IMG/VR virus record: IMGVR_UViG_3300024180_000004
Location: 1-64,000 of that record
DNA length: 64,000 nt
DNA from: a virus
Direction: 5' to 3' (one strand)
Shown here: piece by piece, positions 1 to 64,000 of the stretch
How the letters are laid out: each line of letters begins with the position of its first letter
How positions within the stretch are numbered: position 1 is the stretch's first letter
The notes under the pieces: generated by a model
Databases searched by the model: none
What the model saw: the letters and a program-made list of their open reading frames with translations, nothing else
What the model was told of the DNA's origin: nothing
Translations under genes and position numbers: made by a program

Positions 1-370
1 ATTTGAAAACTTCCAAGAGTCGGATCAAAAAAATATATTTGTATTTAATACAAACAAAGAGTTAAGAGGATTTGCAGAATGGAATACGCCGGAAGAAACC
101 TTAGAAAGTTTCAAATCTGATCTTTATTTTTTGGGACATGAAGAATATGAGGGTATCTTCGTAGAAGCTAAAGTTTCGGACAATGATATTATCATATCAT
201 TGGATTCTGATTATGGTTGGAGTAATAAAGAGTTAGAAGACTACATTAGTAAGAGAGAGAAAGATTTAGAGAAGTTCTTTAGAAATGTTCTAACTGAAAT
301 TTTAAACGATGATTATATTAAATTATATTCTATTGATGGTGAAAAAATAGATATTAAAAATGTAAAATAA
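1..370 (+). CDS. Partial small protein, 5' end outside the window
   Basis: The reading frame is open from base 2 to the TAA at 368-370, so the gene begins upstream of the window; the TTG at 131 is inside it and is not the start. The first visible residues are FENFQESD, which match the end of the N-terminal tag shared by many proteins here, so the missing start probably reads like MKxIKxFENF. The rest is acidic and lysine-rich, with no family I recognise. A hairpin terminator follows directly. Confidence 0.7.
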   Translation, partial: FENFQESDQKNIFVFNTNKELRGFAEWNTPEETLESFKSDLYFLGHEEYEGIFVEAKVSDNDIIISLDSDYGWSNKELEDYISKREKDLEKFFRNVLTEILNDDYIKLYSIDGEKIDIKNVK

Positions 371-390
371 TTCTACATTTAATAAAACTA

Positions 391-420
391 AAAAAACCAC
401 TCATTTTTGAGTGGTTTTTT
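391..420. terminator. Bidirectional hairpin terminator
   Basis: An ACCACTCA / TGAGTGGT stem is flanked by A and T runs and lies between two convergent genes, so it can serve both strands. The same CCACTCA...TGAGTGG stem recurs at other convergent ends in the window. Confidence 0.85.
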
Positions 421-434
421 ATATTTAATTTTTA

Positions 435-1025
435 TTAAAACTTTCTTTTGAATGTTCTGTTTTTGTAACTTTTAGATTCGCCAATTTTTTCAATATCTAC
501 TGCTTGTGCTTTAAGTGCTTGTGCTTCAGGATCTAAGCCAGTTTCAGTTTTATCTGGACCTTGTTCGAATTCACCTTGAGCTTGAGCTCTTCTTTGTGCT
601 TGAGCTTGAGCTCTTCTTTCTTTTTTACCTTGAGCTTCTTTTTGTGCCTCTGGGTTATTAAGGTAAGCAACAACTTTTTCGATATCATCTGTTTTCAAAT
701 CAATATCATCAACTCTAAATTTACCAGTTTCTGATGGTTGATCAATTTTATGACCTTCGTAGTTGATTACATTTCCTGATACCGAAGTACCTAGTAATTC
801 TGCCAATCCTGCTAATCCACCTTCTACTGCATCTAATTCATCACCATATGCTAATGGATTATCCTTTACACCTGGTTCTTCTGTAGGAATAACAGATGGC
901 CTAGATGGTCTCGGTGTTGACGGAGTTTCTGTTGGTGCTGGAATTGTTTCAGGAGTAACACTTGGTCTTGAAGGAGTAGGTGCGTTCTCATTTGTTTTTA
1001 CAAATTGATTATATTTTTTAATCAT
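435..1025 (-). CDS. Tagged Pro/Thr- and Gln/Ala-rich protein
   Basis: The protein has 196 residues and begins MIKKYNQFVKTNE, one of the clearest copies of the shared N-terminal tag. Residues about 15-55 are a Pro/Ser/Thr-rich low-complexity linker. A small folded segment follows (about 60-125), then a stretch of AQAQ and RRAQAQ repeats and a basic tail. No catalytic motif is visible. Its ATG overlaps by ATGA the end of a frameshifted small gene upstream. The tag and linker fit a protein packed inside the head, which is inference. Confidence 0.8.
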   Translation of the reverse strand: MIKKYNQFVKTNENAPTPSRPSVTPETIPAPTETPSTPRPSRPSVIPTEEPGVKDNPLAYGDELDAVEGGLAGLAELLGTSVSGNVINYEGHKIDQPSETGKFRVDDIDLKTDDIEKVVAYLNNPEAQKEAQGKKERRAQAQAQRRAQAQGEFEQGPDKTETGLDPEAQALKAQAVDIEKIGESKSYKNRTFKRKF

Positions 1026-1196
1026 CTTTTTAGACTTATTTTTTTAGTATATATTAAAATATTTTTTCCTTTTTTACTCTTCTTCACTTGCTTTTGAATG
1101 TCGCCAATTATCTTTGACTCTATTTTAGTGTTTCTACTTCTTGTACTATTTTCCCAATTGACTACCCATGAAGGACTCGAATTTTATTGTCTTCAT
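1022..1196 (-). pseudogene. Small tagged gene interrupted by a frameshift
   Basis: An ATG overlaps the TAA of the upstream gene (TAATG) and starts MKTIKFESFMGSQLGK before a TAG at 1148-1146. The tag is intact but the frame then closes. Shifting by +1 near base 1169 opens a frame that continues about 48 codons (WVVNWENSTRSRN and a lysine-rich tail) and ends in a TGA overlapping the ATG of the next gene. These two precise junctions suggest a former gene of about 57 residues with one indel, or a programmed shift. I do not recognise the protein. Confidence 0.45.
1048..1060 (-). promoter_or_regulatory. Putative late promoter motif (TTTAATATATA)
   Basis: Read on the minus strand the bases give ATTTTAATATATA, the motif that recurs before many genes here. 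It lies about 23 bases upstream of the ATG of the 435-1025 gene. Confidence 0.45.
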
Positions 1197-1696
1197 TATT
1201 CTTCGTTTTTATTTTCTAACTCACTGACTACATAGTCAATAAAGCTATCTAGTTCATATTCGTATCCTTCACAAAAGTCAAAAATGTCAAATTCATCTAA
1301 ATTAAAAACACTTATAAAATCAGGTATTGTCATTTTAGTATTTGTATTATATATTATCTTACCTTCTAATCTACCACTAATACTTTTACCACCCTTTAAT
1401 ATTAAATCGGGACAGTTTAAAATTCCAAAGTAATGTTTTTCATTATTATGGTATTCTATATGGTCAAATTCGAATTTGAATAATCCTGAATCATCTTCAA
1501 AGAATCGTTCGCTTTCTATTTTATTTAATTCTTGGTGTACGTTTTCTTCACCGCCATATTTGTGTGCATCTAAGAAATCTTTTTCTAAATTGGAAAGTGA
1601 CTTAATACCATGTTTTGATATTTTATCTAAAATATCATCGACTCTTTGTGCGGTTGTATATCCTTCGTATCTCATCAAGTGTTTCATAATTTTCAT
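1196..1696 (-). CDS. Unknown protein with N-terminal ILDKI-x-G-LT-EE-FL motif
   Basis: The protein has 166 residues. It begins MKIMKHLMRYEGY, a weak version of the shared tag. Residues about 18-45 read VDDILDKISKHG...SLSNLEKDFLD, a short helical module seen in three other proteins of this window and, as I recall, at the C-termini of some Bacteroidota membrane proteins (DUF6576-like). The remainder is acidic with predicted beta segments and no visible active site. Its stop overlaps the start of the small frameshifted gene downstream. Confidence 0.8.
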   Translation of the reverse strand: MKIMKHLMRYEGYTTAQRVDDILDKISKHGIKSLSNLEKDFLDAHKYGGEENVHQELNKIESERFFEDDSGLFKFEFDHIEYHNNEKHYFGILNCPDLILKGGKSISGRLEGKIIYNTNTKMTIPDFISVFNLDEFDIFDFCEGYEYELDSFIDYVVSELENKNEE

Positions 1697-1729
1697 TGGT
1701 TTATATATTATTTTTGAGAAACTTTTTTT

Positions 1730-2083
1730 TTATAAAATCGTCGTTTTCCAATTGTTTTGATAATCCGTCTCTATAATCTTTTTCTTTACTGCCTCATAAA
1801 CTGGTATAAGATTACCTGAGGTTTGATATATAGCAATATTATTTTTTTGATATTTTTCTGAATTGAAATCTTCTGGATCTTTATTATAAAGTATAGAGTC
1901 TATTTTATTTTCTCGATCACGAGTCTTTATAACATCAACATAACTATCTATAAAGAATATTATAAAACCATCTTCTACTTTGTGATTTTTAATCATATCA
2001 AAATCTATTCCTTCATAGAAATAAGTGGTTACATCATTTATTTCTATCTTTTCAATCAAAGTCAAATCCATCAAATAAATCAT
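1730..2083 (-). CDS. Unknown protein
   Basis: The protein has 117 residues and overlaps the upstream 79-residue gene by 32 bases in another frame, which suggests translational coupling. An alternative start, MDLTLIEKIEIND, lies four codons in and would reduce the overlap. Alternating hydrophobic and charged residues suggest a small mostly beta protein. No family is recognised. Confidence 0.7.
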   Translation of the reverse strand: MIYLMDLTLIEKIEINDVTTYFYEGIDFDMIKNHKVEDGFIIFFIDSYVDVIKTRDRENKIDSILYNKDPEDFNSEKYQKNNIAIYQTSGNLIPVYEAVKKKIIETDYQNNWKTTIL

Positions 2084-2291
2084 CTATTTTTTTATCTCTA
2101 AAAGAACCTTTTTGTTTACCTTCAAATTCTTCATCTTTTTCGAATTTATTTTTAAATTCTTCAAATGCTGTTCTTGATATTTTAGAAAGTGCCATAGCAC
2201 CGGTTGATATTTTACCTTCATTTAATTTGTCTGTTAGATAACTTACAAACATTGGATATAGTTTTTCATTTTTCATAGAATATATATCCAA
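2052..2291 (-). CDS. Unknown small acidic protein
   Basis: The protein has 79 residues and is mostly predicted helical, with a charged tail ending DDLFDGFDFD. Two starts are possible, MDIYSM and MKNEKLYP five codons later; the second leaves more room from the divergent promoter region at 2292-2329. It is the first gene of a minus-strand run that continues to 435. No family is recognised. Confidence 0.7.
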   Translation of the reverse strand: MDIYSMKNEKLYPMFVSYLTDKLNEGKISTGAMALSKISRTAFEEFKNKFEKDEEFEGKQKGSFRDKKIDDLFDGFDFD

Positions 2292-2312
2292 TAAGTACTT
2301 TCCGAAAATAAT

Positions 2313-2325
2313 TTATTTATATATA
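2313..2325 (+). promoter_or_regulatory. Putative promoter motif close to a start codon
   Basis: TTATTTATATATA is followed by only four bases before the ATG at 2330. If it is a -10 element, the transcript would have almost no leader. Confidence 0.4.
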
Positions 2326-2329
2326 CACT

Positions 2330-3061
2330 ATGATAAAAGATTTAAGTTTAGGACCAGTTTTCACAAGTAAGTATGGTGATGTGAATTCAATAAATTGGTT
2401 GAATGGAATCATCAAAAAGTATATTGCAGAGGTTTATAGACCTTTTGGATATTATTATGGATGTCCTAATAAAGACATTGATGTGGATGGTAGAAAAATA
2501 AATACAGAATATATTGCGAAGATGGTGAATAATTATACCGTTTTCAAAGGTATAATAGAGAAAGTTGGTATAACGACTGAGGAAGAATTTTATGATTATA
2601 TGACTAATAATTTATTTGATGTGTATAACTACAAAGGTCTTTACTTTGATGAAAAGACTTTACCAATTCTTATAGCAACCACCAGAAGAGGTAATAAAGG
2701 TGAACAAGATTCTTTAATTTTCTTTAAAAATGAATTACTTAAAAAGGGTATTCAATGTGTAATGATATCACCTACACCAGAAGAAGATTTATCAGGTATA
2801 GATGGTAAATTCATTTGGAATGGTAAAGAATTGACTATACAAGTAAAGCCTTATGATAATATTATGGAGAATGATGGTTTAGTGAGTGCGTACTCTCAAG
2901 GGTCGTTATCACTTAAAATAGTAGGATCTAGTAAAAATGTAGATTATTTAGTATTATATAAACTAGAAAAAAATAGCTTTATTATTGTTCGTTCAAGTAA
3001 TACTACTGTACAAGGTAATCTATTTAAATTCCCAAAAGATAAGATAATTTCAATGAAATAA
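2330..3061 (+). CDS. PD-(D/E)XK-type nuclease-like protein
   Basis: The protein has 243 residues. The C-terminal half holds the pattern of a restriction-like nuclease fold: GEQD at about 124-127 in a helix, GID at 156-158, then a strand ending TIQVK at 169-173. This matches the E...D...QxK variant of the PD-(D/E)XK site found in Mrr-like enzymes, where a metal-dependent cut is made in DNA. The N-terminal 110 residues are aromatic-rich and unknown. It stands alone on the plus strand between two minus-strand genes and ends at its own terminator. The assignment rests on motif order only. Confidence 0.55.
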   Translation: MIKDLSLGPVFTSKYGDVNSINWLNGIIKKYIAEVYRPFGYYYGCPNKDIDVDGRKINTEYIAKMVNNYTVFKGIIEKVGITTEEEFYDYMTNNLFDVYNYKGLYFDEKTLPILIATTRRGNKGEQDSLIFFKNELLKKGIQCVMISPTPEEDLSGIDGKFIWNGKELTIQVKPYDNIMENDGLVSAYSQGSLSLKIVGSSKNVDYLVLYKLEKNSFIIVRSSNTTVQGNLFKFPKDKIISMK

Positions 3062-3062
3062 A

Positions 3063-3092
3063 AAAGTCACTCATTCTGAGTGACTTTTTTAT
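3063..3092. terminator. Bidirectional hairpin terminator
   Basis: The stem AGTCACTCA / TGAGTGACT is flanked by A and T runs and lies between the nuclease-like gene and the convergent polymerase gene. Confidence 0.85.
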
Positions 3093-3104
3093 ATTTTCTA
3101 AAGT

Positions 3105-4572
3105 TTATATACCTCCAAAGCCATTGAATATATCCATTACGACTGACAATCTCTCAGTTATTTCTGGCATTCCCAACGGTTCGATAATCTTATTTATCGG
3201 TGCCAAAATACACTTAGCGAATTGAATATCATAATTTATTTCAGGTGCAATCTCAATAGGATAAGAACCTCTGATATATGCAAATATATCACCGTTATGT
3301 GTATCTTTACAATAATAATATTTTATCTTTGTTCCTGATTTTATAAACTCATATTTTGTTTGTAATAGTTTATTTTGATTTAATAAGTAATTATGATAAG
3401 CACTTGCCTTAACTGCAAAGTGTGCTCCATTTACAAACTTTAATGGTAATGATTTATCGTCAATTACTTTAGCATCATAGTTCGAACAAGAAGATTGCAT
3501 CGCGATATCGTCGATATCTGCTAACTCAAATTCTTTACGTAATGCTTTTATGAGTTTAAGTAAATCTTTGATGTTGAATGTATTTGAATTCTCAAATAAA
3601 TATTTAACAATATTGATAATTTTCTCCCTAGCGAAAAGTGGTGTTGATGATCTAACAAGTTCCACTCCTTTTGGGTATAAGTATGATAATCTTTCATAAG
3701 GTATACCATCTTCAAAAGAAACATGTTGTATGTATTTCTTCTTAGCCAGAGATATAATAGATTCTGATATTCTTTCTAACTCAAAATCTTCTTTATTATC
3801 TACTCCAAATCCTGCAGCATAATCTTCTAAACACTGTTTGAAATATCCACCATATCTGTAATGGTCCATTCCGTGTATATAGTCTACTTCTCTTGACCAG
3901 TTCCATTTTACATCACAGGTAAGAGAACCACTTGAAACTAAGTTCATAAAATCTCTATCTTTTATGAATAAACCATCTACAATTACCATTTCATAGTCCA
4001 TTGTTAAAAGCTTTTCAAAGTCATTATAGTTTTCTGCACCACCAAGATAATTTGGATTATCAGTATTGATTTTTTTTGGTGATAAAACGATAAATTTCTT
4101 ATCAATCTCACTTAATGATTTTGGATTTAGAAATAAATTCTCCCATTCTGAATGTTCTATTGCAGGTAGGAATGATACAAATAAAGAATCGGTATCTGCA
4201 TATATTGATACTGCTTCATTATTATTTATCTGTGTAACATTTCTAATACAAAGATTTTTATGGAATTCTTCATCTAAATGCCATTGATTATACCAATAAT
4301 CTTCATTTACCATATCCATAGTTTTTGTTAAATCCCTTCCTTGTGCTGTAATTGTGCCTGCAACATGATTATTATATAATATGAAGTAGGCTGTCGCGAA
4401 TGCTCCGTAAGAGCCGTTCAGTACTAATTTTAGTCTTTTTGCCCCCAGTAAAAAATACCGGGGGCTAAACAAGAGCGAGCTGAAGTGCGTTGTAGTATTC
4501 CGCTTCCTTCTTTAGCTCGCTCGCTTGTTTTTTTAAAGACTCGATTTTTGATATTTTATCTTCTCGTGTCAT
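3105..4572 (-). CDS. DNA polymerase family B, C-terminal part, interrupted by a 40-nt gap
   Basis: This is the palm and thumb part of a T4 gp43-like replicative polymerase. The first segment starts at ATG 4572 (MTREDKISKIE) and encodes ...KKEAEYYNALQLAL, then reads GTT TAG. The second, 40 bases on and in the +1 frame, encodes KLVLNGSYGAFA (motif B, K-x3-N-x-x-YG) and later YADTDSLF (motif C, the catalytic Asp pair), ending ...NGFGGI. Joining CTT at 4473-4471 to AAA at 4430-4428 restores the conserved Q-x3-K-x3-N spacing. An in-frame TAG upstream of the ATG shows that the exonuclease half is encoded elsewhere, as in phages with split gp43A/43B. A TTG at 4472 could start the second segment alone but would lose the QLAL helix. 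Confidence 0.85.
4431..4470 (-). other. 40-nt coding gap, candidate translational bypass element
   Basis: The segment separates leucine codon CTT (4473-4471) from lysine codon AAA (4430-4428) of polymerase motif B. It holds an in-frame TAG at 4467-4465. A 10-bp stem with a short T-rich loop occupies 4465-4441 (GCCCCCGGTA with TACTGGGGGC, one G-U pair). Its last three bases are CTA (4433-4431), a leucine codon readable by the same tRNA as CTT, so CTT could be take-off and CTA landing. A single +1 shift would instead add about 13 residues (SPRYFLLGAKRL) just before the motif B lysine. Confidence 0.6.
4474..4521 (-). other. Hairpin in coding RNA ending immediately before the gap
   Basis: On the minus strand AGCGAGCTAAAG (4521-4510) pairs with CTTCAGCTCGCT (4485-4474): 12 positions, one mismatch, 24-base loop. 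The stem ends at the base before the CTT codon at 4473. In T4 gene 60 a hairpin upstream of the take-off site helps bypassing, so the placement is notable. The segment is also much richer in G and C than its surroundings. Confidence 0.55.
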
Positions 4573-4652
4573 ATAATTTATATACTTTTTATTAAATAAG
4601 TTCTAAATGGAACTTATACTATTTGATATATATTTAAAATAGTATTATTTAT

Positions 4653-5756
4653 ATGGTAAAGGAGAAAGAAGTTTTAATTAAAATAAACATTAGAAATAGA
4701 GTTCATTTTGAAAGATTGGGGTATTCTATTGATGATGAGATATATGTTTCGGTTGTTGATTTGTTACCTGGTTCTAAATTTAAAGTCACTGCAATTTGTA
4801 AAATTTGTGAATCAGAAAATATACTACCATATAGTAAATATCTGGTAAATAAAAACAGAAATGGTAAAAATTACTATTCTTGCTTTCGTTGTAAAACACA
4901 TGTTAAGGAAAAAACTTGTATGGAAAGATATGGTGTAAAATCATATTCAATGACTAATGAATTTAGGGTATCAGAAAGTATAAAATGGAGAGGTATTAAA
5001 AAGGGTGGAGATAAAGGTGAAAAAACAATGTTGGAAAGGTATGGTGTAACATCATATTTTAAAACCGATAAGAGTAAAGAATATAATAGTAAATGGATGT
5101 CATCTGATGAGTTTAAAGAGAAGTCTAAGAGGACGATGTTGGAAAGATATGGAGTAGATCACTATTCAAAATCAAGTAAATTCAAAGAGTATATATCCTT
5201 AAATAAGGATCATATAGTTAATAAAATTAAAGAAACGTTTATTAATAAATATGGTGTGGATAACGCATTTAAATTAGGAAGTTATAAAAAGAAAATGTTA
5301 GATTGTAGAGATAGTATTGAATGTAGTAAAAGGGAAACTTGTATGGAAAGGTATGGTGTGGATAATGTATCAAAAGTGGATATTATTAAAGAAAAGAGGA
5401 AAAAAACATTATTAGGTAATGGTCAAATTGTACCGGATGATAAAATAACCTCCTGGGAACTTTATAAAAAAAATGTTAGAAATATGACTAAACGGAATAA
5501 AAAAATACTATATGAAGTATGGAACGGATTTGACTATTATGATAATGAATTTATTAAAGGTTATCTATCTCATACACATACACACCGGTTTTATCCGACG
5601 ATTGATCATAAAACTTCGGTATATTTTGGGTTTATAAATAAAATAGATCCAAATATAATTGGATCTATTGAAAATTTATGCATAACCAAAAGGTTCATAA
5701 ATTCAACTAAATCTAAAATGTGTGAAGAAGAGTTTTTAAAAATATTAAAGTCTTAA
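4653..5756 (+). CDS. Homing-endonuclease-like protein with zinc finger and ERYGV repeats
   Basis: The protein has 367 residues. Near the N-terminus are paired cysteines (CKIC about 50-53, then CFRC about 77-80), a probable zinc site. Next come five or six copies of a 25-40-residue unit built on T-C/M-x-E-R-Y-G-V-x-x-x-S-K, a DNA-binding repeat typical of phage homing endonucleases. The C-terminal part has TIDHKTSVYFG followed by ENLCITKRFINSTKSK, which fits the D-H...N...N pattern of HNH or beta-beta-alpha-metal nucleases. It sits between the split polymerase gene and the clamp gene and ends one base from the clamp gene with no terminator, as expected of an inserted mobile gene. Confidence 0.65.
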   Translation: MVKEKEVLIKINIRNRVHFERLGYSIDDEIYVSVVDLLPGSKFKVTAICKICESENILPYSKYLVNKNRNGKNYYSCFRCKTHVKEKTCMERYGVKSYSMTNEFRVSESIKWRGIKKGGDKGEKTMLERYGVTSYFKTDKSKEYNSKWMSSDEFKEKSKRTMLERYGVDHYSKSSKFKEYISLNKDHIVNKIKETFINKYGVDNAFKLGSYKKKMLDCRDSIECSKRETCMERYGVDNVSKVDIIKEKRKKTLLGNGQIVPDDKITSWELYKKNVRNMTKRNKKILYEVWNGFDYYDNEFIKGYLSHTHTHRFYPTIDHKTSVYFGFINKIDPNIIGSIENLCITKRFINSTKSKMCEEEFLKILKS

Positions 5757-5757
5757 A

Positions 5758-6546
5758 TCACTCATCTTCTTCTTCAAAGTCTTGTTCAAAGCTCAACATT
5801 AAATTTGAGTCTTCATGTTTTACTAACATAAAGTTATCAAATATATGAAATTTAACATCACCGGAATCATTTACACATGATAGAAATTTCTTATTAAGTA
5901 TTAGATTAGAATTTCTTTCATCATCTATTTTATCTATCTCAAGTTCCCATGCCGATGTTTCTGATACAACAACTTTACCGGAACTTACACCAATTTGTAA
6001 TATCTTATCACCATTTATATTAGATAGTTTTTTTATATCTGTGAAATCATCTTTACTTATATTGAATGACCATCTACTATTTTTAATATTAAGACCTTGG
6101 TTTAGTTTACTTAAACTCATGTCTTTTATTTCATAATGTTCACCACCAATCCAATTGACTTTTAGTTTACCACCAACGATTTGTAATGCTCTTGCATCCA
6201 TTATATCTTCATCATCTTGTGATTCTTTATGTGTTATTTCAATAGTGACTTTCTCATTATCTTTTAAAAAATTTAAATTTTTAACAAATTTCTTTGCATT
6301 TAGGATAATAATATCTATACCATATTCTAAGTCTTCTTTTATTTCAAATAGATCGTTAGTTTTTATAATGTAATTTTTAAATGCTAGAATTGTTGCTTTC
6401 CCTAGAATAGAATACATCATAATATTCTCACTATCTATCTTAATTTTAATATTATCAGATATCTTAGTAAGGTCTTCTAACTTAGATATAAACTCTGAAA
6501 ATTTTTCTGATTTTATTCTAAATTTATCTTTTCCTGATTTTGCCAT
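5758..6546 (-). CDS. Probable sliding clamp (gp45-like)
   Basis: The protein has 262 residues; T4 gp45 has 228. Two similar halves each have a helix followed by strands, as in PCNA-fold clamps. The C-terminal half, FNISKDDFTDIKKLSNINGD followed by KILQIGVSSGKVVVSE, lines up with the T4 gp45 second domain. The ends are acidic (DFEEEDE). A trimer of this protein would hold the polymerase on DNA and, with gp55-type factors, activate late transcription. It lies near the polymerase gene; the clamp loader is at 59.4 kb. The assignment is by pattern, not clear identity. Confidence 0.6.
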   Translation of the reverse strand: MAKSGKDKFRIKSEKFSEFISKLEDLTKISDNIKIKIDSENIMMYSILGKATILAFKNYIIKTNDLFEIKEDLEYGIDIIILNAKKFVKNLNFLKDNEKVTIEITHKESQDDEDIMDARALQIVGGKLKVNWIGGEHYEIKDMSLSKLNQGLNIKNSRWSFNISKDDFTDIKKLSNINGDKILQIGVSSGKVVVSETSAWELEIDKIDDERNSNLILNKKFLSCVNDSGDVKFHIFDNFMLVKHEDSNLMLSFEQDFEEEDE

Positions 6547-6600
6547 AAGTAAATTTTATTTCTACACATGATATAAAGAAAGTCAAATTTTGTTTATTTT

Positions 6601-6612
6601 TTTTAATATATA
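6601..6612 (+). promoter_or_regulatory. Putative promoter motif close to a start codon
   Basis: TTTTAATATATA is followed four bases later by the ATG at 6617. It precedes a run of four tagged genes ending at the 8127 terminator. Confidence 0.45.
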
Positions 6613-6616
6613 ACTT

Positions 6617-7135
6617 ATGATTAAAAAATATAACCAATTTATAAGAGAGTTTATTGAAACAACTGGCTTTGTTGATACCAAGATGCAAGAATTAAAGGAT
6701 CTAATAGATGGTGTGTCCGATGGGGAGAACATTATATATGAGTGGGAGAATAAAGAGGATCATCAATTATTAGTAAACTTTACAACTGGTGAACTTTCAC
6801 TTAGATATGAATTTGATATAGATGATTTAAATGTAACTAAGATTGCAGGTGACACCGTGGACTTCAAAACTGATGTAGAATCTATAGAAGAAGGATTGGA
6901 TCTAATAGAGAAAGATATTCAGTCTATATTAGGTATTGATGAAAAAGGTAAAATACCAAAGAAGTATCTTACTAGAAAACCAAAGGCTATGAAAAAGGAA
7001 ATTGAGAAATTCAAAGGTAAGAAAGAATATAAAAAGGATTGGGAAGCAGACTACGACAAAAGAAGTGGTAAAAGGATAAAGACTAAAAAGTCGAGTTCGA
7101 CTAAGGCGTACCAAAAAATGTTTGGCAAAAAATAA
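6617..7135 (+). CDS. Tagged unknown protein
   Basis: The protein has 172 residues and begins MIKKYNQFIREFIE, a near copy of the tag on the 435-1025 protein. The middle is acidic with alternating strands. The last 60 residues are strongly basic (KKEYKKDW, KRIKTKKSSSTK), which suggests contact with DNA or RNA. It leads a cluster of four small tagged genes with gaps of 2-11 bases. No family is recognised. Confidence 0.8.
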   Translation: MIKKYNQFIREFIETTGFVDTKMQELKDLIDGVSDGENIIYEWENKEDHQLLVNFTTGELSLRYEFDIDDLNVTKIAGDTVDFKTDVESIEEGLDLIEKDIQSILGIDEKGKIPKKYLTRKPKAMKKEIEKFKGKKEYKKDWEADYDKRSGKRIKTKKSSSTKAYQKMFGKK

Positions 7136-7143
7136 ATGATCAT

Positions 7144-7413
7144 ATGAAATATATTAAAAAATATAACGAATTGATAAAAGAAAATACTAATCAATCAGAA
7201 ATTAAAGAATTAGATTCTAATATATTAGATATCTATAATAAAATTTATAAAGAACAATTACTTAAATGTATTAAACATTCTATAAAATATAATTTAGGTA
7301 GAAATTATAATGAAAAACATGATGCGATTGGTCTAACATATTATAAAATAAAAGAGCTTTATTCTGATAATAAAGAATTGGTTGAATATGCATATAAAAG
7401 GTTTTTAAAATAA
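7144..7413 (+). CDS. Tagged small protein
   Basis: The protein has 89 residues and begins MKYIKKYNELIKEN. After the tag it is lysine- and tyrosine-rich and mostly helical. It starts 8 bases after the previous gene and is followed 11 bases later by the next tagged gene. No function can be given. Confidence 0.75.
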   Translation: MKYIKKYNELIKENTNQSEIKELDSNILDIYNKIYKEQLLKCIKHSIKYNLGRNYNEKHDAIGLTYYKIKELYSDNKELVEYAYKRFLK

Positions 7414-7424
7414 ATCATTGTAAT

Positions 7425-7793
7425 ATGAAAAATATATTAACATTCGAATCATTTTCAGAAGAAGTTGATTATGAAAAATACTTCTATTTAGTAGAAGATA
7501 TACTTATACTTGAAGAGGTCACTGCGGGTTCAATTGATAATCCCGATTCAAAAGCTGGTAAAATGATTAAAAACAAATCAAAACAGAGTGGGATTCCGGT
7601 TGGAATTCTTAAAAAGGTTTATAAAAAAGGCCAAGCTGCCTGGAATTCTGGTCATCGTCCAGGGACACCACAACAAGCCTGGGCAACTGGTCGTGTAAAT
7701 AGTTTTATTACTGGGTCTGGTGGTGCAAGAAAAGCTGATGCTGATTTATGGAAAAAGGCAAAGGCAGCTAAAGCAAAAAAGAAAAAGAAATAG
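7425..7793 (+). CDS. Tagged protein with a basic conserved phage module
   Basis: The protein has 122 residues and begins MKNILTFESFSEE. Residues about 55-110 form a compact module with the landmarks SGIPVGILKKVYKKG, AWNSGHRPGTPQQAW and GRVNSFITG...KADADLW, which I recall as a recurrent module of large-phage small proteins. The C-terminus is a lysine run. The basic character suggests nucleic-acid binding inside the capsid. It ends in TAG, which shows TAG is used as a normal stop in this genome. Confidence 0.8.
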   Translation: MKNILTFESFSEEVDYEKYFYLVEDILILEEVTAGSIDNPDSKAGKMIKNKSKQSGIPVGILKKVYKKGQAAWNSGHRPGTPQQAWATGRVNSFITGSGGARKADADLWKKAKAAKAKKKKK

Positions 7794-7795
7794 AT

Positions 7796-8119
7796 ATGAA
7801 ATATTTAAAATTATATGAAAACTTTGATAACTTAAAAAAGGAAGTTATTGATTTTATAGAGAAAAACTATGATGAGGTGAAAACTGCAGAAATGTTCGAT
7901 GATGAAATTTTTAGTAGTAACTGGGTAGATAATGATTGGGATGAAGATGGTGAATATGAATCAGAATATGATTGGTATGTTGATCATGGAAGAGGTGAAG
8001 TAGAGTATGCGGTTATCGAGACCATCAAGGCTGACATTATTAGTAAAATACCTGGTTCTGAAAAATTAGATTTACATGATATTATTGTGGATCTTAGAGA
8101 TTTATTAAATACATATTGA
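7796..8119 (+). CDS. Tagged acidic small protein
   Basis: The protein has 107 residues and begins MKYLKLYENFDNLKKE. It is very acidic in the middle (DNDWDEDGEYESEYDW) with a predicted helical end. It is the last of four closely spaced tagged genes and is followed by a terminator. No function can be given. Confidence 0.8.
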   Translation: MKYLKLYENFDNLKKEVIDFIEKNYDEVKTAEMFDDEIFSSNWVDNDWDEDGEYESEYDWYVDHGRGEVEYAVIETIKADIISKIPGSEKLDLHDIIVDLRDLLNTY

Positions 8120-8126
8120 AATATGA

Positions 8127-8152
8127 AAAGCCACTCAAATGAGTGGCTTTTT
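8127..8152. terminator. Bidirectional hairpin terminator
   Basis: AAGCCACTCA / TGAGTGGCTT stem between convergent genes, with T run on the plus strand and A run on the other side. Confidence 0.85.
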
Positions 8153-8154
8153 CT

Positions 8155-9225
8155 TTATACGTTATATTTAAAGTTATGATTCTCTTCTATATTAAGAAGT
8201 GTTTGATAAATCAACTTAATAACATTCTTAACATCTTCTTTATGTACGGTCTCCACCGTAGTATGCATGTAACGAAGTGGTAATGAAATCAATACAGAAG
8301 GAACTCCACCATTTGAATATGCGAATGCGTCTGTATCTGTTCCTGTGGATGTTGAACTGGCTGCTAACTGGAAAGGAATTTTATTTTTATCTGCAACATC
8401 CAGTACTAATTTTCTTAGTTTGTTATGAACAGCTGGTGCTCTTGTGATAACACCACCATTACCTGCAATAAATTCACCTTCTTTACTTGGAGTATAACAA
8501 GGTGATGATGTTTCATGACAAACATCTGTAATTATCGCTACATTTGGTTTAATTGTTTGTGTAATCATTTGTGCACCTCTTAGTCCAATTTCTTCTTGAA
8601 CAGAATTTACTATATAAAGTTTGAATGGTAATTCTTTACCTTTCTCTTTTAGCTTTCTGGCAACTTCTGCAATCATGAATCCACCGATTCTATTATCTAG
8701 TGCTCTTCCTGTGTAGTAATCAGTTCCAAGTTTCATAAATTGATCTTTGAAAGTAATTACGGTACCAATATTGATACCCATTTGTATAACTTCTTCCTTA
8801 CTTGATGCACCAACATCAATAAAGATAGAATCTAAATCCGCTTCTTTCTTTCTATAAGAAATATGAATTGCTGGGTGTCCAAAGATACCATCTACTGGAC
8901 CTTTATCACCCCAAAGTGTAACTCTCATAGATGGTGCGATTGTCGCATCTGATCCACCATTTCTAATTACTTTGATATAACCTTTTGAGTCAATGTGGTT
9001 TACCATCCAACTGATTTCATCGCAATGTGCTTCAATTACTACTTTAAAGTCTGAGTCCATATTACCCATAACACCATATGCGGTTCCATAGTTATCTAGT
9101 TCTACTTTATCAACATATTTAGAGATGTGATCCATCCACATTTTCTGACCACCCAATTCGTATTCGAATCCAGTTGGTGCATTACTATTTAGGTACTTTT
9201 CTAAAAATTTTTCGTCTATTTTCAT
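8155..9225 (-). CDS. M42 family metallo-aminopeptidase
   Basis: The protein has 356 residues, the normal length for M42 (FrvX/glutamyl aminopeptidase) enzymes, which remove N-terminal residues from peptides with a two-metal site. All expected ligands are present: H67 and D69 in EAHCDEI, the bridging D177 in ALDNRIGG, the general base E211 and ligand E212 in QEEIGLRGA, D234 in TDVCHE and H321 in RYMHTTVE. It has no signal peptide or tag, so it should act in the host cytoplasm. It is transcribed away from a two-gene unit encoding an aminotransferase. Such peptidases are unusual in phages; transfer from a host is likely. Confidence 0.9.
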   Translation of the reverse strand: MKIDEKFLEKYLNSNAPTGFEYELGGQKMWMDHISKYVDKVELDNYGTAYGVMGNMDSDFKVVIEAHCDEISWMVNHIDSKGYIKVIRNGGSDATIAPSMRVTLWGDKGPVDGIFGHPAIHISYRKKEADLDSIFIDVGASSKEEVIQMGINIGTVITFKDQFMKLGTDYYTGRALDNRIGGFMIAEVARKLKEKGKELPFKLYIVNSVQEEIGLRGAQMITQTIKPNVAIITDVCHETSSPCYTPSKEGEFIAGNGGVITRAPAVHNKLRKLVLDVADKNKIPFQLAASSTSTGTDTDAFAYSNGGVPSVLISLPLRYMHTTVETVHKEDVKNVIKLIYQTLLNIEENHNFKYNV

Positions 9226-9234
9226 TTATTTAAG

Positions 9235-9323
9235 TTTAAGTTTACTTTATTTTATATGTATTTTTTTAATTTTGTTTACTGAACAAATAGTATTGTATAA
9301 TATATAAACAGAGTAAACTTAAA
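9235..9323. repeat. 12-bp inverted repeat in a divergent promoter region
   Basis: TTTAAGTTTACT at 9235-9246 is the exact reverse complement of AGTAAACTTAAA at 9312-9323. Each copy lies just before one of the two divergent start codons, so both genes carry the same 12-base leader sequence. This could be an operator pair or a shared leader element. Confidence 0.5.
9294..9307 (+). promoter_or_regulatory. Putative late promoter motif
   Basis: TGTATAATATATAA lies about 22 bases upstream of the ATG at 9329 and matches the recurrent AATATATAA motif. Confidence 0.45.
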
Positions 9324-9328
9324 TTATA

Positions 9329-9700
9329 ATGAAATTTAGATTAAAAGAAGATTGGTATATTTATAACTTTTTTGATAAAGTAAAAATCTATGATAAGGGA
9401 GAAGTATTTTTACCTGACGATGATGGTAGATATATGATGAAGGATTTTGATGGTAAAGAAATGTTCCTAAGGTTTGATGATATGTTAAGTGTTAAAGGTA
9501 TTGGTGAAGATGGTTTACCTGGAGAACCAATATTTGAGGTAATTGATGAACAAGAGATTGAGTTACTTGTTGAGGAAGTTCCTGAGGATAAAGATAATGA
9601 GATAAAGAACTGGCGAATACAGTTGGATGTTAAAACATCTTTGAAAAATCTTAAAAAGATAGAAATTTTTATTAAAGAAAATATTAAAGAAATGTTATGA
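9329..9700 (+). CDS. Unknown acidic protein
   Basis: The protein has 123 residues. The first 70 alternate strands and turns (DKGEVFLPDDDGRYMMKDFDG); the end is a charged helix. It overlaps the aminotransferase start by ATGA, so the two are translated together. No family is recognised; I infer only that it works alongside, or is coregulated with, the aminotransferase. Confidence 0.75.
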   Translation: MKFRLKEDWYIYNFFDKVKIYDKGEVFLPDDDGRYMMKDFDGKEMFLRFDDMLSVKGIGEDGLPGEPIFEVIDEQEIELLVEEVPEDKDNEIKNWRIQLDVKTSLKNLKKIEIFIKENIKEML

Positions 9701-10782
9701 ATATAAATACTGCGAATGTGAGTTATTCTTCCATAGTACAAATAGGGGAAAATATAACCAAAATTGAAAAAGAAACTGGTGAAAAATATCTAAAACTACA
9801 CCGAGGTGTAATGGATGTTACTACATTAGATATTGATTCTTTAAAATTGGATCTTAATCTAAATAATACAAAGACTCAACAATATAGTGGTAATGATGGT
9901 AGTTTAGAATTGATTGATACTATAAAAGAAGAGTTTGGTTTAGAAGGTCATGTCGTTATGACACCTGGTGGAATGGCAGGTTTAGATTTGATTATAAACT
10001 CTTTAGGTGACCAAACTATCTGGATCCCTAACTATCATTGGGGTTCTTGGAATAAGATACTTACAACACATGGAAAGGATATTAAAACATTTGATGATCT
10101 TAACATTGATGATTTCATGCCTAAAGATGGTGTGGTTATGCTTTGTTATCCATCAAACCCTACTGGTTATTGTCCAGATTCTGAGATTATTAAAAGTTTC
10201 CTTATAAGAGCTAGAGAAGCGGGTGTTACGGTTATATTAGATTTACCATATTACTATCTTTTTAATGATGTAAATGATGGTTTATCTGATTTCTTTTTTG
10301 ATAATGTTATTTTAGTATCTTCTTTTTCTAAATCTATTGGTCTTTCAGGATATCGAGTTGGATTTATATCAACTAAAAATGAAGAATTGTATCAGACACT
10401 TAGAATAAGGTCATTATATAAATATAATTCAATTTCAAATTTACCACAATTTATAATAAATGAACTTCTTAAAGAAAAGACTGCTATAACTGAATATAGA
10501 AAGAAGACTGTTGATAGTATCAAAAAAAATATAATGGTTCTTGAGATGCACGGACTTCTATTTGATGAATATCCAGTATTACCAACTGGTCCATTTGCGG
10601 TTGTAAATGTTTCATATGATGAATTATTGAAATATAAAATATCTAGTGTACCTTTAAGTAAGTTTACTTTGAATAAACAACTGAAACATGAAAATTGTAG
10701 TAGGATATCGGTGGCGGTTGATCATAAAGTGTTCTGGGAGTATTTTGAGAAAATGTTTGTAAATGAAAAAACCACTTTTTAA
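9697..10782 (+). CDS. PLP-dependent class I/II aminotransferase
   Basis: The protein has 361 residues and follows the aspartate-aminotransferase fold: a glycine-rich cofactor loop TPGGMAG (89-95), N155 in PSNPTG, the pyridine-binding D182 and Y185 in DLPYYY, the Schiff-base lysine K212 in SSFSKSIGLSG, and R220 in GYRVGF. It should swap amino groups between an amino acid and a keto acid; the substrate cannot be read from the sequence. It lacks about 30-40 residues compared with typical bacterial enzymes, mainly at the N-terminus. It overlaps the previous gene by four bases. The terminator hairpin overlaps its last codons. Aminotransferases are rare in phages. Confidence 0.85.
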   Translation: MNINTANVSYSSIVQIGENITKIEKETGEKYLKLHRGVMDVTTLDIDSLKLDLNLNNTKTQQYSGNDGSLELIDTIKEEFGLEGHVVMTPGGMAGLDLIINSLGDQTIWIPNYHWGSWNKILTTHGKDIKTFDDLNIDDFMPKDGVVMLCYPSNPTGYCPDSEIIKSFLIRAREAGVTVILDLPYYYLFNDVNDGLSDFFFDNVILVSSFSKSIGLSGYRVGFISTKNEELYQTLRIRSLYKYNSISNLPQFIINELLKEKTAITEYRKKTVDSIKKNIMVLEMHGLLFDEYPVLPTGPFAVVNVSYDELLKYKISSVPLSKFTLNKQLKHENCSRISVAVDHKVFWEYFEKMFVNEKTTF

Positions 10783-10794
10783 GTGGTTTTTTTT
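10767..10794 (+). terminator. Hairpin terminator overlapping the gene end
   Basis: The stem AACCACTT / AAGTGGTT spans the last codons of the aminotransferase and is followed by eight T residues. Confidence 0.75.
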
Positions 10795-10805
10795 ATATAT
10801 AGTAT

Positions 10806-10952
10806 ATGAAGCATTTAAAATCTTATAAGTTATTTGAAAATTTGGGATCGCTACCAGTTAAGAGATTTCCTACTGGTCCGGCAATTCATTTTAATTATTT
10901 AGAGGGTATACTAAAATCGGCTGGTATCGATATGTATAGAGATTCGAACTGA
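10806..10952 (+). CDS. Tagged 48-residue protein
   Basis: ATG 10806 opens MKHLKSYKLFENLG and runs 48 codons to TGA 10950-10952. A TATATATAG motif precedes it closely. After the tag come FPTGPAIHFNYLEGILK and a short end. Beyond the TGA the same frame stays open for 15 codons (WNVYKGITYEGMTSF), so the gene may have been truncated when the methylase cassette next to it arrived. That is inference. Confidence 0.6.
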   Translation: MKHLKSYKLFENLGSLPVKRFPTGPAIHFNYLEGILKSAGIDMYRDSN

Positions 10953-11012
10953 TGGAACGTTTATAAAGGAATAACATACGAGGGTATGACATCGTTTTAA
11001 TGTGCTATACAC

Positions 11013-11027
11013 GTTGTTAGCCACAGT
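11013..11027 (+). repeat. Left inverted repeat flanking the Dam gene
   Basis: GTTGTTAGCCACAGT matches the reverse complement of 11754-11768 at 14 of 15 positions. It lies 36 bases before the methylase start. Confidence 0.65.
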
Positions 11028-11062
11028 AATTTAACAGATAAAATTAAATAGAATTAAATAGA

Positions 11063-11764
11063 ATGAAATACTTAGGAAGTAAAAATAGAATAGCAAAACA
11101 CATATTACCATTAATGCTTGAAGGTAGAACCAATGAAACTTGGGTAGAGCCTTTTGTTGGGGGTGCTAATATTATTGATAAAGTAAAAGGGAATAGAATA
11201 GGTGCAGACAAGAATGATTATTTGATACATCTATTTAAGTCATTACAGAAAGGATACGAGCCACCTAAAGAAGTTAGTAAAGATTTCTTTTTTGAAGTTA
11301 AGGCAAATGAAGATAAGTACCCTAAAGAGTTGTATGCTTATTTAGGTTTTGGATTAACTTTTGGTTGTGAATGGTGGGGCAGTTTTAGAAGGGATAATAC
11401 AGGTAAAAGAAAATATGACTTAGAAGCATATAATAATGTGATGAAACAAGACTTAAACGGTATTAATTTTATTTGTAGTGACTATAAAGATTTAGAGGTA
11501 CCTAAAAATAGTATAATTTACTGCGACCCACCATACGAAGGTGTTAGAAAATATATCGGATTTAAGGATTTTAACCACAATGATTTTTGGGAATGGTGTA
11601 GAATTAAGACAAAGGAAGGTCATAAGGTTTTTATTTCTGAATATAATGCTCCAATAGACTTTAAATGTATTTGGGAGAAAGAAATATCTGCAAGTGCAAA
11701 TAACTCTATAAAAAACGGACAAGGTAAAAAAGCAACTGAGAAGCTATTTATGTATTGTGGCTAA
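11063..11764 (+). CDS. dam: DNA adenine N6-methyltransferase (D12/Dam class)
   Basis: The protein has 233 residues. It starts MKYLGSKNRIAKHILPLML, typical of D12 enzymes, with the S-adenosylmethionine loop FVGGAN at 31-36 and the catalytic DPPY at 155-158. It should methylate adenine in a short DNA site, perhaps protecting phage DNA from host restriction. Its base use differs from its neighbours, with more G and C. The TAA stop lies inside the right inverted repeat. Together these suggest it was acquired as a discrete cassette, probably from a bacterial genome. Confidence 0.88.
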   Translation: MKYLGSKNRIAKHILPLMLEGRTNETWVEPFVGGANIIDKVKGNRIGADKNDYLIHLFKSLQKGYEPPKEVSKDFFFEVKANEDKYPKELYAYLGFGLTFGCEWWGSFRRDNTGKRKYDLEAYNNVMKQDLNGINFICSDYKDLEVPKNSIIYCDPPYEGVRKYIGFKDFNHNDFWEWCRIKTKEGHKVFISEYNAPIDFKCIWEKEISASANNSIKNGQGKKATEKLFMYCG

Positions 11765-11768
11765 CAAC
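11754..11768 (+). repeat. Right inverted repeat flanking the Dam gene
   Basis: ATTGTGGCTAACAAC is the inverted partner of 11013-11027 and contains the methylase stop codon. The TAAC/GTTA core recalls integron cassette ends, but the full attC consensus is not met. Confidence 0.65.
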
Positions 11769-11833
11769 CATATATACGTACTTTAACTAAAAATTAGATT
11801 ATTATAAAGAAATTTAAAAAAAATAGTAAAATT

Positions 11834-12166
11834 ATGAAAAATTTGAAAAAATTTGAGTCATTTAACCCATATGATGATGAACCATTGACAAGAGGTGAAG
11901 AGATGTTTGGTAAAAAAACAAGATTAGAAAAACAATTTTCTAAAATAGTTGTGAAAGGATTGATAGATGATGATACTGGATATTGGTCAACATTCAATGC
12001 ACTTAAAATTGAATTAAAGGATGAATGTGATGAAGTCACATTTAAAGAACTACAAACAAGAGTTGTTGAAGATGAAAATCCAACAGAAGTTATGAATGAT
12101 ATTTGTTCAAGAATTGAACAAAATTCTGAAATAAAAAGATTATTGAAAAAGTTAAACTCTTTTTAA
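11834..12166 (+). CDS. Tagged unknown protein
   Basis: The protein has 110 residues and begins MKNLKKFESFNPYDDE, a clear tag. The rest is charged and helical (KELQTRVVEDENPTEVM) with no recognised domain. It stands between the methylase cassette and a terminator. Confidence 0.8.
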   Translation: MKNLKKFESFNPYDDEPLTRGEEMFGKKTRLEKQFSKIVVKGLIDDDTGYWSTFNALKIELKDECDEVTFKELQTRVVEDENPTEVMNDICSRIEQNSEIKRLLKKLNSF

Positions 12167-12171
12167 GAGAG

Positions 12172-12198
12172 AACCACTCATAAAGAGTGGTTTTTTTA
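12172..12198. terminator. Hairpin terminator between convergent genes
   Basis: AACCACTC / GAGTGGTT stem followed by a T run, before the convergent UvsY-like gene. Confidence 0.85.
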
Positions 12199-12242
12199 TT
12201 TGAATCTATTTACGTCTTTTGTTGTTGTCTCTTGTTTACATA

Positions 12243-12746
12243 TTATCTACCTAAATAGTTCATAAGTTCAATCATATTCTTTATTGCAAATCCGAAAGAT
12301 TCAAGGTTTTTAACAGTATCTCGTAAGAATGTTATATAAGATTCTATTAGTTCGATACATCTATCATTTTCTGCAATATGTGCATCTATTAGAATCGCCT
12401 TTTCACCGGTGTTAGTCTTTACTTGAAAACCGATTGCATAGAATACAAACTTATCTTGTCTTAATTTTTTAATTTTTGTTGTTTCCTTACTCCTTTTATT
12501 TAGAAAAAAGTTTATATTTTCATTTATTTGTTGTCTAAATGATAAAGCGGTTGCTTGTGCATCTAATATAACACCTGAATTTGATGGATTAGATAAATCA
12601 ACGGTAAGTGATTTGAATAGTGGCTCTACTTGTTTATTCCATTCTGCACGTTTATCATTGAATAATTCTTCCAATCTATCATTGGTTTCTTTAGTCTTTT
12701 GTATTCTGTCTAGTTCTTCTTGATTATAAAGATTCATCTTTTTCAT
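12243..12746 (-). CDS. uvsY: UvsY-like recombination mediator
   Basis: The protein has 167 residues against 137 for T4 UvsY. It is helical and charged, and the C-terminus SFGFAIKNMIELMNYLGR lines up with the T4 ending SRGFAIKHIQDMRAFEAGK; the middle DKFVFYAIGF...LRDTVKNLES keeps the same spacing. UvsY loads the UvsX recombinase on single-stranded DNA coated with gp32. Its start overlaps the upstream gene by 23 bases. The assignment rests mainly on the C-terminal match. Confidence 0.6.
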   Translation of the reverse strand: MKKMNLYNQEELDRIQKTKETNDRLEELFNDKRAEWNKQVEPLFKSLTVDLSNPSNSGVILDAQATALSFRQQINENINFFLNKRSKETTKIKKLRQDKFVFYAIGFQVKTNTGEKAILIDAHIAENDRCIELIESYITFLRDTVKNLESFGFAIKNMIELMNYLGR

Positions 12747-13152
12747 CGAATATTTTTTTCATCTTCCATTCTCTATGGATATCTTTATTATGACAACTTG
12801 ATAATGTCTGTTCGACCATCATTTTGAAATTACTTTTTATATTACTATTTATATAATCTTCTATTATACAACACCACTTTTCTAAAAGGACTTTATCCTC
12901 TATTGTAATGTCAGATATATCTGTATTATCAGATGAGAAAACGATTGCCGAGTTCCTATTATCAAAATGAATGGACATTCTTCCTGAGAGAGAACCCCAA
13001 TGTATATTGTTGTTTGTTTTAGGTTCTTCATCAATATCAAAACTTATCCAGTAATTCTTATAACCATACTTTAGTTCTTTCTGTATCGTCACACGCTCAT
13101 CATCTTTATGTTTCATCAAAAACGTAATGAACTCATCTATTTCTTCTCTCAT
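12724..13152 (-). CDS. Unknown protein upstream of the UvsY-like gene
   Basis: The protein has 142 residues with alternating strands in the first 80 and helices at the end (EDKVLLEKWCCIIEDYINS). The last 23 bases overlap the UvsY-like gene in another frame, so the two are probably co-translated. No family is recognised. Confidence 0.75.
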   Translation of the reverse strand: MREEIDEFITFLMKHKDDERVTIQKELKYGYKNYWISFDIDEEPKTNNNIHWGSLSGRMSIHFDNRNSAIVFSSDNTDISDITIEDKVLLEKWCCIIEDYINSNIKSNFKMMVEQTLSSCHNKDIHREWKMKKIFDEKDESL

Positions 13153-13207
13153 AGTTCGGATATTTGTTTTTTACCTTATTCTATCAAAATATATGATGAA
13201 TGTTTAC

Positions 13208-13236
13208 AAAAAATCCTCTCGATTTGAGAGGATTTT
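13208..13236 (-). terminator. Hairpin terminator
   Basis: AAATCCTCTC / GAGAGGATTT stem just after the stop of the 13239-13838 gene on the minus strand, with flanking A/T runs. Confidence 0.8.
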
Positions 13237-13238
13237 TG

Positions 13239-13838
13239 TTATTTTATGTCTTTTGATTCAATCAGTGTATATGTGAAAGAATTTCCGTGTAGCTTTGATG
13301 CTTTTTTACAAATTTTCATGAACTCATCAAAATCTTTAACTCTTTTAAAAACTGAACAACCTTCTGACCAGTTTTCAACCCAAGTAGAATCTCTTCCTGC
13401 TTTATGAATATTAATACCAAACATACCAGTATTAGTTTTAGTTTCGTCATATACTAAATCTCGGTTAGCATCTCTATAAACTGTAACTGATTTTAATCTT
13501 TGACATAATGCATCATATTTACCTTGATGTTTAGAAATAGTATACGTTCCTCTGTATTGATTAGGTACTAATCTAGCTACTCCTGCTTTGTTATGAAATT
13601 GTTGAACGCCTTTTTTACCTGGATCTGTTGTTGCTGCCCAAATGAAAAACTTCCATTCACCATTTTCTTTGAATGATACTGTAAGGTGGTCATCAAAAAC
13701 ATTAGTTACTTTTTCCCCTGTTGATGAGTTTCTTACTCCAACGATATTTACATCGTATCCTTTGTTTGCATCATCCGCAAACCATACGTAGCCTTTTGAT
13801 TTTACGGCTGCTTCGATTTGTTCTCTTGTATAAGACAT
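13239..13838 (-). CDS. L,D-transpeptidase (YkuD)-like protein
   Basis: The protein has 199 residues. The C-terminal half contains GINIHKAG with H145 and, 13 residues on, SEGC with S158 and C161, matching the HxxG...SxGC active site of YkuD-type L,D-transpeptidases, which join or cut peptidoglycan peptides through a cysteine. The N-terminal half is a beta-rich region (FKENGEWKFFIWAATTDPG). There is no signal peptide. It could be a lysis or entry protein; a GH19 endolysin lies 2.3 kb away on the other strand. Confidence 0.6.
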   Translation of the reverse strand: MSYTREQIEAAVKSKGYVWFADDANKGYDVNIVGVRNSSTGEKVTNVFDDHLTVSFKENGEWKFFIWAATTDPGKKGVQQFHNKAGVARLVPNQYRGTYTISKHQGKYDALCQRLKSVTVYRDANRDLVYDETKTNTGMFGINIHKAGRDSTWVENWSEGCSVFKRVKDFDEFMKICKKASKLHGNSFTYTLIESKDIK

Positions 13839-13860
13839 ACTTTTTTATTTAATTTTTTAA

Positions 13861-14172
13861 TCAATATGGTGGTTCGCCTTGTTCTGTTGCTATACCATTC
13901 CATCTTTTAACGTGATTATCGCCTAATGGTTTTTTAGTTTCTTCGGATCCAGCTAAAAAGTTAAATACTTCTTCTACATCATCTTTAGATGTGGCGATGT
14001 GATCTACAGCCCAGTTGTGTCCGTTCGTAAGCATAGCGTCAACTTCTGCCTCATCCATTTCTAACATCTTATCTACCAATCTTTTGATTGTTTTAAGGTT
14101 TCCAAAGAACATATAGTTTTGTGTACCACCATCATGATTCTCATTAAATGAACTAAATTTTTTTATACTCAT
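13861..14172 (-). CDS. Tagged small protein
   Basis: The protein has 103 residues and begins MSIKKFSSFNENHDGG, the tag with one extra residue. The rest is a helical unit (LVDKMLEMDEAEVDAMLTNG then HIATSKDDVEEVFNFL) that I recall as a conserved small phage family of unknown role. It is 22 bases upstream of the transpeptidase-like gene in the same run. Confidence 0.8.
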   Translation of the reverse strand: MSIKKFSSFNENHDGGTQNYMFFGNLKTIKRLVDKMLEMDEAEVDAMLTNGHNWAVDHIATSKDDVEEVFNFLAGSEETKKPLGDNHVKRWNGIATEQGEPPY

Positions 14173-14189
14173 ATCTTTTTTTTATTTTT

Positions 14190-15089
14190 TTATATTTTTT
14201 TATCAAATAGATAAAGGTCGTATAAGGTGTTTCCCTTTACGTTCTTTATATTTTTAAGAACTTGTCCTGTAACTGAGTCTAAAACTTTGAAGACTCCTAC
14301 TTGTGTTCCTTTATCTGATTGAATTTTAACCGTATTTCCTGGTTGTCCTAATGCACCCAGAACTGCAACGTATTTATTACCATAAACACTTTTAAGGAAA
14401 GAAACTCTTAATGTACTTGTATCTTTAATATTATTGATATAAGAATTATCCATAACTTTTGTTAGGTCTAATTGACTTTCAGTATCTGTTACAATTATGG
14501 TTGCGAATTTTCTATCATCACCTAAGGTAACTTCTTCTCTATTTTGGATTTTGTTTTGATTGACCAGGCTTTGTTGATTTCTTCTAATCTCACTAAAATC
14601 TGCTTTTGCTATAATACCACCACGCATTCCTTTATCATTCATATTATAACCATTTGGGGCTAATCTGTAGAACGAACCAGTAAAAGTCATAGAAAGTATT
14701 CTATCTGTTCTAAAAAGCCTCCATATCTTATTTATGTGTCTTTTTTGTGACACTGACCATCCATTAAGATGCCACCCTCTAAGTAAAGTCTTTCCTTTTG
14801 AAGACCTTCCTAAAACCATTGGATAAATTACTCTTTCATGGCCGGCAAAGTGACTATCTTCTTCACCTTTATAATTAAGTAGGAATATCATTCCATACTT
14901 AATTGCCTTTATCATAGTCTGTTCATTGTACTTTATAGGTTCGTTGATAGGTATATTAGCAATATCTTTTACATTTTTTAATGAGAATCTAGGTATAAAC
15001 TCATTATCTTCTATAAGTTCATATCTTTCTTTGATAACAAATTCAACTGGTTTGTTATTATAATATGCTTTTGTTTGTGCTAGATTCAT
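14190..15089 (-). CDS. WYL-like domain protein
   Basis: The protein has 299 residues. Residues about 50-150 follow the WYL-type layout: a strand FLLNYKG, then RVIYPMVLG, LLRGWHLNG, and IWRLFRTDRILSM, ending in a tail SFYRLAPNGYNMNDKGM. WYL domains bind ligands or nucleic acid and often control transcription factors or helicases. The last 100 residues are beta-rich (VLGALGQPGNTVKIQ, TLYDLYLFDKK) and might be a virion-type fold. It leads a three-gene minus-strand run. Confidence 0.55.
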   Translation of the reverse strand: MNLAQTKAYYNNKPVEFVIKERYELIEDNEFIPRFSLKNVKDIANIPINEPIKYNEQTMIKAIKYGMIFLLNYKGEEDSHFAGHERVIYPMVLGRSSKGKTLLRGWHLNGWSVSQKRHINKIWRLFRTDRILSMTFTGSFYRLAPNGYNMNDKGMRGGIIAKADFSEIRRNQQSLVNQNKIQNREEVTLGDDRKFATIIVTDTESQLDLTKVMDNSYINNIKDTSTLRVSFLKSVYGNKYVAVLGALGQPGNTVKIQSDKGTQVGVFKVLDSVTGQVLKNIKNVKGNTLYDLYLFDKKI

Positions 15090-15151
15090 AAAATATATAT
15101 TATTTATTCAGTATATATTATTTTTCGGTAGTGTAAAATAAAAGATATTTA

Positions 15152-15163
15152 TTTTAATATATA
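15152..15163 (+). promoter_or_regulatory. Putative late promoter motif
   Basis: TTTTAATATATA about 23 bases upstream of the ATG at 15186, a good match to the consensus in the divergent region 15090-15185. Confidence 0.5.
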
Positions 15164-15185
15164 AAGAACAATATAAATTATAATT

Positions 15186-15947
15186 ATGTCAATAAGAAAC
15201 AGTGATGATGCTAACAGATACTACCAATTATTAAATGAATTAGTAGATGAATATATGGAGAAAGGTAAAATAAGGCCTTCTAATCTTAGAAGATATCTTG
15301 AACCAGGTAGTGAAAGATTCAAAAAGTTTCTAATTAGAAATAAATTAAATGAAATAACTGGAATTGATAGAGTTCTTTCTGATGTTATAGAGGATAGAGT
15401 AAGTATGGAATCTGATGGTGTTCTTACTTTTGAAAGTTTTAAATTCTTTGAATCTGATGAATTTAAAACATCTAGTTTAAAGCAGTGTATTTATAAGGAT
15501 TTGGAAAAGGCTGATATAGGAATGGAAAAGGCACTTGCGGATTTTTTTGATACAAATCTTGGATCTATAGATGTTGTTGATTCTGATAAACATATATTCT
15601 ATATAGAAGATGTTGAAAATGATGTGGTGTGTTTATCTGAAGAAGATATTGAGTTAATAAAGGAAAATATGTGTGACTACCTTTGCACAGAACTTAAGAA
15701 GAAAGAAATAGAACTTATAGATAATTCTATAGGAAATCTTAGTATAAACTTAGGTGAATTTATAGAAAGTCAAGATGGTTATCAAGGGAGTGATAATACT
15801 ATTTATAATTCATTTAAATCAACAATAATGAAAAAACTTGAAAATGGTGTTCTAGAGGACATAATAGAAAATCTAATTGGTGATGATTTCAATGGTGATG
15901 TAAAAGTAGGTAAGATAAGAAATTACCAGATATTTTATTGGGGTTAG
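15186..15947 (+). CDS. Unknown protein with an internal tag-like motif
   Basis: The protein has 253 residues. The N-terminal 80 are helical and basic (RPSNLRRYLEPGSERFKKFL). At about 80-91 it has VLTFESFKFFES, which resembles the shared tag but lies inside the protein. The rest is acidic, with mixed helix and strand. If the motif is a processing site, cleavage there would release the first domain; this is inference. It precedes the endolysin gene by 88 bases. Confidence 0.7.
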   Translation: MSIRNSDDANRYYQLLNELVDEYMEKGKIRPSNLRRYLEPGSERFKKFLIRNKLNEITGIDRVLSDVIEDRVSMESDGVLTFESFKFFESDEFKTSSLKQCIYKDLEKADIGMEKALADFFDTNLGSIDVVDSDKHIFYIEDVENDVVCLSEEDIELIKENMCDYLCTELKKKEIELIDNSIGNLSINLGEFIESQDGYQGSDNTIYNSFKSTIMKKLENGVLEDIIENLIGDDFNGDVKVGKIRNYQIFYWG

Positions 15948-16035
15948 TAGTAAAAACATGCAACATCATGATATACTAATACTATAATTGAATTTGGTTT
16001 TTCTTAATTTGTATATAAAAAATTAAACTGTAAAT

Positions 16036-16842
16036 ATGTTATTAAAAATTGGATCATCTGGAGAAGGTGTTAAAAAATTACAAAGAGCTTTAGGATTAAA
16101 AGATGATGGTGACTTTGGTCCTATGACTGAAAATGCTGTTAAGAAATGGCAATCCGAAAATGGATTAAATGATGATGGATTGGTTGGTAAAAAAACTTGG
16201 GCCAAATTATTCCCTAGTGAAGTTTATACTCTACCAGATAGTAATTTTAAATTGGAAAAATTGAAAGGTCATATACCTGATTCTGTAATAGTTCAGATAC
16301 CTGAAGTTGCAGAGAAGTTTAATATTACTAATTCTTTAAGATTAGCACACTTTTTATCACAATGTGGTCACGAATCTGGTAATTTTAGAGCGGTTAAAGA
16401 GAATTTGAATTATTCTTCTAAAGGGTTACAAGCAATATTCGGGAAATATTTTCCTGGTAATTTAGAAGATTCATATGCAAGACAACCAGAAAAAATAGGT
16501 TCTCGTGTTTATGCAAATAGAATGGGTAATGGTAATGAAGCATCAGGTGAGGGATTTAAATTTCGTGGAAGAGGTTATATTCAATTAACTGGTAAAAATA
16601 ATTACGATGCATTTAGTAAGTTTATTGGTGAAGATTGTGTTTCTAACCCTGATTTAGTTTCAACTAAATATCCTTTGGCATCAGCAGCATTCTTTTTCGA
16701 TAAAAATAATTTATGGTCTACTTGTGATTTAGGTTCAAGTGATGATGTTGTTACTAAAGTAACTAGAAGAGTAAACGGAGGAACCAATGGACTTGAGGAT
16801 CGAATCAAACATTTTAAAGAATTCTTTAATTTATTGAAATAA
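16036..16842 (+). CDS. Endolysin: peptidoglycan-binding domain plus GH19 lysozyme
   Basis: The protein has 268 residues. Residues 3-58 are a PG_binding_1 domain (LQRALGLKDDGDFGPMTENA, WQSENGL). Residues about 80-268 are a glycoside hydrolase family 19 domain with HFLSQCGHESGNF carrying the first catalytic Glu, GEGFKFRGRGYIQLTGKNNY carrying the second region, and RRVNGG near the end. It should cut the sugar chain of peptidoglycan for lysis. There is no signal peptide, so a holin is expected elsewhere. A terminator follows. Confidence 0.92.
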   Translation: MLLKIGSSGEGVKKLQRALGLKDDGDFGPMTENAVKKWQSENGLNDDGLVGKKTWAKLFPSEVYTLPDSNFKLEKLKGHIPDSVIVQIPEVAEKFNITNSLRLAHFLSQCGHESGNFRAVKENLNYSSKGLQAIFGKYFPGNLEDSYARQPEKIGSRVYANRMGNGNEASGEGFKFRGRGYIQLTGKNNYDAFSKFIGEDCVSNPDLVSTKYPLASAAFFFDKNNLWSTCDLGSSDDVVTKVTRRVNGGTNGLEDRIKHFKEFFNLLK

Positions 16843-16850
16843 ATAAACTA

Positions 16851-16878
16851 AAAAGAGAGCCAAAAAGCTCTCTTTTTT
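16851..16878. terminator. Hairpin terminator
   Basis: AAAGAGAGC / GCTCTCTTT stem with a T run, between the endolysin gene and a convergent operon. Confidence 0.85.
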
Positions 16879-17477
16879 TATGATAATATATCTTCGATTT
16901 TAGCATCCCTGATTAGAATCTTTGATAGATTAGTAGAATACTTATCAATTGATTCAAATATATCTTTCTTTGAGAAGAATCCGTTATATATTGTTTTTAA
17001 TTCATTTTCATTCTGAATCATAATTTTTAAAAATAAGTTAGGTTGTAATCTGATGATAAATTTTTCAATATCATCATCTTCTCTTAACTCTAAGATATAA
17101 GATTGTTCCATTTCGGGACCAAGGTTAAATTCTGATGGTAAAAATCCTAAATTTTTAATAAAATTAGTTACTAAAGAGTATTTCTTATAACGACATTTTA
17201 ATTTAGTCTCTGTATCATAATATGAAAATCTAGATGGCATTCTATCAAACTCTTTAATTGTTCCTATATGATATACTTCACTTTCTAATATTTCCGATAA
17301 GAGAGAATCTCTTTTATCTTCTTTATCGTAAATATTATTTCTTTTTATGTAGTGTGATAGTTTCGTATCGAATAAAAAGTGTATTTCACCTGTATCTTTG
17401 CTTCTTTTCTCACATTCATCAATAAAGTATTGATCTATTTCAGATTTTTCATAAGTAAAGTTTTCTTCTTTATTCAT
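16878..17477 (-). CDS. Unknown protein, last gene of a four-gene operon
   Basis: The protein has 199 residues and is charged and mixed helix and strand, with no recognised motif. It overlaps the preceding gene by ATGA. The four genes from 19523 to 16878 are packed with overlaps of four bases or a gap of two, and the first encodes a nucleotidyltransferase, so this protein may act with it. Confidence 0.75.
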   Translation of the reverse strand: MNKEENFTYEKSEIDQYFIDECEKRSKDTGEIHFLFDTKLSHYIKRNNIYDKEDKRDSLLSEILESEVYHIGTIKEFDRMPSRFSYYDTETKLKCRYKKYSLVTNFIKNLGFLPSEFNLGPEMEQSYILELREDDDIEKFIIRLQPNLFLKIMIQNENELKTIYNGFFSKKDIFESIDKYSTNLSKILIRDAKIEDILS

Positions 17478-17710
17478 AAAAGTTGGTAATTTTTTTCATG
17501 GTCAAATCTTTCTTTTGAAAAATCTAATAATATTTTACATTTTTCAAACTCTTCAATACCCTCAAAATAGAATATGATTCTATCAATAAAATCTTTGTCA
17601 TATGGTTTTAAATTTGAGTCATAGTATTTACCAAGAGATATTCTTTCGAAGGTGTTATTCATTAAATAGCCGTAACTATGTATAACAATTTTATCTATCA
17701 TTTCCATCAT
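17474..17710 (-). CDS. Unknown small protein
   Basis: The protein has 78 residues, rich in aromatic and charged residues (GKYYDSNLKPYDKDFIDRII). It overlaps both neighbours by four bases, so all three are translationally coupled. The first residues MMEM give three possible starts. No family is recognised. Confidence 0.7.
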   Translation of the reverse strand: MMEMIDKIVIHSYGYLMNNTFERISLGKYYDSNLKPYDKDFIDRIIFYFEGIEEFEKCKILLDFSKERFDHEKNYQLL

Positions 17711-18333
17711 TTATTACTCTGTGTTTTTAAAAAAATTAATTCTTCTTTTGTTAGTTTATCCATACCAACTTTATTTATTTTATCTAAAATAATGTCAATA
17801 TCTAATCTTTTTTCATTTTCTTCAATTATTTCTTCAATATCAGATATTTCCTTTTTATTGAATTTAGTCATATCTATTTTTGGATATTTATCTTCGAATT
17901 CTTTTAATTTTGAATCAAGTTCAACTCTAGAAATTGTTACACCTAGTATATCAACTACATCATTTATTTCACTACCAAATTTTTCATGAATCTTATTCAT
18001 TAGATTATCATTAAAGTCTTTTTCTAATAAATCGGATGTATAGATGCATTTATTATCTTTAAAAATACAAACCATTTCTTTGTCCATTAAATAAACAATA
18101 TTTACCGAGCCGATTATATTTAAATCGGTCTCTAAAATTACGGTTTGATTAACTCTACTTAAAAAAGTTACTCTAGATTTAGATAGTTTTTTAAGTAAGT
18201 CATTAAATTTTTCCTTAGTTTCTTTTAATATTTTTATATCATTTCTATTTTTTTTTAAAATATCGATTTTAATCTTAAAAATGAAACCTAGTATAAAAAA
18301 TAAAGTTGGTATAATTATATCTGTAATATTCAT
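17707..18333 (-). CDS. Membrane-anchored protein with C-terminal ILDKI motif
   Basis: The protein has 208 residues. Residues 5-22 (DIIIPTLFFILGFIF) form one membrane helix followed by lysines, so most of the protein should face the cytoplasm. A coiled coil follows (KILKETKEKFNDLLKKL). The last 30 residues, DIDIILDKINKVG...KLTKEELIFLKTQS, are the same module as in the 1196-1696 and 49981-50349 proteins. The start is two bases before the nucleotidyltransferase stop region. No function can be given. Confidence 0.75.
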   Translation of the reverse strand: MNITDIIIPTLFFILGFIFKIKIDILKKNRNDIKILKETKEKFNDLLKKLSKSRVTFLSRVNQTVILETDLNIIGSVNIVYLMDKEMVCIFKDNKCIYTSDLLEKDFNDNLMNKIHEKFGSEINDVVDILGVTISRVELDSKLKEFEDKYPKIDMTKFNKKEISDIEEIIEENEKRLDIDIILDKINKVGMDKLTKEELIFLKTQSNK

Positions 18334-18335
18334 AG

Positions 18336-19523
18336 TTATATGTTATATATATTTTTCCTTATTTTGATTAGTAAATCATTTAAAAAATTTTCATCCACCT
18401 TATCAGGGAGATTAGATTTTTCGAAAATTTCATCAATTTCAAGTATTTCTTTCTCAACTTGATCGATAAGAGTTTGTAAATCAATCTTACCTTTTCTGAT
18501 GTCTATAAGTTCTTTTGCATTCTCTCTATATACATTTATGCCTTTACCTTCTCCGATCTCTCTCGCCATATCCATCAGTCTTCGAGAATGCATCATATTC
18601 TTCCCATCGATTTTTTGACCGTGAGATTTAACATCAACCCATCTTGCATCATTTTTATTATCTAACCAATCTTGATAAGATTTGAAATCTTTACAGTGTT
18701 CGGAATAACCATCTTTGTTATAAACAATATTACATATTGGTGTTTCACCTTTTGGGATAGAAGATAATCTAAGTGCATTCGATTCTGCAACGTTAACACC
18801 TTCACCGGTTTTAACTAAACCTTTGTAACCAAAACCTAATGTTAGATTAGATTCGGTTCTTAAAATCTTAGCAGATTCTCTTAAATTATATGGTACCGAC
18901 TCACTGAAACAATTATAAGAAATCTTATCAAAATAAACAGCATATAGATCTCTAGCATTTGGAACATTTACAACACCACAAAACTTTTCTTCAAAGCCCT
19001 TATCAGAGTTCCATTTTTTCCAAGGAATAGATTTAGATCCATCAATAACATAAACAAAATCAAGTATATCTTTACGAGTTATTTTATCTTTCTCCCAGTT
19101 TTGTTTTTTGTTTTGACCTTTTGCCTTTTTTATTTGCATTTTCCCATAACCTCCGAAAGATTTTCCACAAACCTTAGTGATGAATTTATCTCGGTTTTCT
19201 AATATAAGATCGAAAATCGGATCTTTATAGATTATACAATCTTCGGGTGTGTTAAGTAGTTCTAGAACGGTTGGATTATTAGTACCTAGTAATTGTAAAA
19301 ATCTTTTAATTTCATAAATAACAATATCATTGCTATCATCATTTATTTGTTCTTTGTAATTGAATCCAAGTATATCTTCTTTAGATTGTATGAATACACC
19401 TGCATAATCAGTATCGGATGTTTCGATATTAGTACCATATGCATGAGATCCTCTTATTACTAATAATAAGGGTTTAGCACCTGGTGATTTTTCTTCTATT
19501 AATTTTAATAAATCTTCTTTCAT
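18336..19523 (-). CDS. Predicted nucleotidyltransferase (RlaP/YcgL-like)
   Basis: The protein has 395 residues. RGSHAYGTNIETSDTDYAG at 24-42 is the polymerase-beta-type nucleotidyltransferase signature GSxAYGTxxxxSDxD, with D37 and D39 as metal ligands. The middle has GKMQIKKAKGQNKKQNWEKD and a later HSRRLMDMAREIGEG segment typical of the COG3541 family. Such enzymes transfer a nucleotide to RNA, protein or a small molecule; the target is unknown. It heads an operon of four genes. It might help RNA repair or modify host machinery, but that is inference. Confidence 0.8.
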   Translation of the reverse strand: MKEDLLKLIEEKSPGAKPLLLVIRGSHAYGTNIETSDTDYAGVFIQSKEDILGFNYKEQINDDSNDIVIYEIKRFLQLLGTNNPTVLELLNTPEDCIIYKDPIFDLILENRDKFITKVCGKSFGGYGKMQIKKAKGQNKKQNWEKDKITRKDILDFVYVIDGSKSIPWKKWNSDKGFEEKFCGVVNVPNARDLYAVYFDKISYNCFSESVPYNLRESAKILRTESNLTLGFGYKGLVKTGEGVNVAESNALRLSSIPKGETPICNIVYNKDGYSEHCKDFKSYQDWLDNKNDARWVDVKSHGQKIDGKNMMHSRRLMDMAREIGEGKGINVYRENAKELIDIRKGKIDLQTLIDQVEKEILEIDEIFEKSNLPDKVDENFLNDLLIKIRKNIYNI

Positions 19524-19582
19524 ATATTATTTTCTACAAATATACTAAAAAAGTAAGTAAATAAAAATAAAGCACCAAGGAA

Positions 19583-19595
19583 ATTTAATATATAA
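19583..19595 (+). promoter_or_regulatory. Putative late promoter motif
   Basis: ATTTAATATATAA, 17 bases before the ATG at 19613, at the head of the tail fibre region. Confidence 0.5.
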
Positions 19596-19612
19596 CAAAA
19601 AAGAAGAATTAC

Positions 19613-20734
19613 ATGGCCACACAGAGTTACAATACCGGTAATGATTTATATGATTTATATGGAAATCCAAATGTTGTTGCAGATTATAGGTTTATAACTG
19701 ATTTACTGGATAATATTCCGGACAATACCGCGAATTTAATTGATGCGAGTGATGTTAGAGATGCGGTTTGGACTCTTTGGAGTAGACTTGATGAAGTTAT
19801 TATTGGTTTATCATCTTCAGGTACATTTTCTGCTAATGTTAACTATGATAGAACTAGATTATCTAGTGCACCGGCTGTTGGTGGCGTACCAACTGGCTCT
19901 ACTTTTAGTGGAAGTATACAAGATGTTTTAGATAGAATATTTTATCCATATTCACCACCAACTTGTTCTTTGAGTGGTGGTGGTACGAGAGAGTTTGGTT
20001 CATCAACTTTAGTAACTTTGAATTTTACTCTTAATAAAAATGAAAAACCTATTAATACAGCTTCGATGCAATTACTTGGTGGTGTAACACAATTAATAAC
20101 ACCATTACCATCAGTTATAACACAACCTGATACGATACCTGCAACGTTTGGTCCTAGTACTTTATCAACAACTCCTGCATCAGTAGTTACTTATGCAACA
20201 CATAGTGCAACACCAACTTCTACAAGTTCGGTGAATACATATACTTTGAATGTTGGAGATGGTACGAGTACTGCGAGTGGTTCCACTTCGGTTACTTGGA
20301 TGAATAGAATATATTATGGTACTATAAATCTTAATACATTACCATCAAATCCAAATCCAGATTTGAATATTAGACCAGATGGATCTAATTCTGGACAAGT
20401 TGCAACCTCAATAGTTCAAATAGATTCTTTTATAACAGATTCTATAATAAGAACAACAACAGTAACAAGTATTAGACCAATAGTTAATAGACCATTGTCA
20501 ACTACGAGAGTATTAACACTTACTGATTTTGATGCTGGTGGCAACTATCTATTTTTTGCATGGCCTACGATATTTGGAACACCTGTATTTAAAATTAATG
20601 GATTGACAAATACATCTTTTACAAAGGTTAAAAGTAATTTTGTATTTACAAATAGTTTAGGTTTTTCGGGTGTTAATTATGATGTTTGGATTAGTAATAC
20701 TTCTTATGGAACATCAACTATAAATATAAGTTAA
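19613..20734 (+). CDS. Virion structural protein, fibre region
   Basis: The protein has 373 residues and is rich in Thr, Ser, Asn and Gly with few charges, as is usual for phage fibre or spike proteins. The N-terminal 100 residues (YDLYGNPNVVADYRFITDLL, DVLDRIFYPYSPP) look like an attachment domain; the rest is beta-rich. It precedes the collagen-like fibre gene by 17 bases. I infer a fibre adaptor or proximal fibre. No enzyme motif is visible. Confidence 0.65.
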   Translation: MATQSYNTGNDLYDLYGNPNVVADYRFITDLLDNIPDNTANLIDASDVRDAVWTLWSRLDEVIIGLSSSGTFSANVNYDRTRLSSAPAVGGVPTGSTFSGSIQDVLDRIFYPYSPPTCSLSGGGTREFGSSTLVTLNFTLNKNEKPINTASMQLLGGVTQLITPLPSVITQPDTIPATFGPSTLSTTPASVVTYATHSATPTSTSSVNTYTLNVGDGTSTASGSTSVTWMNRIYYGTINLNTLPSNPNPDLNIRPDGSNSGQVATSIVQIDSFITDSIIRTTTVTSIRPIVNRPLSTTRVLTLTDFDAGGNYLFFAWPTIFGTPVFKINGLTNTSFTKVKSNFVFTNSLGFSGVNYDVWISNTSYGTSTINIS

Positions 20735-20751
20735 AAATTAAAAAATAGAAT

Positions 20752-23736
20752 ATGGCTCAGAATATAGGAACATTAGTAGGTTCTGCAATAAGACCGATAG
20801 ATAGTACAATGCCAATTGCATCAGCATTTGCATTTGAAATAAATGGTGGACACCATCAGGTTGGTACTTTAGTTGATAGAAATAATATAATGGTTCAGAG
20901 AAGGCAATGGGGTATGTTATGTACGGTTTATAATGACTCTGTTAACAATGGAACATATCAACTTAAATATGGTTATAGTAGTACAGATTCAATGGATAAT
21001 AGTAATTGGGTTTTATTTGGTGGTGGATCTGTCGGATCTGGAGTTTCCAATTGGAATGATCCTGTTATATCAATTTCCACGACACCACCTACATATCCAG
21101 TTGATGGTGATAGATACCTTGTTGGTAAAAGTTCGACGGCTTCTTTAAGTGGTATATTTTCTAGTTTAACTAATACAGGATATGTTGGGAATCTAGTTGG
21201 TGGATATATTGCTGAATATAAAGATGCACTTAGTGGTTGGGAAACAACTCTACCTACTAATGGGATGACTATAAGAGTTAATAATGATGATAATTCATTT
21301 TATAGATATGAGGGAACATATTCGACTGGTCAATGGTATAAGGAAAGAGTTAATCAAGTTAGATCATTATTTGCAACAAGTGTTAATAAAATAGATTATA
21401 CGGTAAGTACTGGTGACTTCTTCACATATTCAACCGAAGTAGTTTATTTGGTACAATTTGCAACTGCTAATTCAGGTGGTACTGCGTCTATAAATATCAA
21501 TAGTTTGGGTACTAAGAATATGAAAAAGCAAACATCTACTGGAATTGTTGATTTGGATGCAAATGATTTAAATACTACAGGTTTTTATCAACTCATATAT
21601 GATGGTACATATTTTCGAGTAAATATTATAGGTGGTTCTAATACCGGTTCATCGTCTTTGAAGTATAAAATTGTCGAGGATGAAAGGATTGTTGTGCCTG
21701 CAAACTCTGAATATCTTTTATATGGTGATCTTGAGGTTAATGGTGTTTTAGATATTAGTTCAACAGGAAAAGTTGTTATAATAAACGGTGCATTAAATGT
21801 TAATGGTGGTACTGTTTCTAATTCTGCGAATGTATCATTAATTACTTTACCTACTTCATTAACAAGTGGGACTTCAGGAACAAGTGGGACTTCGGGAACA
21901 AGTGGGACTTCGGGAACAAGTGGGACTTCGGGAACAAGTGGTATAGCAGGTGATAGATATTTAACATTTACAAATTCAAATCTAACAATAACAGATGTAT
22001 TTGATACGATTTTATCATTTACTATAGAAACCGGATTTGCATATTCTATAAATCAATCTATAATAGTCACTCTATCGTTAGGAAATTATATGGAGGCTAT
22101 AGTAACAAGTTATGACTCTGGAACAGGTGCAATGACCGCAAAGGTTATAAATGGATATGGTAGTGGGAGTGGTACAGGACCTTGGATTATAAATCTTGAT
22201 GGTGCATCTGGTGGAGATGGAACTTCAGGAATTGATGGAACAAGTGGAACCTCGGGAATTGACGGAACTTCTGGAACAAGTGGAACCTCAGGAATTGATG
22301 GAGCTTCTGGAACAAGTGGAACTTCAGGAATTGATGGGGCTTCTGGAACAAGTGGAACCTCAGGAATTGATGGAGCTTCCGGAACAAGTGGAACTTCAGG
22401 AATTGATGGAGCTTCCGGAACAAGTGGAACTTCAGGAATTGACGGAACTTCTGGAACAAGTGGAACTTCTGGAACAAGTGGAACCTCAGGAATTGATGGA
22501 GCTTCTGGAACAAGTGGAACTTCAGGAATTGATGGAGCTTCCGGAACAAGTGGAACCTCAGGAATTGACGGAACTTCTGGGACAAGTGGAACCTCAGGAA
22601 TTGACGGAACTTCTGGGACAAGTGGAACCTCAGGAACTTCTGGAACAAGTGGAACCTCAGGAATTGACGGAACTTCTGGGACAAGTGGAACTTCTGGAAC
22701 AAGTGGAACCTCAGGAATTGACGGAACTTCTGGAACAAGTGGAATAACTTGGAATGGTGGAACGGTATCTAACCCAGTCTTCTTCACAAACACGGTTAGT
22801 TTAAATGGGTCGGTTGTTGGTGATATAGAATACCTCACGGATTATTCATCAACTTATACAAACAGAAGTTTAGTTGATAAAGAATATGTTGATACAAATA
22901 TTTTATTCGAAACTGGTGGTGGATTAAACTCAACACAAAGAAAGAGTTTTGGAAATGCATTAGGTGCAAAGTCGTTCGCGTTGGGTACTGGAAACACAGC
23001 ATCTGGTGAAAACTCTTCTATTCTTGGAGGACAAAATAATATTGTTAGTGGATTAAATGGTATTATATTAGGTGGTCAAATAAATAATGTTACAAATCAA
23101 GAAGGGTCTATCATTGGTGGTAATAATAACTCAGTTACAGCAAATAGGTCATCTATTTTAGGTGGTCGTGAGAATGAGATAACTCAATCTGATGGTGTTA
23201 TAATTGGTGGTATATTTAATACTGTTAGTGGTGCTAATTCAGTTATTATTGGTGGAACTGGAAGTTTCGTCAATGGTATCAACTCTGTAATCATTGGTGG
23301 TGTGGGACTTACAAATAGTGTAAATAATACGGTTATGGTTCCAGATTTAAATGTTCAAGGTGGGGCATATGTAAATAATAATTTAGATGTTGATGGACAA
23401 ATATCAGTAGGAACAAGTTATTCGAACGCATTCACATCCAACACATTTAACTTTGACTGTGACCAAGGGATGGTGCAACATGTAGATGCACAAGGTATGT
23501 CAGCGAATGGTACTATCACTTTTAGTAATCAAAAAGAAGGTAGTACATATACATTATTATTCGTACAAGGAAGTGGTACATATGATGTAGTTTTACCAAG
23601 TGGTTATTGGTTAAACGATACAGCACCATTTGACTTTTCAACTGAGTTAGTCGATGATGAGAGAGCAATAATTACAGCAACCTATATATTTAATGCTTGG
23701 TACTTTGCTGTTAAAAAAGTAACTTATGTTGCATGA
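20752..23736 (+). CDS. Tail fibre with collagen-like repeats and head-type repeats
   Basis: The protein has 994 residues. An N-terminal domain (1-370) is Gly/Ser/Asn-rich. A first Gly-x-y block of GTS units follows (about 372-398), then a short domain and a second, longer Gly-x-y block (about 487-665) built from GTS, GID and GAS triplets. Residues about 740-870 repeat SSILGGxxNxVxG units, like trimeric autotransporter head repeats. The C-terminal 110 residues ([17 protein letters not shown]) form a beta domain that may bind the receptor. A trimeric fibre is the natural reading. Its stop overlaps the next start by ATGA. Confidence 0.8.
21864..21942 (+). repeat. 18-bp tandem repeats coding GTSGTS
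   Basis: About four nearly identical 18-bp copies encode the first collagen-like block of the fibre. Confidence 0.75.
22213..22745 (+). repeat. Tandem repeats coding (G-x-y) GTS/GID/GAS triplets
   Basis: Over 500 bases of 9-, 18- and 27-bp units encode the long collagen-like block. Copies differ by single bases. Long open frames on other strands and frames here are by-products of the repeat. Confidence 0.85.
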
Positions 23737-24343
23737 TAAATAGTATATTACCTGGAATTATAGGACAATTACAATCAACACCTTGGTGTTCTCCAATAGT
23801 TGGAACAACTTGGGACACTACCGTAGGGACTTCTAATAATTCATTCTCCCTGCTTATGGTTTATATGATTACTCACAGAGTATGATGATTTTTAAACAAT
23901 CTGAAATAGGTTCTGGAGAAAAGCAAATAAATTCAATATCATTCCAACTTAGTAATTATTCAGGTGGTTATACTATGAATACTCAAGTAATAAAATTAGC
24001 ACACATAACAGATAGTCAATTCGGAACTTCTGTAAAAAGTGATTTGACAGGTATTGGTGGGTTGGCCGACTTAACAACGGTAAAAAGTTTTAATTGGTCA
24101 ACTTCAAATGGTTGGGTTACATTTACTTTTGATGATAATTTTTGCTATAATGGAGTTGACAACTTAATGGTTGTGTGGGAAAACAGAGATGGTAGTTGGG
24201 AAAGTGGCTACGGATGGGCTGAATCTCATACTACAGGAGGAGAGTTTTTATCGTGGTATGTATATCAAGATAATACCTACCCAACTAGTGAATTTGGTAC
24301 AAGAAGTTCTGCTAGTAGAGCTAATACAAGATTAGGTTATTAA
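23733..24343 (+). pseudogene. Adhesin-like protein with an apparent frameshift
   Basis: ATG 23733 overlaps the fibre stop by ATGA and encodes [14 protein letters not shown]...GTTWDTTVGTSNNSFS, then the frame closes at a TGA about 30 codons later. A shift at the CCC run 23848-23850 joins it to PAYGLYDYSQSMMIFKQSEIG...TRLGY, which stays open to 24343. The pattern NNSFS-PAYGLYDYSQS...EIG is like the start of secreted Bacteroidota adhesins. One missing C would explain it. From the ATG at 23882 a 153-residue protein could be made without the N-terminus. This may be a sequencing error, a phase-variable tract or real decay. Confidence 0.6.
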
Positions 24344-24359
24344 AAAATAAATAGATAAA

Positions 24360-24578
24360 ATGATAGATTTAGTAGGTTTAATAAATGATTTATCGACAAA
24401 CGGTGTTATTGATTTAATAGGTGAGAATAACACACTTTCTTATATTTTAGTAATGAGTGATGTTACTGAAATAACTGTTGTAGAAAATATATTAGAAAGT
24501 TATATAATAACAAAATATCCAAATAGAGTTACATCGACATTGGTGGATGGTATCTATAAGGCCCAATATGATAAATAA
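24360..24578 (+). CDS. Small unknown protein after the fibre genes
   Basis: The protein has 72 residues, mostly hydrophobic and acidic with alternating helix and strand (LVGLINDLSTNG, YILVMSDVTEITVVENIL). It lies 16 bases after the adhesin-like gene in the same direction. It could be a small fibre chaperone or virion component; nothing decides this. Confidence 0.6.
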   Translation: MIDLVGLINDLSTNGVIDLIGENNTLSYILVMSDVTEITVVENILESYIITKYPNRVTSTLVDGIYKAQYDK

Positions 24579-24628
24579 AGAAGTGTAATATCGATAATGA
24601 TTATATTAATCAAAAATTCGTACTAATA

Positions 24629-24895
24629 TTATTTTATTATTTTTATTATATTTTCTAATGAAAATCCATCTAATGGTTTTCCTCCATTTTTAAGATATTC
24701 TCCATAGATGTTATTATAATCATCTATAGTATAAAACTTTGAATCTATATCACAGAATATAACATTTGTGTCATGTGACGTGATGGTTTTATTTTGTAAT
24801 CTAGTTTCACCATAACCAGGTCCTATTGGTCCGATAAGTTCGGTTCCATTTACTTCTTCTTTAATGAAGTCGTTAAATCTTTTAATTATCATCAT
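24629..24895 (-). CDS. Tagged small protein
   Basis: The protein has 88 residues and begins MMIIKRFNDFIKEE, a clear tag. The rest has a Gly/Pro turn ELIGPIGPGYGETRL and a charged C-terminal half. It overlaps the upstream gene by 14 bases. No family is recognised. Confidence 0.75.
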   Translation of the reverse strand: MMIIKRFNDFIKEEVNGTELIGPIGPGYGETRLQNKTITSHDTNVIFCDIDSKFYTIDDYNNIYGEYLKNGGKPLDGFSLENIIKIIK

Positions 24896-25376
24896 CGTTA
24901 CTAACTTCTATTTTTTCAAAATATTCATCTTGTTCTTGTAATGAATATTCTCTTTTTTTATTATTAAAAATTATATTGTATAAGAATCTATCTTCTAATT
25001 CATGTTTTTCATCACCTTTCATGTATATGGTACAAACATCCTCTTCAAATATATTTTCAACTCTTATTATCTCCAATCCAAATTTGCCATATTTATCATT
25101 TAGGTCACATATAACTTTTTTCTTTTCTGAAAGAAGTTCCTTTAACTTTGAAAAGGTTGAGTTCTTTGATAGATACATAAAGTCCTTTGAGTTTTTATCA
25201 TTAAAATCTTTGGTTTCTTTATATAAATTTAAAAAACCTATTTCCTTATTGGTTAATCCTTTATTATTATCAACCTTATCTAATATTCTATTTAACTCAA
25301 TCTCTTTCATAGATTTGCCAAATATATAATATTTTATGAGTTTTTTAATCTTCATACTATCTCTATTTTCTATCAT
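24882..25376 (-). CDS. Unknown protein with N-terminal ILDK-x-LT-x-E-x-FL motif
   Basis: The protein has 164 residues. The likely start is the second methionine, MKIKKLIKYYIFGKSMKE, which weakly resembles the tag. ELNRILDKVDNNKGLTNKE and GFLNLYKE repeat the helical module found in three other proteins of the window. The rest is charged, with strands (VCTIYMKGDEKHELEDRF). The C-terminus is acidic. No function can be given. Confidence 0.7.
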   Translation of the reverse strand: MIENRDSMKIKKLIKYYIFGKSMKEIELNRILDKVDNNKGLTNKEIGFLNLYKETKDFNDKNSKDFMYLSKNSTFSKLKELLSEKKKVICDLNDKYGKFGLEIIRVENIFEEDVCTIYMKGDEKHELEDRFLYNIIFNNKKREYSLQEQDEYFEKIEVSNDDDN

Positions 25377-25402
25377 ATATATTAATAAGTGTAAATGATT
25401 TT

Positions 25403-25412
25403 TTTATATATA
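25403..25412 (+). promoter_or_regulatory. Putative late promoter motif
   Basis: TTTATATATA followed by about 28 bases to the ATG at 25441, upstream of the large hydrophobic gene. Confidence 0.35.
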
Positions 25413-25440
25413 GTTTATATACTAAAATTTATAGTAGGAA

Positions 25441-28400
25441 ATGGATCAAAAGTTATTAAATGCATTAAATAATCTATCAGAGGCACTTCAGGAGATATCG
25501 GATGCTCTTAAAAGTAAAGGTGGTAATTCCGCAACTGCTAACGCATTACAAAGTGGTGACTTTATTTCTGAGATAAAGGAAATAAGTGTTGGTATAAAAC
25601 AACTTCAAATTGATAATAAAAAGATATTAAAGAATCAAGAGACTATAATACAACTTTCTAAAAAGGCCGCGGGTGATAAAAAGAGTGATTTTGAAAAAGC
25701 GGGTGGTGATAAAAAACAGGAAAGTAATATTAAAAAGGGAGTTGGTACTATATTATTAATTGCGGTTGCGGTATTGGCTATAGGTGTGGCATTTAAGCTT
25801 GTTGGTGGTATAGATTTTTTATCTGTTATTGGTTTATCTATTGCTATATTAGTGGTTGCTAAGGCATTCGAGCAAGTTGCCTTACTAAAAATGAGTCTAA
25901 AGGAATCTGCAATTGTATCTGCTGCTCTTATTATGATGGCAACTGGTATAACTATATCATCTTGGATAATGTCTAAAATTAGTACAATTTCAATTGCACA
26001 ATCTTTAACTGCTATTTTAATTGGTGTTGGATTTAGTACTATGGCACCTGCTATACGTAATATCATATCATCATTCGGTGGAATGGGTTGGGGTAGTATT
26101 ATTAAAGCGGCTGTTGGTTTGGTTATGGTATTGCCAGCAATTGCAATGGGTATTACCTTATCATCTTGGGTATTGAGAATGATTACACCTATTGGATTTG
26201 GTCAGGCTATTACTGCGATTTTAATAGCTGGTATGTTTACGGTTCTTTCTTTCTCTATTAAGAAATTAATAAAAGCATTTGGTACCGGATTTGGTACTTT
26301 GGTTAAGGCAGTATTATTTTTACCATTGGTTCTGCCTGCAATTGCATTAGGTATTGCCATGTCTTCTTGGGTGTTACAAAAAATAACTCCAATTACATTT
26401 TCTCAAGCAGTTAGTGCAATTTTAATTGGTGCTATGTTTACGGTTATTGCATTTGGTTTAAAGAAGTTATTGGGTGCATTTGGTGGCAACGCTATAATTG
26501 GGTTGGGTGCCGCTATATTATTTTTACCAACTGTTATGGGTGCTATTGCAGATGGTATTGTTCGTGCATCAAGCCACTTGAAGAAAACTGAAAAAGTAGG
26601 TTGGACTCAAGCTTGGAGTGCGATATTAATTGCTGGGATATTTACAGTTATATCGTTTGGGTTGAAAAATATTATGAATGCTATGGATTCTATAGATAAT
26701 CCATTGGGTATTTTATTGGTTCCTCTTTTATTACCTGCAGTTGCTTACGCTATACAACTTTCATCAGAACCATTGAGTAAAGTGAGTCTTATGACAATGG
26801 ATCAGTTTTGGACATCTTTGGGTATATCAGTTCTTTTTATTGCATTTGCATTTGCATTAAAATTAATAGGACCTTCTATTGAGAAAATAGGTATGGGTGT
26901 GATAATTAAAATACCTTTGATGTTTACTGCACTTTCTGGTGCGATTTGGGCATCTTCTAAAATATTATCACAGGCTGATGTTATGTCTGATGATTTTTTA
27001 ATGGGTTTACTTAAATTCTCAACAGTATTGGCCATTTCGGTTGCGGCTATGGCTGGCGTTACGTTTCTTCTTAATAAAGTTGGTTTTACAAATATCATTA
27101 AGGGTGTTATTGCTATACCTATTATAGCTGGTGTTATAATGGCATCATCTTTAATTTTATCACTTGGTAAATATGATAAAAAATCATATCCTAGTCTTGA
27201 TTGGGCATTGGGTGTTGCTGCTAGTGTTGGTGGTTTTGCATTAGGTGCTGCTATTTTAGGACCAATGGTATTTGGTCCTCAGGCATTCTTATTTGCTGCT
27301 GGTTTGGCTGCAGTTCTTGCGGTTGCGGGAACTGTTGTTGCGGCCTCTCATATTCTTTCTAAAGGTGATTATAAGGGAGGTCCTGATTTGATTTGGTCAT
27401 TAAGTGTGTCTAAAGTGATGAAGATTTTTGGTGGTTTGACTGCACTTCTTGGGGTTATGCCCAAATCTTGGGTAAAGGATGGTAATAAGGCTATACGATC
27501 TGTTGTAGATTCTATCGTTTATGCCGCTTGGATTTTCAAAGGTGCCGATGCTGCATTTACTGGTGGTCCGACAAAAGCTTGGGCTGAGGGAGTAGGTATT
27601 GCCATTGGTGCATTCTCACCAGTTTATGCTATGATGATGGCAAATGGTGTTGCTAAACTTTTTGGTGGTGGTGGTGTTGGACCTAAAGAGTTTTCTGATG
27701 CTATACGAACGGTATCTAGGGGTATTATAGATGCTGCAGGTATTTTTGCCAATCCTGAAAATACTGCGGTTTGGATAAATGGTCCGACAAAGGCCTGGGC
27801 TGAGGGAGTAGGTACCGCAATTTCCGCATTCTCTCCTGTTTATTCTATGTTATTGAAAAATGGGATTGCTAAACTTTTTGGTGGTGGTGGTGTTGGACCT
27901 AAGGATTTTGCATTGGCAATAACGACTATATCTCAAGGTATTATAGATGCGGCAGGTATTTTCGCAGAAAATGTTTCAAGTTTCGAAGAAGGTAAATATC
28001 CATCTAGTGAATGGGGTAAAGGTGTTGGTGGCGCTATAACTGCATTTGCTCCAGTATTTAAAGCATTGAGTGAGGATACTGGTTGGTTTACATCAGGTGA
28101 CGAAGTTATCAATAATATGGTAAATGGTGTTCTTACCGTTGCGGGTGCTATCGTAGGTGTTGCAAATAAGTTTTCTGCTGATGATGTGAATTGGACTAAG
28201 TTTCCTGATAAAAACTGGTCATATCACATTAAAAATGTAGTTAATTCTTATGTTGCTTTATCAAATAGTGTTAATAAGAAAAAGGTTACATGGTCTACAC
28301 TTAATAGTCTAAGAAATGTTGTTAATTCGATTGCAACTACCGCAAGGATTTTTGGTAAAAATAGTAAGTACTTTAATATGGATATAAATCCAGACTTTAT

Positions 28401-28899
28401 GAAATCTATATCATCTAATATTTATTATTATATGGAGGTATATGATAGACTTCAAAATAGAAGTGGTGGATTAACTGGTTTTCTTAAAAACACATTCAAT
28501 AGTGATCCTGTTATAAGTATGTCAAAGGGTATGGTTGTTCTTGCTAAGGCTTATGATAGGTTGGCAAACTCACTCACTAAAATGGGTAAGGCGATGGATA
28601 GTTTGAATGATAAGAAGATTTCTCAGCTAGAGAGAATGTCTAATATCGCAGCACCTAGTTTAATTGGATATTCAGGTACTCCTAAGATGTCTAATGTTAA
28701 TTCACCTGACTCTGCCAGTTCGAAGAGATCTTCAGTTGATAGTTCGAAGAGTATTAAGGGTAAATATGGATCTTCTATGGAACAGAATGATATTATTATC
28801 GAATTGCTTAAAAAGTTAAACTCTAATATTGGTGAAGAATCAATACTTTCAATGTATTTATTGAAAAACATGGAGAATAAAGATTCTACAATGTATTAA
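25441..28899 (+). CDS. Probable tail tape measure protein
   Basis: The protein has 1152 residues. After a coiled-coil start (NNLSEALQEISDALKSKG), residues about 95-560 hold a tandem series of hydrophobic units of about 65-75 residues with the theme SSWVLxxITPIxFxQAxxAI and then FxxKKLxxAFG. Residues 705-830 contain two near-identical units with PTKAWAEGVG and GVAKLFGGGGVGP. The end is hydrophilic and Ser-rich. Length, hydrophobic repeats and place near tail genes fit a tape measure, which fixes tail length and is ejected into the host membrane. No hydrolase motif is seen. A membrane protein of other function is possible. Confidence 0.55.
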   Translation: MDQKLLNALNNLSEALQEISDALKSKGGNSATANALQSGDFISEIKEISVGIKQLQIDNKKILKNQETIIQLSKKAAGDKKSDFEKAGGDKKQESNIKKGVGTILLIAVAVLAIGVAFKLVGGIDFLSVIGLSIAILVVAKAFEQVALLKMSLKESAIVSAALIMMATGITISSWIMSKISTISIAQSLTAILIGVGFSTMAPAIRNIISSFGGMGWGSIIKAAVGLVMVLPAIAMGITLSSWVLRMITPIGFGQAITAILIAGMFTVLSFSIKKLIKAFGTGFGTLVKAVLFLPLVLPAIALGIAMSSWVLQKITPITFSQAVSAILIGAMFTVIAFGLKKLLGAFGGNAIIGLGAAILFLPTVMGAIADGIVRASSHLKKTEKVGWTQAWSAILIAGIFTVISFGLKNIMNAMDSIDNPLGILLVPLLLPAVAYAIQLSSEPLSKVSLMTMDQFWTSLGISVLFIAFAFALKLIGPSIEKIGMGVIIKIPLMFTALSGAIWASSKILSQADVMSDDFLMGLLKFSTVLAISVAAMAGVTFLLNKVGFTNIIKGVIAIPIIAGVIMASSLILSLGKYDKKSYPSLDWALGVAASVGGFALGAAILGPMVFGPQAFLFAAGLAAVLAVAGTVVAASHILSKGDYKGGPDLIWSLSVSKVMKIFGGLTALLGVMPKSWVKDGNKAIRSVVDSIVYAAWIFKGADAAFTGGPTKAWAEGVGIAIGAFSPVYAMMMANGVAKLFGGGGVGPKEFSDAIRTVSRGIIDAAGIFANPENTAVWINGPTKAWAEGVGTAISAFSPVYSMLLKNGIAKLFGGGGVGPKDFALAITTISQGIIDAAGIFAENVSSFEEGKYPSSEWGKGVGGAITAFAPVFKALSEDTGWFTSGDEVINNMVNGVLTVAGAIVGVANKFSADDVNWTKFPDKNWSYHIKNVVNSYVALSNSVNKKKVTWSTLNSLRNVVNSIATTARIFGKNSKYFNMDINPDFMKSISSNIYYYMEVYDRLQNRSGGLTGFLKNTFNSDPVISMSKGMVVLAKAYDRLANSLTKMGKAMDSLNDKKISQLERMSNIAAPSLIGYSGTPKMSNVNSPDSASSKRSSVDSSKSIKGKYGSSMEQNDIIIELLKKLNSNIGEESILSMYLLKNMENKDSTMY

Positions 28900-28929
28900 A
28901 CAAAATTTATTTTAAACCATATAAATAAT

Positions 28930-29364
28930 ATGGTGAAAAAATTAAACGTTGTTAAAAAATTGAGATTATTCTCATCGTATAAGAAATCTATTAAATCAAT
29001 AAAAGATATGTTAGAGAAAAACTTTAATATAAGAGTTGATAGTGCATATAGAATGTATACGGTTATTAATATTCCTGAAGAATTGATCGGTGAGGCCTTT
29101 TCTCTTAAAAAATCGGATATAGATAGAATTTCTGAGACTTATATAAAGGAGTATCTTTCTGAATTAAATAATTTTTTAAATAAAAATGGTCTATCTGAAA
29201 TTTTTGAACTATATAGTAGTAAAAAGGTTGATAAGTATTCCTATTTAGTTATAGTTGGCTTTTCACTATTTAGAAGTGATAAGTTTTATAATAGATTATA
29301 TTGGCGATTTATACCAATAATATCTACTATTGTATTATCAATTTTATTTTTCTTTCTATTATAG
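28930..29364 (+). CDS. Tail-anchored membrane protein, unknown
   Basis: The protein has 144 residues. The first 115 are charged and helical, and the last 20 (FIPIISTIVLSILFFFLL) form one membrane helix at the very C-terminus, so the body faces the cytoplasm. It lies between the probable tape measure and a group of small genes. The topology could suit an inner-membrane antagonist or a virion protein; nothing decides this. Confidence 0.7.
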   Translation: MVKKLNVVKKLRLFSSYKKSIKSIKDMLEKNFNIRVDSAYRMYTVINIPEELIGEAFSLKKSDIDRISETYIKEYLSELNNFLNKNGLSEIFELYSSKKVDKYSYLVIVGFSLFRSDKFYNRLYWRFIPIISTIVLSILFFFLL

Positions 29365-29423
29365 AAAACTTTTAATTAAATTTTTATTATAAATATAAAT
29401 AAAATATAAACAAATATAAAATT

Positions 29424-29870
29424 ATGGCAAAGGAAACAACAGATGCGTTCTATAAATTAGACGAAACAACAGAAGAACTTTTTATGGATGTCTTCAATAA
29501 GAAGTCATTTCCGGTGAATGTTGGTTTCCAATTTATTGGAAGCTCTAAACAAAAACAATTGATTAAAGTTGCAAAAATCTCCGATGATTTTGCGTTTGTA
29601 CTCAAAAAGGATCTTAAAATTATAATCAATGAGGATCTTTTAAATGTTTTTGATGAAGAATCAATTACAATTCTTATCGAACAGGAGATTGATAAAATCA
29701 ATATCAATATGGAAAGTGGTAAGATTAAATTAGTTGGAACTGATTTAAATACATTTTCATCAATTGTTAATAAATATGGTGTTGAGAAAGTAACGAAAGC
29801 TAACGGGACACAAGAGTTGTATGCTGAACAAAAAAAAGATGCTAAGACAGACGAAGAATTTATTATCTAA
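29424..29870 (+). CDS. Metallopeptidase-like protein without the HExxH motif
   Basis: The protein has 148 residues. The order of elements, KIIINEDLLNVFDEES then ILIEQEIDKI and ending TDLNTFSSIVNKYG, resembles small phage metallopeptidase-like proteins that normally have HELxH and then a third ligand before F-x-x-I-x-x-x-Y-G. Here the zinc residues are replaced (EQEID), so it is probably non-catalytic and may be structural. The comparison is from memory of the family and is uncertain. Two bases separate it from the next gene. Confidence 0.45.
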   Translation: MAKETTDAFYKLDETTEELFMDVFNKKSFPVNVGFQFIGSSKQKQLIKVAKISDDFAFVLKKDLKIIINEDLLNVFDEESITILIEQEIDKININMESGKIKLVGTDLNTFSSIVNKYGVEKVTKANGTQELYAEQKKDAKTDEEFII

Positions 29871-29872
29871 TT

Positions 29873-30130
29873 ATGAGTATTATAACAACTAAATATATAT
29901 CAGCACTTCAAAAAAGATATGAAGCTGAAATGGCAGAGGCAGAGGCAAATATTGTTCTTTATCTTTCCGGTCAAAATCTTGCCGCAATTGGAGAACACTC
30001 TGATTTGATGGAAGAACAGGATAAATGGATCGAAAAATATACAAATGCTAAAGATAAGTTGGAAACATTGAAGTCTTTGGATTTAAATGATCCTTCTAAA
30101 ACAAAATCAAGTGAAAGAATCAACGGCTAG
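29873..30130 (+). CDS. Small coiled-coil protein
   Basis: The protein has 85 residues, nearly all helical with heptad-like spacing (ALQKRYEAEMAEAEANIVLYL, EEQDKWIEKYTNAKDKLETL). It ends in TAG. Its position in a run of structural-type genes suggests a virion or assembly role, which is inference. Confidence 0.7.
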   Translation: MSIITTKYISALQKRYEAEMAEAEANIVLYLSGQNLAAIGEHSDLMEEQDKWIEKYTNAKDKLETLKSLDLNDPSKTKSSERING

Positions 30131-30157
30131 TTCGTATAAAATAAAATAAAAATAAAT

Positions 30158-30829
30158 ATGTCAAATATTGAAACAAATGTAGTAAAACCAGAAATTAAGT
30201 TTTTCGAAAATAATATCGAAAATTTAACAATTGATCCTTCTAATGAAGTTTTATTGGATAAAAAAATCCAAACAATAGAGGATTTTATGACGACAAATGA
30301 TGGTAAGGGTAAAACCGAAGAAGAAAAGGATACTCTTTATAGAGATTCGCAAGAATTATGGCAAGATTATACAAACTCTTTAAGAGATGTTAAGTATAAC
30401 TTCCATCTTAATAGAGTTCAGTGGAAATTCTTAACGGATTTAATCTTACAAAAATTAGAGTATGATGTTAACACAGTATTCTTTGCTATTGAATTAACTG
30501 ATTTATTGGGAACAATGAGAGAGGTTAAATATACAAATGATGAGGAACTTATTTCATTCCCTGTTAATGCAACAGAAATTACTTATATTTACCATTTAAT
30601 TTCTAAACATAAAGTTAAAGGATTAACGAAAGACTCTTATACTTTTTCTAAGGTTTTAGTTAGAATTGGTAATATCAGTAAGTTATTTAATTATTATGAT
30701 TCTTATGCGAAAAACCTTTCTACAGAAATCCAAAATTGGGTAACTTCATTTGAAGAAGGTGTTATTACTGAGACAAAAGTAAAAAAAACCAAATCTAAGA
30801 AAGTAGAACTTGAGACAACTCAAGATTAA
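30158..30829 (+). CDS. Unknown helical protein in the structural run
   Basis: The protein has 223 residues. A flexible acidic N-terminus leads to a helical core (FHLNRVQWKFLTDLILQKLE, FFAIELTDLLGTMREV) and a lysine-rich tail (KVKKTKSKKVE). It closes the plus-strand run that starts at the tape measure and is followed by a terminator shared with the large convergent gene. Confidence 0.7.
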   Translation: MSNIETNVVKPEIKFFENNIENLTIDPSNEVLLDKKIQTIEDFMTTNDGKGKTEEEKDTLYRDSQELWQDYTNSLRDVKYNFHLNRVQWKFLTDLILQKLEYDVNTVFFAIELTDLLGTMREVKYTNDEELISFPVNATEITYIYHLISKHKVKGLTKDSYTFSKVLVRIGNISKLFNYYDSYAKNLSTEIQNWVTSFEEGVITETKVKKTKSKKVELETTQD

Positions 30830-30844
30830 ATTTCTACCAAAATA

Positions 30845-30873
30845 AAAAGCCTTTGATACTTCAAAGGCTTTTT
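30845..30873. terminator. Bidirectional hairpin terminator
   Basis: AAAAGCCTTTGA / TCAAAGGCTTTT stem with flanking A and T runs, between convergent genes. Confidence 0.88.
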
Positions 30874-30878
30874 ATTTT

Positions 30879-33800
30879 TTAAAATATTGGTGTTATTGGT
30901 TGAAATGGTCCTATGACATCTAATTCACCTATTGGTTCTTGTAAATCTTTTAGTCCTCTTATTTCATAGTTTTTTCTATCTCTATAAACGGATCCATATC
31001 CGTTTTCTGATGTTACTTCTATTGTTATGAACGGATCAATATTGGAATCAATAGTGAAATTAAATGGTGATACTATTGGTTCTTTGTGTGATCCTATATC
31101 ACTTAAAGATATTATCGATTGTGTTACTCCTGTAATTGGTTCGGTTTTTATTTTCCTGTATTCATCAATTGTTTGTACAGGTTCTAAATCAATTTCTTTC
31201 CACTCTGTTATATTTAACCAGTTTTTATCATCACCTTGGTCTAATACTGGTGGTGTGCTATCATATTGAGAACCTAATCCACTATAAACAAATATTTCAT
31301 TTTCATATTTTACTATTGTTGTTACGGTATAGTTACTATTTGAATCCCATTCAGATACATCTTCATACCTTCTAGGACTTTTAACTTTATTATTATCTAT
31401 TGTTGATATATATAATTTGCCATAGTATGTTACTTTATCACCTTTCTTATAATTTGTAAAGGGTGCCCATTCTTTATATGTTTTATATGTTCTTATTTTT
31501 ATTGTAAAAAACTCAGGTAATTTAAGGTTTTCTTTATAGTCGTTGTATGGTTTTGGTGGTGGTACTAATCCAGTTGGATTTTTATCTGAACCTACACCTT
31601 CTAATATAGAATAAAAGTCCAATACACAATTATAAACAGTTGATCCAGTATTAACTGGCATTAGATATACTTCATTAAGTTTTGTTGTTATGGGAGTCAT
31701 ATTTTCTTTTATATCTATTATTCTCATATCATGAACTCTATGTGTTATTTGGTTTCCTCCTGTAAAATATGATTTACCTGTTATGTCTAATATTTTATGT
31801 GTTAGTGGTATTATATTTTTCTTTAACCAAAATTTAAGTCCTTGTAGTTTAATAGTTATTTCGTCTATATTATATGGTAATAAATTTTTACCTTCTTTAT
31901 CTGTTATAAAGTAAGTTAAATTCATTAGATTTGTTTCTTCGAATTTTTCATTTGGAAAGGTATGTTTTATGAAATCACTTTCATTCCACCCATCCACCGT
32001 GTTGTCAAATATATCTGGTATCTCTACTTTAAATAGTTTTGAAAAGTTTTCTGATTTAACATCAATGTTTCTATAATACTCATTAAGTTGTAAGTCGTTG
32101 TAACCAAAGAAATTTATTGCATTTATTATAGATTTGTATGAACCGATATATGGGTATATAAGATTCTTCATGAATAACAATTCTTTCCTTTTTGAATTTA
32201 GGAAATTCCAATCTATACCACCTTCGTATATATCATAATCTTTGAATATAAAGATATCATTAACACCTATATTTTTACCTTGATTACCCAACTCTATTTT
32301 AAACCTTGGGTCTTCAATTTCGGTCTGTCCGATAGTGTTGAATCTACCAATTTCTCTATCTATTACCTTAAAAGTAGTTTTTAGATATGTTATGTCGTTT
32401 GCTTTTGGGTAGTTCTCAATAACACTACTTTCTTTTTCGAAATAATCAAGTTGAGTGTTGAAAAAATCCACAATTATACTTTTTGTGTACAATTCTTTAA
32501 TTTTAACAATGTATCCGTTATTTTGTGACGAATATTGATTTTTTGTGTTTGTTACATCCTTTATAGATACACCTAAGTATTGTCCGACTTTAAGTCCTTT
32601 ATTAGTAAATGTCTCTTCTGACATTTGGTTTATTTTAATCTTACCTCTTTTATAGTCATTTGATGTAAGTGTTTCAAATGATACATTAGTATCATTTGTG
32701 TTTGTACTAACTATGCTAAATTCAACTTCCTCTTTTTTGTATAGCTGAAGTTGTGATTTATAAGCACCTTCCTCATCTGCCTTGAATCCAATAAATAACT
32801 CTAATGCACTTGGTTCGGTCGAAATATCATCTTGATCATCTATATAACTAAGTTCGTATTCAACCTTATTGAATATAGTTTGTTGGTATTCTGGTAGATA
32901 AACCTTAGAAATATCTCTATTTGGATATTTATTTAATGGAACATCTTTTAATGGTTTTTCTCCTAAGTATGCATATTTTCCTGTGCTTTCTAATTGCTCA
33001 CCACTCAAATCGTATATAAAAAATTCAGGACTTTGATCATCTATCCATTTCCAATAGTACTTTACCGGAATATCACCTTCGAAGTTCTCTCTTGGTTTTC
33101 TAACACATTCTAATGCCTTTATCCATATATCACTTGGTTTTATGTAATTTAAATCTAAAGTACCATATTTACCTTCGTCAATTGAAGATCCAGTTACACT
33201 AATTAATTCAATTTCGCTATTTACAGTGGATTGTATTTCATAGATATTTTTAATACCTGGTTGTAGTGTCCATACAGATTTTCTTTCGGGATTATATATA
33301 ATTTTAGTGTTTAGTGCTCCTGAATTTTCGGTATGTATAACATTTCCTGTTCCCGAATCTATAGTTAAAATCTGATTAGTTGTCTGTGATGCTAAGTAGA
33401 CACCACCATCATATTGATTTAGTGTTAAATTACCATAAACTGCTGGAATTTTATCAATGTTTATTGAGTTGTCGCTTATATTTAATGATTTGAATCTATA
33501 TGTTTTATCTGAGATATTCATCTCTCCAGTAAGATTGTTATAGATTACATCTACAAACTCACTCATAGTTATACCTACGATTGAATATGTAAGTCCGTTG
33601 TCGACTCTCCATAATTGAGTATCTGCATAGACATAAATAGATTCGTTAACTGGTTCGTAAAATATCGAAGATTGTGTTAGTCCTGGTATGTTATATGATT
33701 CTTGTATATCTCTTGTTGAACCATTTATTCTTAAAAGAATATCGGCATCGGTTGTTATATACATATCCTTTTCGAATGAATTGTATACCATTTTCCCAGT

Positions 33801-36800
33801 TCTTGTATCTGTTGCAGGAGTTATTATTGTTGTCGTTAAAACATTACTACTATCATATATTGATATTATTGGGTTGTTTGTGTATGTAATATAAACATCA
33901 CCATTATCTGGATTTGATACTAAATCTGCAGCATCACTTGCTAATTCAATCGTTTCTATTATGGTATTCATAACAGGATCTACTATCCAAACTTTATTTA
34001 TTGATAGACAATAAAGATAATTGTTATATACATTAAAATCCATCTTTATACTATTACTATTATCTATACCATTCTCGGTTAGATAAATTGTTGATATATA
34101 AACACCGGTATATGCATCAATTACACTTATATTATCACCTAAAACAAACATAGAGTTAGATAGTTGTATATATTTTAGATCTATTAAATTATCTACACCT
34201 GGTAAGTCTAATGTTATATTAGATGATAAGTAATCATTTTGATTGAAAGATACTCCAAACATTTGATCATTATATTGTATTGAGTTGAATGGTCCACCTT
34301 GACCTGTCGCACCAGTCGCTACTATACAAGTTGTTTGTGAGAATCCCAAATCAAATGCCAATGTTATGAATCCAGATGACTTACATGGATTAACTTCTGT
34401 TCCCCAGAATGGTCCTTGATATGATAGGTTAAGTGCCTTTGGGTCCACACTAAGTAGGTTATATTTTATATCCTGTAATGGATATTTTGTATTATTTATA
34501 GAAACTACACGACCAGTTCCAAAACCTAAATCTTCAAATGATTCTGTTGATAGACTATCTAAAATTATTTCATTTCCGGTTATTATTACACCAGTATTAC
34601 CCTTTATTTTATCTGTTATAACATAGTCTGTATGTCCTGGTAATAATAACTTACCTGTTTTTATAGTATAATCAAGCCTTCTATCTGTTCTTTTAACATC
34701 AAATTTTATTAGGTTGTTAATATTATTTACAATTATACCATAACTTTCTAGTGTTAATGAATGATCTAATATCCATTGTTCTAAAGTTTTTGGAATATCT
34801 GGTATTTTTACTGATGCGGATGCCGAAGTTGCAGAAACGGTTGCACCGGTATTATCCAGGAATGTTCCAAATATCGTTTGTGTCTGATATGGAGTGTCAT
34901 TTATTATAAATGTTATACTAGAACCGATTTCATTAAATAAAACTCTGGAATGCTCTATATGGTAATCTGCGGTTGTCCCTACTTCGATTCTTGTTATATC
35001 TATTGGTATATTTGGATATTCAGACTTTAATACTATTGCATTATAGAATGGTGATGTATAACTACCTAAGTACTCTACCTCTGCAATTATACCAAGTTCT
35101 TTTAGTCTTATATAATATCTTTTTAACCAATTTCTAAGAGTTCTATCTATTGTTCTCTCCATATCAGGTTCTGCACCTGAATAAATCCAACTTATTTCTT
35201 CATCATAGATATTCTTATTGATGATTACTTTTAATCCAAAATCATCCAAGTCTGTAAAGACTATGTTATATTTAAAGTTTTCTGAGTAATCATAATTGAG
35301 TTCTTGTGTAAGAGTTTCTTTTACTTCAATTAATCTCTCATTTGTCTGTAAGGTATTACCTATTTTATATGAGTTACAATTATTAACCTCTGTATCATAT
35401 AAATTCGATAATTGAGAATATTCATTATAAGTCAGTGAACTGGTTGATGTTAAATCATTAGGTTTATTGAATAATTCTATTGCTTTATTTATTATAAATT
35501 CTTCTCTGTCGCCTAAATTTATTAAACAACTATCTACGATTTCTGTATGATAGAAATTAACATCAATATATCTACTAGAGTACATCAAATCGGCCTTTAA
35601 TATACCTTTGTCCATATACAAATCTACATTAAGTGCTTTAAAATCATCTTTATATTTTTCGGATGCCATTGCTAATGTTGTTGAACTACTTTGAGTATAT
35701 GTCTGTTCAAAATATAACCTATCGGTTGTTAGATAGAATTGTGTATTGTTCAAAACCTCATCATTTAAAGATTGGTCAACTTTTGTATATGTTGGTTTGC
35801 CCCAGTACTCTGGATTTTTATCAGGTGTTATAAACATAGTATTTGGATCTGAATAATCCTGTGTATATGTCATCTTACATTCGTATATCGAGTTATTGTG
35901 TATTACCTGCTCTTCTATTTGATATGAAGTTAGTGATGTGTTATCGGTGAAACTTGGTATTGTGGATACTGAAAGAAAGTTTTTATTTAGGTTTGAACCC
36001 ACTATTTTGAATTCTCTGCCAGGTTTTAATATCTTTGGGAAGTCATTTATATTATTAAAATAAATTCTCCCATTTGTTATATTTATACCACCATCATATA
36101 TCTTTGGTACATCCGTTCTTGAAATAAGTTCTATAATAAGATTTTTATCTGTTGGTATATCACTTGCATAATATTCAAAATGTATTGCATCTGGTATTTG
36201 GTTATTTTTAACCGTTATGACACCGTCATTGCTAGTAGAGTTTATAATATTAAGTCTCTTGTCATTATAATATTTTTCATAAAATAATGTTTCATTCCAA
36301 TCTGATAGGTTATTTATATAGTTAGAGTCTATATAGTTATATGTTCCAATTAAATTAGAACCTCTTATTATAATATTTTCATAATCACTAGATGTGTAAT
36401 CGGTATAATATGTAGATTCAAATGTTGCATTATCCAATTCACTTATTATCATGATTGCACCTTTTTTGCTACCAATTACGGCATAGGTTTTTTTAAGATC
36501 GGTGAATTCTAAAAATTCGGTGTCAAACATTATAAATGTTCCAACTGGAAATAATCTTTCAAAATCGGTTCCGTATATCCACTTGGAATAAAAGTTTGGA
36601 TCGTTATTTACCGGTTCGATTTTAGTAATTGAGAATGTGCCCAGTTTTGCACCATAAAAGTGTACACCTAATTCATTAAATAGTTGAAACTTATCAAGTT
36701 TCAAATCACCTGGTGTGGAATAGTCAAATGAAGGTAAATATTCCATTGTATAAAGACCAAATGTCTTATAGATATCTGAAGAACTTTGATGAAAAAGTAA

Positions 36801-36893
36801 ATCTCCTTCAAATCTATCTACCGTATTGTTATATTTTATATTTAAGTAGTCACCTTCTTTATTAAAGAATACTAAGCTTTTATGATTAGACAT
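30879..36893 (-). CDS. Giant tail/baseplate protein with beta-propeller and carbohydrate-binding-like segment
   Basis: The protein has 2004 residues. The N-terminal 850 are beta-rich, with many Tyr, Asn and Thr. Residues about 870-1225 repeat strands such as DNISVIDAYTGVYISTIYL, KVWIVDPVMNTIIETIEL and GDVYITYTNNPIISIYDSS, a YVTN-type beta-propeller. Residues about 1500-1700 (FMKNLIYPYIGSYKSIINAI) look like a baseplate wedge domain. Residues about 1805-1900 have WAPFTNYKKGDKVTYYGKLY and later YTVTTIVKYENEIFVYSG, like carbohydrate-binding modules with a W...Y..GD.V.Y..Y pattern. Late-motif spacing upstream and flanking tail genes support a virion role. Confidence 0.7.
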   Translation of the reverse strand: MSNHKSLVFFNKEGDYLNIKYNNTVDRFEGDLLFHQSSSDIYKTFGLYTMEYLPSFDYSTPGDLKLDKFQLFNELGVHFYGAKLGTFSITKIEPVNNDPNFYSKWIYGTDFERLFPVGTFIMFDTEFLEFTDLKKTYAVIGSKKGAIMIISELDNATFESTYYTDYTSSDYENIIIRGSNLIGTYNYIDSNYINNLSDWNETLFYEKYYNDKRLNIINSTSNDGVITVKNNQIPDAIHFEYYASDIPTDKNLIIELISRTDVPKIYDGGINITNGRIYFNNINDFPKILKPGREFKIVGSNLNKNFLSVSTIPSFTDNTSLTSYQIEEQVIHNNSIYECKMTYTQDYSDPNTMFITPDKNPEYWGKPTYTKVDQSLNDEVLNNTQFYLTTDRLYFEQTYTQSSSTTLAMASEKYKDDFKALNVDLYMDKGILKADLMYSSRYIDVNFYHTEIVDSCLINLGDREEFIINKAIELFNKPNDLTSTSSLTYNEYSQLSNLYDTEVNNCNSYKIGNTLQTNERLIEVKETLTQELNYDYSENFKYNIVFTDLDDFGLKVIINKNIYDEEISWIYSGAEPDMERTIDRTLRNWLKRYYIRLKELGIIAEVEYLGSYTSPFYNAIVLKSEYPNIPIDITRIEVGTTADYHIEHSRVLFNEIGSSITFIINDTPYQTQTIFGTFLDNTGATVSATSASASVKIPDIPKTLEQWILDHSLTLESYGIIVNNINNLIKFDVKRTDRRLDYTIKTGKLLLPGHTDYVITDKIKGNTGVIITGNEIILDSLSTESFEDLGFGTGRVVSINNTKYPLQDIKYNLLSVDPKALNLSYQGPFWGTEVNPCKSSGFITLAFDLGFSQTTCIVATGATGQGGPFNSIQYNDQMFGVSFNQNDYLSSNITLDLPGVDNLIDLKYIQLSNSMFVLGDNISVIDAYTGVYISTIYLTENGIDNSNSIKMDFNVYNNYLYCLSINKVWIVDPVMNTIIETIELASDAADLVSNPDNGDVYITYTNNPIISIYDSSNVLTTTIITPATDTRTGKMVYNSFEKDMYITTDADILLRINGSTRDIQESYNIPGLTQSSIFYEPVNESIYVYADTQLWRVDNGLTYSIVGITMSEFVDVIYNNLTGEMNISDKTYRFKSLNISDNSINIDKIPAVYGNLTLNQYDGGVYLASQTTNQILTIDSGTGNVIHTENSGALNTKIIYNPERKSVWTLQPGIKNIYEIQSTVNSEIELISVTGSSIDEGKYGTLDLNYIKPSDIWIKALECVRKPRENFEGDIPVKYYWKWIDDQSPEFFIYDLSGEQLESTGKYAYLGEKPLKDVPLNKYPNRDISKVYLPEYQQTIFNKVEYELSYIDDQDDISTEPSALELFIGFKADEEGAYKSQLQLYKKEEVEFSIVSTNTNDTNVSFETLTSNDYKRGKIKINQMSEETFTNKGLKVGQYLGVSIKDVTNTKNQYSSQNNGYIVKIKELYTKSIIVDFFNTQLDYFEKESSVIENYPKANDITYLKTTFKVIDREIGRFNTIGQTEIEDPRFKIELGNQGKNIGVNDIFIFKDYDIYEGGIDWNFLNSKRKELLFMKNLIYPYIGSYKSIINAINFFGYNDLQLNEYYRNIDVKSENFSKLFKVEIPDIFDNTVDGWNESDFIKHTFPNEKFEETNLMNLTYFITDKEGKNLLPYNIDEITIKLQGLKFWLKKNIIPLTHKILDITGKSYFTGGNQITHRVHDMRIIDIKENMTPITTKLNEVYLMPVNTGSTVYNCVLDFYSILEGVGSDKNPTGLVPPPKPYNDYKENLKLPEFFTIKIRTYKTYKEWAPFTNYKKGDKVTYYGKLYISTIDNNKVKSPRRYEDVSEWDSNSNYTVTTIVKYENEIFVYSGLGSQYDSTPPVLDQGDDKNWLNITEWKEIDLEPVQTIDEYRKIKTEPITGVTQSIISLSDIGSHKEPIVSPFNFTIDSNIDPFITIEVTSENGYGSVYRDRKNYEIRGLKDLQEPIGELDVIGPFQPITPIF

Positions 36894-36910
36894 TATATTG
36901 AATAGTTTTT

Positions 36911-36924
36911 GTTATATATTAAAA
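36911..36924 (-). promoter_or_regulatory. Putative late promoter motif
   Basis: On the minus strand the bases read TTTTAATATATAAC, an exact consensus copy, about 17 bases upstream of the ATG of the 2004-residue gene. Confidence 0.5.
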
Positions 36925-36971
36925 TAGTGGTTCTCGATAATAATATATAGAGTATAAAAATATAAATAACT

Positions 36972-37433
36972 ATGAGTAAAATTGATAAGATGGAGAAATT
37001 CTTAAAAGAAGAGAAGCCTAAAATGGAGAAGGATCTTGAGGTTGGTTTTGATATTGAATCTTTTGAGAAAGAAGAAGATACGGATACTCTTGGATTTAGA
37101 TCAGAGTTTGAACCAATCACTAAAGGTAAAGAGAAAGCTCTTAAAAAAGAAATACAAGTAACTACACCAGGATTAAAGAAGTCTATCAAAAAGTTTGAGG
37201 ATTTTAAAATCTCTATCTCTGTTGATGAAGTAGTACCAGAAGAAGATGTTGTTATGGGTGGTTTGGCACCTAATGAAGAAGAATCTTGTGTTGTTTGTGA
37301 ATGTAATCCTTGTGAGTGTGGTCAAGAAGAAGGTTGTTCAAATTGTGAATGTAATCCTTGTGAATGTGTATCTACATCAGATGATAGTGAAAAGGTTGTC
37401 AGATTTGAAGATTTTTTAAAAAGTATAATGTAA
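36972..37433 (+). CDS. Cysteine-rich protein with two ECNPCEC motifs and internal tag copies
   Basis: The protein has 153 residues. The N-terminal half is acidic and lysine-rich. At about 63-76 it has SIKKFEDFKISISVDE and at the end VVRFEDFLKSIM, both similar to the shared tag. Residues about 104-132 hold CVVCECNPCEC and, after a short spacer, CSNCECNPCEC: ten cysteines in two matching sets, which suggests a bound metal. The next tagged gene starts two bases after its stop. Role unknown; a scaffold or core protein that binds metal is a guess. Confidence 0.75.
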   Translation: MSKIDKMEKFLKEEKPKMEKDLEVGFDIESFEKEEDTDTLGFRSEFEPITKGKEKALKKEIQVTTPGLKKSIKKFEDFKISISVDEVVPEEDVVMGGLAPNEEESCVVCECNPCECGQEEGCSNCECNPCECVSTSDDSEKVVRFEDFLKSIM

Positions 37434-37434
37434 T

Positions 37435-38004
37435 ATGAAACATATAAAACAATTTGCGGATTTCTCCGAAGGTTTAAAGTATCATTTGGTAAATTCTATG
37501 CCAATCACTGAAAATGTTTTTAGACCAGGTTCTAAACAATTCTTTTCTATATTGGAAGAAGCTAGAAATCTTTTTGATGAGGGTGCTTTAGTACTTGAAG
37601 GTATTGATAAAGAATTATACGAAAATACTGAGATTGGGTGCTTTGGTACTTTTAATGGTGAAAGAGTCCCTTTAGATATTCCAATGGAAGTTGAGGAAGA
37701 ATTGAATGAGGCTGAATATAAAGGTAAAGAAGTAGAACTTAATAAACCTATGAGAAGTTCAGGTCCTAAGAAATATCAAGTTTATGTTAAAAATCCAAAA
37801 ACTGGTAAAGTTAAAAAGATTTCTTTTGGTGATGTTAAGGGTGGATTGACAGCAAAGGTGAGTGATCCGGATGCTAGAAAGTCATTTGCCGCACGTCATA
37901 AATGCTCTACAAAAAAAGATAAGACTACCGCGGGCTACTGGGCGTGTCGTATAAATCGGTACGGTCACCTTTGGAATAATAAAACCTATCCAGGTTTCTG
38001 GTAA
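37435..38004 (+). CDS. Tagged protein with conserved C-terminal basic module
   Basis: The protein has 189 residues and begins MKHIKQFADFSEG. Residues about 110-189 form a module with YQVYVKNPKTGKVKKISFGD, then RKSFAARHKCSTKKDKTTAG and YWACRINRY, which I recall from many large-phage proteins of unknown role (DUF5872-like). The two cysteines and clustered basic residues suggest a metal or nucleic-acid site. A packaged core protein is the best inference from the tag. Confidence 0.8.
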   Translation: MKHIKQFADFSEGLKYHLVNSMPITENVFRPGSKQFFSILEEARNLFDEGALVLEGIDKELYENTEIGCFGTFNGERVPLDIPMEVEEELNEAEYKGKEVELNKPMRSSGPKKYQVYVKNPKTGKVKKISFGDVKGGLTAKVSDPDARKSFAARHKCSTKKDKTTAGYWACRINRYGHLWNNKTYPGFW

Positions 38005-38048
38005 TCTAAGTGAGTTGGATTTCCTTTTCTATTTTTATATAAACATGT

Positions 38049-38309
38049 ATGAAACCATTTCAAGAAACAAAAATAAGTGATAATACATTCATCAGAGAGT
38101 TTAGTCAAAATACTGATTCTGGAGAAATGACTTGGCATCGTGATAGAGAAAATCGCGTAATAGAATGTATTGGAGATACTGATTGGATGATACAAATAGA
38201 TAATGAACTTCCTAAGAAAATTGAAGGTGAGATACTTATACCGATGGGTATTTATCATAGACTTATAAAGGGTACTGGTGATTTGAAAATAAAATTATTA
38301 AAGTTATAA
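38049..38309 (+). CDS. Small cupin-like protein
   Basis: The protein has 86 residues. WHRDRENRVIECIGDTDWMIQ, then EGEILIPMGIYHRLIKGTGD and KIKLL, match a small cupin-type family common in large phages. The two histidines, in WHRD and IYHR, sit where cupin metal ligands occur. The role is not known. Confidence 0.75.
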   Translation: MKPFQETKISDNTFIREFSQNTDSGEMTWHRDRENRVIECIGDTDWMIQIDNELPKKIEGEILIPMGIYHRLIKGTGDLKIKLLKL

Positions 38310-38464
38310 AATTGAAAAAGATTTTAAAGGAAAACTTAATGTTTTTATTAATAATCTAGGAATTGAAGAGCGTGAAAGGTTTGGGTTAATATCAGATGAG
38401 GGTAGATCCTAAATTAAATTACGATTTATATATTGAAGACCGTTCATAAGAGTGGCCTTTATAT
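38310..38464. other. Intergenic stretch with a probable gene remnant
   Basis: An open plus-strand frame without a start codon (KIEKDFKGKLNVFINNLG, then EERERFGLISDEG) ends at TAA near 38412 and looks like the tail of a lost gene. A weak hairpin at about 38437-38461 (GACCGTTC / GAGTGGCC) resembles a decayed copy of the terminator family. Confidence 0.35.
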
Positions 38465-38614
38465 TTATTTAGCATATCTTCTTTCGTATCCTTTAACTTT
38501 GTATTTATTTCGACCAATTGGATGTCCGCCTTTATTATAATTTTTATAAACATAACTTCTACTGACACATCCGGTTAATGTTAAAATTAGTGTAATATAT
38601 ATTATTCTTTTCAT
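38465..38614 (-). CDS. Small lipoprotein
   Basis: The ORF encodes 49 residues. MKRIIYITLILTLTGC is a lipoprotein signal with lipobox LTGC, so Cys16 would be lipidated and the basic Tyr/Lys/Arg-rich mature part (33 residues) would sit in the periplasm or outer membrane. Its ATG overlaps the stop of the upstream gene (TAATG). Phage lipoproteins of this size act as outer-membrane spanins or block superinfection; neither can be decided here. Confidence 0.7.
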   Translation of the reverse strand: MKRIIYITLILTLTGCVSRSYVYKNYNKGGHPIGRNKYKVKGYERRYAK

Positions 38615-38754
38615 TAGTATCTATACTTATACAATATTTCGGTATGTATATTTTGTGGTTTTTTTCTCGTATAGTAAGTAATACCAAATCTATTTCTGAC
38701 TTTATACCACTTACCACCAATTATTTTCCTATATGATTTTATATATCTTAACAT
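38614..38754 (-). CDS. Small basic protein coupled to gp47-like gene and lipoprotein
   Basis: The ORF encodes 46 residues beginning MLRYIKSYRKIIGGKWYKV; it is Tyr/Lys/Arg-rich. Its ATG directly follows the stop of the gp47-like gene and its TAA overlaps the lipoprotein ATG, so the three form a coupled unit. No family is recognised. Confidence 0.6.
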   Translation of the reverse strand: MLRYIKSYRKIIGGKWYKVRNRFGITYYTRKKPQNIHTEILYKYRY

Positions 38755-39888
38755 TTAATCAATTTTTGATTTGTAATTCTCATTATAAATTCTTATTACT
38801 TCATCATACTCACTTAATATCCCATCTTTGAAATCAGGGTTCTCATATTTTTGTTTATCTATATATTCTCTAATGTAGGTTTCATATTCTAGCTTTATAG
38901 ATATATCCATAGATTCTTCATCTATCTCTACCGCTTCTGAAATAATATCTTCACCATCCTCATTCTTTTGTACTATATCATCTATATATTCAACAGATGT
39001 AAAATTACCTTTCTCTAACATCATTTCGAGCTTCCTACGAAGCTTTCTGTTGTTTATAAGTAGATTGTTTGATATTGCCAAATCTATGTAGTCCTTTGTG
39101 TCTTTAATCTCATCCAATCCATCGATATCCTCTTCTGTTATTACTCTGAACTTTCTGAATACTGGTGATATATTATTTGGAAAAAACTCTTCACTATCAT
39201 CTTCTGTGTTTATCACAAAAATGCCTTTTTGGTCGCCTGTATCATTTCTATCCATTTGAAAAATTGATCCAACAAATGTAAAACAATCATTTGATTGTAC
39301 TAAATGAATATGACCAGATCTTACTTTTTTAAAAGATTTAAAGTTTTCAATATCTATCTTATCGTTATTTCTGTGTGCTGCGGAGTTTAAGTGCATTTTA
39401 CAACCATTCAAATCTGAGTGACAGAATAAATAATCACAATTTTTATTTTCATCGATTACTTTTATTTGGTCTAACCTTTTCTCTATATATGGCATCATTA
39501 AAATATCCAAATTATTGAATTTTAATATTTTTGGGGAGTCATATATCTTTACATTTGGTATGTATTTGAAAGGTCTTATTGAATTTATTTCGGATGCACT
39601 TTTTGAGTACAAATCATGATTTCCTATTATTATATGAAGAGGTGCTATTTTTGATATTTCCTCAACTATATCCATACCATAGTTTAATAGGTTTATAGGT
39701 ATGATATTTCTATTGTCAAATAAATCACCTAAGTGTATGATTATATCACCTTCTTTTACTTCTCTTTTAAGAAGAGGTATTAGAAAATCTCTAAAATATT
39801 CTATATGTACTTTGTGCCATTTATCTGTAGTGTTTGGATAGCCTAACCCTATATGGGTATCTCCAATTAAAAATATTTTTTTACTCAT
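38755..39888 (-). CDS. Recombination nuclease subunit gp47 (SbcD/Mre11 family)
   Basis: The protein has 377 residues; T4 gp47 has 339. All calcineurin-like phosphoesterase motifs are present: GDTHIG (D10, H12), GDLFDNR (D55), GNHD (N90, H91), FCHSD and SGHIH. Gp47 pairs with the ATPase gp46 to resect DNA ends and degrade host DNA. Gp46 is not in this window. The C-terminal 130 residues are acidic and helical, the likely capping domain. Two tiny genes follow in the same transcript. Confidence 0.88.
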   Translation of the reverse strand: MSKKIFLIGDTHIGLGYPNTTDKWHKVHIEYFRDFLIPLLKREVKEGDIIIHLGDLFDNRNIIPINLLNYGMDIVEEISKIAPLHIIIGNHDLYSKSASEINSIRPFKYIPNVKIYDSPKILKFNNLDILMMPYIEKRLDQIKVIDENKNCDYLFCHSDLNGCKMHLNSAAHRNNDKIDIENFKSFKKVRSGHIHLVQSNDCFTFVGSIFQMDRNDTGDQKGIFVINTEDDSEEFFPNNISPVFRKFRVITEEDIDGLDEIKDTKDYIDLAISNNLLINNRKLRRKLEMMLEKGNFTSVEYIDDIVQKNEDGEDIISEAVEIDEESMDISIKLEYETYIREYIDKQKYENPDFKDGILSEYDEVIRIYNENYKSKID

Positions 39889-40026
39889 GTGTAAGGGATA
39901 GATATTTTTTTAATTATAAATATATAATGTTATATTAAAAAATGAGAGATAGTTGTGAATTATGATATATATCTTTGAGTGATTGGTTTAGGATATTGAA
40001 AATGGAAAAAAATTGTTTTTTAAATA

Positions 40027-40042
40027 TAATATATACATTATA
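40027..40042 (+). promoter_or_regulatory. Promoter-like 16-mer, first copy
   Basis: TAATATATACATTATA occurs here and again at 40079, 52 bases apart, upstream of the tail tube gene. The 241-base gap before the tube gene holds no ORF. Confidence 0.45.
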
Positions 40043-40078
40043 GTAAAATCCTTTTGAAAACAGAAGGTAAAAAAATAT

Positions 40079-40094
40079 TAATATATACATTATA
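40079..40094 (+). promoter_or_regulatory. Promoter-like 16-mer, second copy
   Basis: Exact repeat of TAATATATACATTATA, 35 bases upstream of the ATG at 40130. Two tandem late promoters would suit a highly expressed tube gene. Confidence 0.5.
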
Positions 40095-40129
40095 ATTGTT
40101 AAGCAATTACATAAAAATAAATAAAAAAT

Positions 40130-40750
40130 ATGCCATTACCACACTATACGCAGATTTCAAATGTTGGTTCACCAGGTGGACCAGGTACATTACCAGATGA
40201 GGTTGTATACACTAACCTTTTTGAGGTTACTTTTGTATTACCAACTATTCTTCAAGCACAAAAGAGAGATGCTCTTTTATTGTTAGAAAATGCAACAAAG
40301 ATAAGTTTAAACTTAACAGAGCATGATGTTGCAGAGAAGGTTCAGAGATTTAAATACTCAACTAGAGCATTCTATGCCACTCCTACAAAGACTCATGGTA
40401 ACTTAACAATTCCTTTTCAGGTTAACGTTAATAACAATGGTTCTATGGAGGTTTGGAATACTTTGAAAGCTTGGTATGATTTACTTTTCAACTCTCAAAA
40501 TGGATCTCTTCACTACAAAAGTGATTTGATTGGTACTATTATTGTTAATCAACATGATAAAAAGGGTGTTGTGTTAAGACGTGTTACTTTCCAAAACTGT
40601 CAGCTTTTTAAAGTTGCTGGTTATGATCTTGATTGGGCATCTAATGGTATCATTGAGAATGTTTCTGCCGAATTTGTTTATGATTATTTCATTGATGAAT
40701 ATATCGATTCGGGATTCTCTATCAATCCACCACTTGCGTCTGGATATTAA
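40130..40750 (+). CDS. Tail tube protein (gp19-like)
   Basis: The protein has 206 residues; T4 gp19 has 163. The beginning DEVVYTNLFEVTFVLP, the centre TIPFQVNVNNNGSMEVWNTL and the end YDLDWASNGIIENVSAEFVY match the gp19 tube fold, which stacks as hexamer rings inside the sheath. It has its own putative double promoter and its own terminator, consistent with high expression. The sheath gene is 1.4 kb away on the other strand. Confidence 0.8.
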   Translation: MPLPHYTQISNVGSPGGPGTLPDEVVYTNLFEVTFVLPTILQAQKRDALLLLENATKISLNLTEHDVAEKVQRFKYSTRAFYATPTKTHGNLTIPFQVNVNNNGSMEVWNTLKAWYDLLFNSQNGSLHYKSDLIGTIIVNQHDKKGVVLRRVTFQNCQLFKVAGYDLDWASNGIIENVSAEFVYDYFIDEYIDSGFSINPPLASGY

Positions 40751-40765
40751 TATTGATATTAAAAA

Positions 40766-40797
40766 TAAAAAACCCACTTTTGGTGGGTTTTTTTTTT
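40766..40797. terminator. Bidirectional hairpin terminator
   Basis: AAAACCCAC / GTGGGTTTT stem with a nine-base T run on the plus strand, between convergent genes. Confidence 0.85.
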
Positions 40798-40800
40798 ATT

Positions 40801-41019
40801 TTAAAATTTTGGCATACTCATATTATTTGTAATGTTTGATGCGTTTTTCATCATTGAATTTGTATCAGGCATTGATTGTTGTTGATCATCCTCATCTTTC
40901 TTCCTTTGATTATCCTCCTCTTCAACAATTTCATTGACAATCTTAATATTCTCTTCGAACATCCAAAAGGGCCATTCATTCATTGAAACTTCCTGAGTGT
41001 GAAAATGTTTTTGAAGCAT
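40801..41019 (-). CDS. Small protein following the gp26-like gene
   Basis: The start chosen is the ATG at 41019, four bases after the gp26-like stop, giving 72 residues (MLQKHFHTQEVSMNEWPFWM). An upstream start at 41115 would overlap the gp26-like gene by over 90 bases and is less likely. The N-terminal half is a compact aromatic segment; the rest is acidic, Gln-rich and Met-rich low complexity. Its place suggests a small hub-assembly or chaperone protein. Confidence 0.6.
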   Translation of the reverse strand: MLQKHFHTQEVSMNEWPFWMFEENIKIVNEIVEEEDNQRKKDEDDQQQSMPDTNSMMKNASNITNNMSMPKF

Positions 41020-41023
41020 TAAT

Positions 41024-41974
41024 TTATTTTTCAATATATGCTTCAAAGGCATCATGAATAACGAAAATACCTGAAGCTCCGTTGGGAAACTGCATATCTG
41101 TGCGGACCTCCTCACCGCACGTGCAAGTTTTTTTAAGTTCTTTTATACCAAAAGTCATTTTACTAACTGCAGCATTTAGAAATTGAAATGATATATCATC
41201 CATTCCCTCAAATTCTACAAGTTTTGCTTTTATACCATCATAAGTAATTGATGATCTACCACCCATCATAAATGGTATTATTTTTAAGAAAGAAAGATTT
41301 GGACTTTTCTTTTCACTATTTTCTTTCATTATGTATTCTGTGAATGCCTTCTGTAATCCAATATTTGGTGGTGTTAATTCAAATGACTTACCATTAATAG
41401 CCTTGAAATGATATGATCCATTAGATTGGTTATAAAACTTTTTAAGTTTCTCATCTATTTCATGGAAAATAAAATTTTCTTTTTTAAGTTCGATTTCATT
41501 CTCTATTCCACATGTACATCTTGTGGTGGTTTTTAATGAGTTTCCTTCTTGAAAAGTTAACTCTCTTATTAAGAATACTAAAAATAACCTATCTTGATCC
41601 TTAATATCGAGATATGATGCAACTCTACCATCGTTATATTTAACTCTGACACATGCTTGTAATATATCATTCATTTTCTCAACTATATCATAGAAGTTAT
41701 TATCATCTACCATAGAATATGCCTGAATCTCTCTAACTTGAGCAGGTCTTACCATAAATAGAGTTCCTGCTGGATAGAATTGACCACAAGGTAGTTCTCT
41801 GATATCAAAATTAAAATATTGTAAATCGGTCACTCTAGTACTCTCCACTATAGGTTTCTCCACTATAGGTTTCTGTGGAATATCACTATTGAAACTATTT
41901 GTTGGTGTGGTATTTATATCTTGAAGATGTCTTTTTAAGTAATCTTCTTCGCTCATTTCTTGTTCTTTAGACAT
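41024..41974 (-). CDS. Baseplate hub protein, gp26-like, with two Cys pairs
   Basis: The protein has 316 residues against 208 in T4 gp26. After a disordered start (to about 50), IRELPCGQFYPAGTLFMVRP begins a domain that matches the T4 baseplate family (PF12322) in order: strand, VREIQAYSMVDD, DILQACVRVKYNDG, DRLFLVFLIRELTF. Two CxC pairs (RCTCG at about 153-157 and TCTCG at about 285-289) suggest a bound zinc. The C-terminal NGASGIFVIHDAF is typical. It would sit in the central baseplate hub. Confidence 0.65.
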   Translation of the reverse strand: MSKEQEMSEEDYLKRHLQDINTTPTNSFNSDIPQKPIVEKPIVESTRVTDLQYFNFDIRELPCGQFYPAGTLFMVRPAQVREIQAYSMVDDNNFYDIVEKMNDILQACVRVKYNDGRVASYLDIKDQDRLFLVFLIRELTFQEGNSLKTTTRCTCGIENEIELKKENFIFHEIDEKLKKFYNQSNGSYHFKAINGKSFELTPPNIGLQKAFTEYIMKENSEKKSPNLSFLKIIPFMMGGRSSITYDGIKAKLVEFEGMDDISFQFLNAAVSKMTFGIKELKKTCTCGEEVRTDMQFPNGASGIFVIHDAFEAYIEK

Positions 41975-42190
41975 AATGTATATTATTATTTTTTAGAATA
42001 TATATTAGATATATTCTTTTCTCTTATATATCTTAAATCATGTAAAGTTTACATATTATATACACATTTTTTATTACCTGTATTATATATTCTATGATAA
42101 CCTATTTCATTCATTATTTCCTCTTCTGTCTTTTTGTTTAAACAAAAAAAGTCCCAAATTTCTTTGGGACTTTTTAATTTTAGTTTATTT
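41975..42190. other. Gap with terminator and short decayed frame
   Basis: Apart from the terminator at 42143-42175, this 216-base gap holds only A/T-rich sequence and one minus-strand open stretch of about 30 codons (KKTEEEIMNEIGYHRIY) without a clear start. Minus-strand TATATATT motifs near 42000 and 42030 could be promoters for the gp26-like gene. Confidence 0.4.
42143..42175 (-). terminator. Hairpin terminator after the sheath gene
   Basis: AAAGTCCCAAA / TTTGGGACTTT stem flanked by A and T runs, directly downstream of the sheath stop on the minus strand. Confidence 0.85.
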
Positions 42191-45100
42191 TTATGCAAAT
42201 CCACCTGCTGAAATAGCACCAGTTCTAAGTATTGTTACATTGTTGACAATGATTCCCATACCCTTAATTGGTTCTACATAAGTATCAAGTACACCAATTT
42301 GGTTATCGATAACCTCTGTTGTATTATTCTCTTCATCCATTTTATTGAAGTAGTTATATAAACCATTTTTACTTACGTAAGTCTCACAAATTACATCAGC
42401 TCTAAGTTTTATTTCAGATCTGATATCTGGTGTATTGTATCTCCATTGGAAGTCCAATAACATTCTTGACAATTCTCTTTCAAGTTCTATCAATACCTCT
42501 CTAACGTGAATGTAAGAAAGAGCAGATTTATATAATGTTTGTGCAGTATTTTCGGTCTCAATAACATTCCCTCTATTTCGTTTGAAAACGATTGGATTTA
42601 TTTGTGCACCATTTAACCATTCTATATCAGATGGTGTTAAATCCATTTCTAACCCAGCGATATTTGTAATTCTACCATTAGTAACACCTGCTGCTATAGT
42701 CCAAGGTGTTATAGATCCAACATTTGATATATGTTTTCTCATATATGTTGTTGCTACGTGAGCTGCTGGTGGCATATCCAATGGTCTACCATTATCATTA
42801 ACTGTTAAATATGGCATGAAGTAACCAACGCAAGTTGTACCCTCACCATCACCGAATGAGTAAAGGAATGCTGGTCCACTCTCAGGATCTGCACCTTTTG
42901 CGATAAACTCTGCTTGAAGAACACCTTCAGAGTTTACGAATGTAGGTGAACTTGAGTTTTTGAATGACTTCATAGATGGCATGTTTAAAAATCCAAATGC
43001 ATCTAATCTATCACCACATATATCAACCAATTGTTGTTTTGATCTCTCTGTTAAACCTAATCCAAACGAATCTACTAAATATCTGAAGTCAATTGCTTCT
43101 TTGTTAGTTAATGCCTTAAAAATAGGAGTTCCTTTTGCAGTAAGATTTAATAATGTATTTTGTCTAGCTTCGGTACCATCTGGTAAAGATGCTTCTCTTA
43201 CTCTAAATCCTTTTAATGGTATTGCTTTATAAGTGGTAGCATAATTATCTACCGTTTTATATCTTGTAGTTTGTAAGTCTGTTCCGAATGCAATAACTTT
43301 AATCTCTGAATCACAAGTTATCTCTACTAAGTCTACATTTCCTGAGTATTGTCTTTTAGAAACAATTCTAGTAAGTTTTCTTGGGTATTCCCCTGCTACT
43401 AGTGTATTTTCGTCATAGAATGCCTCTAAGAAATCACCAACTTTAACTTCTGTATATCTTGCACCATTAACAAGAACCTTATTAGGAACTTGAGTATATC
43501 CTGTTGGTACCTCAATTTCTAAAGTTTGTTTGTAGTTTGATATTGCAGATTGTATCTCTATTGTACCTGCGGTATTTGTATCAACTTCTTCAAATGCTGT
43601 GAAAGTTTCATCCATAAAGTATGTATTTAACTTACCATCTGTATCTAAATACATTTTAAGGTAATGTTTTGTGTTAAAATCTTCAATTATAGAAACATTT
43701 TGAACTCTTTCATATGTAGTATTTTCACTTACTTTATAAACATAGTTGAATATACCTGCACCATCATCTATAGTGGATATTAAATTATCAGATATTATTG
43801 TAAATGTTCCTGTGTTAGTAATTGCACTTGGTATAGATATAATATCATATAATTCTAATGCCGGATCTTCAGAAGAGTTGAATGCTATATAATCATATCC
43901 TGCTGCAGATGAAGTTGGTCCTACATTTATACCAGCTGTCAATCCAAATACCGAAACTGGTGACTCGCCATTGAAGAAGTAGATATCACTTATAAATTCT
44001 TCACCACTTACATATGGTAAGTTATTTGCATTTTGTAAGATACCAAAAGGTATTCTGTTTGTATAGAAGAAATCTCCTGTGTTTATACTACCATTTTCAT
44101 ATTTTGTATAGAAGTTAGATTCTAAACCTACAACACCATATCCTGTTTCTGTTTCTGCAACTTCATTTTGAGTTTTAACACCTTTTGATCCGATTATGAA
44201 TTCGTTATCCACTGTATATAAAACTAAAAATCCTTCGATAACATCTGATAATTCTACTGATGTTAAACCAGTGTTTAATACGAATGATTTATCTTGTGTT
44301 GTAGATGTTACTATATCTGTTATTGTCATTCCAGAAAGACTAGCCTTTTTACCACTAGTGTAGTTTAAAAGCATTGTCATTTTATCTTTATTAGTACTAT
44401 CTATAAGTTCCACTAATCTATTGAACATTATAAATCTTCTATATTGTTCGTAGTTTTTAACACTTGGAGATGCATCGGTATCTAAGAATGTTACTTTAAT
44501 AGATCCTGATCCTAAATCTTCTACTAAATAGTCTGTACCAACTTCAAAGTTTTTGAATCCATCTTCATCAATATTTACATTTGTGAAACTTGGAGTTCCT
44601 GAAATCTCTTGTTGGTAAACATCAAATGTTACATAACCTAATACAATATCGGTAGATGCAACTGTTGGATTTGTTGAATTGGAACTATTTACAACTTTGA
44701 AACTACCTGTAGAATCTAACACGAAAGTAGAAACGTAACTAGCAGTCGAACTACTATATACATAGTTATCCGTAGAAATTGATAATGTAACAGGATTTGA
44801 ATCTAATTCAACCATGTTATCACCAACTACTGAGAATGCAATTGCATCAGTGTTTAATAATGAATATGTGGCAACAATTGAGTTTGTTCCAAAAGATGGT
44901 GATAATTCACCTAAATAGTCTGCGGCTACATTATAAACATATCCTTCTGAGAAGTATGATGTTCTGTTGTTACCATTTGCAACCCATCCATTCACTTTAG
45001 GTGTACCATATGTATGGTTAGTACCCTGTGAATTATATGCCCAAGATGCAGAACCACCTAATAGAGCAGTTACGTTACCTGGTAAATCTAATGGAGTTGA

Positions 45101-46114
45101 AGTCATTTCAACTTCTTCAGAAATCACATCTTTATAAGAAAGGAATTCTATATTAGTTTCATTTTTACCTGCAATTGTATGTCCAATTAAATCTAATTTA
45201 CCATTAAAGAAATCTGTTTCAACTAAATCGTTATTAAACGCACAGAAAACTCCGGTTCTATCTGTATCTCTATTTATTACCGTTTCGATAAATATATTTC
45301 TACCATTATCATCTCTAAAATATGGAATTAAAGAAAGTCCTTCATAATAAGATAGAAGGGTGATATTTCTATCATTTGCAAATTCTCTAACTTTATCTTT
45401 TCTAAGACCATCGGCATTGAAGTATGTACTCCATCTAGAATCGACTGCTAAGTCTCTATAGTTTGACCAGTCTCCACCTACAACAATAACATCGACCATA
45501 TAGTCAGATGCGTAATCATTTGAACTAATGTAAGGTGGCATCTTTTCAACTGAACCATACCATTCGATTAAAGTTCTATCAAAACCTGTTACCGAAGACT
45601 TAAATGCAAATACTGTAACATATCTATCTGATAGATTGGTTAAACTAAATGCTCTTTCGGAATATCCTGTATTACTTTTTGTTAAGTTGATGAATGATTC
45701 AGTATCTCTTTTCCAGAAACCTGTTGTATCAAAGAATCTTCTATAAGGACCTACTCTATCAACATCATTTAAATAATCTGCTGATGTAGATAAAGATTTA
45801 TACTCAATAGTATCTAAGTTGTCATCTGTTAGTAGTAGGTTTACTGCAAAAACTGGTGCAGTTTCCAACATTTTAGAAATAGTTCTGTGAAAAAAAGAGC
45901 CTTTTCTTTCCAAGCTTCTATCCAATTGACCGAAGATTGCTTCTAAATCAGAATTATTAGTAATTCTGATAGGTGTGTTAACAGGTCCTTTTTTAGAGAC
46001 ACCGATTACTAAATTTGTAATACCACCTTCAGCAACTGGAGTTGCGATAACTGAGTTATCATATTCTTCTAAGAATATCCCTGGTCTTTTGTATTTTCCA
46101 ATTTGAATTGCCAT
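42191..46114 (-). CDS. Tail sheath protein (gp18-like), unusually large
   Basis: The protein has 1307 residues, about twice T4 gp18 (659). The N-terminus KYKRPGIFLEEYDNS and GGITNLVIGVSKKGPVNTPI, and the C-terminal part TIAAGVTNGRITNIAGLEMD, INPIVFKRNRGNVI, LIELERELSRMLLDFQWRYN are sheath hallmarks; the C-terminal domain interlocks with neighbours during contraction. The middle (about 150-900) is extra beta-rich sequence, likely surface domains. Transcription is toward the baseplate hub genes, with a terminator after it. Confidence 0.88.
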   Translation of the reverse strand: MAIQIGKYKRPGIFLEEYDNSVIATPVAEGGITNLVIGVSKKGPVNTPIRITNNSDLEAIFGQLDRSLERKGSFFHRTISKMLETAPVFAVNLLLTDDNLDTIEYKSLSTSADYLNDVDRVGPYRRFFDTTGFWKRDTESFINLTKSNTGYSERAFSLTNLSDRYVTVFAFKSSVTGFDRTLIEWYGSVEKMPPYISSNDYASDYMVDVIVVGGDWSNYRDLAVDSRWSTYFNADGLRKDKVREFANDRNITLLSYYEGLSLIPYFRDDNGRNIFIETVINRDTDRTGVFCAFNNDLVETDFFNGKLDLIGHTIAGKNETNIEFLSYKDVISEEVEMTSTPLDLPGNVTALLGGSASWAYNSQGTNHTYGTPKVNGWVANGNNRTSYFSEGYVYNVAADYLGELSPSFGTNSIVATYSLLNTDAIAFSVVGDNMVELDSNPVTLSISTDNYVYSSSTASYVSTFVLDSTGSFKVVNSSNSTNPTVASTDIVLGYVTFDVYQQEISGTPSFTNVNIDEDGFKNFEVGTDYLVEDLGSGSIKVTFLDTDASPSVKNYEQYRRFIMFNRLVELIDSTNKDKMTMLLNYTSGKKASLSGMTITDIVTSTTQDKSFVLNTGLTSVELSDVIEGFLVLYTVDNEFIIGSKGVKTQNEVAETETGYGVVGLESNFYTKYENGSINTGDFFYTNRIPFGILQNANNLPYVSGEEFISDIYFFNGESPVSVFGLTAGINVGPTSSAAGYDYIAFNSSEDPALELYDIISIPSAITNTGTFTIISDNLISTIDDGAGIFNYVYKVSENTTYERVQNVSIIEDFNTKHYLKMYLDTDGKLNTYFMDETFTAFEEVDTNTAGTIEIQSAISNYKQTLEIEVPTGYTQVPNKVLVNGARYTEVKVGDFLEAFYDENTLVAGEYPRKLTRIVSKRQYSGNVDLVEITCDSEIKVIAFGTDLQTTRYKTVDNYATTYKAIPLKGFRVREASLPDGTEARQNTLLNLTAKGTPIFKALTNKEAIDFRYLVDSFGLGLTERSKQQLVDICGDRLDAFGFLNMPSMKSFKNSSSPTFVNSEGVLQAEFIAKGADPESGPAFLYSFGDGEGTTCVGYFMPYLTVNDNGRPLDMPPAAHVATTYMRKHISNVGSITPWTIAAGVTNGRITNIAGLEMDLTPSDIEWLNGAQINPIVFKRNRGNVIETENTAQTLYKSALSYIHVREVLIELERELSRMLLDFQWRYNTPDIRSEIKLRADVICETYVSKNGLYNYFNKMDEENNTTEVIDNQIGVLDTYVEPIKGMGIIVNNVTILRTGAISAGGFA

Positions 46115-46173
46115 ATTTTTAGTTTAATTTTTTATAGTTAAAGTATATATAAAATGTAAAAAGTGATATTTTT

Positions 46174-46734
46174 CTATTTTTTTATATCATCTGTTATTTT
46201 TTTAGAAGAATCTACTAATTCCTTTTTTATATCATCCATTTTCTTCTTTAAATCACTTTCTGCAGTTGTTAAGTCTTTTTGTGTGTCAATTATTTCTTGG
46301 CCTTTCAACTTTTGTTTTGATTTTATGTCGTTTATAGTATTTGTCTTCGATTCTACGGAACTATCACTACTATTATCAGAGTTTAATAATTTTAAATCCT
46401 CTTGATTTTGATATAAATCATCATTGTACTTGACCAATTCATCTTGTATCTTTTTTATTCTGCTCTGAAGACTCAAAACTTTTGTATATCCTTCGATAAA
46501 GGGGTTATTTGGAAATTTATCTCTTATCTCATTTATCTTATCCTTTAGTATAGTATCACCATCATCTGATTTTATATTTGTAAATGTACGATCCAGTTCG
46601 GCCTTTACTTTTGGATATTCCTTTATACTTTTCTCTAAATCATTTAACTTTTCCTTAGCGAGCATTATCTCTGGTCTATCTGTTACCTCAACATTTATAT
46701 TCTCAAAATGTTTGAATTTTTTTAAGTATTTCAT
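46174..46734 (-). CDS. Tagged coiled-coil protein
   Basis: The protein has 186 residues and begins MKYLKKFKHFENINVE. Almost the whole remainder is a predicted coiled coil (EKLNDLEKSIKEYPKVKAEL, LQSRIKKIQDELVKYNDDL) with a Ser/Asp-rich break near 120. It lies three bases after the 1046-residue tagged protein. A packaged core or scaffold component is the inference. Confidence 0.75.
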   Translation of the reverse strand: MKYLKKFKHFENINVEVTDRPEIMLAKEKLNDLEKSIKEYPKVKAELDRTFTNIKSDDGDTILKDKINEIRDKFPNNPFIEGYTKVLSLQSRIKKIQDELVKYNDDLYQNQEDLKLLNSDNSSDSSVESKTNTINDIKSKQKLKGQEIIDTQKDLTTAESDLKKKMDDIKKELVDSSKKITDDIKK

Positions 46735-46737
46735 AGT

Positions 46738-49700
46738 TTATTTAATATTTGTATCTTTTATACCTTCGGTTGAACTTATATTTTCGAATCCACCATACTC
46801 TTTAATATTTTTTTCAGTTGAACTTTTGTCAATTTTAACCCTTTTAAAATCATCTTTAGTTGAACCTCTACTTAAATCTACTATGTGATTGGCCTTTATT
46901 ATTTTCCAATTATTTTCTTTCTTAACAACTTTAGTTCCTTTATTGTCTGATTTCTTATCATCATTAACTCTCATAACACTATTTATAGTTATAGAGTTTG
47001 GGAGATTAAATTTACCATCTTTGTACAACTCTGTTGATTTTATACGTGTTGCCATAATTGGATAAATCTCACCATTTGGATCCTTCTCATTAAATTGATT
47101 AATTTCTTTGTTTAAATTAACCGTTGTTCTACTAAATTTTTGAAGACTCTTTTTAAGATAAAATGCAGTTTCGGAATAGTTAATATATAAAAAGTTATCT
47201 TTTATTTCTTGTATTTGGAAATAAAATCTCTTTCCGTTACCACCATTCTCAGAAATAAGTAGTGAGAACCAAGTATACTCTAAAGAGTTCTCGTTTTTAA
47301 TTTTTATACTTGTTTCTCTACCATCGACAAGACTTACTTCTACCGATTTTATATTATTAGCAACTCCTGTTACAACACCACCGTCACCACCGTAATATAG
47401 ATTACTATCATTCTTATCATCTTTATATCCAAAATATTTATCTAGGAATTTAGCTTGTGCACCTTGTTCTTTACCTGAACCACCTTTGTATAGCTCATCA
47501 CCATCCAACATATCAGTCATGAATTTTCTTAGGTTCATACCTGCCTTTTCTATATACTCATCTCCAACTTTTAATTTAGTACCGACATTGAATATTGCTT
47601 GATATTTTTTATCTTTTTTAACATCCAATACACAATTTTCCCATTGATTAAAAATTGCATTATTTCTATATGGTCCACCACTTGCACCTGCGGTCTCTGG
47701 GGTACCACCTCCAAAACTATGATATTCTAAAAATGTTTTGTTAGATACTTTACCACCAGATCTACCAGTTGGAATAACTTGTGTTGTGTGTAACTTATAT
47801 GCTCTATTAAATACTTTCACAATCTCTAATATAGGATCCATACCATCTATTACAATAGAATCTTTTTTCTCTGCAAGTTTTTTATCTAAATTTACTCTTA
47901 CTTTATCAACTTCAGTTTTTTCTAAAATCCATATTTTTAGATCCATTTTTTTATCCCACCAGTCTTGTATTTTGGTAACACTATTTGGATTTTTCCACTC
48001 ACTTACTTCACTGTTATTGTCATTTGTAGTATCTTCCGTTGGATCTTCGGTATCTTCCGTTGGATCCGTAGTATCCTCTTCTTTCTTAAATCCAATTTTA
48101 TTTTCGGTATAATCTGCCTCATTCATACTTAAAAAAGATTTATATCTAAGTAGAGTTTTAGACTCTTCTAAAACTTTCTCAACATCATCCATAGACTTTG
48201 TAAACTCTTTACCACTTTTATCTTTGAAGATGAGATTTCTACCATCAATCCTTAATATTTCTTTAGTTATTTTCTTCCCGGTATCTCTACTATTCCAAGT
48301 AACCGTATCTCCTTCGTTCCATTTACTAGTCACTTCAAGAACATACTTCATGGATTCGTTGAATCCCTTTATATCATCCGTAAATACATCCCACGTCTCT
48401 CCCTTAACTTCAATTTTGTTTGTTTCATCAATATAAATAATGAAGCTACCATCGGGCTTTTCTTTAGTCACCGTATATATGTCTGCTATATATTTACCTA
48501 TTTCATTCGACTTTTCTAATATCGTATGTACATCTTCGTTTATTCCATTTATAGATCTTATGTTTGTATATATTTTATCTATGCTTAATTTATACTTTTC
48601 ATAACCGTCGTTTGTTGTTCTATCGTCAGAATTTAAAAACTTATGGAATTCACCATCTTTTATCAATATGTTTGGTTCGCTTTTAAATGCTAAATACAAT
48701 GGTTTTATTACATCCCATAGTTTTTTAGTATCTAAATCTAACTTACGCTCATCTTTCGAACTTGTGATGAATTTCCATATTTTACCAACAATTTTACCGA
48801 TAGGTTTACCCACTTTAGATGTGTTTGTATCGTTAGTATCTTCATCTATTTTTAGAAAATCATCATATTTCATTAATTTGGATTCAGTTTGAATTTGTTT
48901 CGGTGTTTTTTCTTTACTTTTGGCAACCGTAACATTTTCTTCACCTGGTAAAGGTTTTAGTTGATTTTTAGGAACGCTCATAGTTTTTTTATACATTCCT
49001 TTTACATCTTTAAATGCAACAAAAGCATGATCTCTCTTTATAACATCGGTTCCGATTATATCATCTTTTGTGAGAAATTCTTTATCTGGTCCAGCCTTTT
49101 TTGTTTTATCTAAAGAAATAATTTTAACAGGGTTTTCTTTACCACTTTTATTTGTAAATACATATTCTTTACCAATTTCAAACTCACCTTCTGTTGAAGA
49201 TTGTTTATTTGTCTGTTGTGTTGGTGATTCTGTTGAATTTACTACATTTTTTATTTCCTGTGTTATTCCTTGATAAGTCAATAAAATATCAAATAAATAC
49301 TTAAAGTTTTCTAAATATGTTTCCGTTTCTGTTCTTTTTTCTTCATTTTTGTAATCATCATCTTCTGATTCACCCTCTTCAAATTGTTCTAAATATTTTT
49401 TCCATTCATTCAATTGTCTTAGTAGTTCATTTTTATCTTCTAAATCCTTATTCGAATTAACTTCTAAAATTGCAGATTCTGTTAGATTCAATAATTCAAT
49501 CTTTGCTTCACCCTTTTCTACAGCATCTTGAAGAGCTATTAGATATGTTGATATTAAAGCCTTTGCATATAGTCTTTTATCATTTTCGTCCAACTCTGCA
49601 ACTGATGAGGTTAATAAAATATCATCCATTGAATCTCTGAGTCTTTGTTCAACTGACTTTATTCTTAAAAGATTTGCACCTATTTTGGCTTTCCTTAATG

Positions 49701-49878
49701 TTGAATTTATTAATCTACCTAATAATGAATCACCCCAACCAACATTATTGACAAAGGGACCACCTACTACATCTTCATTTATGGTTTTAATATTTTCGGA
49801 ATTTGTATATTTATCTTTAATTTTTAAAATATTATTATAATTTTTTAAAAAATCTTCTCTTCTATTAATATATTTCAT
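46738..49878 (-). CDS. Large tagged protein with internal tag-like repeats
   Basis: The protein has 1046 residues and begins MKYINRREDFLKNYN, then at about 36-48 NEDVVGGPFVNNV. Two further tag-like motifs occur inside: LMKYDDFLKIDED near residue 337 and LLRYKSFLSMNEADY near 585, each preceded by a run of charged linker. The intervening pieces are SH3-like or beta-rich (GEFEIGKEYVFTNKSGKENP; KWNEGDTVTWNSRD) and the C-terminal half has a Gly-rich conserved segment (FLEYHSFGGGTPETAGASGG). The layout looks like several packaged modules in one chain, possibly cut at the motifs. No enzyme motif was recognised. Confidence 0.75.
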   Translation of the reverse strand: MKYINRREDFLKNYNNILKIKDKYTNSENIKTINEDVVGGPFVNNVGWGDSLLGRLINSTLRKAKIGANLLRIKSVEQRLRDSMDDILLTSSVAELDENDKRLYAKALISTYLIALQDAVEKGEAKIELLNLTESAILEVNSNKDLEDKNELLRQLNEWKKYLEQFEEGESEDDDYKNEEKRTETETYLENFKYLFDILLTYQGITQEIKNVVNSTESPTQQTNKQSSTEGEFEIGKEYVFTNKSGKENPVKIISLDKTKKAGPDKEFLTKDDIIGTDVIKRDHAFVAFKDVKGMYKKTMSVPKNQLKPLPGEENVTVAKSKEKTPKQIQTESKLMKYDDFLKIDEDTNDTNTSKVGKPIGKIVGKIWKFITSSKDERKLDLDTKKLWDVIKPLYLAFKSEPNILIKDGEFHKFLNSDDRTTNDGYEKYKLSIDKIYTNIRSINGINEDVHTILEKSNEIGKYIADIYTVTKEKPDGSFIIYIDETNKIEVKGETWDVFTDDIKGFNESMKYVLEVTSKWNEGDTVTWNSRDTGKKITKEILRIDGRNLIFKDKSGKEFTKSMDDVEKVLEESKTLLRYKSFLSMNEADYTENKIGFKKEEDTTDPTEDTEDPTEDTTNDNNSEVSEWKNPNSVTKIQDWWDKKMDLKIWILEKTEVDKVRVNLDKKLAEKKDSIVIDGMDPILEIVKVFNRAYKLHTTQVIPTGRSGGKVSNKTFLEYHSFGGGTPETAGASGGPYRNNAIFNQWENCVLDVKKDKKYQAIFNVGTKLKVGDEYIEKAGMNLRKFMTDMLDGDELYKGGSGKEQGAQAKFLDKYFGYKDDKNDSNLYYGGDGGVVTGVANNIKSVEVSLVDGRETSIKIKNENSLEYTWFSLLISENGGNGKRFYFQIQEIKDNFLYINYSETAFYLKKSLQKFSRTTVNLNKEINQFNEKDPNGEIYPIMATRIKSTELYKDGKFNLPNSITINSVMRVNDDKKSDNKGTKVVKKENNWKIIKANHIVDLSRGSTKDDFKRVKIDKSSTEKNIKEYGGFENISSTEGIKDTNIK

Positions 49879-49980
49879 TATTAAAAATCTATTTTTTGGT
49901 ATATATTAAAGTTTTAATATATGTTTTCCTTTTTTAATCAGAAAAAATTCACTATATTTGTAGAACAAAATAAAGAAAAT

Positions 49981-50349
49981 ATGAAAGATATAATTTGCGT
50001 TGACCTTACGATACTTAGTGATGATGAACTTAAAGAATTCTGCGTTGGGTATAATTTAATGTATGATAGTATTTTAAATCTTAAAGAAAGAACATATGCA
50101 AAGTTATGGTTAACTAAAGATGGTATACTAATTGCGTTCAATCTTGTTGAAGAAAATATTTTTGAAATTGATGATTTTGAGACAATTAGATTATTTAATA
50201 AATTCTTACCTGAATTATTGGCAGTAGAGGTATATGAACCGGTTAAAATTCCAATTATTTTAGAGGTTGATGTTATCTTAGAAAAGATATCTAAATATGG
50301 TGTTGATTCTATAACCAAAGAAGAAAAAGACTTCTTAGATAATCAATAA
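49981..50349 (+). CDS. Unknown protein with C-terminal ILEKI motif
   Basis: From the ATG at 49981 (MKDIICVDLTILSDDELKEF) the protein has 122 residues. An ATG at 49921 is in frame but overlaps a TTTTAATATA promoter-like motif, so the later start is preferred. The end, VDVILEKISKYG...SITKEEKDFLDNQ, is the helical module shared with three other proteins here. The first 90 residues alternate helix and strand. No function can be given. Confidence 0.65.
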   Translation: MKDIICVDLTILSDDELKEFCVGYNLMYDSILNLKERTYAKLWLTKDGILIAFNLVEENIFEIDDFETIRLFNKFLPELLAVEVYEPVKIPIILEVDVILEKISKYGVDSITKEEKDFLDNQ

Positions 50350-50504
50350 CTTAATTTTTAAATAAAATAATATTCAAAATTTATTAAAAATCCACGATTA
50401 TAAAAAAAAAATTATAGAATCTCTAAAAAAAGACAATAAATAAGGTTATTGATTTTTATATTATATAATATTGAATATATAAGATATAAAAAAAAGTCTC
50501 CAAT

Positions 50505-50789
50505 ATGAGATATATCGAATTAAAACATAATGGTAAAGTCTTTACCAATGAAAGTGAAATAAATAAAATACTAATATCAAATAAATTATACTGGCTTATA
50601 GATTCTGAGTTTGAGAACGCAATTCTCGAATTAAGAAATAATACTATAATATGGTATAGTGGTGACTTCTACTCTGGTGATTGGCACTATGGTATATTTA
50701 AGGGGGGTTCATTTCATGGTGTTTGGGAAAATGGAATCTTTGAAAACGGAAATTTTAATGGTAAATGGGTAGAGGGAATCAAGTTATGA
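50505..50789 (+). CDS. Small protein with MORN-like W-x-G-x-F repeats
   Basis: The protein has 94 residues. The C-terminal half repeats a Trp-Gly-Phe pattern: WYSGDFYSGDWHYGIFKGG, SFHGVWENGIFENGNFNG and KWVEGI, about one turn every 10 residues. Such repeats form a flat beta sheet. The 155-base stretch before it holds A/T-rich sequence and a possible promoter (TATAATATTGAATATATAAG). Function unknown. Confidence 0.7.
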   Translation: MRYIELKHNGKVFTNESEINKILISNKLYWLIDSEFENAILELRNNTIIWYSGDFYSGDWHYGIFKGGSFHGVWENGIFENGNFNGKWVEGIKL

Positions 50790-50811
50790 TCTAAAAAATA
50801 AACAAATAACT

Positions 50812-51267
50812 ATGAAAAGGAGAAAAGTTGCTCTAAAAACGGTTGGGAGAAACGATGTCTATAATAATGGAATCGTTAGAATTACTAAAGAAGAAAATAT
50901 ATATTTTTTTGAAATTGGTAATGAGTTAACCAGTGATATAGCAGAGGCGGTTGTCCTATTAATGAGAAAATTTGATTGGGATGATAATATATGGAATTTA
51001 GAACTTGGTGAAGTTGATACAGAGAACATAACACCTGAGAAGTCTCTATTTTGGTTAACGGGTGGATATACGGAGTGGAGAACATTAGATAATTATAGTA
51101 AACCTTGGTGTGATTGCTATTTAGATTTTCAAGAAGAGTATGGTATGTTGATAATTAACATAGTAAAGCGAAGTAAAAAAATAAGTGAAATAAGAGATAA
51201 TTATTGTAAGTATCTTAATTTACCTATACTTTATGATTTTGCATTAAGTAAAAATATGATAAAATAA
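50812..51267 (+). CDS. Unknown protein
   Basis: The protein has 151 residues. It starts basic (MKRRKVALKTVGRNDVY) and has Trp-rich acidic segments (KFDWDDNIWNLELGE, FWLTGGYTEWRTLD). It follows the repeat protein by 22 bases and has its own terminator. No family is recognised. Confidence 0.7.
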   Translation: MKRRKVALKTVGRNDVYNNGIVRITKEENIYFFEIGNELTSDIAEAVVLLMRKFDWDDNIWNLELGEVDTENITPEKSLFWLTGGYTEWRTLDNYSKPWCDCYLDFQEEYGMLIINIVKRSKKISEIRDNYCKYLNLPILYDFALSKNMIK

Positions 51268-51271
51268 TAAA

Positions 51272-51305
51272 AAATAAAACACATAAAATAATGTGTTTTA
51301 TTTTT
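51272..51305 (+). terminator. Hairpin terminator
   Basis: AATAAAACACAT / ATGTGTTTTATT stem followed by T residues, after the 50812-51267 gene; the next gene starts right after it. Confidence 0.75.
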
Positions 51306-51318
51306 TTATATATACTTT

Positions 51319-51558
51319 ATGGATAATAAATTGGCGGTTTGTAGTAGTCCTTGGTGTAAGGCAACATTTTCTTATACTGATAGTGATATGGTTGGTAATG
51401 AAGATGTTAAATCACCACCTAAAAATTGTCCAAAATGTATAAGTTTTGATAATGAACTTAGTGGTGGTGTTACTTGGCTCGATAAAGAATATGAGGGTAG
51501 TAGATTTGATGTTATGCCACATGAAATAAAATATAAAGTAACAAATTTTAGACTATGA
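51319..51558 (+). CDS. Small zinc-ribbon-like protein
   Basis: The protein has 79 residues. CSSPWCKATF near the start and PPKNCPKCISFDNELSGG near residue 40 give two Cys pairs that could hold zinc. TATATATA five bases before the ATG is a candidate promoter. Its stop overlaps the next start by four bases. Confidence 0.7.
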   Translation: MDNKLAVCSSPWCKATFSYTDSDMVGNEDVKSPPKNCPKCISFDNELSGGVTWLDKEYEGSRFDVMPHEIKYKVTNFRL

Positions 51559-52400
51559 ATGCACATTTTTTTGACATAGAGACTATCTTGGTCATGGATA
51601 GCAAGGTTTGGTTGGTTGATAAGAATAGTCCAAATTTTCCAGTATTCAAAATTAGCAATTCTGACTTTAACCTTATAAGAAGTGGAATATACAAAAGTAA
51701 AAAAAATTCTATATATTTTGGTGGATCATCTTATTGGTTACCGGATGATTTAATGAATAGTATTAAAATAAAGTGTAAAAATCTTAATATAGATATAACA
51801 GATCTAACATTTTCTATGCAGGAATTTATGAATTCTGATATAATAGAAACACTTGATTATGATATTAATATAGATAACTTAATACACTTAAAAAATAAAA
51901 ATGATGATATCTATTTTATTTGCTCTAAAAACAATAAAAAAAATTATGATAAAATAATTAAGAAGATTGAGAATAAGTTAGAGGAAGTTGGTCTTTTTAT
52001 TAAAAAATATTATTTTATATCAGATACATTTTACAATAGAGACTTAGATGATATATCACATAAAAAGATTAGGTTATTATTACAACATTCAATTGGAATG
52101 AAAACAGATGGTGATAAATTTGTTGACGATGAACTTCAAAGTTATGATGATATTTACTTCTATGATGATGATCAAAATACAATAAGTCTTGGTATAAAAT
52201 GTAATAACCTTTTACAACTTATTATTGATAATAGTGATTCTGATATAAAATCCGAGATAATTGATTTATTAAAATCTGAGAATAAAAATATTTATTTTAA
52301 TTTTGTTAGTACTAACAAGGTTAAAAGATTTTCAACTACCAAGGTTGTAATAAAATATAACATGATAAAGACTTTTGAGAATTTTAATTGGAAGAAATAG
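51555..52400 (+). CDS. Unknown HAD-like protein with a C-terminal tag motif
   Basis: The protein has 281 residues. FFDIETILVMD at the start and YFYDDDQNTISLG near 220 suggest a HAD-type fold, but the first Asp motif is incomplete (no DxDxT), so activity is doubtful. The last residues MIKTFENFNWKK match the shared tag closely, here at the C-terminus rather than the N-terminus. It overlaps the zinc-ribbon gene by four bases and ends one base from a convergent gene. Confidence 0.6.
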   Translation: MNAHFFDIETILVMDSKVWLVDKNSPNFPVFKISNSDFNLIRSGIYKSKKNSIYFGGSSYWLPDDLMNSIKIKCKNLNIDITDLTFSMQEFMNSDIIETLDYDINIDNLIHLKNKNDDIYFICSKNNKKNYDKIIKKIENKLEEVGLFIKKYYFISDTFYNRDLDDISHKKIRLLLQHSIGMKTDGDKFVDDELQSYDDIYFYDDDQNTISLGIKCNNLLQLIIDNSDSDIKSEIIDLLKSENKNIYFNFVSTNKVKRFSTTKVVIKYNMIKTFENFNWKK

Positions 52401-52401
52401 A

Positions 52402-53025
52402 CTATTTATTCTTATCTTGTTCTTTATTCAACATTGCCATCTTAATCATATCATTCAATTTTCTATTATCAGTTATCTCACCTTCTGGTTTTGACTCTAT
52501 CTCTTCTGATACTTGTGTTTCTTGTTCAATCTCTTCGTATCCTAAATCCTTTCTAAGTGTTTTATAGAACTTTTCCAATTCGGTCTTTTGTCCAGATAAA
52601 AACTTGGCATTTTCTCTTATTTGACCAACTGTTTGATTGACAACTTCATGCATTCTTGCAGAATTATCGCCATTATCAACTTGCCTCATTTGTGTAAGTA
52701 AATTCTTTCTAGTCATCTTTGTTAAGAAGATTGCTTCTGCATAAACCATAGCATCCTCTTTCATTTTACTTTTTATATAAGGATGTTCTTTTAATTTAGG
52801 AACATCACCTAAGTATAAATCTACAAGTGGTTCAACAACATCCATTGCTTGTTGACTTGCAACTGTTAAATCCGAATCATAGTCATATATTTCAATTTCT
52901 CCCAAATCGGGTAGATCCTCTGGTCTTGCAAGATGTTTAGAAAAGTCGAAATCACCGTTTTCTGACTGTATTTCGTCAAATTCGTATTTTATTCTATTTT
53001 TTTCATTTTCTTCTTTTTTAGACAT
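52402..53025 (-). CDS. Helical protein next to the terminase, possible small terminase
   Basis: The protein has 207 residues with an acidic N-terminus, a helical core (AMDVVEPLVDLYLGDVPKLK, AEAIFLTKMTRKNLLTQMRQ, KFLSGQKTELEKFYKTL) and a charged tail. It lies divergent from the large terminase. Position and helical make-up would suit a gp16-type small terminase subunit, but no DNA-binding motif is clear. Confidence 0.45.
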   Translation of the reverse strand: MSKKEENEKNRIKYEFDEIQSENGDFDFSKHLARPEDLPDLGEIEIYDYDSDLTVASQQAMDVVEPLVDLYLGDVPKLKEHPYIKSKMKEDAMVYAEAIFLTKMTRKNLLTQMRQVDNGDNSARMHEVVNQTVGQIRENAKFLSGQKTELEKFYKTLRKDLGYEEIEQETQVSEEIESKPEGEITDNRKLNDMIKMAMLNKEQDKNK

Positions 53026-53200
53026 GGTTTATATGATTATTTTTAGTTTTTTCTTTTTCTAAAAAGTTTTTAAGAATCTTATCCATTAGTTTTGATTTAT
53101 TAATTGAATTCTCTTCACAATATTGTTCAAACTCTTTGTAAGTCTCTATGTCTACAGAGAAACCAACTTTTAATTTATTTACTCCCGATTTTCTTCCCAT
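53018..53200 (-). CDS. Ribbon-helix-helix DNA-binding protein
   Basis: The protein has 60 residues. KLKVGFSVDIETYKEFEQYC gives the strand and first helix, and NKSKLMDKILKNFLEKE the second helix, of an Arc/CopG-type repressor dimer that binds DNA with its beta ribbon. It overlaps the next gene by eight bases and is divergent from the terminase, so control of that shared promoter region is plausible. Confidence 0.7.
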   Translation of the reverse strand: MGRKSGVNKLKVGFSVDIETYKEFEQYCEENSINKSKLMDKILKNFLEKEKTKNNHINHV

Positions 53201-53277
53201 ATTGTATATATAAATTGAAAAAAGTGTATTTTTTCCACTTTTACTACTTTATATATACAAAAAATAAATGTATATAT

Positions 53278-55422
53278 ATGGCAGTGAAGTCAAATGATGA
53301 AAGACAAATGGTATTTACTACTAAATTTGTTGATGAGGCCACTGATAAGATAAATGATGGTGTTGTTGTTAAGAGATATCAAAATCCTTGGATGAAGAGT
53401 GAGGTCGGTATCAGAAGAGCCGGTGTCTCTTTCAGGATGACACCTGAAGAACAACAAGAATACGTAAGATGTGCGTTAGATATACATTACTTTACAGAAA
53501 AGTATTGTAAGACAAAAAGAGAAGATGGATCTGTTGGTTCTATTACTCTTAGGGACTATCAAAAAGAAATATTAGATAATTTTGTAAATAATAGATTTAA
53601 TATACTTATGGCATCAAGACAGGTTGGTAAAACCGTGTCTTCTGCAATTTTCATACTACATACAATATTATTTAATAATGATAAAAACTGTATGATTGTT
53701 GCGAATAAGGGTGATACTGCTGTTGAGATTGTCGATAAGGTTAAATCGATATACACATTACTACCATTTTTTTTAAAACCTGGTGTTAAGACTTGGAACC
53801 AGAAATCACTAACATTCGAGAATGGTTGTAGAATAAAAACATCTGCTAGATCTAAGACTCCTGCGATCGGTTTTACGATTGATGTTCTTTACTTAGATGA
53901 GTTTGCACATATTCCATCGAATATTATTGAACCGTACTATACGGCGGCATTTCCGACCGTATCTGCAGTACAGAATTCTAAAATTATAATAACTTCAACT
54001 CCAAATGGTATGAATTTATTTCATAGGTTACTTATTGATGCAGAGAGACCTGATGGTGATCCATTGAAGAATAACTATAAACCAATGAGAGTTTATTGGT
54101 ATCAAGTACCTGGTAGGTTTGTTACTTATATAAGATTAAATCCACATAAACTTTATGAGTATGGTGTTACTAAGGATGATATCTTTGATTTAGTGAATGG
54201 TGAATATGGTGAGAAAACAAAGGTTAAAATTGAGTTTAATATGGATCAACAGAAAGATGTTATTCATGTATTTAATAATGATAAATGTACGGATGAACAG
54301 GTAAAGTCTATACATTTCATAGATAAAAATGGTTTTGAAACTTCTATATTAGCCATTGCAGAGTTGACTACTTGGCAGGATGAGGCGATAAAGGATATCG
54401 GTGGTGAAGATGCGTTCAATCAAGAGTATGGTTTGAGATTCATAAATGGTAGTAAGTCACTTTTGAATGAGGCAATAATTGATGAGTTATTAAAATCTAA
54501 ACGAAATTATAAATATGAGGAGATATCAGAATTTAAAAATAAATTGAAATTTATATATGAGGACCTAAAATGGATTGACGATGATGGAATATTCGTACCA
54601 TTAAGACGAAAAGATTATAAATTTGTGTTATCGGTTGATATATCAGAGGGACTTGGTCAAGATTACTCTATAATAAATATTTTTAAGGTTTCTGAGAAAC
54701 CAATTGATGTAATAGAACAACAAAAACATAAATATAAATCTATAACTGACTTTTTTAGATTAGAACAAGTTGGTATGTTTAGAAATAACTTTGTTTCGGT
54801 TAAACAACTTTCTGAAATTCTTTATTTATTAGTATTTGAATATTTAAATCCTGAGAATGTTAGAGTTGTTTTGGAGTTAAATAATTATGGTAATACTTTA
54901 CTTGCAGAAATGCCACATGTTTTTGATGGTAATAATAACTACGGTTCATCTGTTTTTGTTAGATATAAACATAGAATAGATTCTACCGAAGAAAAGGTTG
55001 GTCTTAAAGTTGGTGAAAATAAGAATATGATGGTTAAGGATTATCAAGATCTTATGTATAGTAAAGGTTTTCATATAACAAATGAAGATAACATACGTGA
55101 GATTACGACATTCGTTAAACATACTACAAGTGCTGGTAATACAAGATATGCTGCCGATGTTGGTCATGATGATACTGTTATGACGATAGTTAATGCCACT
55201 TCTATATTTAATAAACCAGAGTTTAAAGAGTTAGTAGAAGAATGGGGTAATAAGTATAGTCCAAAGGAATTTATGAACTATGTAAATGAATGTATGAGAA
55301 ATATGGATTATGTACAGGGTCTCGATTATGGTCAAGTACTTAAAGTAAGAAGACAGGTTAAATCAAGAGTACAAAATACTGGTGGTAATGTTAGTGGTAT
55401 AAACTGGTTTAATAAAAGTTAA
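53278..55422 (+). CDS. Large terminase subunit (gp17-like)
   Basis: The start is ATG 53278 (MAVKSNDERQMVF), giving 714 residues; upstream frame without ATG is not used. The ATPase domain has Walker A MASRQVGKTVS (about 111-121), Walker B VLYLDEFAH (about 203-211) and coupling motif ITSTPNG. The nuclease domain has FVLSVDISEGLGQD (Asp about 454), VVLELNNYG and ADVGHDDTVM (Asp near 630). It packages DNA by cutting concatemers and pumping DNA into the prohead. A terminator follows directly. Confidence 0.95.
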   Translation: MAVKSNDERQMVFTTKFVDEATDKINDGVVVKRYQNPWMKSEVGIRRAGVSFRMTPEEQQEYVRCALDIHYFTEKYCKTKREDGSVGSITLRDYQKEILDNFVNNRFNILMASRQVGKTVSSAIFILHTILFNNDKNCMIVANKGDTAVEIVDKVKSIYTLLPFFLKPGVKTWNQKSLTFENGCRIKTSARSKTPAIGFTIDVLYLDEFAHIPSNIIEPYYTAAFPTVSAVQNSKIIITSTPNGMNLFHRLLIDAERPDGDPLKNNYKPMRVYWYQVPGRFVTYIRLNPHKLYEYGVTKDDIFDLVNGEYGEKTKVKIEFNMDQQKDVIHVFNNDKCTDEQVKSIHFIDKNGFETSILAIAELTTWQDEAIKDIGGEDAFNQEYGLRFINGSKSLLNEAIIDELLKSKRNYKYEEISEFKNKLKFIYEDLKWIDDDGIFVPLRRKDYKFVLSVDISEGLGQDYSIINIFKVSEKPIDVIEQQKHKYKSITDFFRLEQVGMFRNNFVSVKQLSEILYLLVFEYLNPENVRVVLELNNYGNTLLAEMPHVFDGNNNYGSSVFVRYKHRIDSTEEKVGLKVGENKNMMVKDYQDLMYSKGFHITNEDNIREITTFVKHTTSAGNTRYAADVGHDDTVMTIVNATSIFNKPEFKELVEEWGNKYSPKEFMNYVNECMRNMDYVQGLDYGQVLKVRRQVKSRVQNTGGNVSGINWFNKS

Positions 55423-55446
55423 AGCCACTCAATGAGTGGCCTTTTA
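55421..55446. terminator. Bidirectional hairpin terminator
   Basis: AAGCCACTCA / TGAGTGGCCTT stem, overlapping the end of the terminase gene and serving the convergent ClpS gene. Confidence 0.82.
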
Positions 55447-55447
55447 A

Positions 55448-55726
55448 TTAGTTTGCTTCCATAGTTACTGAAAGTCCAGATACTGATAACTTTTCTTTCA
55501 TTGTTGAGATTGTTTCGTAATCACCATATTTCACGTCACATTTGCCCTTAAAATGTACTATGTGTGCACATTGGTTTGCCTGTTCTTCTTGATGCTTACA
55601 TACTTTCATAAGACATGTGATTACCCAATCGAAAGAATTGTGATCATCATTGTGAAGTTCTAATCTATAAGGTTTTGATAAAATCTCCTCAACCTTAGAC
55701 TCTACTTGTTCTTTAGTTTTACTCAT
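55448..55726 (-). CDS. clpS: ClpS-like adaptor for the ClpAP/ClpCP protease
   Basis: The protein has 92 residues. PYRLELHNDDHNSFDWVI and AHIVHFKGKCDVKYGD follow the ClpS core. N26, D27 and H58 correspond to the E. coli residues N34, D35 and H66 that grip the N-terminal residue of a substrate, with the same 32-residue spacing. ClpS brings N-degron proteins to ClpA or blocks other substrates. A phage copy could redirect host proteolysis. It shares a convergent terminator with the terminase and has no tag. Confidence 0.88.
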   Translation of the reverse strand: MSKTKEQVESKVEEILSKPYRLELHNDDHNSFDWVITCLMKVCKHQEEQANQCAHIVHFKGKCDVKYGDYETISTMKEKLSVSGLSVTMEAN

Positions 55727-55762
55727 ATTGTATTTATCTCTTTTTTTATTATATATTATATA

Positions 55763-56290
55763 CTAGATCCCTGATATAGTTGTTGTGGTTTTATTGACAA
55801 CATCTATAATTTCACTTTTAATATCAAGTTCTTTTGCCCATTCTACAAACTTTGGTAAGTGTGCTTCACGATCATCATAGAACTTTAATTCTTCCACACC
55901 CATTTTTGTAATCATTCTTTCAAGTAGGTTACATTTGAATATAAATGTATCACTTCCCCAGTTTAAGTGTACTTCGTCGAACTCTATATTATTATCCCTT
56001 AGAATCTTTTCTACATTAGTTCTCATACCAGGAACTTTATCTAATCTTCCGGTTGCCATAATAACATATGCGTCTGGATCCGCAACTGCTTCTAAATATC
56101 TTTGGTATGTCCATTCATTCTTTGGGATATCAAAGATATCATCATCAATAGATTCTGGTTTACCCCACCATCCTCTATGTGGCCACTCTGTTCCTGTTTT
56201 TTCTTTCCAGACTATTTTACCTTCTTCAGGAAGAGGTGTGTGGAAAAGTGTATCATCAAAATCGAAACAGATAAGTCTTTTATATTGCAT
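55763..56290 (-). CDS. HAD-superfamily phosphatase-like protein
   Basis: The protein has 175 residues. FDFDDTLFHTP (D10, D12) is HAD motif I; VIMATGR is motif II; the Lys of IFKCNLLERMI and FYDDREAHL (motif IV) follow. WWGKPESIDDDIFDIP near 40 fits the PF10307-type HAD group linked to RNA repair, though the link to RNA is only by family. It is 36 bases upstream of ClpS in the same direction. Confidence 0.8.
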   Translation of the reverse strand: MQYKRLICFDFDDTLFHTPLPEEGKIVWKEKTGTEWPHRGWWGKPESIDDDIFDIPKNEWTYQRYLEAVADPDAYVIMATGRLDKVPGMRTNVEKILRDNNIEFDEVHLNWGSDTFIFKCNLLERMITKMGVEELKFYDDREAHLPKFVEWAKELDIKSEIIDVVNKTTTTISGI

Positions 56291-56330
56291 AAGTCTTTTA
56301 TTTATTTATACAAATATATATAAAATATTT

Positions 56331-56340
56331 TGATATATAA
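56331..56340 (+). promoter_or_regulatory. Putative late promoter motif
   Basis: TGATATATAA, about 20 bases upstream of the ATG at 56360, in the divergent gap 56291-56359. Confidence 0.4.
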
Positions 56341-56359
56341 AATAAATTATAAAAAATTT

Positions 56360-57142
56360 ATGAAAATTTCAACACAGAGAAATATACTAGTAATAGTATT
56401 GATAATCCTACTGTTTTTATTTATTCGTTCTTGTAGTGGTTCGAGTAGTCAATTAAATACACTTAATCAGAATATATTCACATTAAATGATTCTATTAGA
56501 ACATATCGTGATGATAATGGTAAACTTGTTTATGAGAAAGGTGTGCTTATATCAGAAAATGGTAATTTGAATAGTCTTAATAGTAATTTATCAAAAGAGG
56601 TTAAATATTTAAAGGATAATCCAATTGTGATTATAAGACCCGTTATTAGTATAACTCATGATACTACTTATATTGAAATAAAATCTACAAGTCCTGGTAA
56701 ATGGGATGGTAATACTTTTACAAAAAACTTCGAATGGGATTTAAGTAATAAATATTCATCAAAAAACTATAGATTACTTGAGGGTAATTTTGATGTAAAT
56801 ATTGATAGTTCCTTTAACATATCAACATCTAAAATGTCTATTACTAAAGATGAATTTAACATTGAATTATCTACTGGCTTAACTGAAAATAAAGATGGTA
56901 TATTGGAGATTTTTGTTAAAAGTGATTATCCAGGATTTAAACCATCTAAATTAGATGGTGCTTTAATTGATCCAAAAGACTCCGACGTTTTGAAAAAATA
57001 CTTTCCGCCTAAAAAATGGGCAATTGGTGTTTACGGTGGTTATGGTGTTGGTTTAAATCCTGTCACTTTACTTCCAGTCACGGGTGTACAAATAGGTATA
57101 GGTTTACAGTATAATATATTACAATGGAATTTTAAAAAGTGA
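56360..57142 (+). CDS. Single-pass membrane protein with periplasmic coiled coil
   Basis: The start is ATG 56360 (MKISTQRN), giving 260 residues. Residues 9-25 (ILVIVLIILLFLFIRSC) form one membrane helix, followed by a coiled coil (LNTLNQNIFTLNDSIRTYRD) and a beta-rich region. The end GVYGGYGVGLNPVTLLPVTG resembles a beta-barrel or lipid-facing segment. The layout is that of Bacteroidota prophage proteins near lysis genes, so a spanin-like role is possible, but it is not established. Confidence 0.65.
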   Translation: MKISTQRNILVIVLIILLFLFIRSCSGSSSQLNTLNQNIFTLNDSIRTYRDDNGKLVYEKGVLISENGNLNSLNSNLSKEVKYLKDNPIVIIRPVISITHDTTYIEIKSTSPGKWDGNTFTKNFEWDLSNKYSSKNYRLLEGNFDVNIDSSFNISTSKMSITKDEFNIELSTGLTENKDGILEIFVKSDYPGFKPSKLDGALIDPKDSDVLKKYFPPKKWAIGVYGGYGVGLNPVTLLPVTGVQIGIGLQYNILQWNFKK

Positions 57143-57160
57143 AAAAAATCATATTTTTTA

Positions 57161-57170
57161 CTTAATATAT
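57161..57170 (+). promoter_or_regulatory. Putative late promoter motif
   Basis: CTTAATATAT followed by AA, 27 bases upstream of the ATG at 57198. Confidence 0.45.
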
Positions 57171-57197
57171 AACTATATAAAAAATTAAACAAAAAGA

Positions 57198-57770
57198 ATG
57201 AAACATATCAGACAATTTGAAAGTTTTAGAGTTCAAAAGAATAGAGAAGAGATAATTAAAGAATCTGTTCTACAAGTGAACGATTTATATAAGGTTAAAA
57301 CAATGATTGATATTCCACAATCATTAATAAATTCTTATGTTAAGAAAGTAAAAGAAACGACAGGTAAAAATCTTCGTCAATTTTTCGGTGATGTTGATAT
57401 TGCAGAAGAGATTGTTAAATATATCACATTGAATAATACTGATATTGATAAAATACCGGGTAATGCTCTAATGGGTGGTGCACAAGGTCAATCACAGGCT
57501 CAAGGTCAGGGTCAAGTTCAGATACAAACTGAAGTTCAACCACAGGCACAGACTCAAGGTCAAGAAGAAGTTCAACCACAAGGTCAAGAAGAAGTTCAAC
57601 CACAAGGTCAAGAAGAAGTTCAACCACAAGGTCAAGAAGAAGTTCAACCACAAGGTCAAGAAGAAGTTCAACCACAAGGTCAAGAAGAAGTTCAACCACA
57701 AGGTGATTTCGAAGAGCCACAGGCACAGACTCAAGGTCAAGAAGAAGATGAAGAAGAGCTTCCACTTTAA
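57198..57770 (+). CDS. Tagged protein with GQEEVQPQ tandem repeats
   Basis: The protein has 190 residues and begins MKHIRQFESFRVQKNREE. Residues 30-95 are a small helical domain (KNLRQFFGDVDIAEEIVKYI). A Gln/Gly/Ala-rich linker and six identical copies of GQEEVQPQ follow, with an acidic end. It resembles the 435-1025 protein in having a tag plus a Gln-rich tail. Repeat number is likely to vary between relatives. Confidence 0.8.
   Translation: MKHIRQFESFRVQKNREEIIKESVLQVNDLYKVKTMIDIPQSLINSYVKKVKETTGKNLRQFFGDVDIAEEIVKYITLNNTDIDKIPGNALMGGAQGQSQAQGQGQVQIQTEVQPQAQTQGQEEVQPQGQEEVQPQGQEEVQPQGQEEVQPQGQEEVQPQGQEEVQPQGDFEEPQAQTQGQEEDEEELPL
57558..57701 (+). repeat. Six tandem copies of a 24-bp unit
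   Basis: Six perfect in-frame 24-bp units encode GQEEVQPQ. Open frames on the other strand here are by-products. Confidence 0.9.
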
Positions 57771-57783
57771 TCTAAAAAAATAA

Positions 57784-57815
57784 AAAAAACTCATCAGAAA
57801 TGATGAGTTTTTTTA
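57784..57815 (+). terminator. Hairpin terminator
   Basis: AAACTCATCA / TGATGAGTTT stem with T run, after the tagged repeat protein. Confidence 0.85.
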
Positions 57816-57821
57816 ATATAT
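57811..57821 (+). promoter_or_regulatory. Putative promoter motif close to a start codon
   Basis: TTTTAATATAT overlaps the terminator tail and lies five bases before the ATG at 57827. Confidence 0.4.
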
Positions 57822-57826
57822 AAACC

Positions 57827-57982
57827 ATGAAAAATTTAAAACTATTTGAAAACTTTATTAGTGATAAGTTAATAGAGGATAAAATAAAGGATACTTGGAA
57901 AGTAGACCCTTATGAGTTTAAAGATTATATCTTATCCTCTATGGATCATGGTGGTTTATATGGTGGTTATGAAGATATTTGA
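57827..57982 (+). CDS. Tagged 51-residue protein
   Basis: ATG 57827 to TGA 57980-57982 encodes 51 residues beginning MKNLKLFENFISDK. The rest is WKVDPYEFKDYILSSMDHGG and a Gly/Tyr-rich end. Promoter motif, tag and stop are all in place, so it is likely a real small gene, possibly shortened from a longer one. Confidence 0.6.
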   Translation: MKNLKLFENFISDKLIEDKIKDTWKVDPYEFKDYILSSMDHGGLYGGYEDI

Positions 57983-58015
57983 AAAATATCAAATTATGTA
58001 AATAATATATAGTAA

Positions 58016-58666
58016 ATGAGATACCTAAAAACCTTCGAAAGCCATACAAATAAAGATATTCTTATTGTTGTTGATGTACAAAAATCATTTAAAGAATTTT
58101 TCACGGATAATTATGTTAAAGAGTTGAAAAAATATTGTAACCGGTTTAATAGGGTATACCAAATATGGGATAATCATGTAGATGGTAAAAATGTTGATAA
58201 AGATTATTTATACGATGAGGATCCAGAAGTTCCTGATCATGATGATTTATATGATTTTCCAAATCAAATCGATTTAATCGAGAAAAGATATAACTATGAT
58301 GTTGATGCAGATTTTTATAAAAAGGTATTATCCGAAGATACATATAAAGAGGTTAAATCTAAGGAAGATTCAGATGATATTAAAATAGGTGATGTTTTTC
58401 CTACAAAGGAGGGTACTCTTATTGTCTATGTCGGTAACAATCATGTTTGGTATCACATACCAAAGAAATTACATGAATTATTTACAGAGGTTGTTGATGC
58501 ACAAAATTTAAACGAAGGATTAAATGAAGTTAATGATGTTATTCTTGTTGGTGGTGCAGATGGTGAGTGTTTGGAGGATATTGAAATTGCGGCTAAATCG
58601 ATGGGAGTTCATTTAAAGATGAATAAAGACTATATTTATAGTGCAAAACATTGTCCTATAAAATAA
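58016..58666 (+). CDS. Tagged isochorismatase-like cysteine hydrolase
   Basis: The protein has 216 residues and begins MRYLKTFESHTNK, the shared tag. The catalytic domain starts at once: DILIVVDVQKSF with D20, EKRYNYDVDADFY with K90, and GGADGECLEDIEIAAKSMG with C185. This D-K-C triad is that of the isochorismatase/nicotinamidase superfamily, which hydrolyses amide or enol-ether bonds in small molecules such as nicotinamide. Residues 110-170 are an insertion. Tag plus enzyme suggests delivery into the host with the DNA; the substrate is unknown. Confidence 0.78.
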   Translation: MRYLKTFESHTNKDILIVVDVQKSFKEFFTDNYVKELKKYCNRFNRVYQIWDNHVDGKNVDKDYLYDEDPEVPDHDDLYDFPNQIDLIEKRYNYDVDADFYKKVLSEDTYKEVKSKEDSDDIKIGDVFPTKEGTLIVYVGNNHVWYHIPKKLHELFTEVVDAQNLNEGLNEVNDVILVGGADGECLEDIEIAAKSMGVHLKMNKDYIYSAKHCPIK

Positions 58667-58676
58667 ACTATTTACT

Positions 58677-58883
58677 ATGCCAACTAAATCAAAACAACAA
58701 TTTAAATATATTTGGGCTATGCGCAATAAGTATGGTTCTAAAAAGAAAGCACCTAAAAATATGAAATGGGTTTTTGATAAAGAATGGACCGATGTTAGTT
58801 TCAAAGATTTGCCAAAAAAGATAAAAGAAAAAAATATACATAGTTATGTTGATTTTCTAAATGAGATATATTTTTACAAATAA
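58677..58883 (+). CDS. Small basic conserved phage protein
   Basis: The protein has 68 residues: MPTKSKQQFKYIWAMRNKYG, KKAPKNMKWVFDKEWTDV then a short tail. The pattern SKxQF...R.KYG...KW.F.KEWT is one I recall from many large phages, often fused to structural proteins. It is strongly basic and may bind nucleic acid. It follows the isochorismatase-like gene by 10 bases. Confidence 0.75.
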   Translation: MPTKSKQQFKYIWAMRNKYGSKKKAPKNMKWVFDKEWTDVSFKDLPKKIKEKNIHSYVDFLNEIYFYK

Positions 58884-58892
58884 TATGGTTAA

Positions 58893-59270
58893 TTAAGAAA
58901 CTACATAATAAACATCCAAATCCCTTATTTGAAAAAATACCTCCATATACTCTTGGTGTCTTTCCGGATCTTCGAAGAATGAGACCTTCAATATATATGG
59001 CACGGAATCTAATTCTTTTATATATGTTGATATTTGACTTCGTAAATCATCCTCTATTGACTTCTCGGATAACCTTGTTTGGTGTAAGTAATATGGTAAA
59101 TCGCCTCCAAATTCTGGGTCAAAGAAAAGTTCACCTTTATTTGTGAATAATATCATTTCCCATTTTTGAACAATTACCCTTATAGTATCATCCTCTATTA
59201 GTCGTTTATCGACAAATCTTGGGTGTTCGGGATATCCAAGATAAAAATCTATAAAGTTATAGTTTGCCAT
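58893..59270 (-). CDS. Baseplate wedge protein gp25 (GpW/gp25 family)
   Basis: The protein has 125 residues; T4 gp25 has 132. MILFTNKGELFFDPEFGGDL, YYLHQTRLSEKSIEDDLRSQ and ISTYIKELDSV match the gp25 core, including the conserved E-F-G. Gp25 sits in the inner baseplate and starts sheath assembly. The 103-base gap upstream has no further gene beyond a 20-codon frame. Confidence 0.85.
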   Translation of the reverse strand: MANYNFIDFYLGYPEHPRFVDKRLIEDDTIRVIVQKWEMILFTNKGELFFDPEFGGDLPYYLHQTRLSEKSIEDDLRSQISTYIKELDSVPYILKVSFFEDPERHQEYMEVFFQIRDLDVYYVVS

Positions 59271-59373
59271 AATTTATATATTAAAAAATGAAATCTCTTA
59301 TGGAAGAAACTAACCAAAGTATCACTCCAACTTTTGATTATATTTTTTAATATAAAATTATATAAAATGAATA

Positions 59374-60336
59374 TCAACCATGAATTATCTCTCTTATTTT
59401 TCCTATAAACGATATTCCGACTATGATGGGATCTATGGAAGATTCCATCATCAATGTATATTCACAAACAGTGTTTGCTACTTTAAATAATAAATTAACA
59501 TCCTTTCCATTCTCAATCGACCAATCGATGAATGGTTTACCCAATAGTTTAATCATTGAGTCTATTTTCTCCTGACCAAAGTTTGACATTAAAAAGTGGT
59601 AAACACTTTCATAGTTTCCACTTTCATATAGAAAGTTATAAAGATCATTTTTGACCTTACTGGATACGTTACTAACACCATTATTTATCTCACCAGTTTC
59701 GATGAAATCTTGAACTTCAACAAGTATATTACGAAAGTCTGGAAACTTCTTATTGATAATATATCCTAAGTTCTCTTTAGAAATCTCTTTCCCTTCTTTA
59801 GGTAGAATCACATTTTGAATTCTTTTATATAATTCGGTTTTTAGATACCTTTCTTCATTCGCACCTATGCAATCAAATCCAATAGTTTTAATTCTAGATT
59901 TTAGTCCTTCTGTTATTTTATTTATATGATTTGTAGTTATTATAAATCTAACATTATTGTTATACTTTTCTATAAATGCTTTGAATGCATCTTGGAATTG
60001 TGCAGAAACTCTTTCGAACTCATCCAGGAATACATATTTAATATCTGAATTAGACTCAAACATTGGTGTGAATTTACAAAAATTTTGTATTTCCTCTCTA
60101 AGGACATCTATAGATGTATCCAAAGAACAATTTAGTTCTAAGAATGGTGTCTCTTTACTATACTTACCAATAAGTATTCTCGCTAAACTTGTTTTACCTG
60201 TTCCATAGTTTCCATAAAATATATAATGTTGATTTATACCATTTTCAAATTGTTTACGTATTCTTGGAAGAAGAATTATATCTTCTATTTTTTTGGGTCT
60301 CCATCTTTCCCAAAGTATTAGACTTTTTACTGACAT
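59374..60336 (-). CDS. Clamp loader large subunit gp44 (AAA+ ATPase)
   Basis: The protein has 320 residues, like T4 gp44. The start ILWERWRPKKIEDIILLP is the usual clamp-loader opening. Walker A is GNYGTGKTS (42-50), Walker B VFLDEFE with D106 and E107, sensor 1 ITTNHIN, and SRIKTIGF the arginine finger region. It opens the sliding clamp on primer ends with gp62, which is not seen here. The polymerase and clamp genes lie 55 kb away in this window. Confidence 0.88.
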   Translation of the reverse strand: MSVKSLILWERWRPKKIEDIILLPRIRKQFENGINQHYIFYGNYGTGKTSLARILIGKYSKETPFLELNCSLDTSIDVLREEIQNFCKFTPMFESNSDIKYVFLDEFERVSAQFQDAFKAFIEKYNNNVRFIITTNHINKITEGLKSRIKTIGFDCIGANEERYLKTELYKRIQNVILPKEGKEISKENLGYIINKKFPDFRNILVEVQDFIETGEINNGVSNVSSKVKNDLYNFLYESGNYESVYHFLMSNFGQEKIDSMIKLLGKPFIDWSIENGKDVNLLFKVANTVCEYTLMMESSIDPIIVGISFIGKIREIIHG

Positions 60337-60387
60337 ATTTAAAATTTATTTATCACATGATATATAGTTATGCAGAAGGAAAGTTTA

Positions 60388-60398
60388 TTTAATATATA
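60388..60398 (+). promoter_or_regulatory. Putative promoter motif close to a start codon
   Basis: TTTAATATATA, four bases before the ATG at 60403. Confidence 0.45.
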
Positions 60399-60402
60399 AT
60401 GA

Positions 60403-61383
60403 ATGATTGGAGATAGTTTTAATTTTGAAGATGTATTCTTTAGAGACTTAACAGTTTGTGTCTTAGATACGCTAGAGGGTCAGATAAAATGGACAAATAG
60501 ATTTACATCTGGTGATGTTTTTGTACAAGTTCCTATATACTACTCACTTACTGGTGATGAGAGATTCTTATTAGACTCATTTTCGGATGATATAGTATCT
60601 GAAAATAGGTTTGTCGAATTAAATACCGATATGATACCAAGAGGTCATTTAACAATGACTGGTTTTAATATAAAATCTGATGAATTTGCCAATCCAAACG
60701 TTTGGTTGAGGATGGTTATTGAGAATGAGGTGGAGATTAGAAAAGTCTTAGGTAAAGTTAGGGCAATTCCAATAACTGTAAATTATGATTTAGAAATAAC
60801 ATTATCAAGCGAGGTCGATACTTTTAAATGTAGTCAGGCTATATTAGATACACTTTGGATTTATAAATTCATGTATTTTGAACACAATTTCATGAATATT
60901 GATGCAGTAATTGTTATGCCAGATTCAAATACCATTGAAATGAGTAGAGAAAAAAATCTAACAAGTGATAATAATATAAAGTTGAAGGTATCATTTACGG
61001 TGGAAACATACTACCCTGCATTTAGAAGAGACCGGGTTACAGATACTGGTTATCCAAGAGAATTTGGATCTGGTATGAAAGATGCCAATGGATTTGAAAT
61101 TACTGGTGGTTATTCTGATTACTTTGAACAACCTTGGATAAATGGACCCTTTGATCCAAATAATCCTTTACCAGGATACGGTCAAACCGGTAGTTTCTAT
61201 AATACAAATGGTGTAAATCCAAATGATATATATGGAACATTTGGAGAAGACGGTTATGCAATTGTACCAAAACGTAGTAGATGGTTCAATAATATATTAA
61301 AATCTAGAGAACGTGCTGGTGGTAGTTCAATCAATCCGGTTACAGGGCAACAAAATATAACTCCAAGAGATACAAATAAATAA
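60403..61383 (+). CDS. Proximal tail sheath stabiliser gp15-like
   Basis: The protein has 326 residues; T4 gp15 has 272. Aligning by eye, GDSFNFEDVFFRDLTV, SGDVFVQVPIYYSLTGDERF, ELNTDMIPRGHLTMTGFN, ITVNYDLEITLSSEVDTFKC, AILDTLWIYKFMYFEHNFM and KLKVSFTVETYYPAFR keep the T4 order. Gp15 caps the finished tail and joins it to the head. The last 110 residues are Gly/Asn/Pro-rich and specific to this phage. Confidence 0.75.
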   Translation: MIGDSFNFEDVFFRDLTVCVLDTLEGQIKWTNRFTSGDVFVQVPIYYSLTGDERFLLDSFSDDIVSENRFVELNTDMIPRGHLTMTGFNIKSDEFANPNVWLRMVIENEVEIRKVLGKVRAIPITVNYDLEITLSSEVDTFKCSQAILDTLWIYKFMYFEHNFMNIDAVIVMPDSNTIEMSREKNLTSDNNIKLKVSFTVETYYPAFRRDRVTDTGYPREFGSGMKDANGFEITGGYSDYFEQPWINGPFDPNNPLPGYGQTGSFYNTNGVNPNDIYGTFGEDGYAIVPKRSRWFNNILKSRERAGGSSINPVTGQQNITPRDTNK

Positions 61384-61412
61384 AAAAAAATAGAAAAAAA
61401 CGGCTTTTTGTA

Positions 61413-61422
61413 GTTAATATAT
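61413..61422 (+). promoter_or_regulatory. Putative late promoter motif
   Basis: GTTAATATAT then AC, about 32 bases before the ATG at 61454. Confidence 0.4.
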
Positions 61423-61453
61423 ACTCTATAATATAAAAAAAATATCTAAAAAT

Positions 61454-62737
61454 ATGAAGAATCTTAAACTTGAATTGTTTAACTTTAAAAAGAATCTTTC
61501 TCTTGAACAAGATGAGATCTCTACGATAGTTGAGGGACATATGAATGCTTGTAACACTGCATCAGAGAAAACAATTGTTAATTCGTTAAACGAAAGACTT
61601 AAACCTTATACTTATGATAAAAGTGTAAAGTCTCTTTTAGAAGGGTTGAACGACGATATGAAGAACTTCGAGTTACTTTATGAGTTGAAAAACCTTTACA
61701 ATGTTCTTAACACTAAGAATAGTGGTGAGTTATATAGACAACCTATTAATGTACTTCTACAAACTATAAACCTTGAAACTGATCAAGATAGAATGTCTAA
61801 AGTATTAAACGAACTTTCGGTTTATGATTGGGTACCTGAGATTAAACTATTCGTTCATAATTTAACAAAATCTCCTGAACAAAAATCAAATTTATTAAGT
61901 GGTGGTAAAGGTGAGTCTATTTTCACAATAGTTGAATCTGTTGAAGAGGGTCACATTGCATTAGTTAAAGATTCTTGGTTCCTTTTAAGTGAGAGTGTTA
62001 TCGAAAAGACATTAGTTGAAAATCATGTTAAAGATGAAGAAACATTGAGATCTTTAAGAATGTTAGAGACTGCAATGAAATATGCATCTGTCACAGAGGA
62101 TAGAGTTAATTTTAAAATTTCCGAGTACTTAACAATTGGTTTATCAGTTGGTAAAAAAGGTAAAGTATTTATCAATGATGATGAGATGAATGATGAGACA
62201 ACTTTAGAAAGTTTATTCAATTCTCCTATTATTCCAATTGTAAATAAAAACTTTTACCCAATCTTATTAGAAGTTTCTAGTAATCTTGATAAATTTGTTG
62301 AGTTAGATGTGGTTAAAAGAGTTAATAACTTAATTAATCCACATTTAGAATGTTTTGCATTTAATTATAAAAATACAACTTTCTTATATAGATGTGATGA
62401 GAGATATGGTAATTCATTTTTTAAGTATGAATCTGCATTAGAATTAGTTAATGAAGTAAGGAATGAACTTAATTATGACTTAACTTACTTTTATGAAAAT
62501 AAATTAGGTAAAGAACTTATTGTTAAAAGAAGATTGGAAGATAAAGAAAGAGAAATAACTCTTAAATTAGAAGACGTTAATTTTAACATTGATAAACTTA
62601 AAGGTTCTATTAAAATGGTAGGTGAATCTGAAGTATTGTCAACTGCACTTAATAATTTAGAAAAGAGGAAATCAGTTTTAGATTCTGAATTATATGCTAT
62701 AAAAGAAACACAATATAATGAGAGAATTAAATTATAA
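61454..62737 (+). CDS. Virion or core protein, unknown
   Basis: The protein has 427 residues and begins MKNLKLELFNFKKNLSLE, which is close to the tag but with a different spacing. It is charged and helical at the ends, with a beta-rich centre and a C-terminal coiled coil (ERELTLKLED-type heptads up to KRKSVLDSELYAIKE). The late-gene neighbourhood (gp15 before, gp55 after) suggests a structural or scaffold protein. No enzyme motif is seen. Confidence 0.65.
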   Translation: MKNLKLELFNFKKNLSLEQDEISTIVEGHMNACNTASEKTIVNSLNERLKPYTYDKSVKSLLEGLNDDMKNFELLYELKNLYNVLNTKNSGELYRQPINVLLQTINLETDQDRMSKVLNELSVYDWVPEIKLFVHNLTKSPEQKSNLLSGGKGESIFTIVESVEEGHIALVKDSWFLLSESVIEKTLVENHVKDEETLRSLRMLETAMKYASVTEDRVNFKISEYLTIGLSVGKKGKVFINDDEMNDETTLESLFNSPIIPIVNKNFYPILLEVSSNLDKFVELDVVKRVNNLINPHLECFAFNYKNTTFLYRCDERYGNSFFKYESALELVNEVRNELNYDLTYFYENKLGKELIVKRRLEDKEREITLKLEDVNFNIDKLKGSIKMVGESEVLSTALNNLEKRKSVLDSELYAIKETQYNERIKL

Positions 62738-62754
62738 TTCATATTGATATTTTT

Positions 62755-62783
62755 AAAAATCCCCTATTAGGGGATTTTTTATT
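62755..62783 (+). terminator. Hairpin terminator
   Basis: AAAATCCCCT / AGGGGATTTT stem with T run, between the 427-residue gene and the sigma factor gene. Confidence 0.85.
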
Positions 62784-62854
62784 TTATAAACTTTTTTGAC
62801 TTTTTGTTATATAACATGAAAGTATAAAAAATCCATAAGGATTACAAAAAAATA

Positions 62855-63232
62855 ATGCTTAATTTAATGTATTTAAATAATAGAGAACTTTATATAGAAT
62901 TAGTGGTTAGTAAGGCACAAGGTAGACTTACAAGACCTGCACAAAAAATGTTAGAACTACTTGCAAAAAAGACAATCAAAAAAATGAGATACTGGTCTAA
63001 TGATGATAAAATGGATTGTTATCAAAGTGGACTACTTTATGTTTTTCAAAACTGGTATAATTTTAACGAGGAAAAATCAGTAAATGCTTTCGCATATTTT
63101 ACGGAAATATTTAAGCGAGGGATTGCGAAGGGTTATAATGACTTATATAAAAAGAAGGGTGATAATGACCACCAAATAAGGTTAATATCTATAGAAGGGT
63201 CTAATGATGGAATGGGTTTACACTCTTTATGA
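62855..63232 (+). CDS. Late sigma factor gp55-like
   Basis: The protein has 125 residues; T4 gp55 has 185. LYIELVVSKAQGRLTRPAQK, then MDCYQSGLLYVFQNWYNFNE and NAFAYFTEIFKRGIAKGYND are hallmarks of the marine and large-phage version of gp55, equivalent to sigma region 2, which binds the host RNA polymerase and opens a short -10-like promoter. The recurrent TTTAATATATAA motif is the natural candidate. A second start at MYLNNREL, three codons in, is possible. Confidence 0.85.
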   Translation: MLNLMYLNNRELYIELVVSKAQGRLTRPAQKMLELLAKKTIKKMRYWSNDDKMDCYQSGLLYVFQNWYNFNEEKSVNAFAYFTEIFKRGIAKGYNDLYKKKGDNDHQIRLISIEGSNDGMGLHSL

Positions 63233-63328
63233 TTAAACTATTTACATATGACATAATACTTCCACCAAGTATTGGAATGACTGCTATTAGTATAAATCCT
63301 TCAAAAAGTGCTTTGAGAAGATATAAGA

Positions 63329-63526
63329 TTAAGAAGGTATTTCTACAATATTTATTGTAATCTCTACTTTTATATTCTTACCTGTAAATTCTGCAAGTTT
63401 CTCATCAACAAAGTTTGATGGATTATTTAATCTTACTGAATTTTCACCATTTACGGTTTCTATTAAAAAATTATCTTTTGCCTCAAATACTCTACCTTGA
63501 TATTCTTTTATATTTATTGATTTCAT
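63329..63526 (-). CDS. Small unknown protein
   Basis: The protein has 65 residues: MKSINIKEYQGRVFEAKDNF, then strands ending NIKVEITINIVEIPS. It looks like a small beta barrel. It is alone on the minus strand between two plus-strand genes. No family is recognised. Confidence 0.65.
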   Translation of the reverse strand: MKSINIKEYQGRVFEAKDNFLIETVNGENSVRLNNPSNFVDEKLAEFTGKNIKVEITINIVEIPS

Positions 63527-63579
63527 AATATATTATTTTTTGTCTTACAAATATAAGTATAATTTTACATTATCACAAA

Positions 63580-63590
63580 TTTATATATAA
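63580..63590 (+). promoter_or_regulatory. Putative promoter motif close to a start codon
   Basis: TTTATATATAA, four bases before the ATG at 63595 of the cyclase gene. Confidence 0.4.
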
Positions 63591-63594
63591 TAAT

Positions 63595-64000
63595 ATGAGA
63601 TGGATAAACGACTTTAGAGTATTCGAATCTAACGATTCTGATGATAAAACAAATAAGAGATCTGATAGGTTACTTACTGACGCACAACGGAACTATGAAG
63701 AGAATAAGAGTGAGTATCCTGGTGGTGATTCGCCTACAATGCTTTTCACAGATGTTGTTGGATCTTCTAGTATGTGGTCTGATGATGCAAAAACAATGAG
63801 TATTCAGTTGGATAAACATTTTAAAATAATGGATGATTTGGCAAGAAAAAGAGGAGGATTTGTTGTTAAGACAATTGGTGATGCATTTATGATTTATTTC
63901 AGTAAAAGTGAAAAATCTTTGGAGAATGCAATCGATTTTGCAGTTGATGTTATAAATACAGAAGAACTACCACTTAGAATTGGTATATGTTCTGGTAAAA
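63595..64000 (+). CDS. Tagged class III nucleotidyl cyclase, partial (3' end outside)
   Basis: The visible 135 residues start MRWINDFRVFESND, a tag copy, then a charged linker to about 45. PTMLFTDVVGSSSMW (48-61) and GGFVVKTIGDAFMIYF (87-102) are the two metal-binding motifs of class III adenylyl/guanylyl cyclases, with D53 and D96 as metal ligands; K92 is where adenylyl cyclases usually have lysine. LRIGICSGK matches the next strand. The enzyme would make a cyclic nucleotide from NTP. It has no membrane domain in the part seen. The C-terminal half, including the transition-state Asn and Arg, lies outside the window. Confidence 0.88.
   Translation, partial: MRWINDFRVFESNDSDDKTNKRSDRLLTDAQRNYEENKSEYPGGDSPTMLFTDVVGSSSMWSDDAKTMSIQLDKHFKIMDDLARKRGGFVVKTIGDAFMIYFSKSEKSLENAIDFAVDVINTEELPLRIGICSGK

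Follow-up and report, generated by a model that had tools for sequence, protein, structure and literature searches.

The window, by which we mean the whole 64,000-nt stretch of DNA analyzed, comprises bases 1–64000 of a 94,747-base virus record that is possibly a fragment. Its minus strand encodes the C-terminal half of a family B DNA polymerase (PF00136, E 8.1e-16; phrog_262, E 2.6e-43), and the reading frame of this half is interrupted in motif B (Table 1). ORF1 aligns gap-free with intact relatives. After the CTA codon that closes the gap, reading continues from position 4430 in another frame as AAA TTA GTA CTG AAC GGC (KLVLNG). The initial annotation reported a stop and a hairpin followed, after a gap of 40 nt, by KLVLNG in another frame, and the minus strand reads as described. 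It also had a second hairpin end exactly before CTT. This was corrected: 12 of 13 positions pair in the upstream helix, which includes the C of CTT. Take-off at the codon after CTT was considered and rejected by eye, since motif B would lose KL. An assembly error had been named as a finding that would undo the claim; the same gap is present in separate contigs (L035, L036, L060 and L064), which argues against such an error.

Table 1. Features of the interrupted polymerase half-gene and its surroundings in the window
Feature	Position	Strand	Description
ORF2	3105..4430	minus	Remaining polymerase C-terminal half, KLVLNGSYG..., 441 aa; PF00136, phrog_262
Landing codon CTA (inferred)	4431..4433	minus	Leu; synonymous with take-off CTT
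Gap, 40 nt	4431..4470	minus	GTT TAG, hairpin, tail, CTA; missing from intact relatives
Take-off-side hairpin, 10 bp	4441..4465	minus	Begins 5 nt past take-off codon
In-frame stop TAG	4465..4467	minus	Second codon past take-off
Take-off codon CTT (inferred)	4473-4471	minus	Last codon of ORF1
ORF1	4471..4572	minus	First 34 codons of polymerase C-terminal half, MTREDK...NALQLAL; start ATG 4572
Upstream helix, 3' arm	4473..4485	minus	Terminates in take-off codon
Upstream helix, 5' arm	4510..4522	minus	Inside ORF1
GAGTC, codons E-S	4538..4542	minus	Region able to pair with gap tail 4438-4432 in the window; pairing not general
HNH-type homing endonuclease gene, DUF7487	4653..5756	plus	367 aa; divergent from polymerase half; putative mobility partner

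The polymerase had been described as a broken gene. Motif B does carry the gap; the gene was, however, already split, and the record holds the C-terminal half alone. No exonuclease-domain match was found in the window's record, possibly a fragment, and PF03104, representing the N-terminal half, was matched in 8 of 15 records searched. The two halves are widely separated wherever both could be located (for example by ~96 kb in G004 and ~132 kb in G009), and the window is thus not alone in having a split polymerase. Two separate polymerase genes are also found in Chryseobacterium phage MA9V-1, a cultured, distant relative. Among cultured phages, the best-matching relatives have Chryseobacterium, Flavobacterium, Tenacibaculum and Prevotella as hosts, all members of the Bacteroidota. 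Beside the endonuclease gene, positions 5758-6546 (minus strand) hold a possible sliding-clamp gene, judged by position and appearance and without a Pfam or PHROG match. Long ORFs with collagen-like GTSGTSG/GIDGTSG repeats are present at 20752-23736 of the window and at L004:5555-8227.

Related loci were collected by similarity search, which yielded 70 loci; further scans mostly returned the same contigs. Motif B was read in 54 distinct sequences and in L082. An equivalent gap is present in 33 of these 55 and absent from 22. Removal of L014, L021 and L051, near-duplicates of L013, L020 and L049, left 30 non-redundant gaps. Left out of the counts were L025 and L038, whose contigs begin in or past motif B, and the distant L073, L146 and L243-L252, in which no gap was seen on reading; the motif B counts also do not take in L165-L167. 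Two gap-targeted pattern scans returned one new gap sequence, L082, which protein similarity found as well. The site B pattern gave 14 stretches, of which L149, L151, L153, L154, L157 and L159 were unrelated on reading. In bacterial and archaeal genomes 31 stretches fit a pattern, none encoding a relative. A scan of 802 ORFs against 80 sequences for gaps in other genes returned polymerase gaps only, plus an intein split in L049/L050/L051; its sensitivity was partial, recovering the polymerase gap in 22 sequences and missing known ones (e.g. L013, L016 and L030). All results reported here are inferences from the sequence of metagenomic contigs, and relatedness among these inflates locus counts.

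Intact relatives of the near group read uninterrupted through ...YYNALQLALKLVLNGSYGAF or close to it. Comparison with the uninterrupted gene in related phages had been proposed as a check, and these relatives do carry the rejoined sequence. The 30 gaps lie at six points of motif B: A' (QLA^L, 4 gaps), A (QLAL^K, 14, window included), E (KLV^L, 1), C (LNG^S, 2), D (NGS^Y, 1) and B (NGSY^G, 8). They are 36–48 nt long, with the three phases represented 8, 13 and 9 times. Removing the gap restores the motif of intact relatives, and no stop interrupts ORF2 for at least 191 codons. Seven of the 30 ORF2 open lengths are shorter than the rest (191–202 codons). Six of these, in L045, L048, L049, L054, L061 and L069, are by eye apparently interrupted a second time, by an intein at motif C; L082, the seventh, falls outside this reading. 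Intein-like sequence at motif C was seen by eye in L045, L048, L054, L061, L069-L071, L049-L051 and L063, as two ORFs in most and as a single continuous ORF in L063. In several phages one half-gene thus seems to hold both a bypass-type gap and an intein. An intein was rejected as the identity of the gap itself, which spans only 36–48 nt and in 22 of 30 loci is not a multiple of 3.

The take-off codon and the landing codon encode the same amino acid in all 22 gaps at sites A, A', C, D and E and in none of the 8 at site B. The matched pairs are CTT/CTA, CTG/CTA, GCT/GCA, GCT/GCT, GTT/GTT, GGT/GGT and TCT/TCA; at site A, 13 of 14 pair CTT with CTA and one CTG with CTA. Where the insertion point is shifted by one codon (A' vs A), the hairpin and the matched codon shift along with it. 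At site B, a Tyr codon (TAT/TAC) faces AAC three times, TAA twice, and AGC, CAA and GAC once each, never a Tyr codon; by our own reading, two of three positions are compatible with the Tyr tRNA in 6 of the 8. A stop follows as codon 1 (4 gaps) or codon 2 (22 gaps) past take-off in 26 of 30, the exceptions being L026, L068, L069 and L072, and the codon immediately past take-off is a sense codon in 26. A hairpin of 9–14 bp begins 5–6 nt past the take-off codon in 28 of 30 loci; in L022 and L026 it begins at 3 nt and the stem is longer. From stem to landing codon is 3–11 nt.

Structure in the coding sequence upstream of take-off was scored against 300 synonymous-codon shuffles per locus. Excess structure (z < -2.9) precedes take-off in 28 of 30 gap loci, the exceptions being L022 (-0.12) and L026 (-1.90). 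None of 44 tests on the 22 intact sequences reached this threshold, and the lowest value was -2.04. At sites A and A' the structure is a helix ending in the take-off codon, with 6–13 of 13 pairs formed and means of 10.6 (16 site A) and 12.4 (5 site A'), both inclusive of the near-duplicates L021, L051 and L014. The same register in the 22 intact relatives averages 5.9 pairs (range 3–10), and one of them, L029, has 10 of 13 pairs unaided. The helix covaries: across 19 sequences (L014 included), 6 of 13 pairs are changed on both sides, a number reached in none of 500 shuffles, and 87% of cells are paired vs 30–42% in slid controls. Most site B loci likewise have a strong fold ending close to take-off. 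Covariation there in one fixed register was not significant, and a register slid by 3 scored higher.

A serine in ORF1, encoded within GAGTC in the window, is found in 24 of 30 gap loci and in none of the 22 intact ones; it could be explained by structure, by cassette origin or by the nascent peptide. Pairing of the gap tail with the upstream GAGTC as a three-way junction was rejected as a general feature, a duplex of -5.4 kcal/mol or better being found in only 8 of 18 site A/A' loci and pairing better than that of shuffled tails (p ≤ 0.05) in only four (L008, L020, L049 and L068). In the first 75 nt past landing no excess structure was found (mean z -0.02, n = 30), by a measure that would miss the 3' stem-loop of T4 gene 60 itself because T4 scores only -0.31.

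The window's endonuclease matches PHROG homing endonucleases. The best alignment of its predicted C-terminal domain is to an HNH nicking endonuclease (91 residues, rmsd 5.2) at Z 7.4, a modest value, as are all below 8, and the whole model has a pTM of 0.38. Foldseek, run with the model, returned nothing at E ≤ 0.001. The HNH assignment draws on the C-terminal structural alignment, the PHROG names and a conserved C-terminal block. Of the 30 gap loci, 19 have a DUF7487-type endonuclease gene or remnant no more than 2 kb upstream, vs none of 22 intact loci (Fisher 8.7e-7, kinship ignored). Of the 19, L020, L030, L068 and L082 are short remnants or cut by the contig end, and the other 11 gap loci have no such endonuclease match. 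The intact L039, L041 and L063 do have matches, located elsewhere. A second short DUF7487-like endonuclease ORF was seen by eye at L003:7383-7805, adjoining an RNase R-like gene in the same record. Near the polymerase half of L012, L022, L026 and others lies a phage IF-3 gene, which does not track the gap because it accounts for 3 of 35 ORFs at gap loci and 5 of 39 at intact loci. SmpB is matched by one ORF close to an intact locus.

On the polymerase tree, loci with and without a gap, and the different insertion points, are scattered. On 47 rows, with 8 sequences of fewer than 300 aa past the gap omitted, gap states require at least 20 changes vs a mean of 22.3 for shuffled labels, a value as low arising in 25 of 200 shuffles. 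L013 (site A') and L026 (site B) have 1285 of 1308 nt in common from motif B on, and their gaps are differently placed. The intact L012 and L016 (site B) come from closely related phages, with main blastn segments 90–95% identical. L016 holds an additional 0.86 kb with the endonuclease gene, and its identity to L012 is 67–87% in four 30-nt ORF1 windows upstream of the gap and 83–100% downstream. L022, which carries a gap and neither helix nor endonuclease gene, is similarly diverged from L012 in ORF1 (73–87%), which counts against a simple cassette story. Endonucleases 57–62% identical to that of the window, compared in L045 and in L005, L008, L054, L055 and L067, accompany gaps at sites A and E; related enzymes thus occur with different insertion points.

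These observations are probably best accounted for by programmed translational bypassing of a gap that is carried on a mobile homing cassette, in the manner of T4 gene 60 and with a different architecture. Peptidyl-tRNA-Leu would sit on CTT in the P site, with the A site filled or obstructed by the GC-rich hairpin, leaving the next sense codon and the stop behind it unread. The upstream helix, its 3' arm lying beneath the ribosome, would zip up behind it and help to release the mRNA. The peptidyl-tRNA would then leave CTT, the ribosome slide ~40 nt and the tRNA re-pair at CTA, with translation resuming at AAA, the Lys of motif B. Gap, recoded upstream stretch and adjacent endonuclease gene would move jointly as a homing cassette, and the gap would presumably keep the endonuclease from attacking the polymerase gene of the carrier itself. 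A hairpin can lodge in the A site and interfere with the binding of tRNA (PMC7282821, in excerpt), and a short A-site hairpin has been reported at the T4 gene 60 take-off site (PMC7282821, PMC11194080, in excerpts). A-site inhibition was seen only with a hairpin 11–12 nt from the first P-site nucleotide (PMC7282821, in excerpt); here the distance is 8–9 nt, and a T4-like dock is therefore assumed, not a position at the channel entry. Bypassing, as the initial annotation proposed, appears to be the best-supported reading, favored by the codon match throughout the sites other than B, the nearly constant hairpin distance and the selected upstream structure. The rejoined sequence of intact relatives and purifying selection on the broken copies also point to it.

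The codon mismatch at site B is the main point without an explanation. It would be explained if the codon matching were incidental, as it would be were the gaps extremely small mobile introns of 36–48 nt, removed by a reaction of a kind not yet described, guided by structure and making use of the recoded upstream exon; this we think unlikely. The chief competitor of bypassing, though equally unlikely, is such a micro-intron: the hairpin would be excised from the mRNA by a host or phage nuclease and the flanks joined by a ligase before translation. The upstream helix and hairpin are equally suited to positioning cleavage sites, and RNA ligase genes (PF09414) were found in 8 of 12 records. The distribution of ligase genes does not follow that of the gaps, however (3 of 7 records with gaps, 5 of 5 without), and RtcB was found in none of the 12, which are possibly fragments. 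Every junction falls on a codon boundary, and take-off and landing are matched at five sites. By eye, nothing is common to the gaps across sites beyond the stop, the hairpin and an A-rich tail. Covariance models found no group I or II intron, nor any other intron or ribozyme family, in positions 1-12000 of the window at E up to 5; the sole match over the gap, to L17DE, is at chance level (E 4.2, 21.2 bits vs a cut-off of 37). We know of no group I or II intron core as short as 36–48 nt. Close behind the micro-intron reading comes a class of bypassing able to land without a full codon-anticodon match; imperfect take-off/landing matches are reported for yeast mitochondrial bypassing (PMC5009743, in excerpt).

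A further splitting of the gene, with ORF1 and ORF2 made apart and then assembling, is very improbable. Splitting has a precedent in this polymerase, which is already in two parts, and in some relatives inteins have, by eye, apparently divided it again. Some start codon precedes the resume codon in the ORF2 frame in 10 of 30 loci. In the other 20, however, no ATG, GTG or TTG follows the last stop ahead of the resume codon, the first downstream ATG is 10–38 codons further on, and the breaks fall at six points inside a catalytic motif. Still harder to credit is a ribosomal frameshift through the gap in place of a skip. A +1 shift could serve in the window, where the downstream frame has no stop as far back as -84. 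A downstream-frame stop at -6 (7 of 30 gaps) or -3 (2 of 30) forbids entry upstream of the landing codon, which pins the landing point and refutes a frameshift for these nine, and with gap lengths in all three phases no single shift fits. A dead gene, which the interrupted frame might suggest, is scarcely credible against dN/dS of 0.030–0.209 in the 14 computable of 16 gap-gap pairs (two saturated), a single catalytic-half locus in each of the 8 gap-bearing records searched (possibly fragments), and a gap carried by 33 of 55 distinct relatives. Intact pairs gave dN/dS of 0.077 and 0.110 (two computable of four), and the broken polymerase genes are, by these ratios, under purifying selection.

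The polymerase gap most likely works like that of T4 gene 60, as an analog and not as a demonstrated relative. In T4 a 50-nt gap follows codon 46, near the start of a piece split from a larger gene. It too has a stop beside take-off, matched take-off and landing codons, a take-off hairpin, a 5' stem-loop and a nearby HNH homing endonuclease gene (mobA, annotated as defective), an insertion described in PMC2988022 (in excerpt). The 5' stem-loop of T4 is thought to pull the mRNA while forming behind the ribosome, and the gap is possibly protective against a gene-splitting endonuclease (PMC5009743, in excerpt). The gene differs, being here a family B polymerase and not a topoisomerase. The T4 hairpin lies at the stop codon itself, with 5 bp within the gap and 10 bp counting the take-off codon, whereas the hairpin here is a strong one of 9–14 bp beginning 5–6 nt past take-off. 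Upstream structure in T4 scores z +0.5 by the scoring that finds strong structure at the polymerase loci; the architectures of T4 and of the polymerase gaps are therefore not closely matched, and bypassing cannot be read from this measure alone. KKYK is present in T4 ORF1 and absent from the polymerase ORF1 peptides listed. The 3' stem-loop of T4 has no visible counterpart at the polymerase loci, by a measure that would miss it in T4 too. The polymerase gaps further differ from T4 in having six insertion points and many alleles. The earlier description as a second, different bypass element was right in that the element differs from T4 and understated in that it belongs to a gap family, probably moved by an endonuclease.

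Other systems are similar in part. In Magnusiomyces capitatus mitochondria short blocks inserted into coding sequence are skipped in translation at 81 sites, in several cases with imperfect take-off/landing matches; that skipping is seemingly independent of mRNA context and tied to relaxed mitochondrial decoding (PMC5009743, in excerpt). The polymerase gaps, in contrast, have strong structure and an endonuclease association, and occur in a bacterial virus and in one gene found so far. A free-standing homing endonuclease gene also lies at the split polymerase gene 43A/43B of Aeromonas phage 25 and at another essential gene in mobE/nrdA of Aeh1; their pieces are separate proteins, and the excerpts consulted describe no skipped gap within a piece. 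The Streptomyces phage Hau3 terminase is a candidate for bypassing in a phage gene, with a much shorter gap tied to UUA decoding. The Prevotella loescheii adhesin is a candidate in a bacterial gene, with a 29-nt hop that was never followed up. For neither is an insert family described (PMC5009743, in excerpt). Other huge phages have fragmented genes, introns and endonuclease-split polymerases (PMC12363816, in excerpt). Neither a bypass gap in a phage DNA polymerase nor a family of phage bypass gaps was found in the open-access literature, subscription papers being outside the scope of the search.

Long bypassing in phages has so far rested, in the literature examined, on one demonstrated case, T4 gene 60, and the rules of bypassing have therefore been drawn largely from one sequence. 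The gaps described here suggest that T4 is not alone in such skipping. With about 30 natural gaps and empty alleles in close relatives, the codon pair, hairpin distance, helix and stop can be read by comparison. Bypass gaps are suggested to be a recurrent solution for homing endonucleases invading essential sites, comparable at the level of translation to introns and inteins, and genes that appear broken in phage metagenomes may be expressed.
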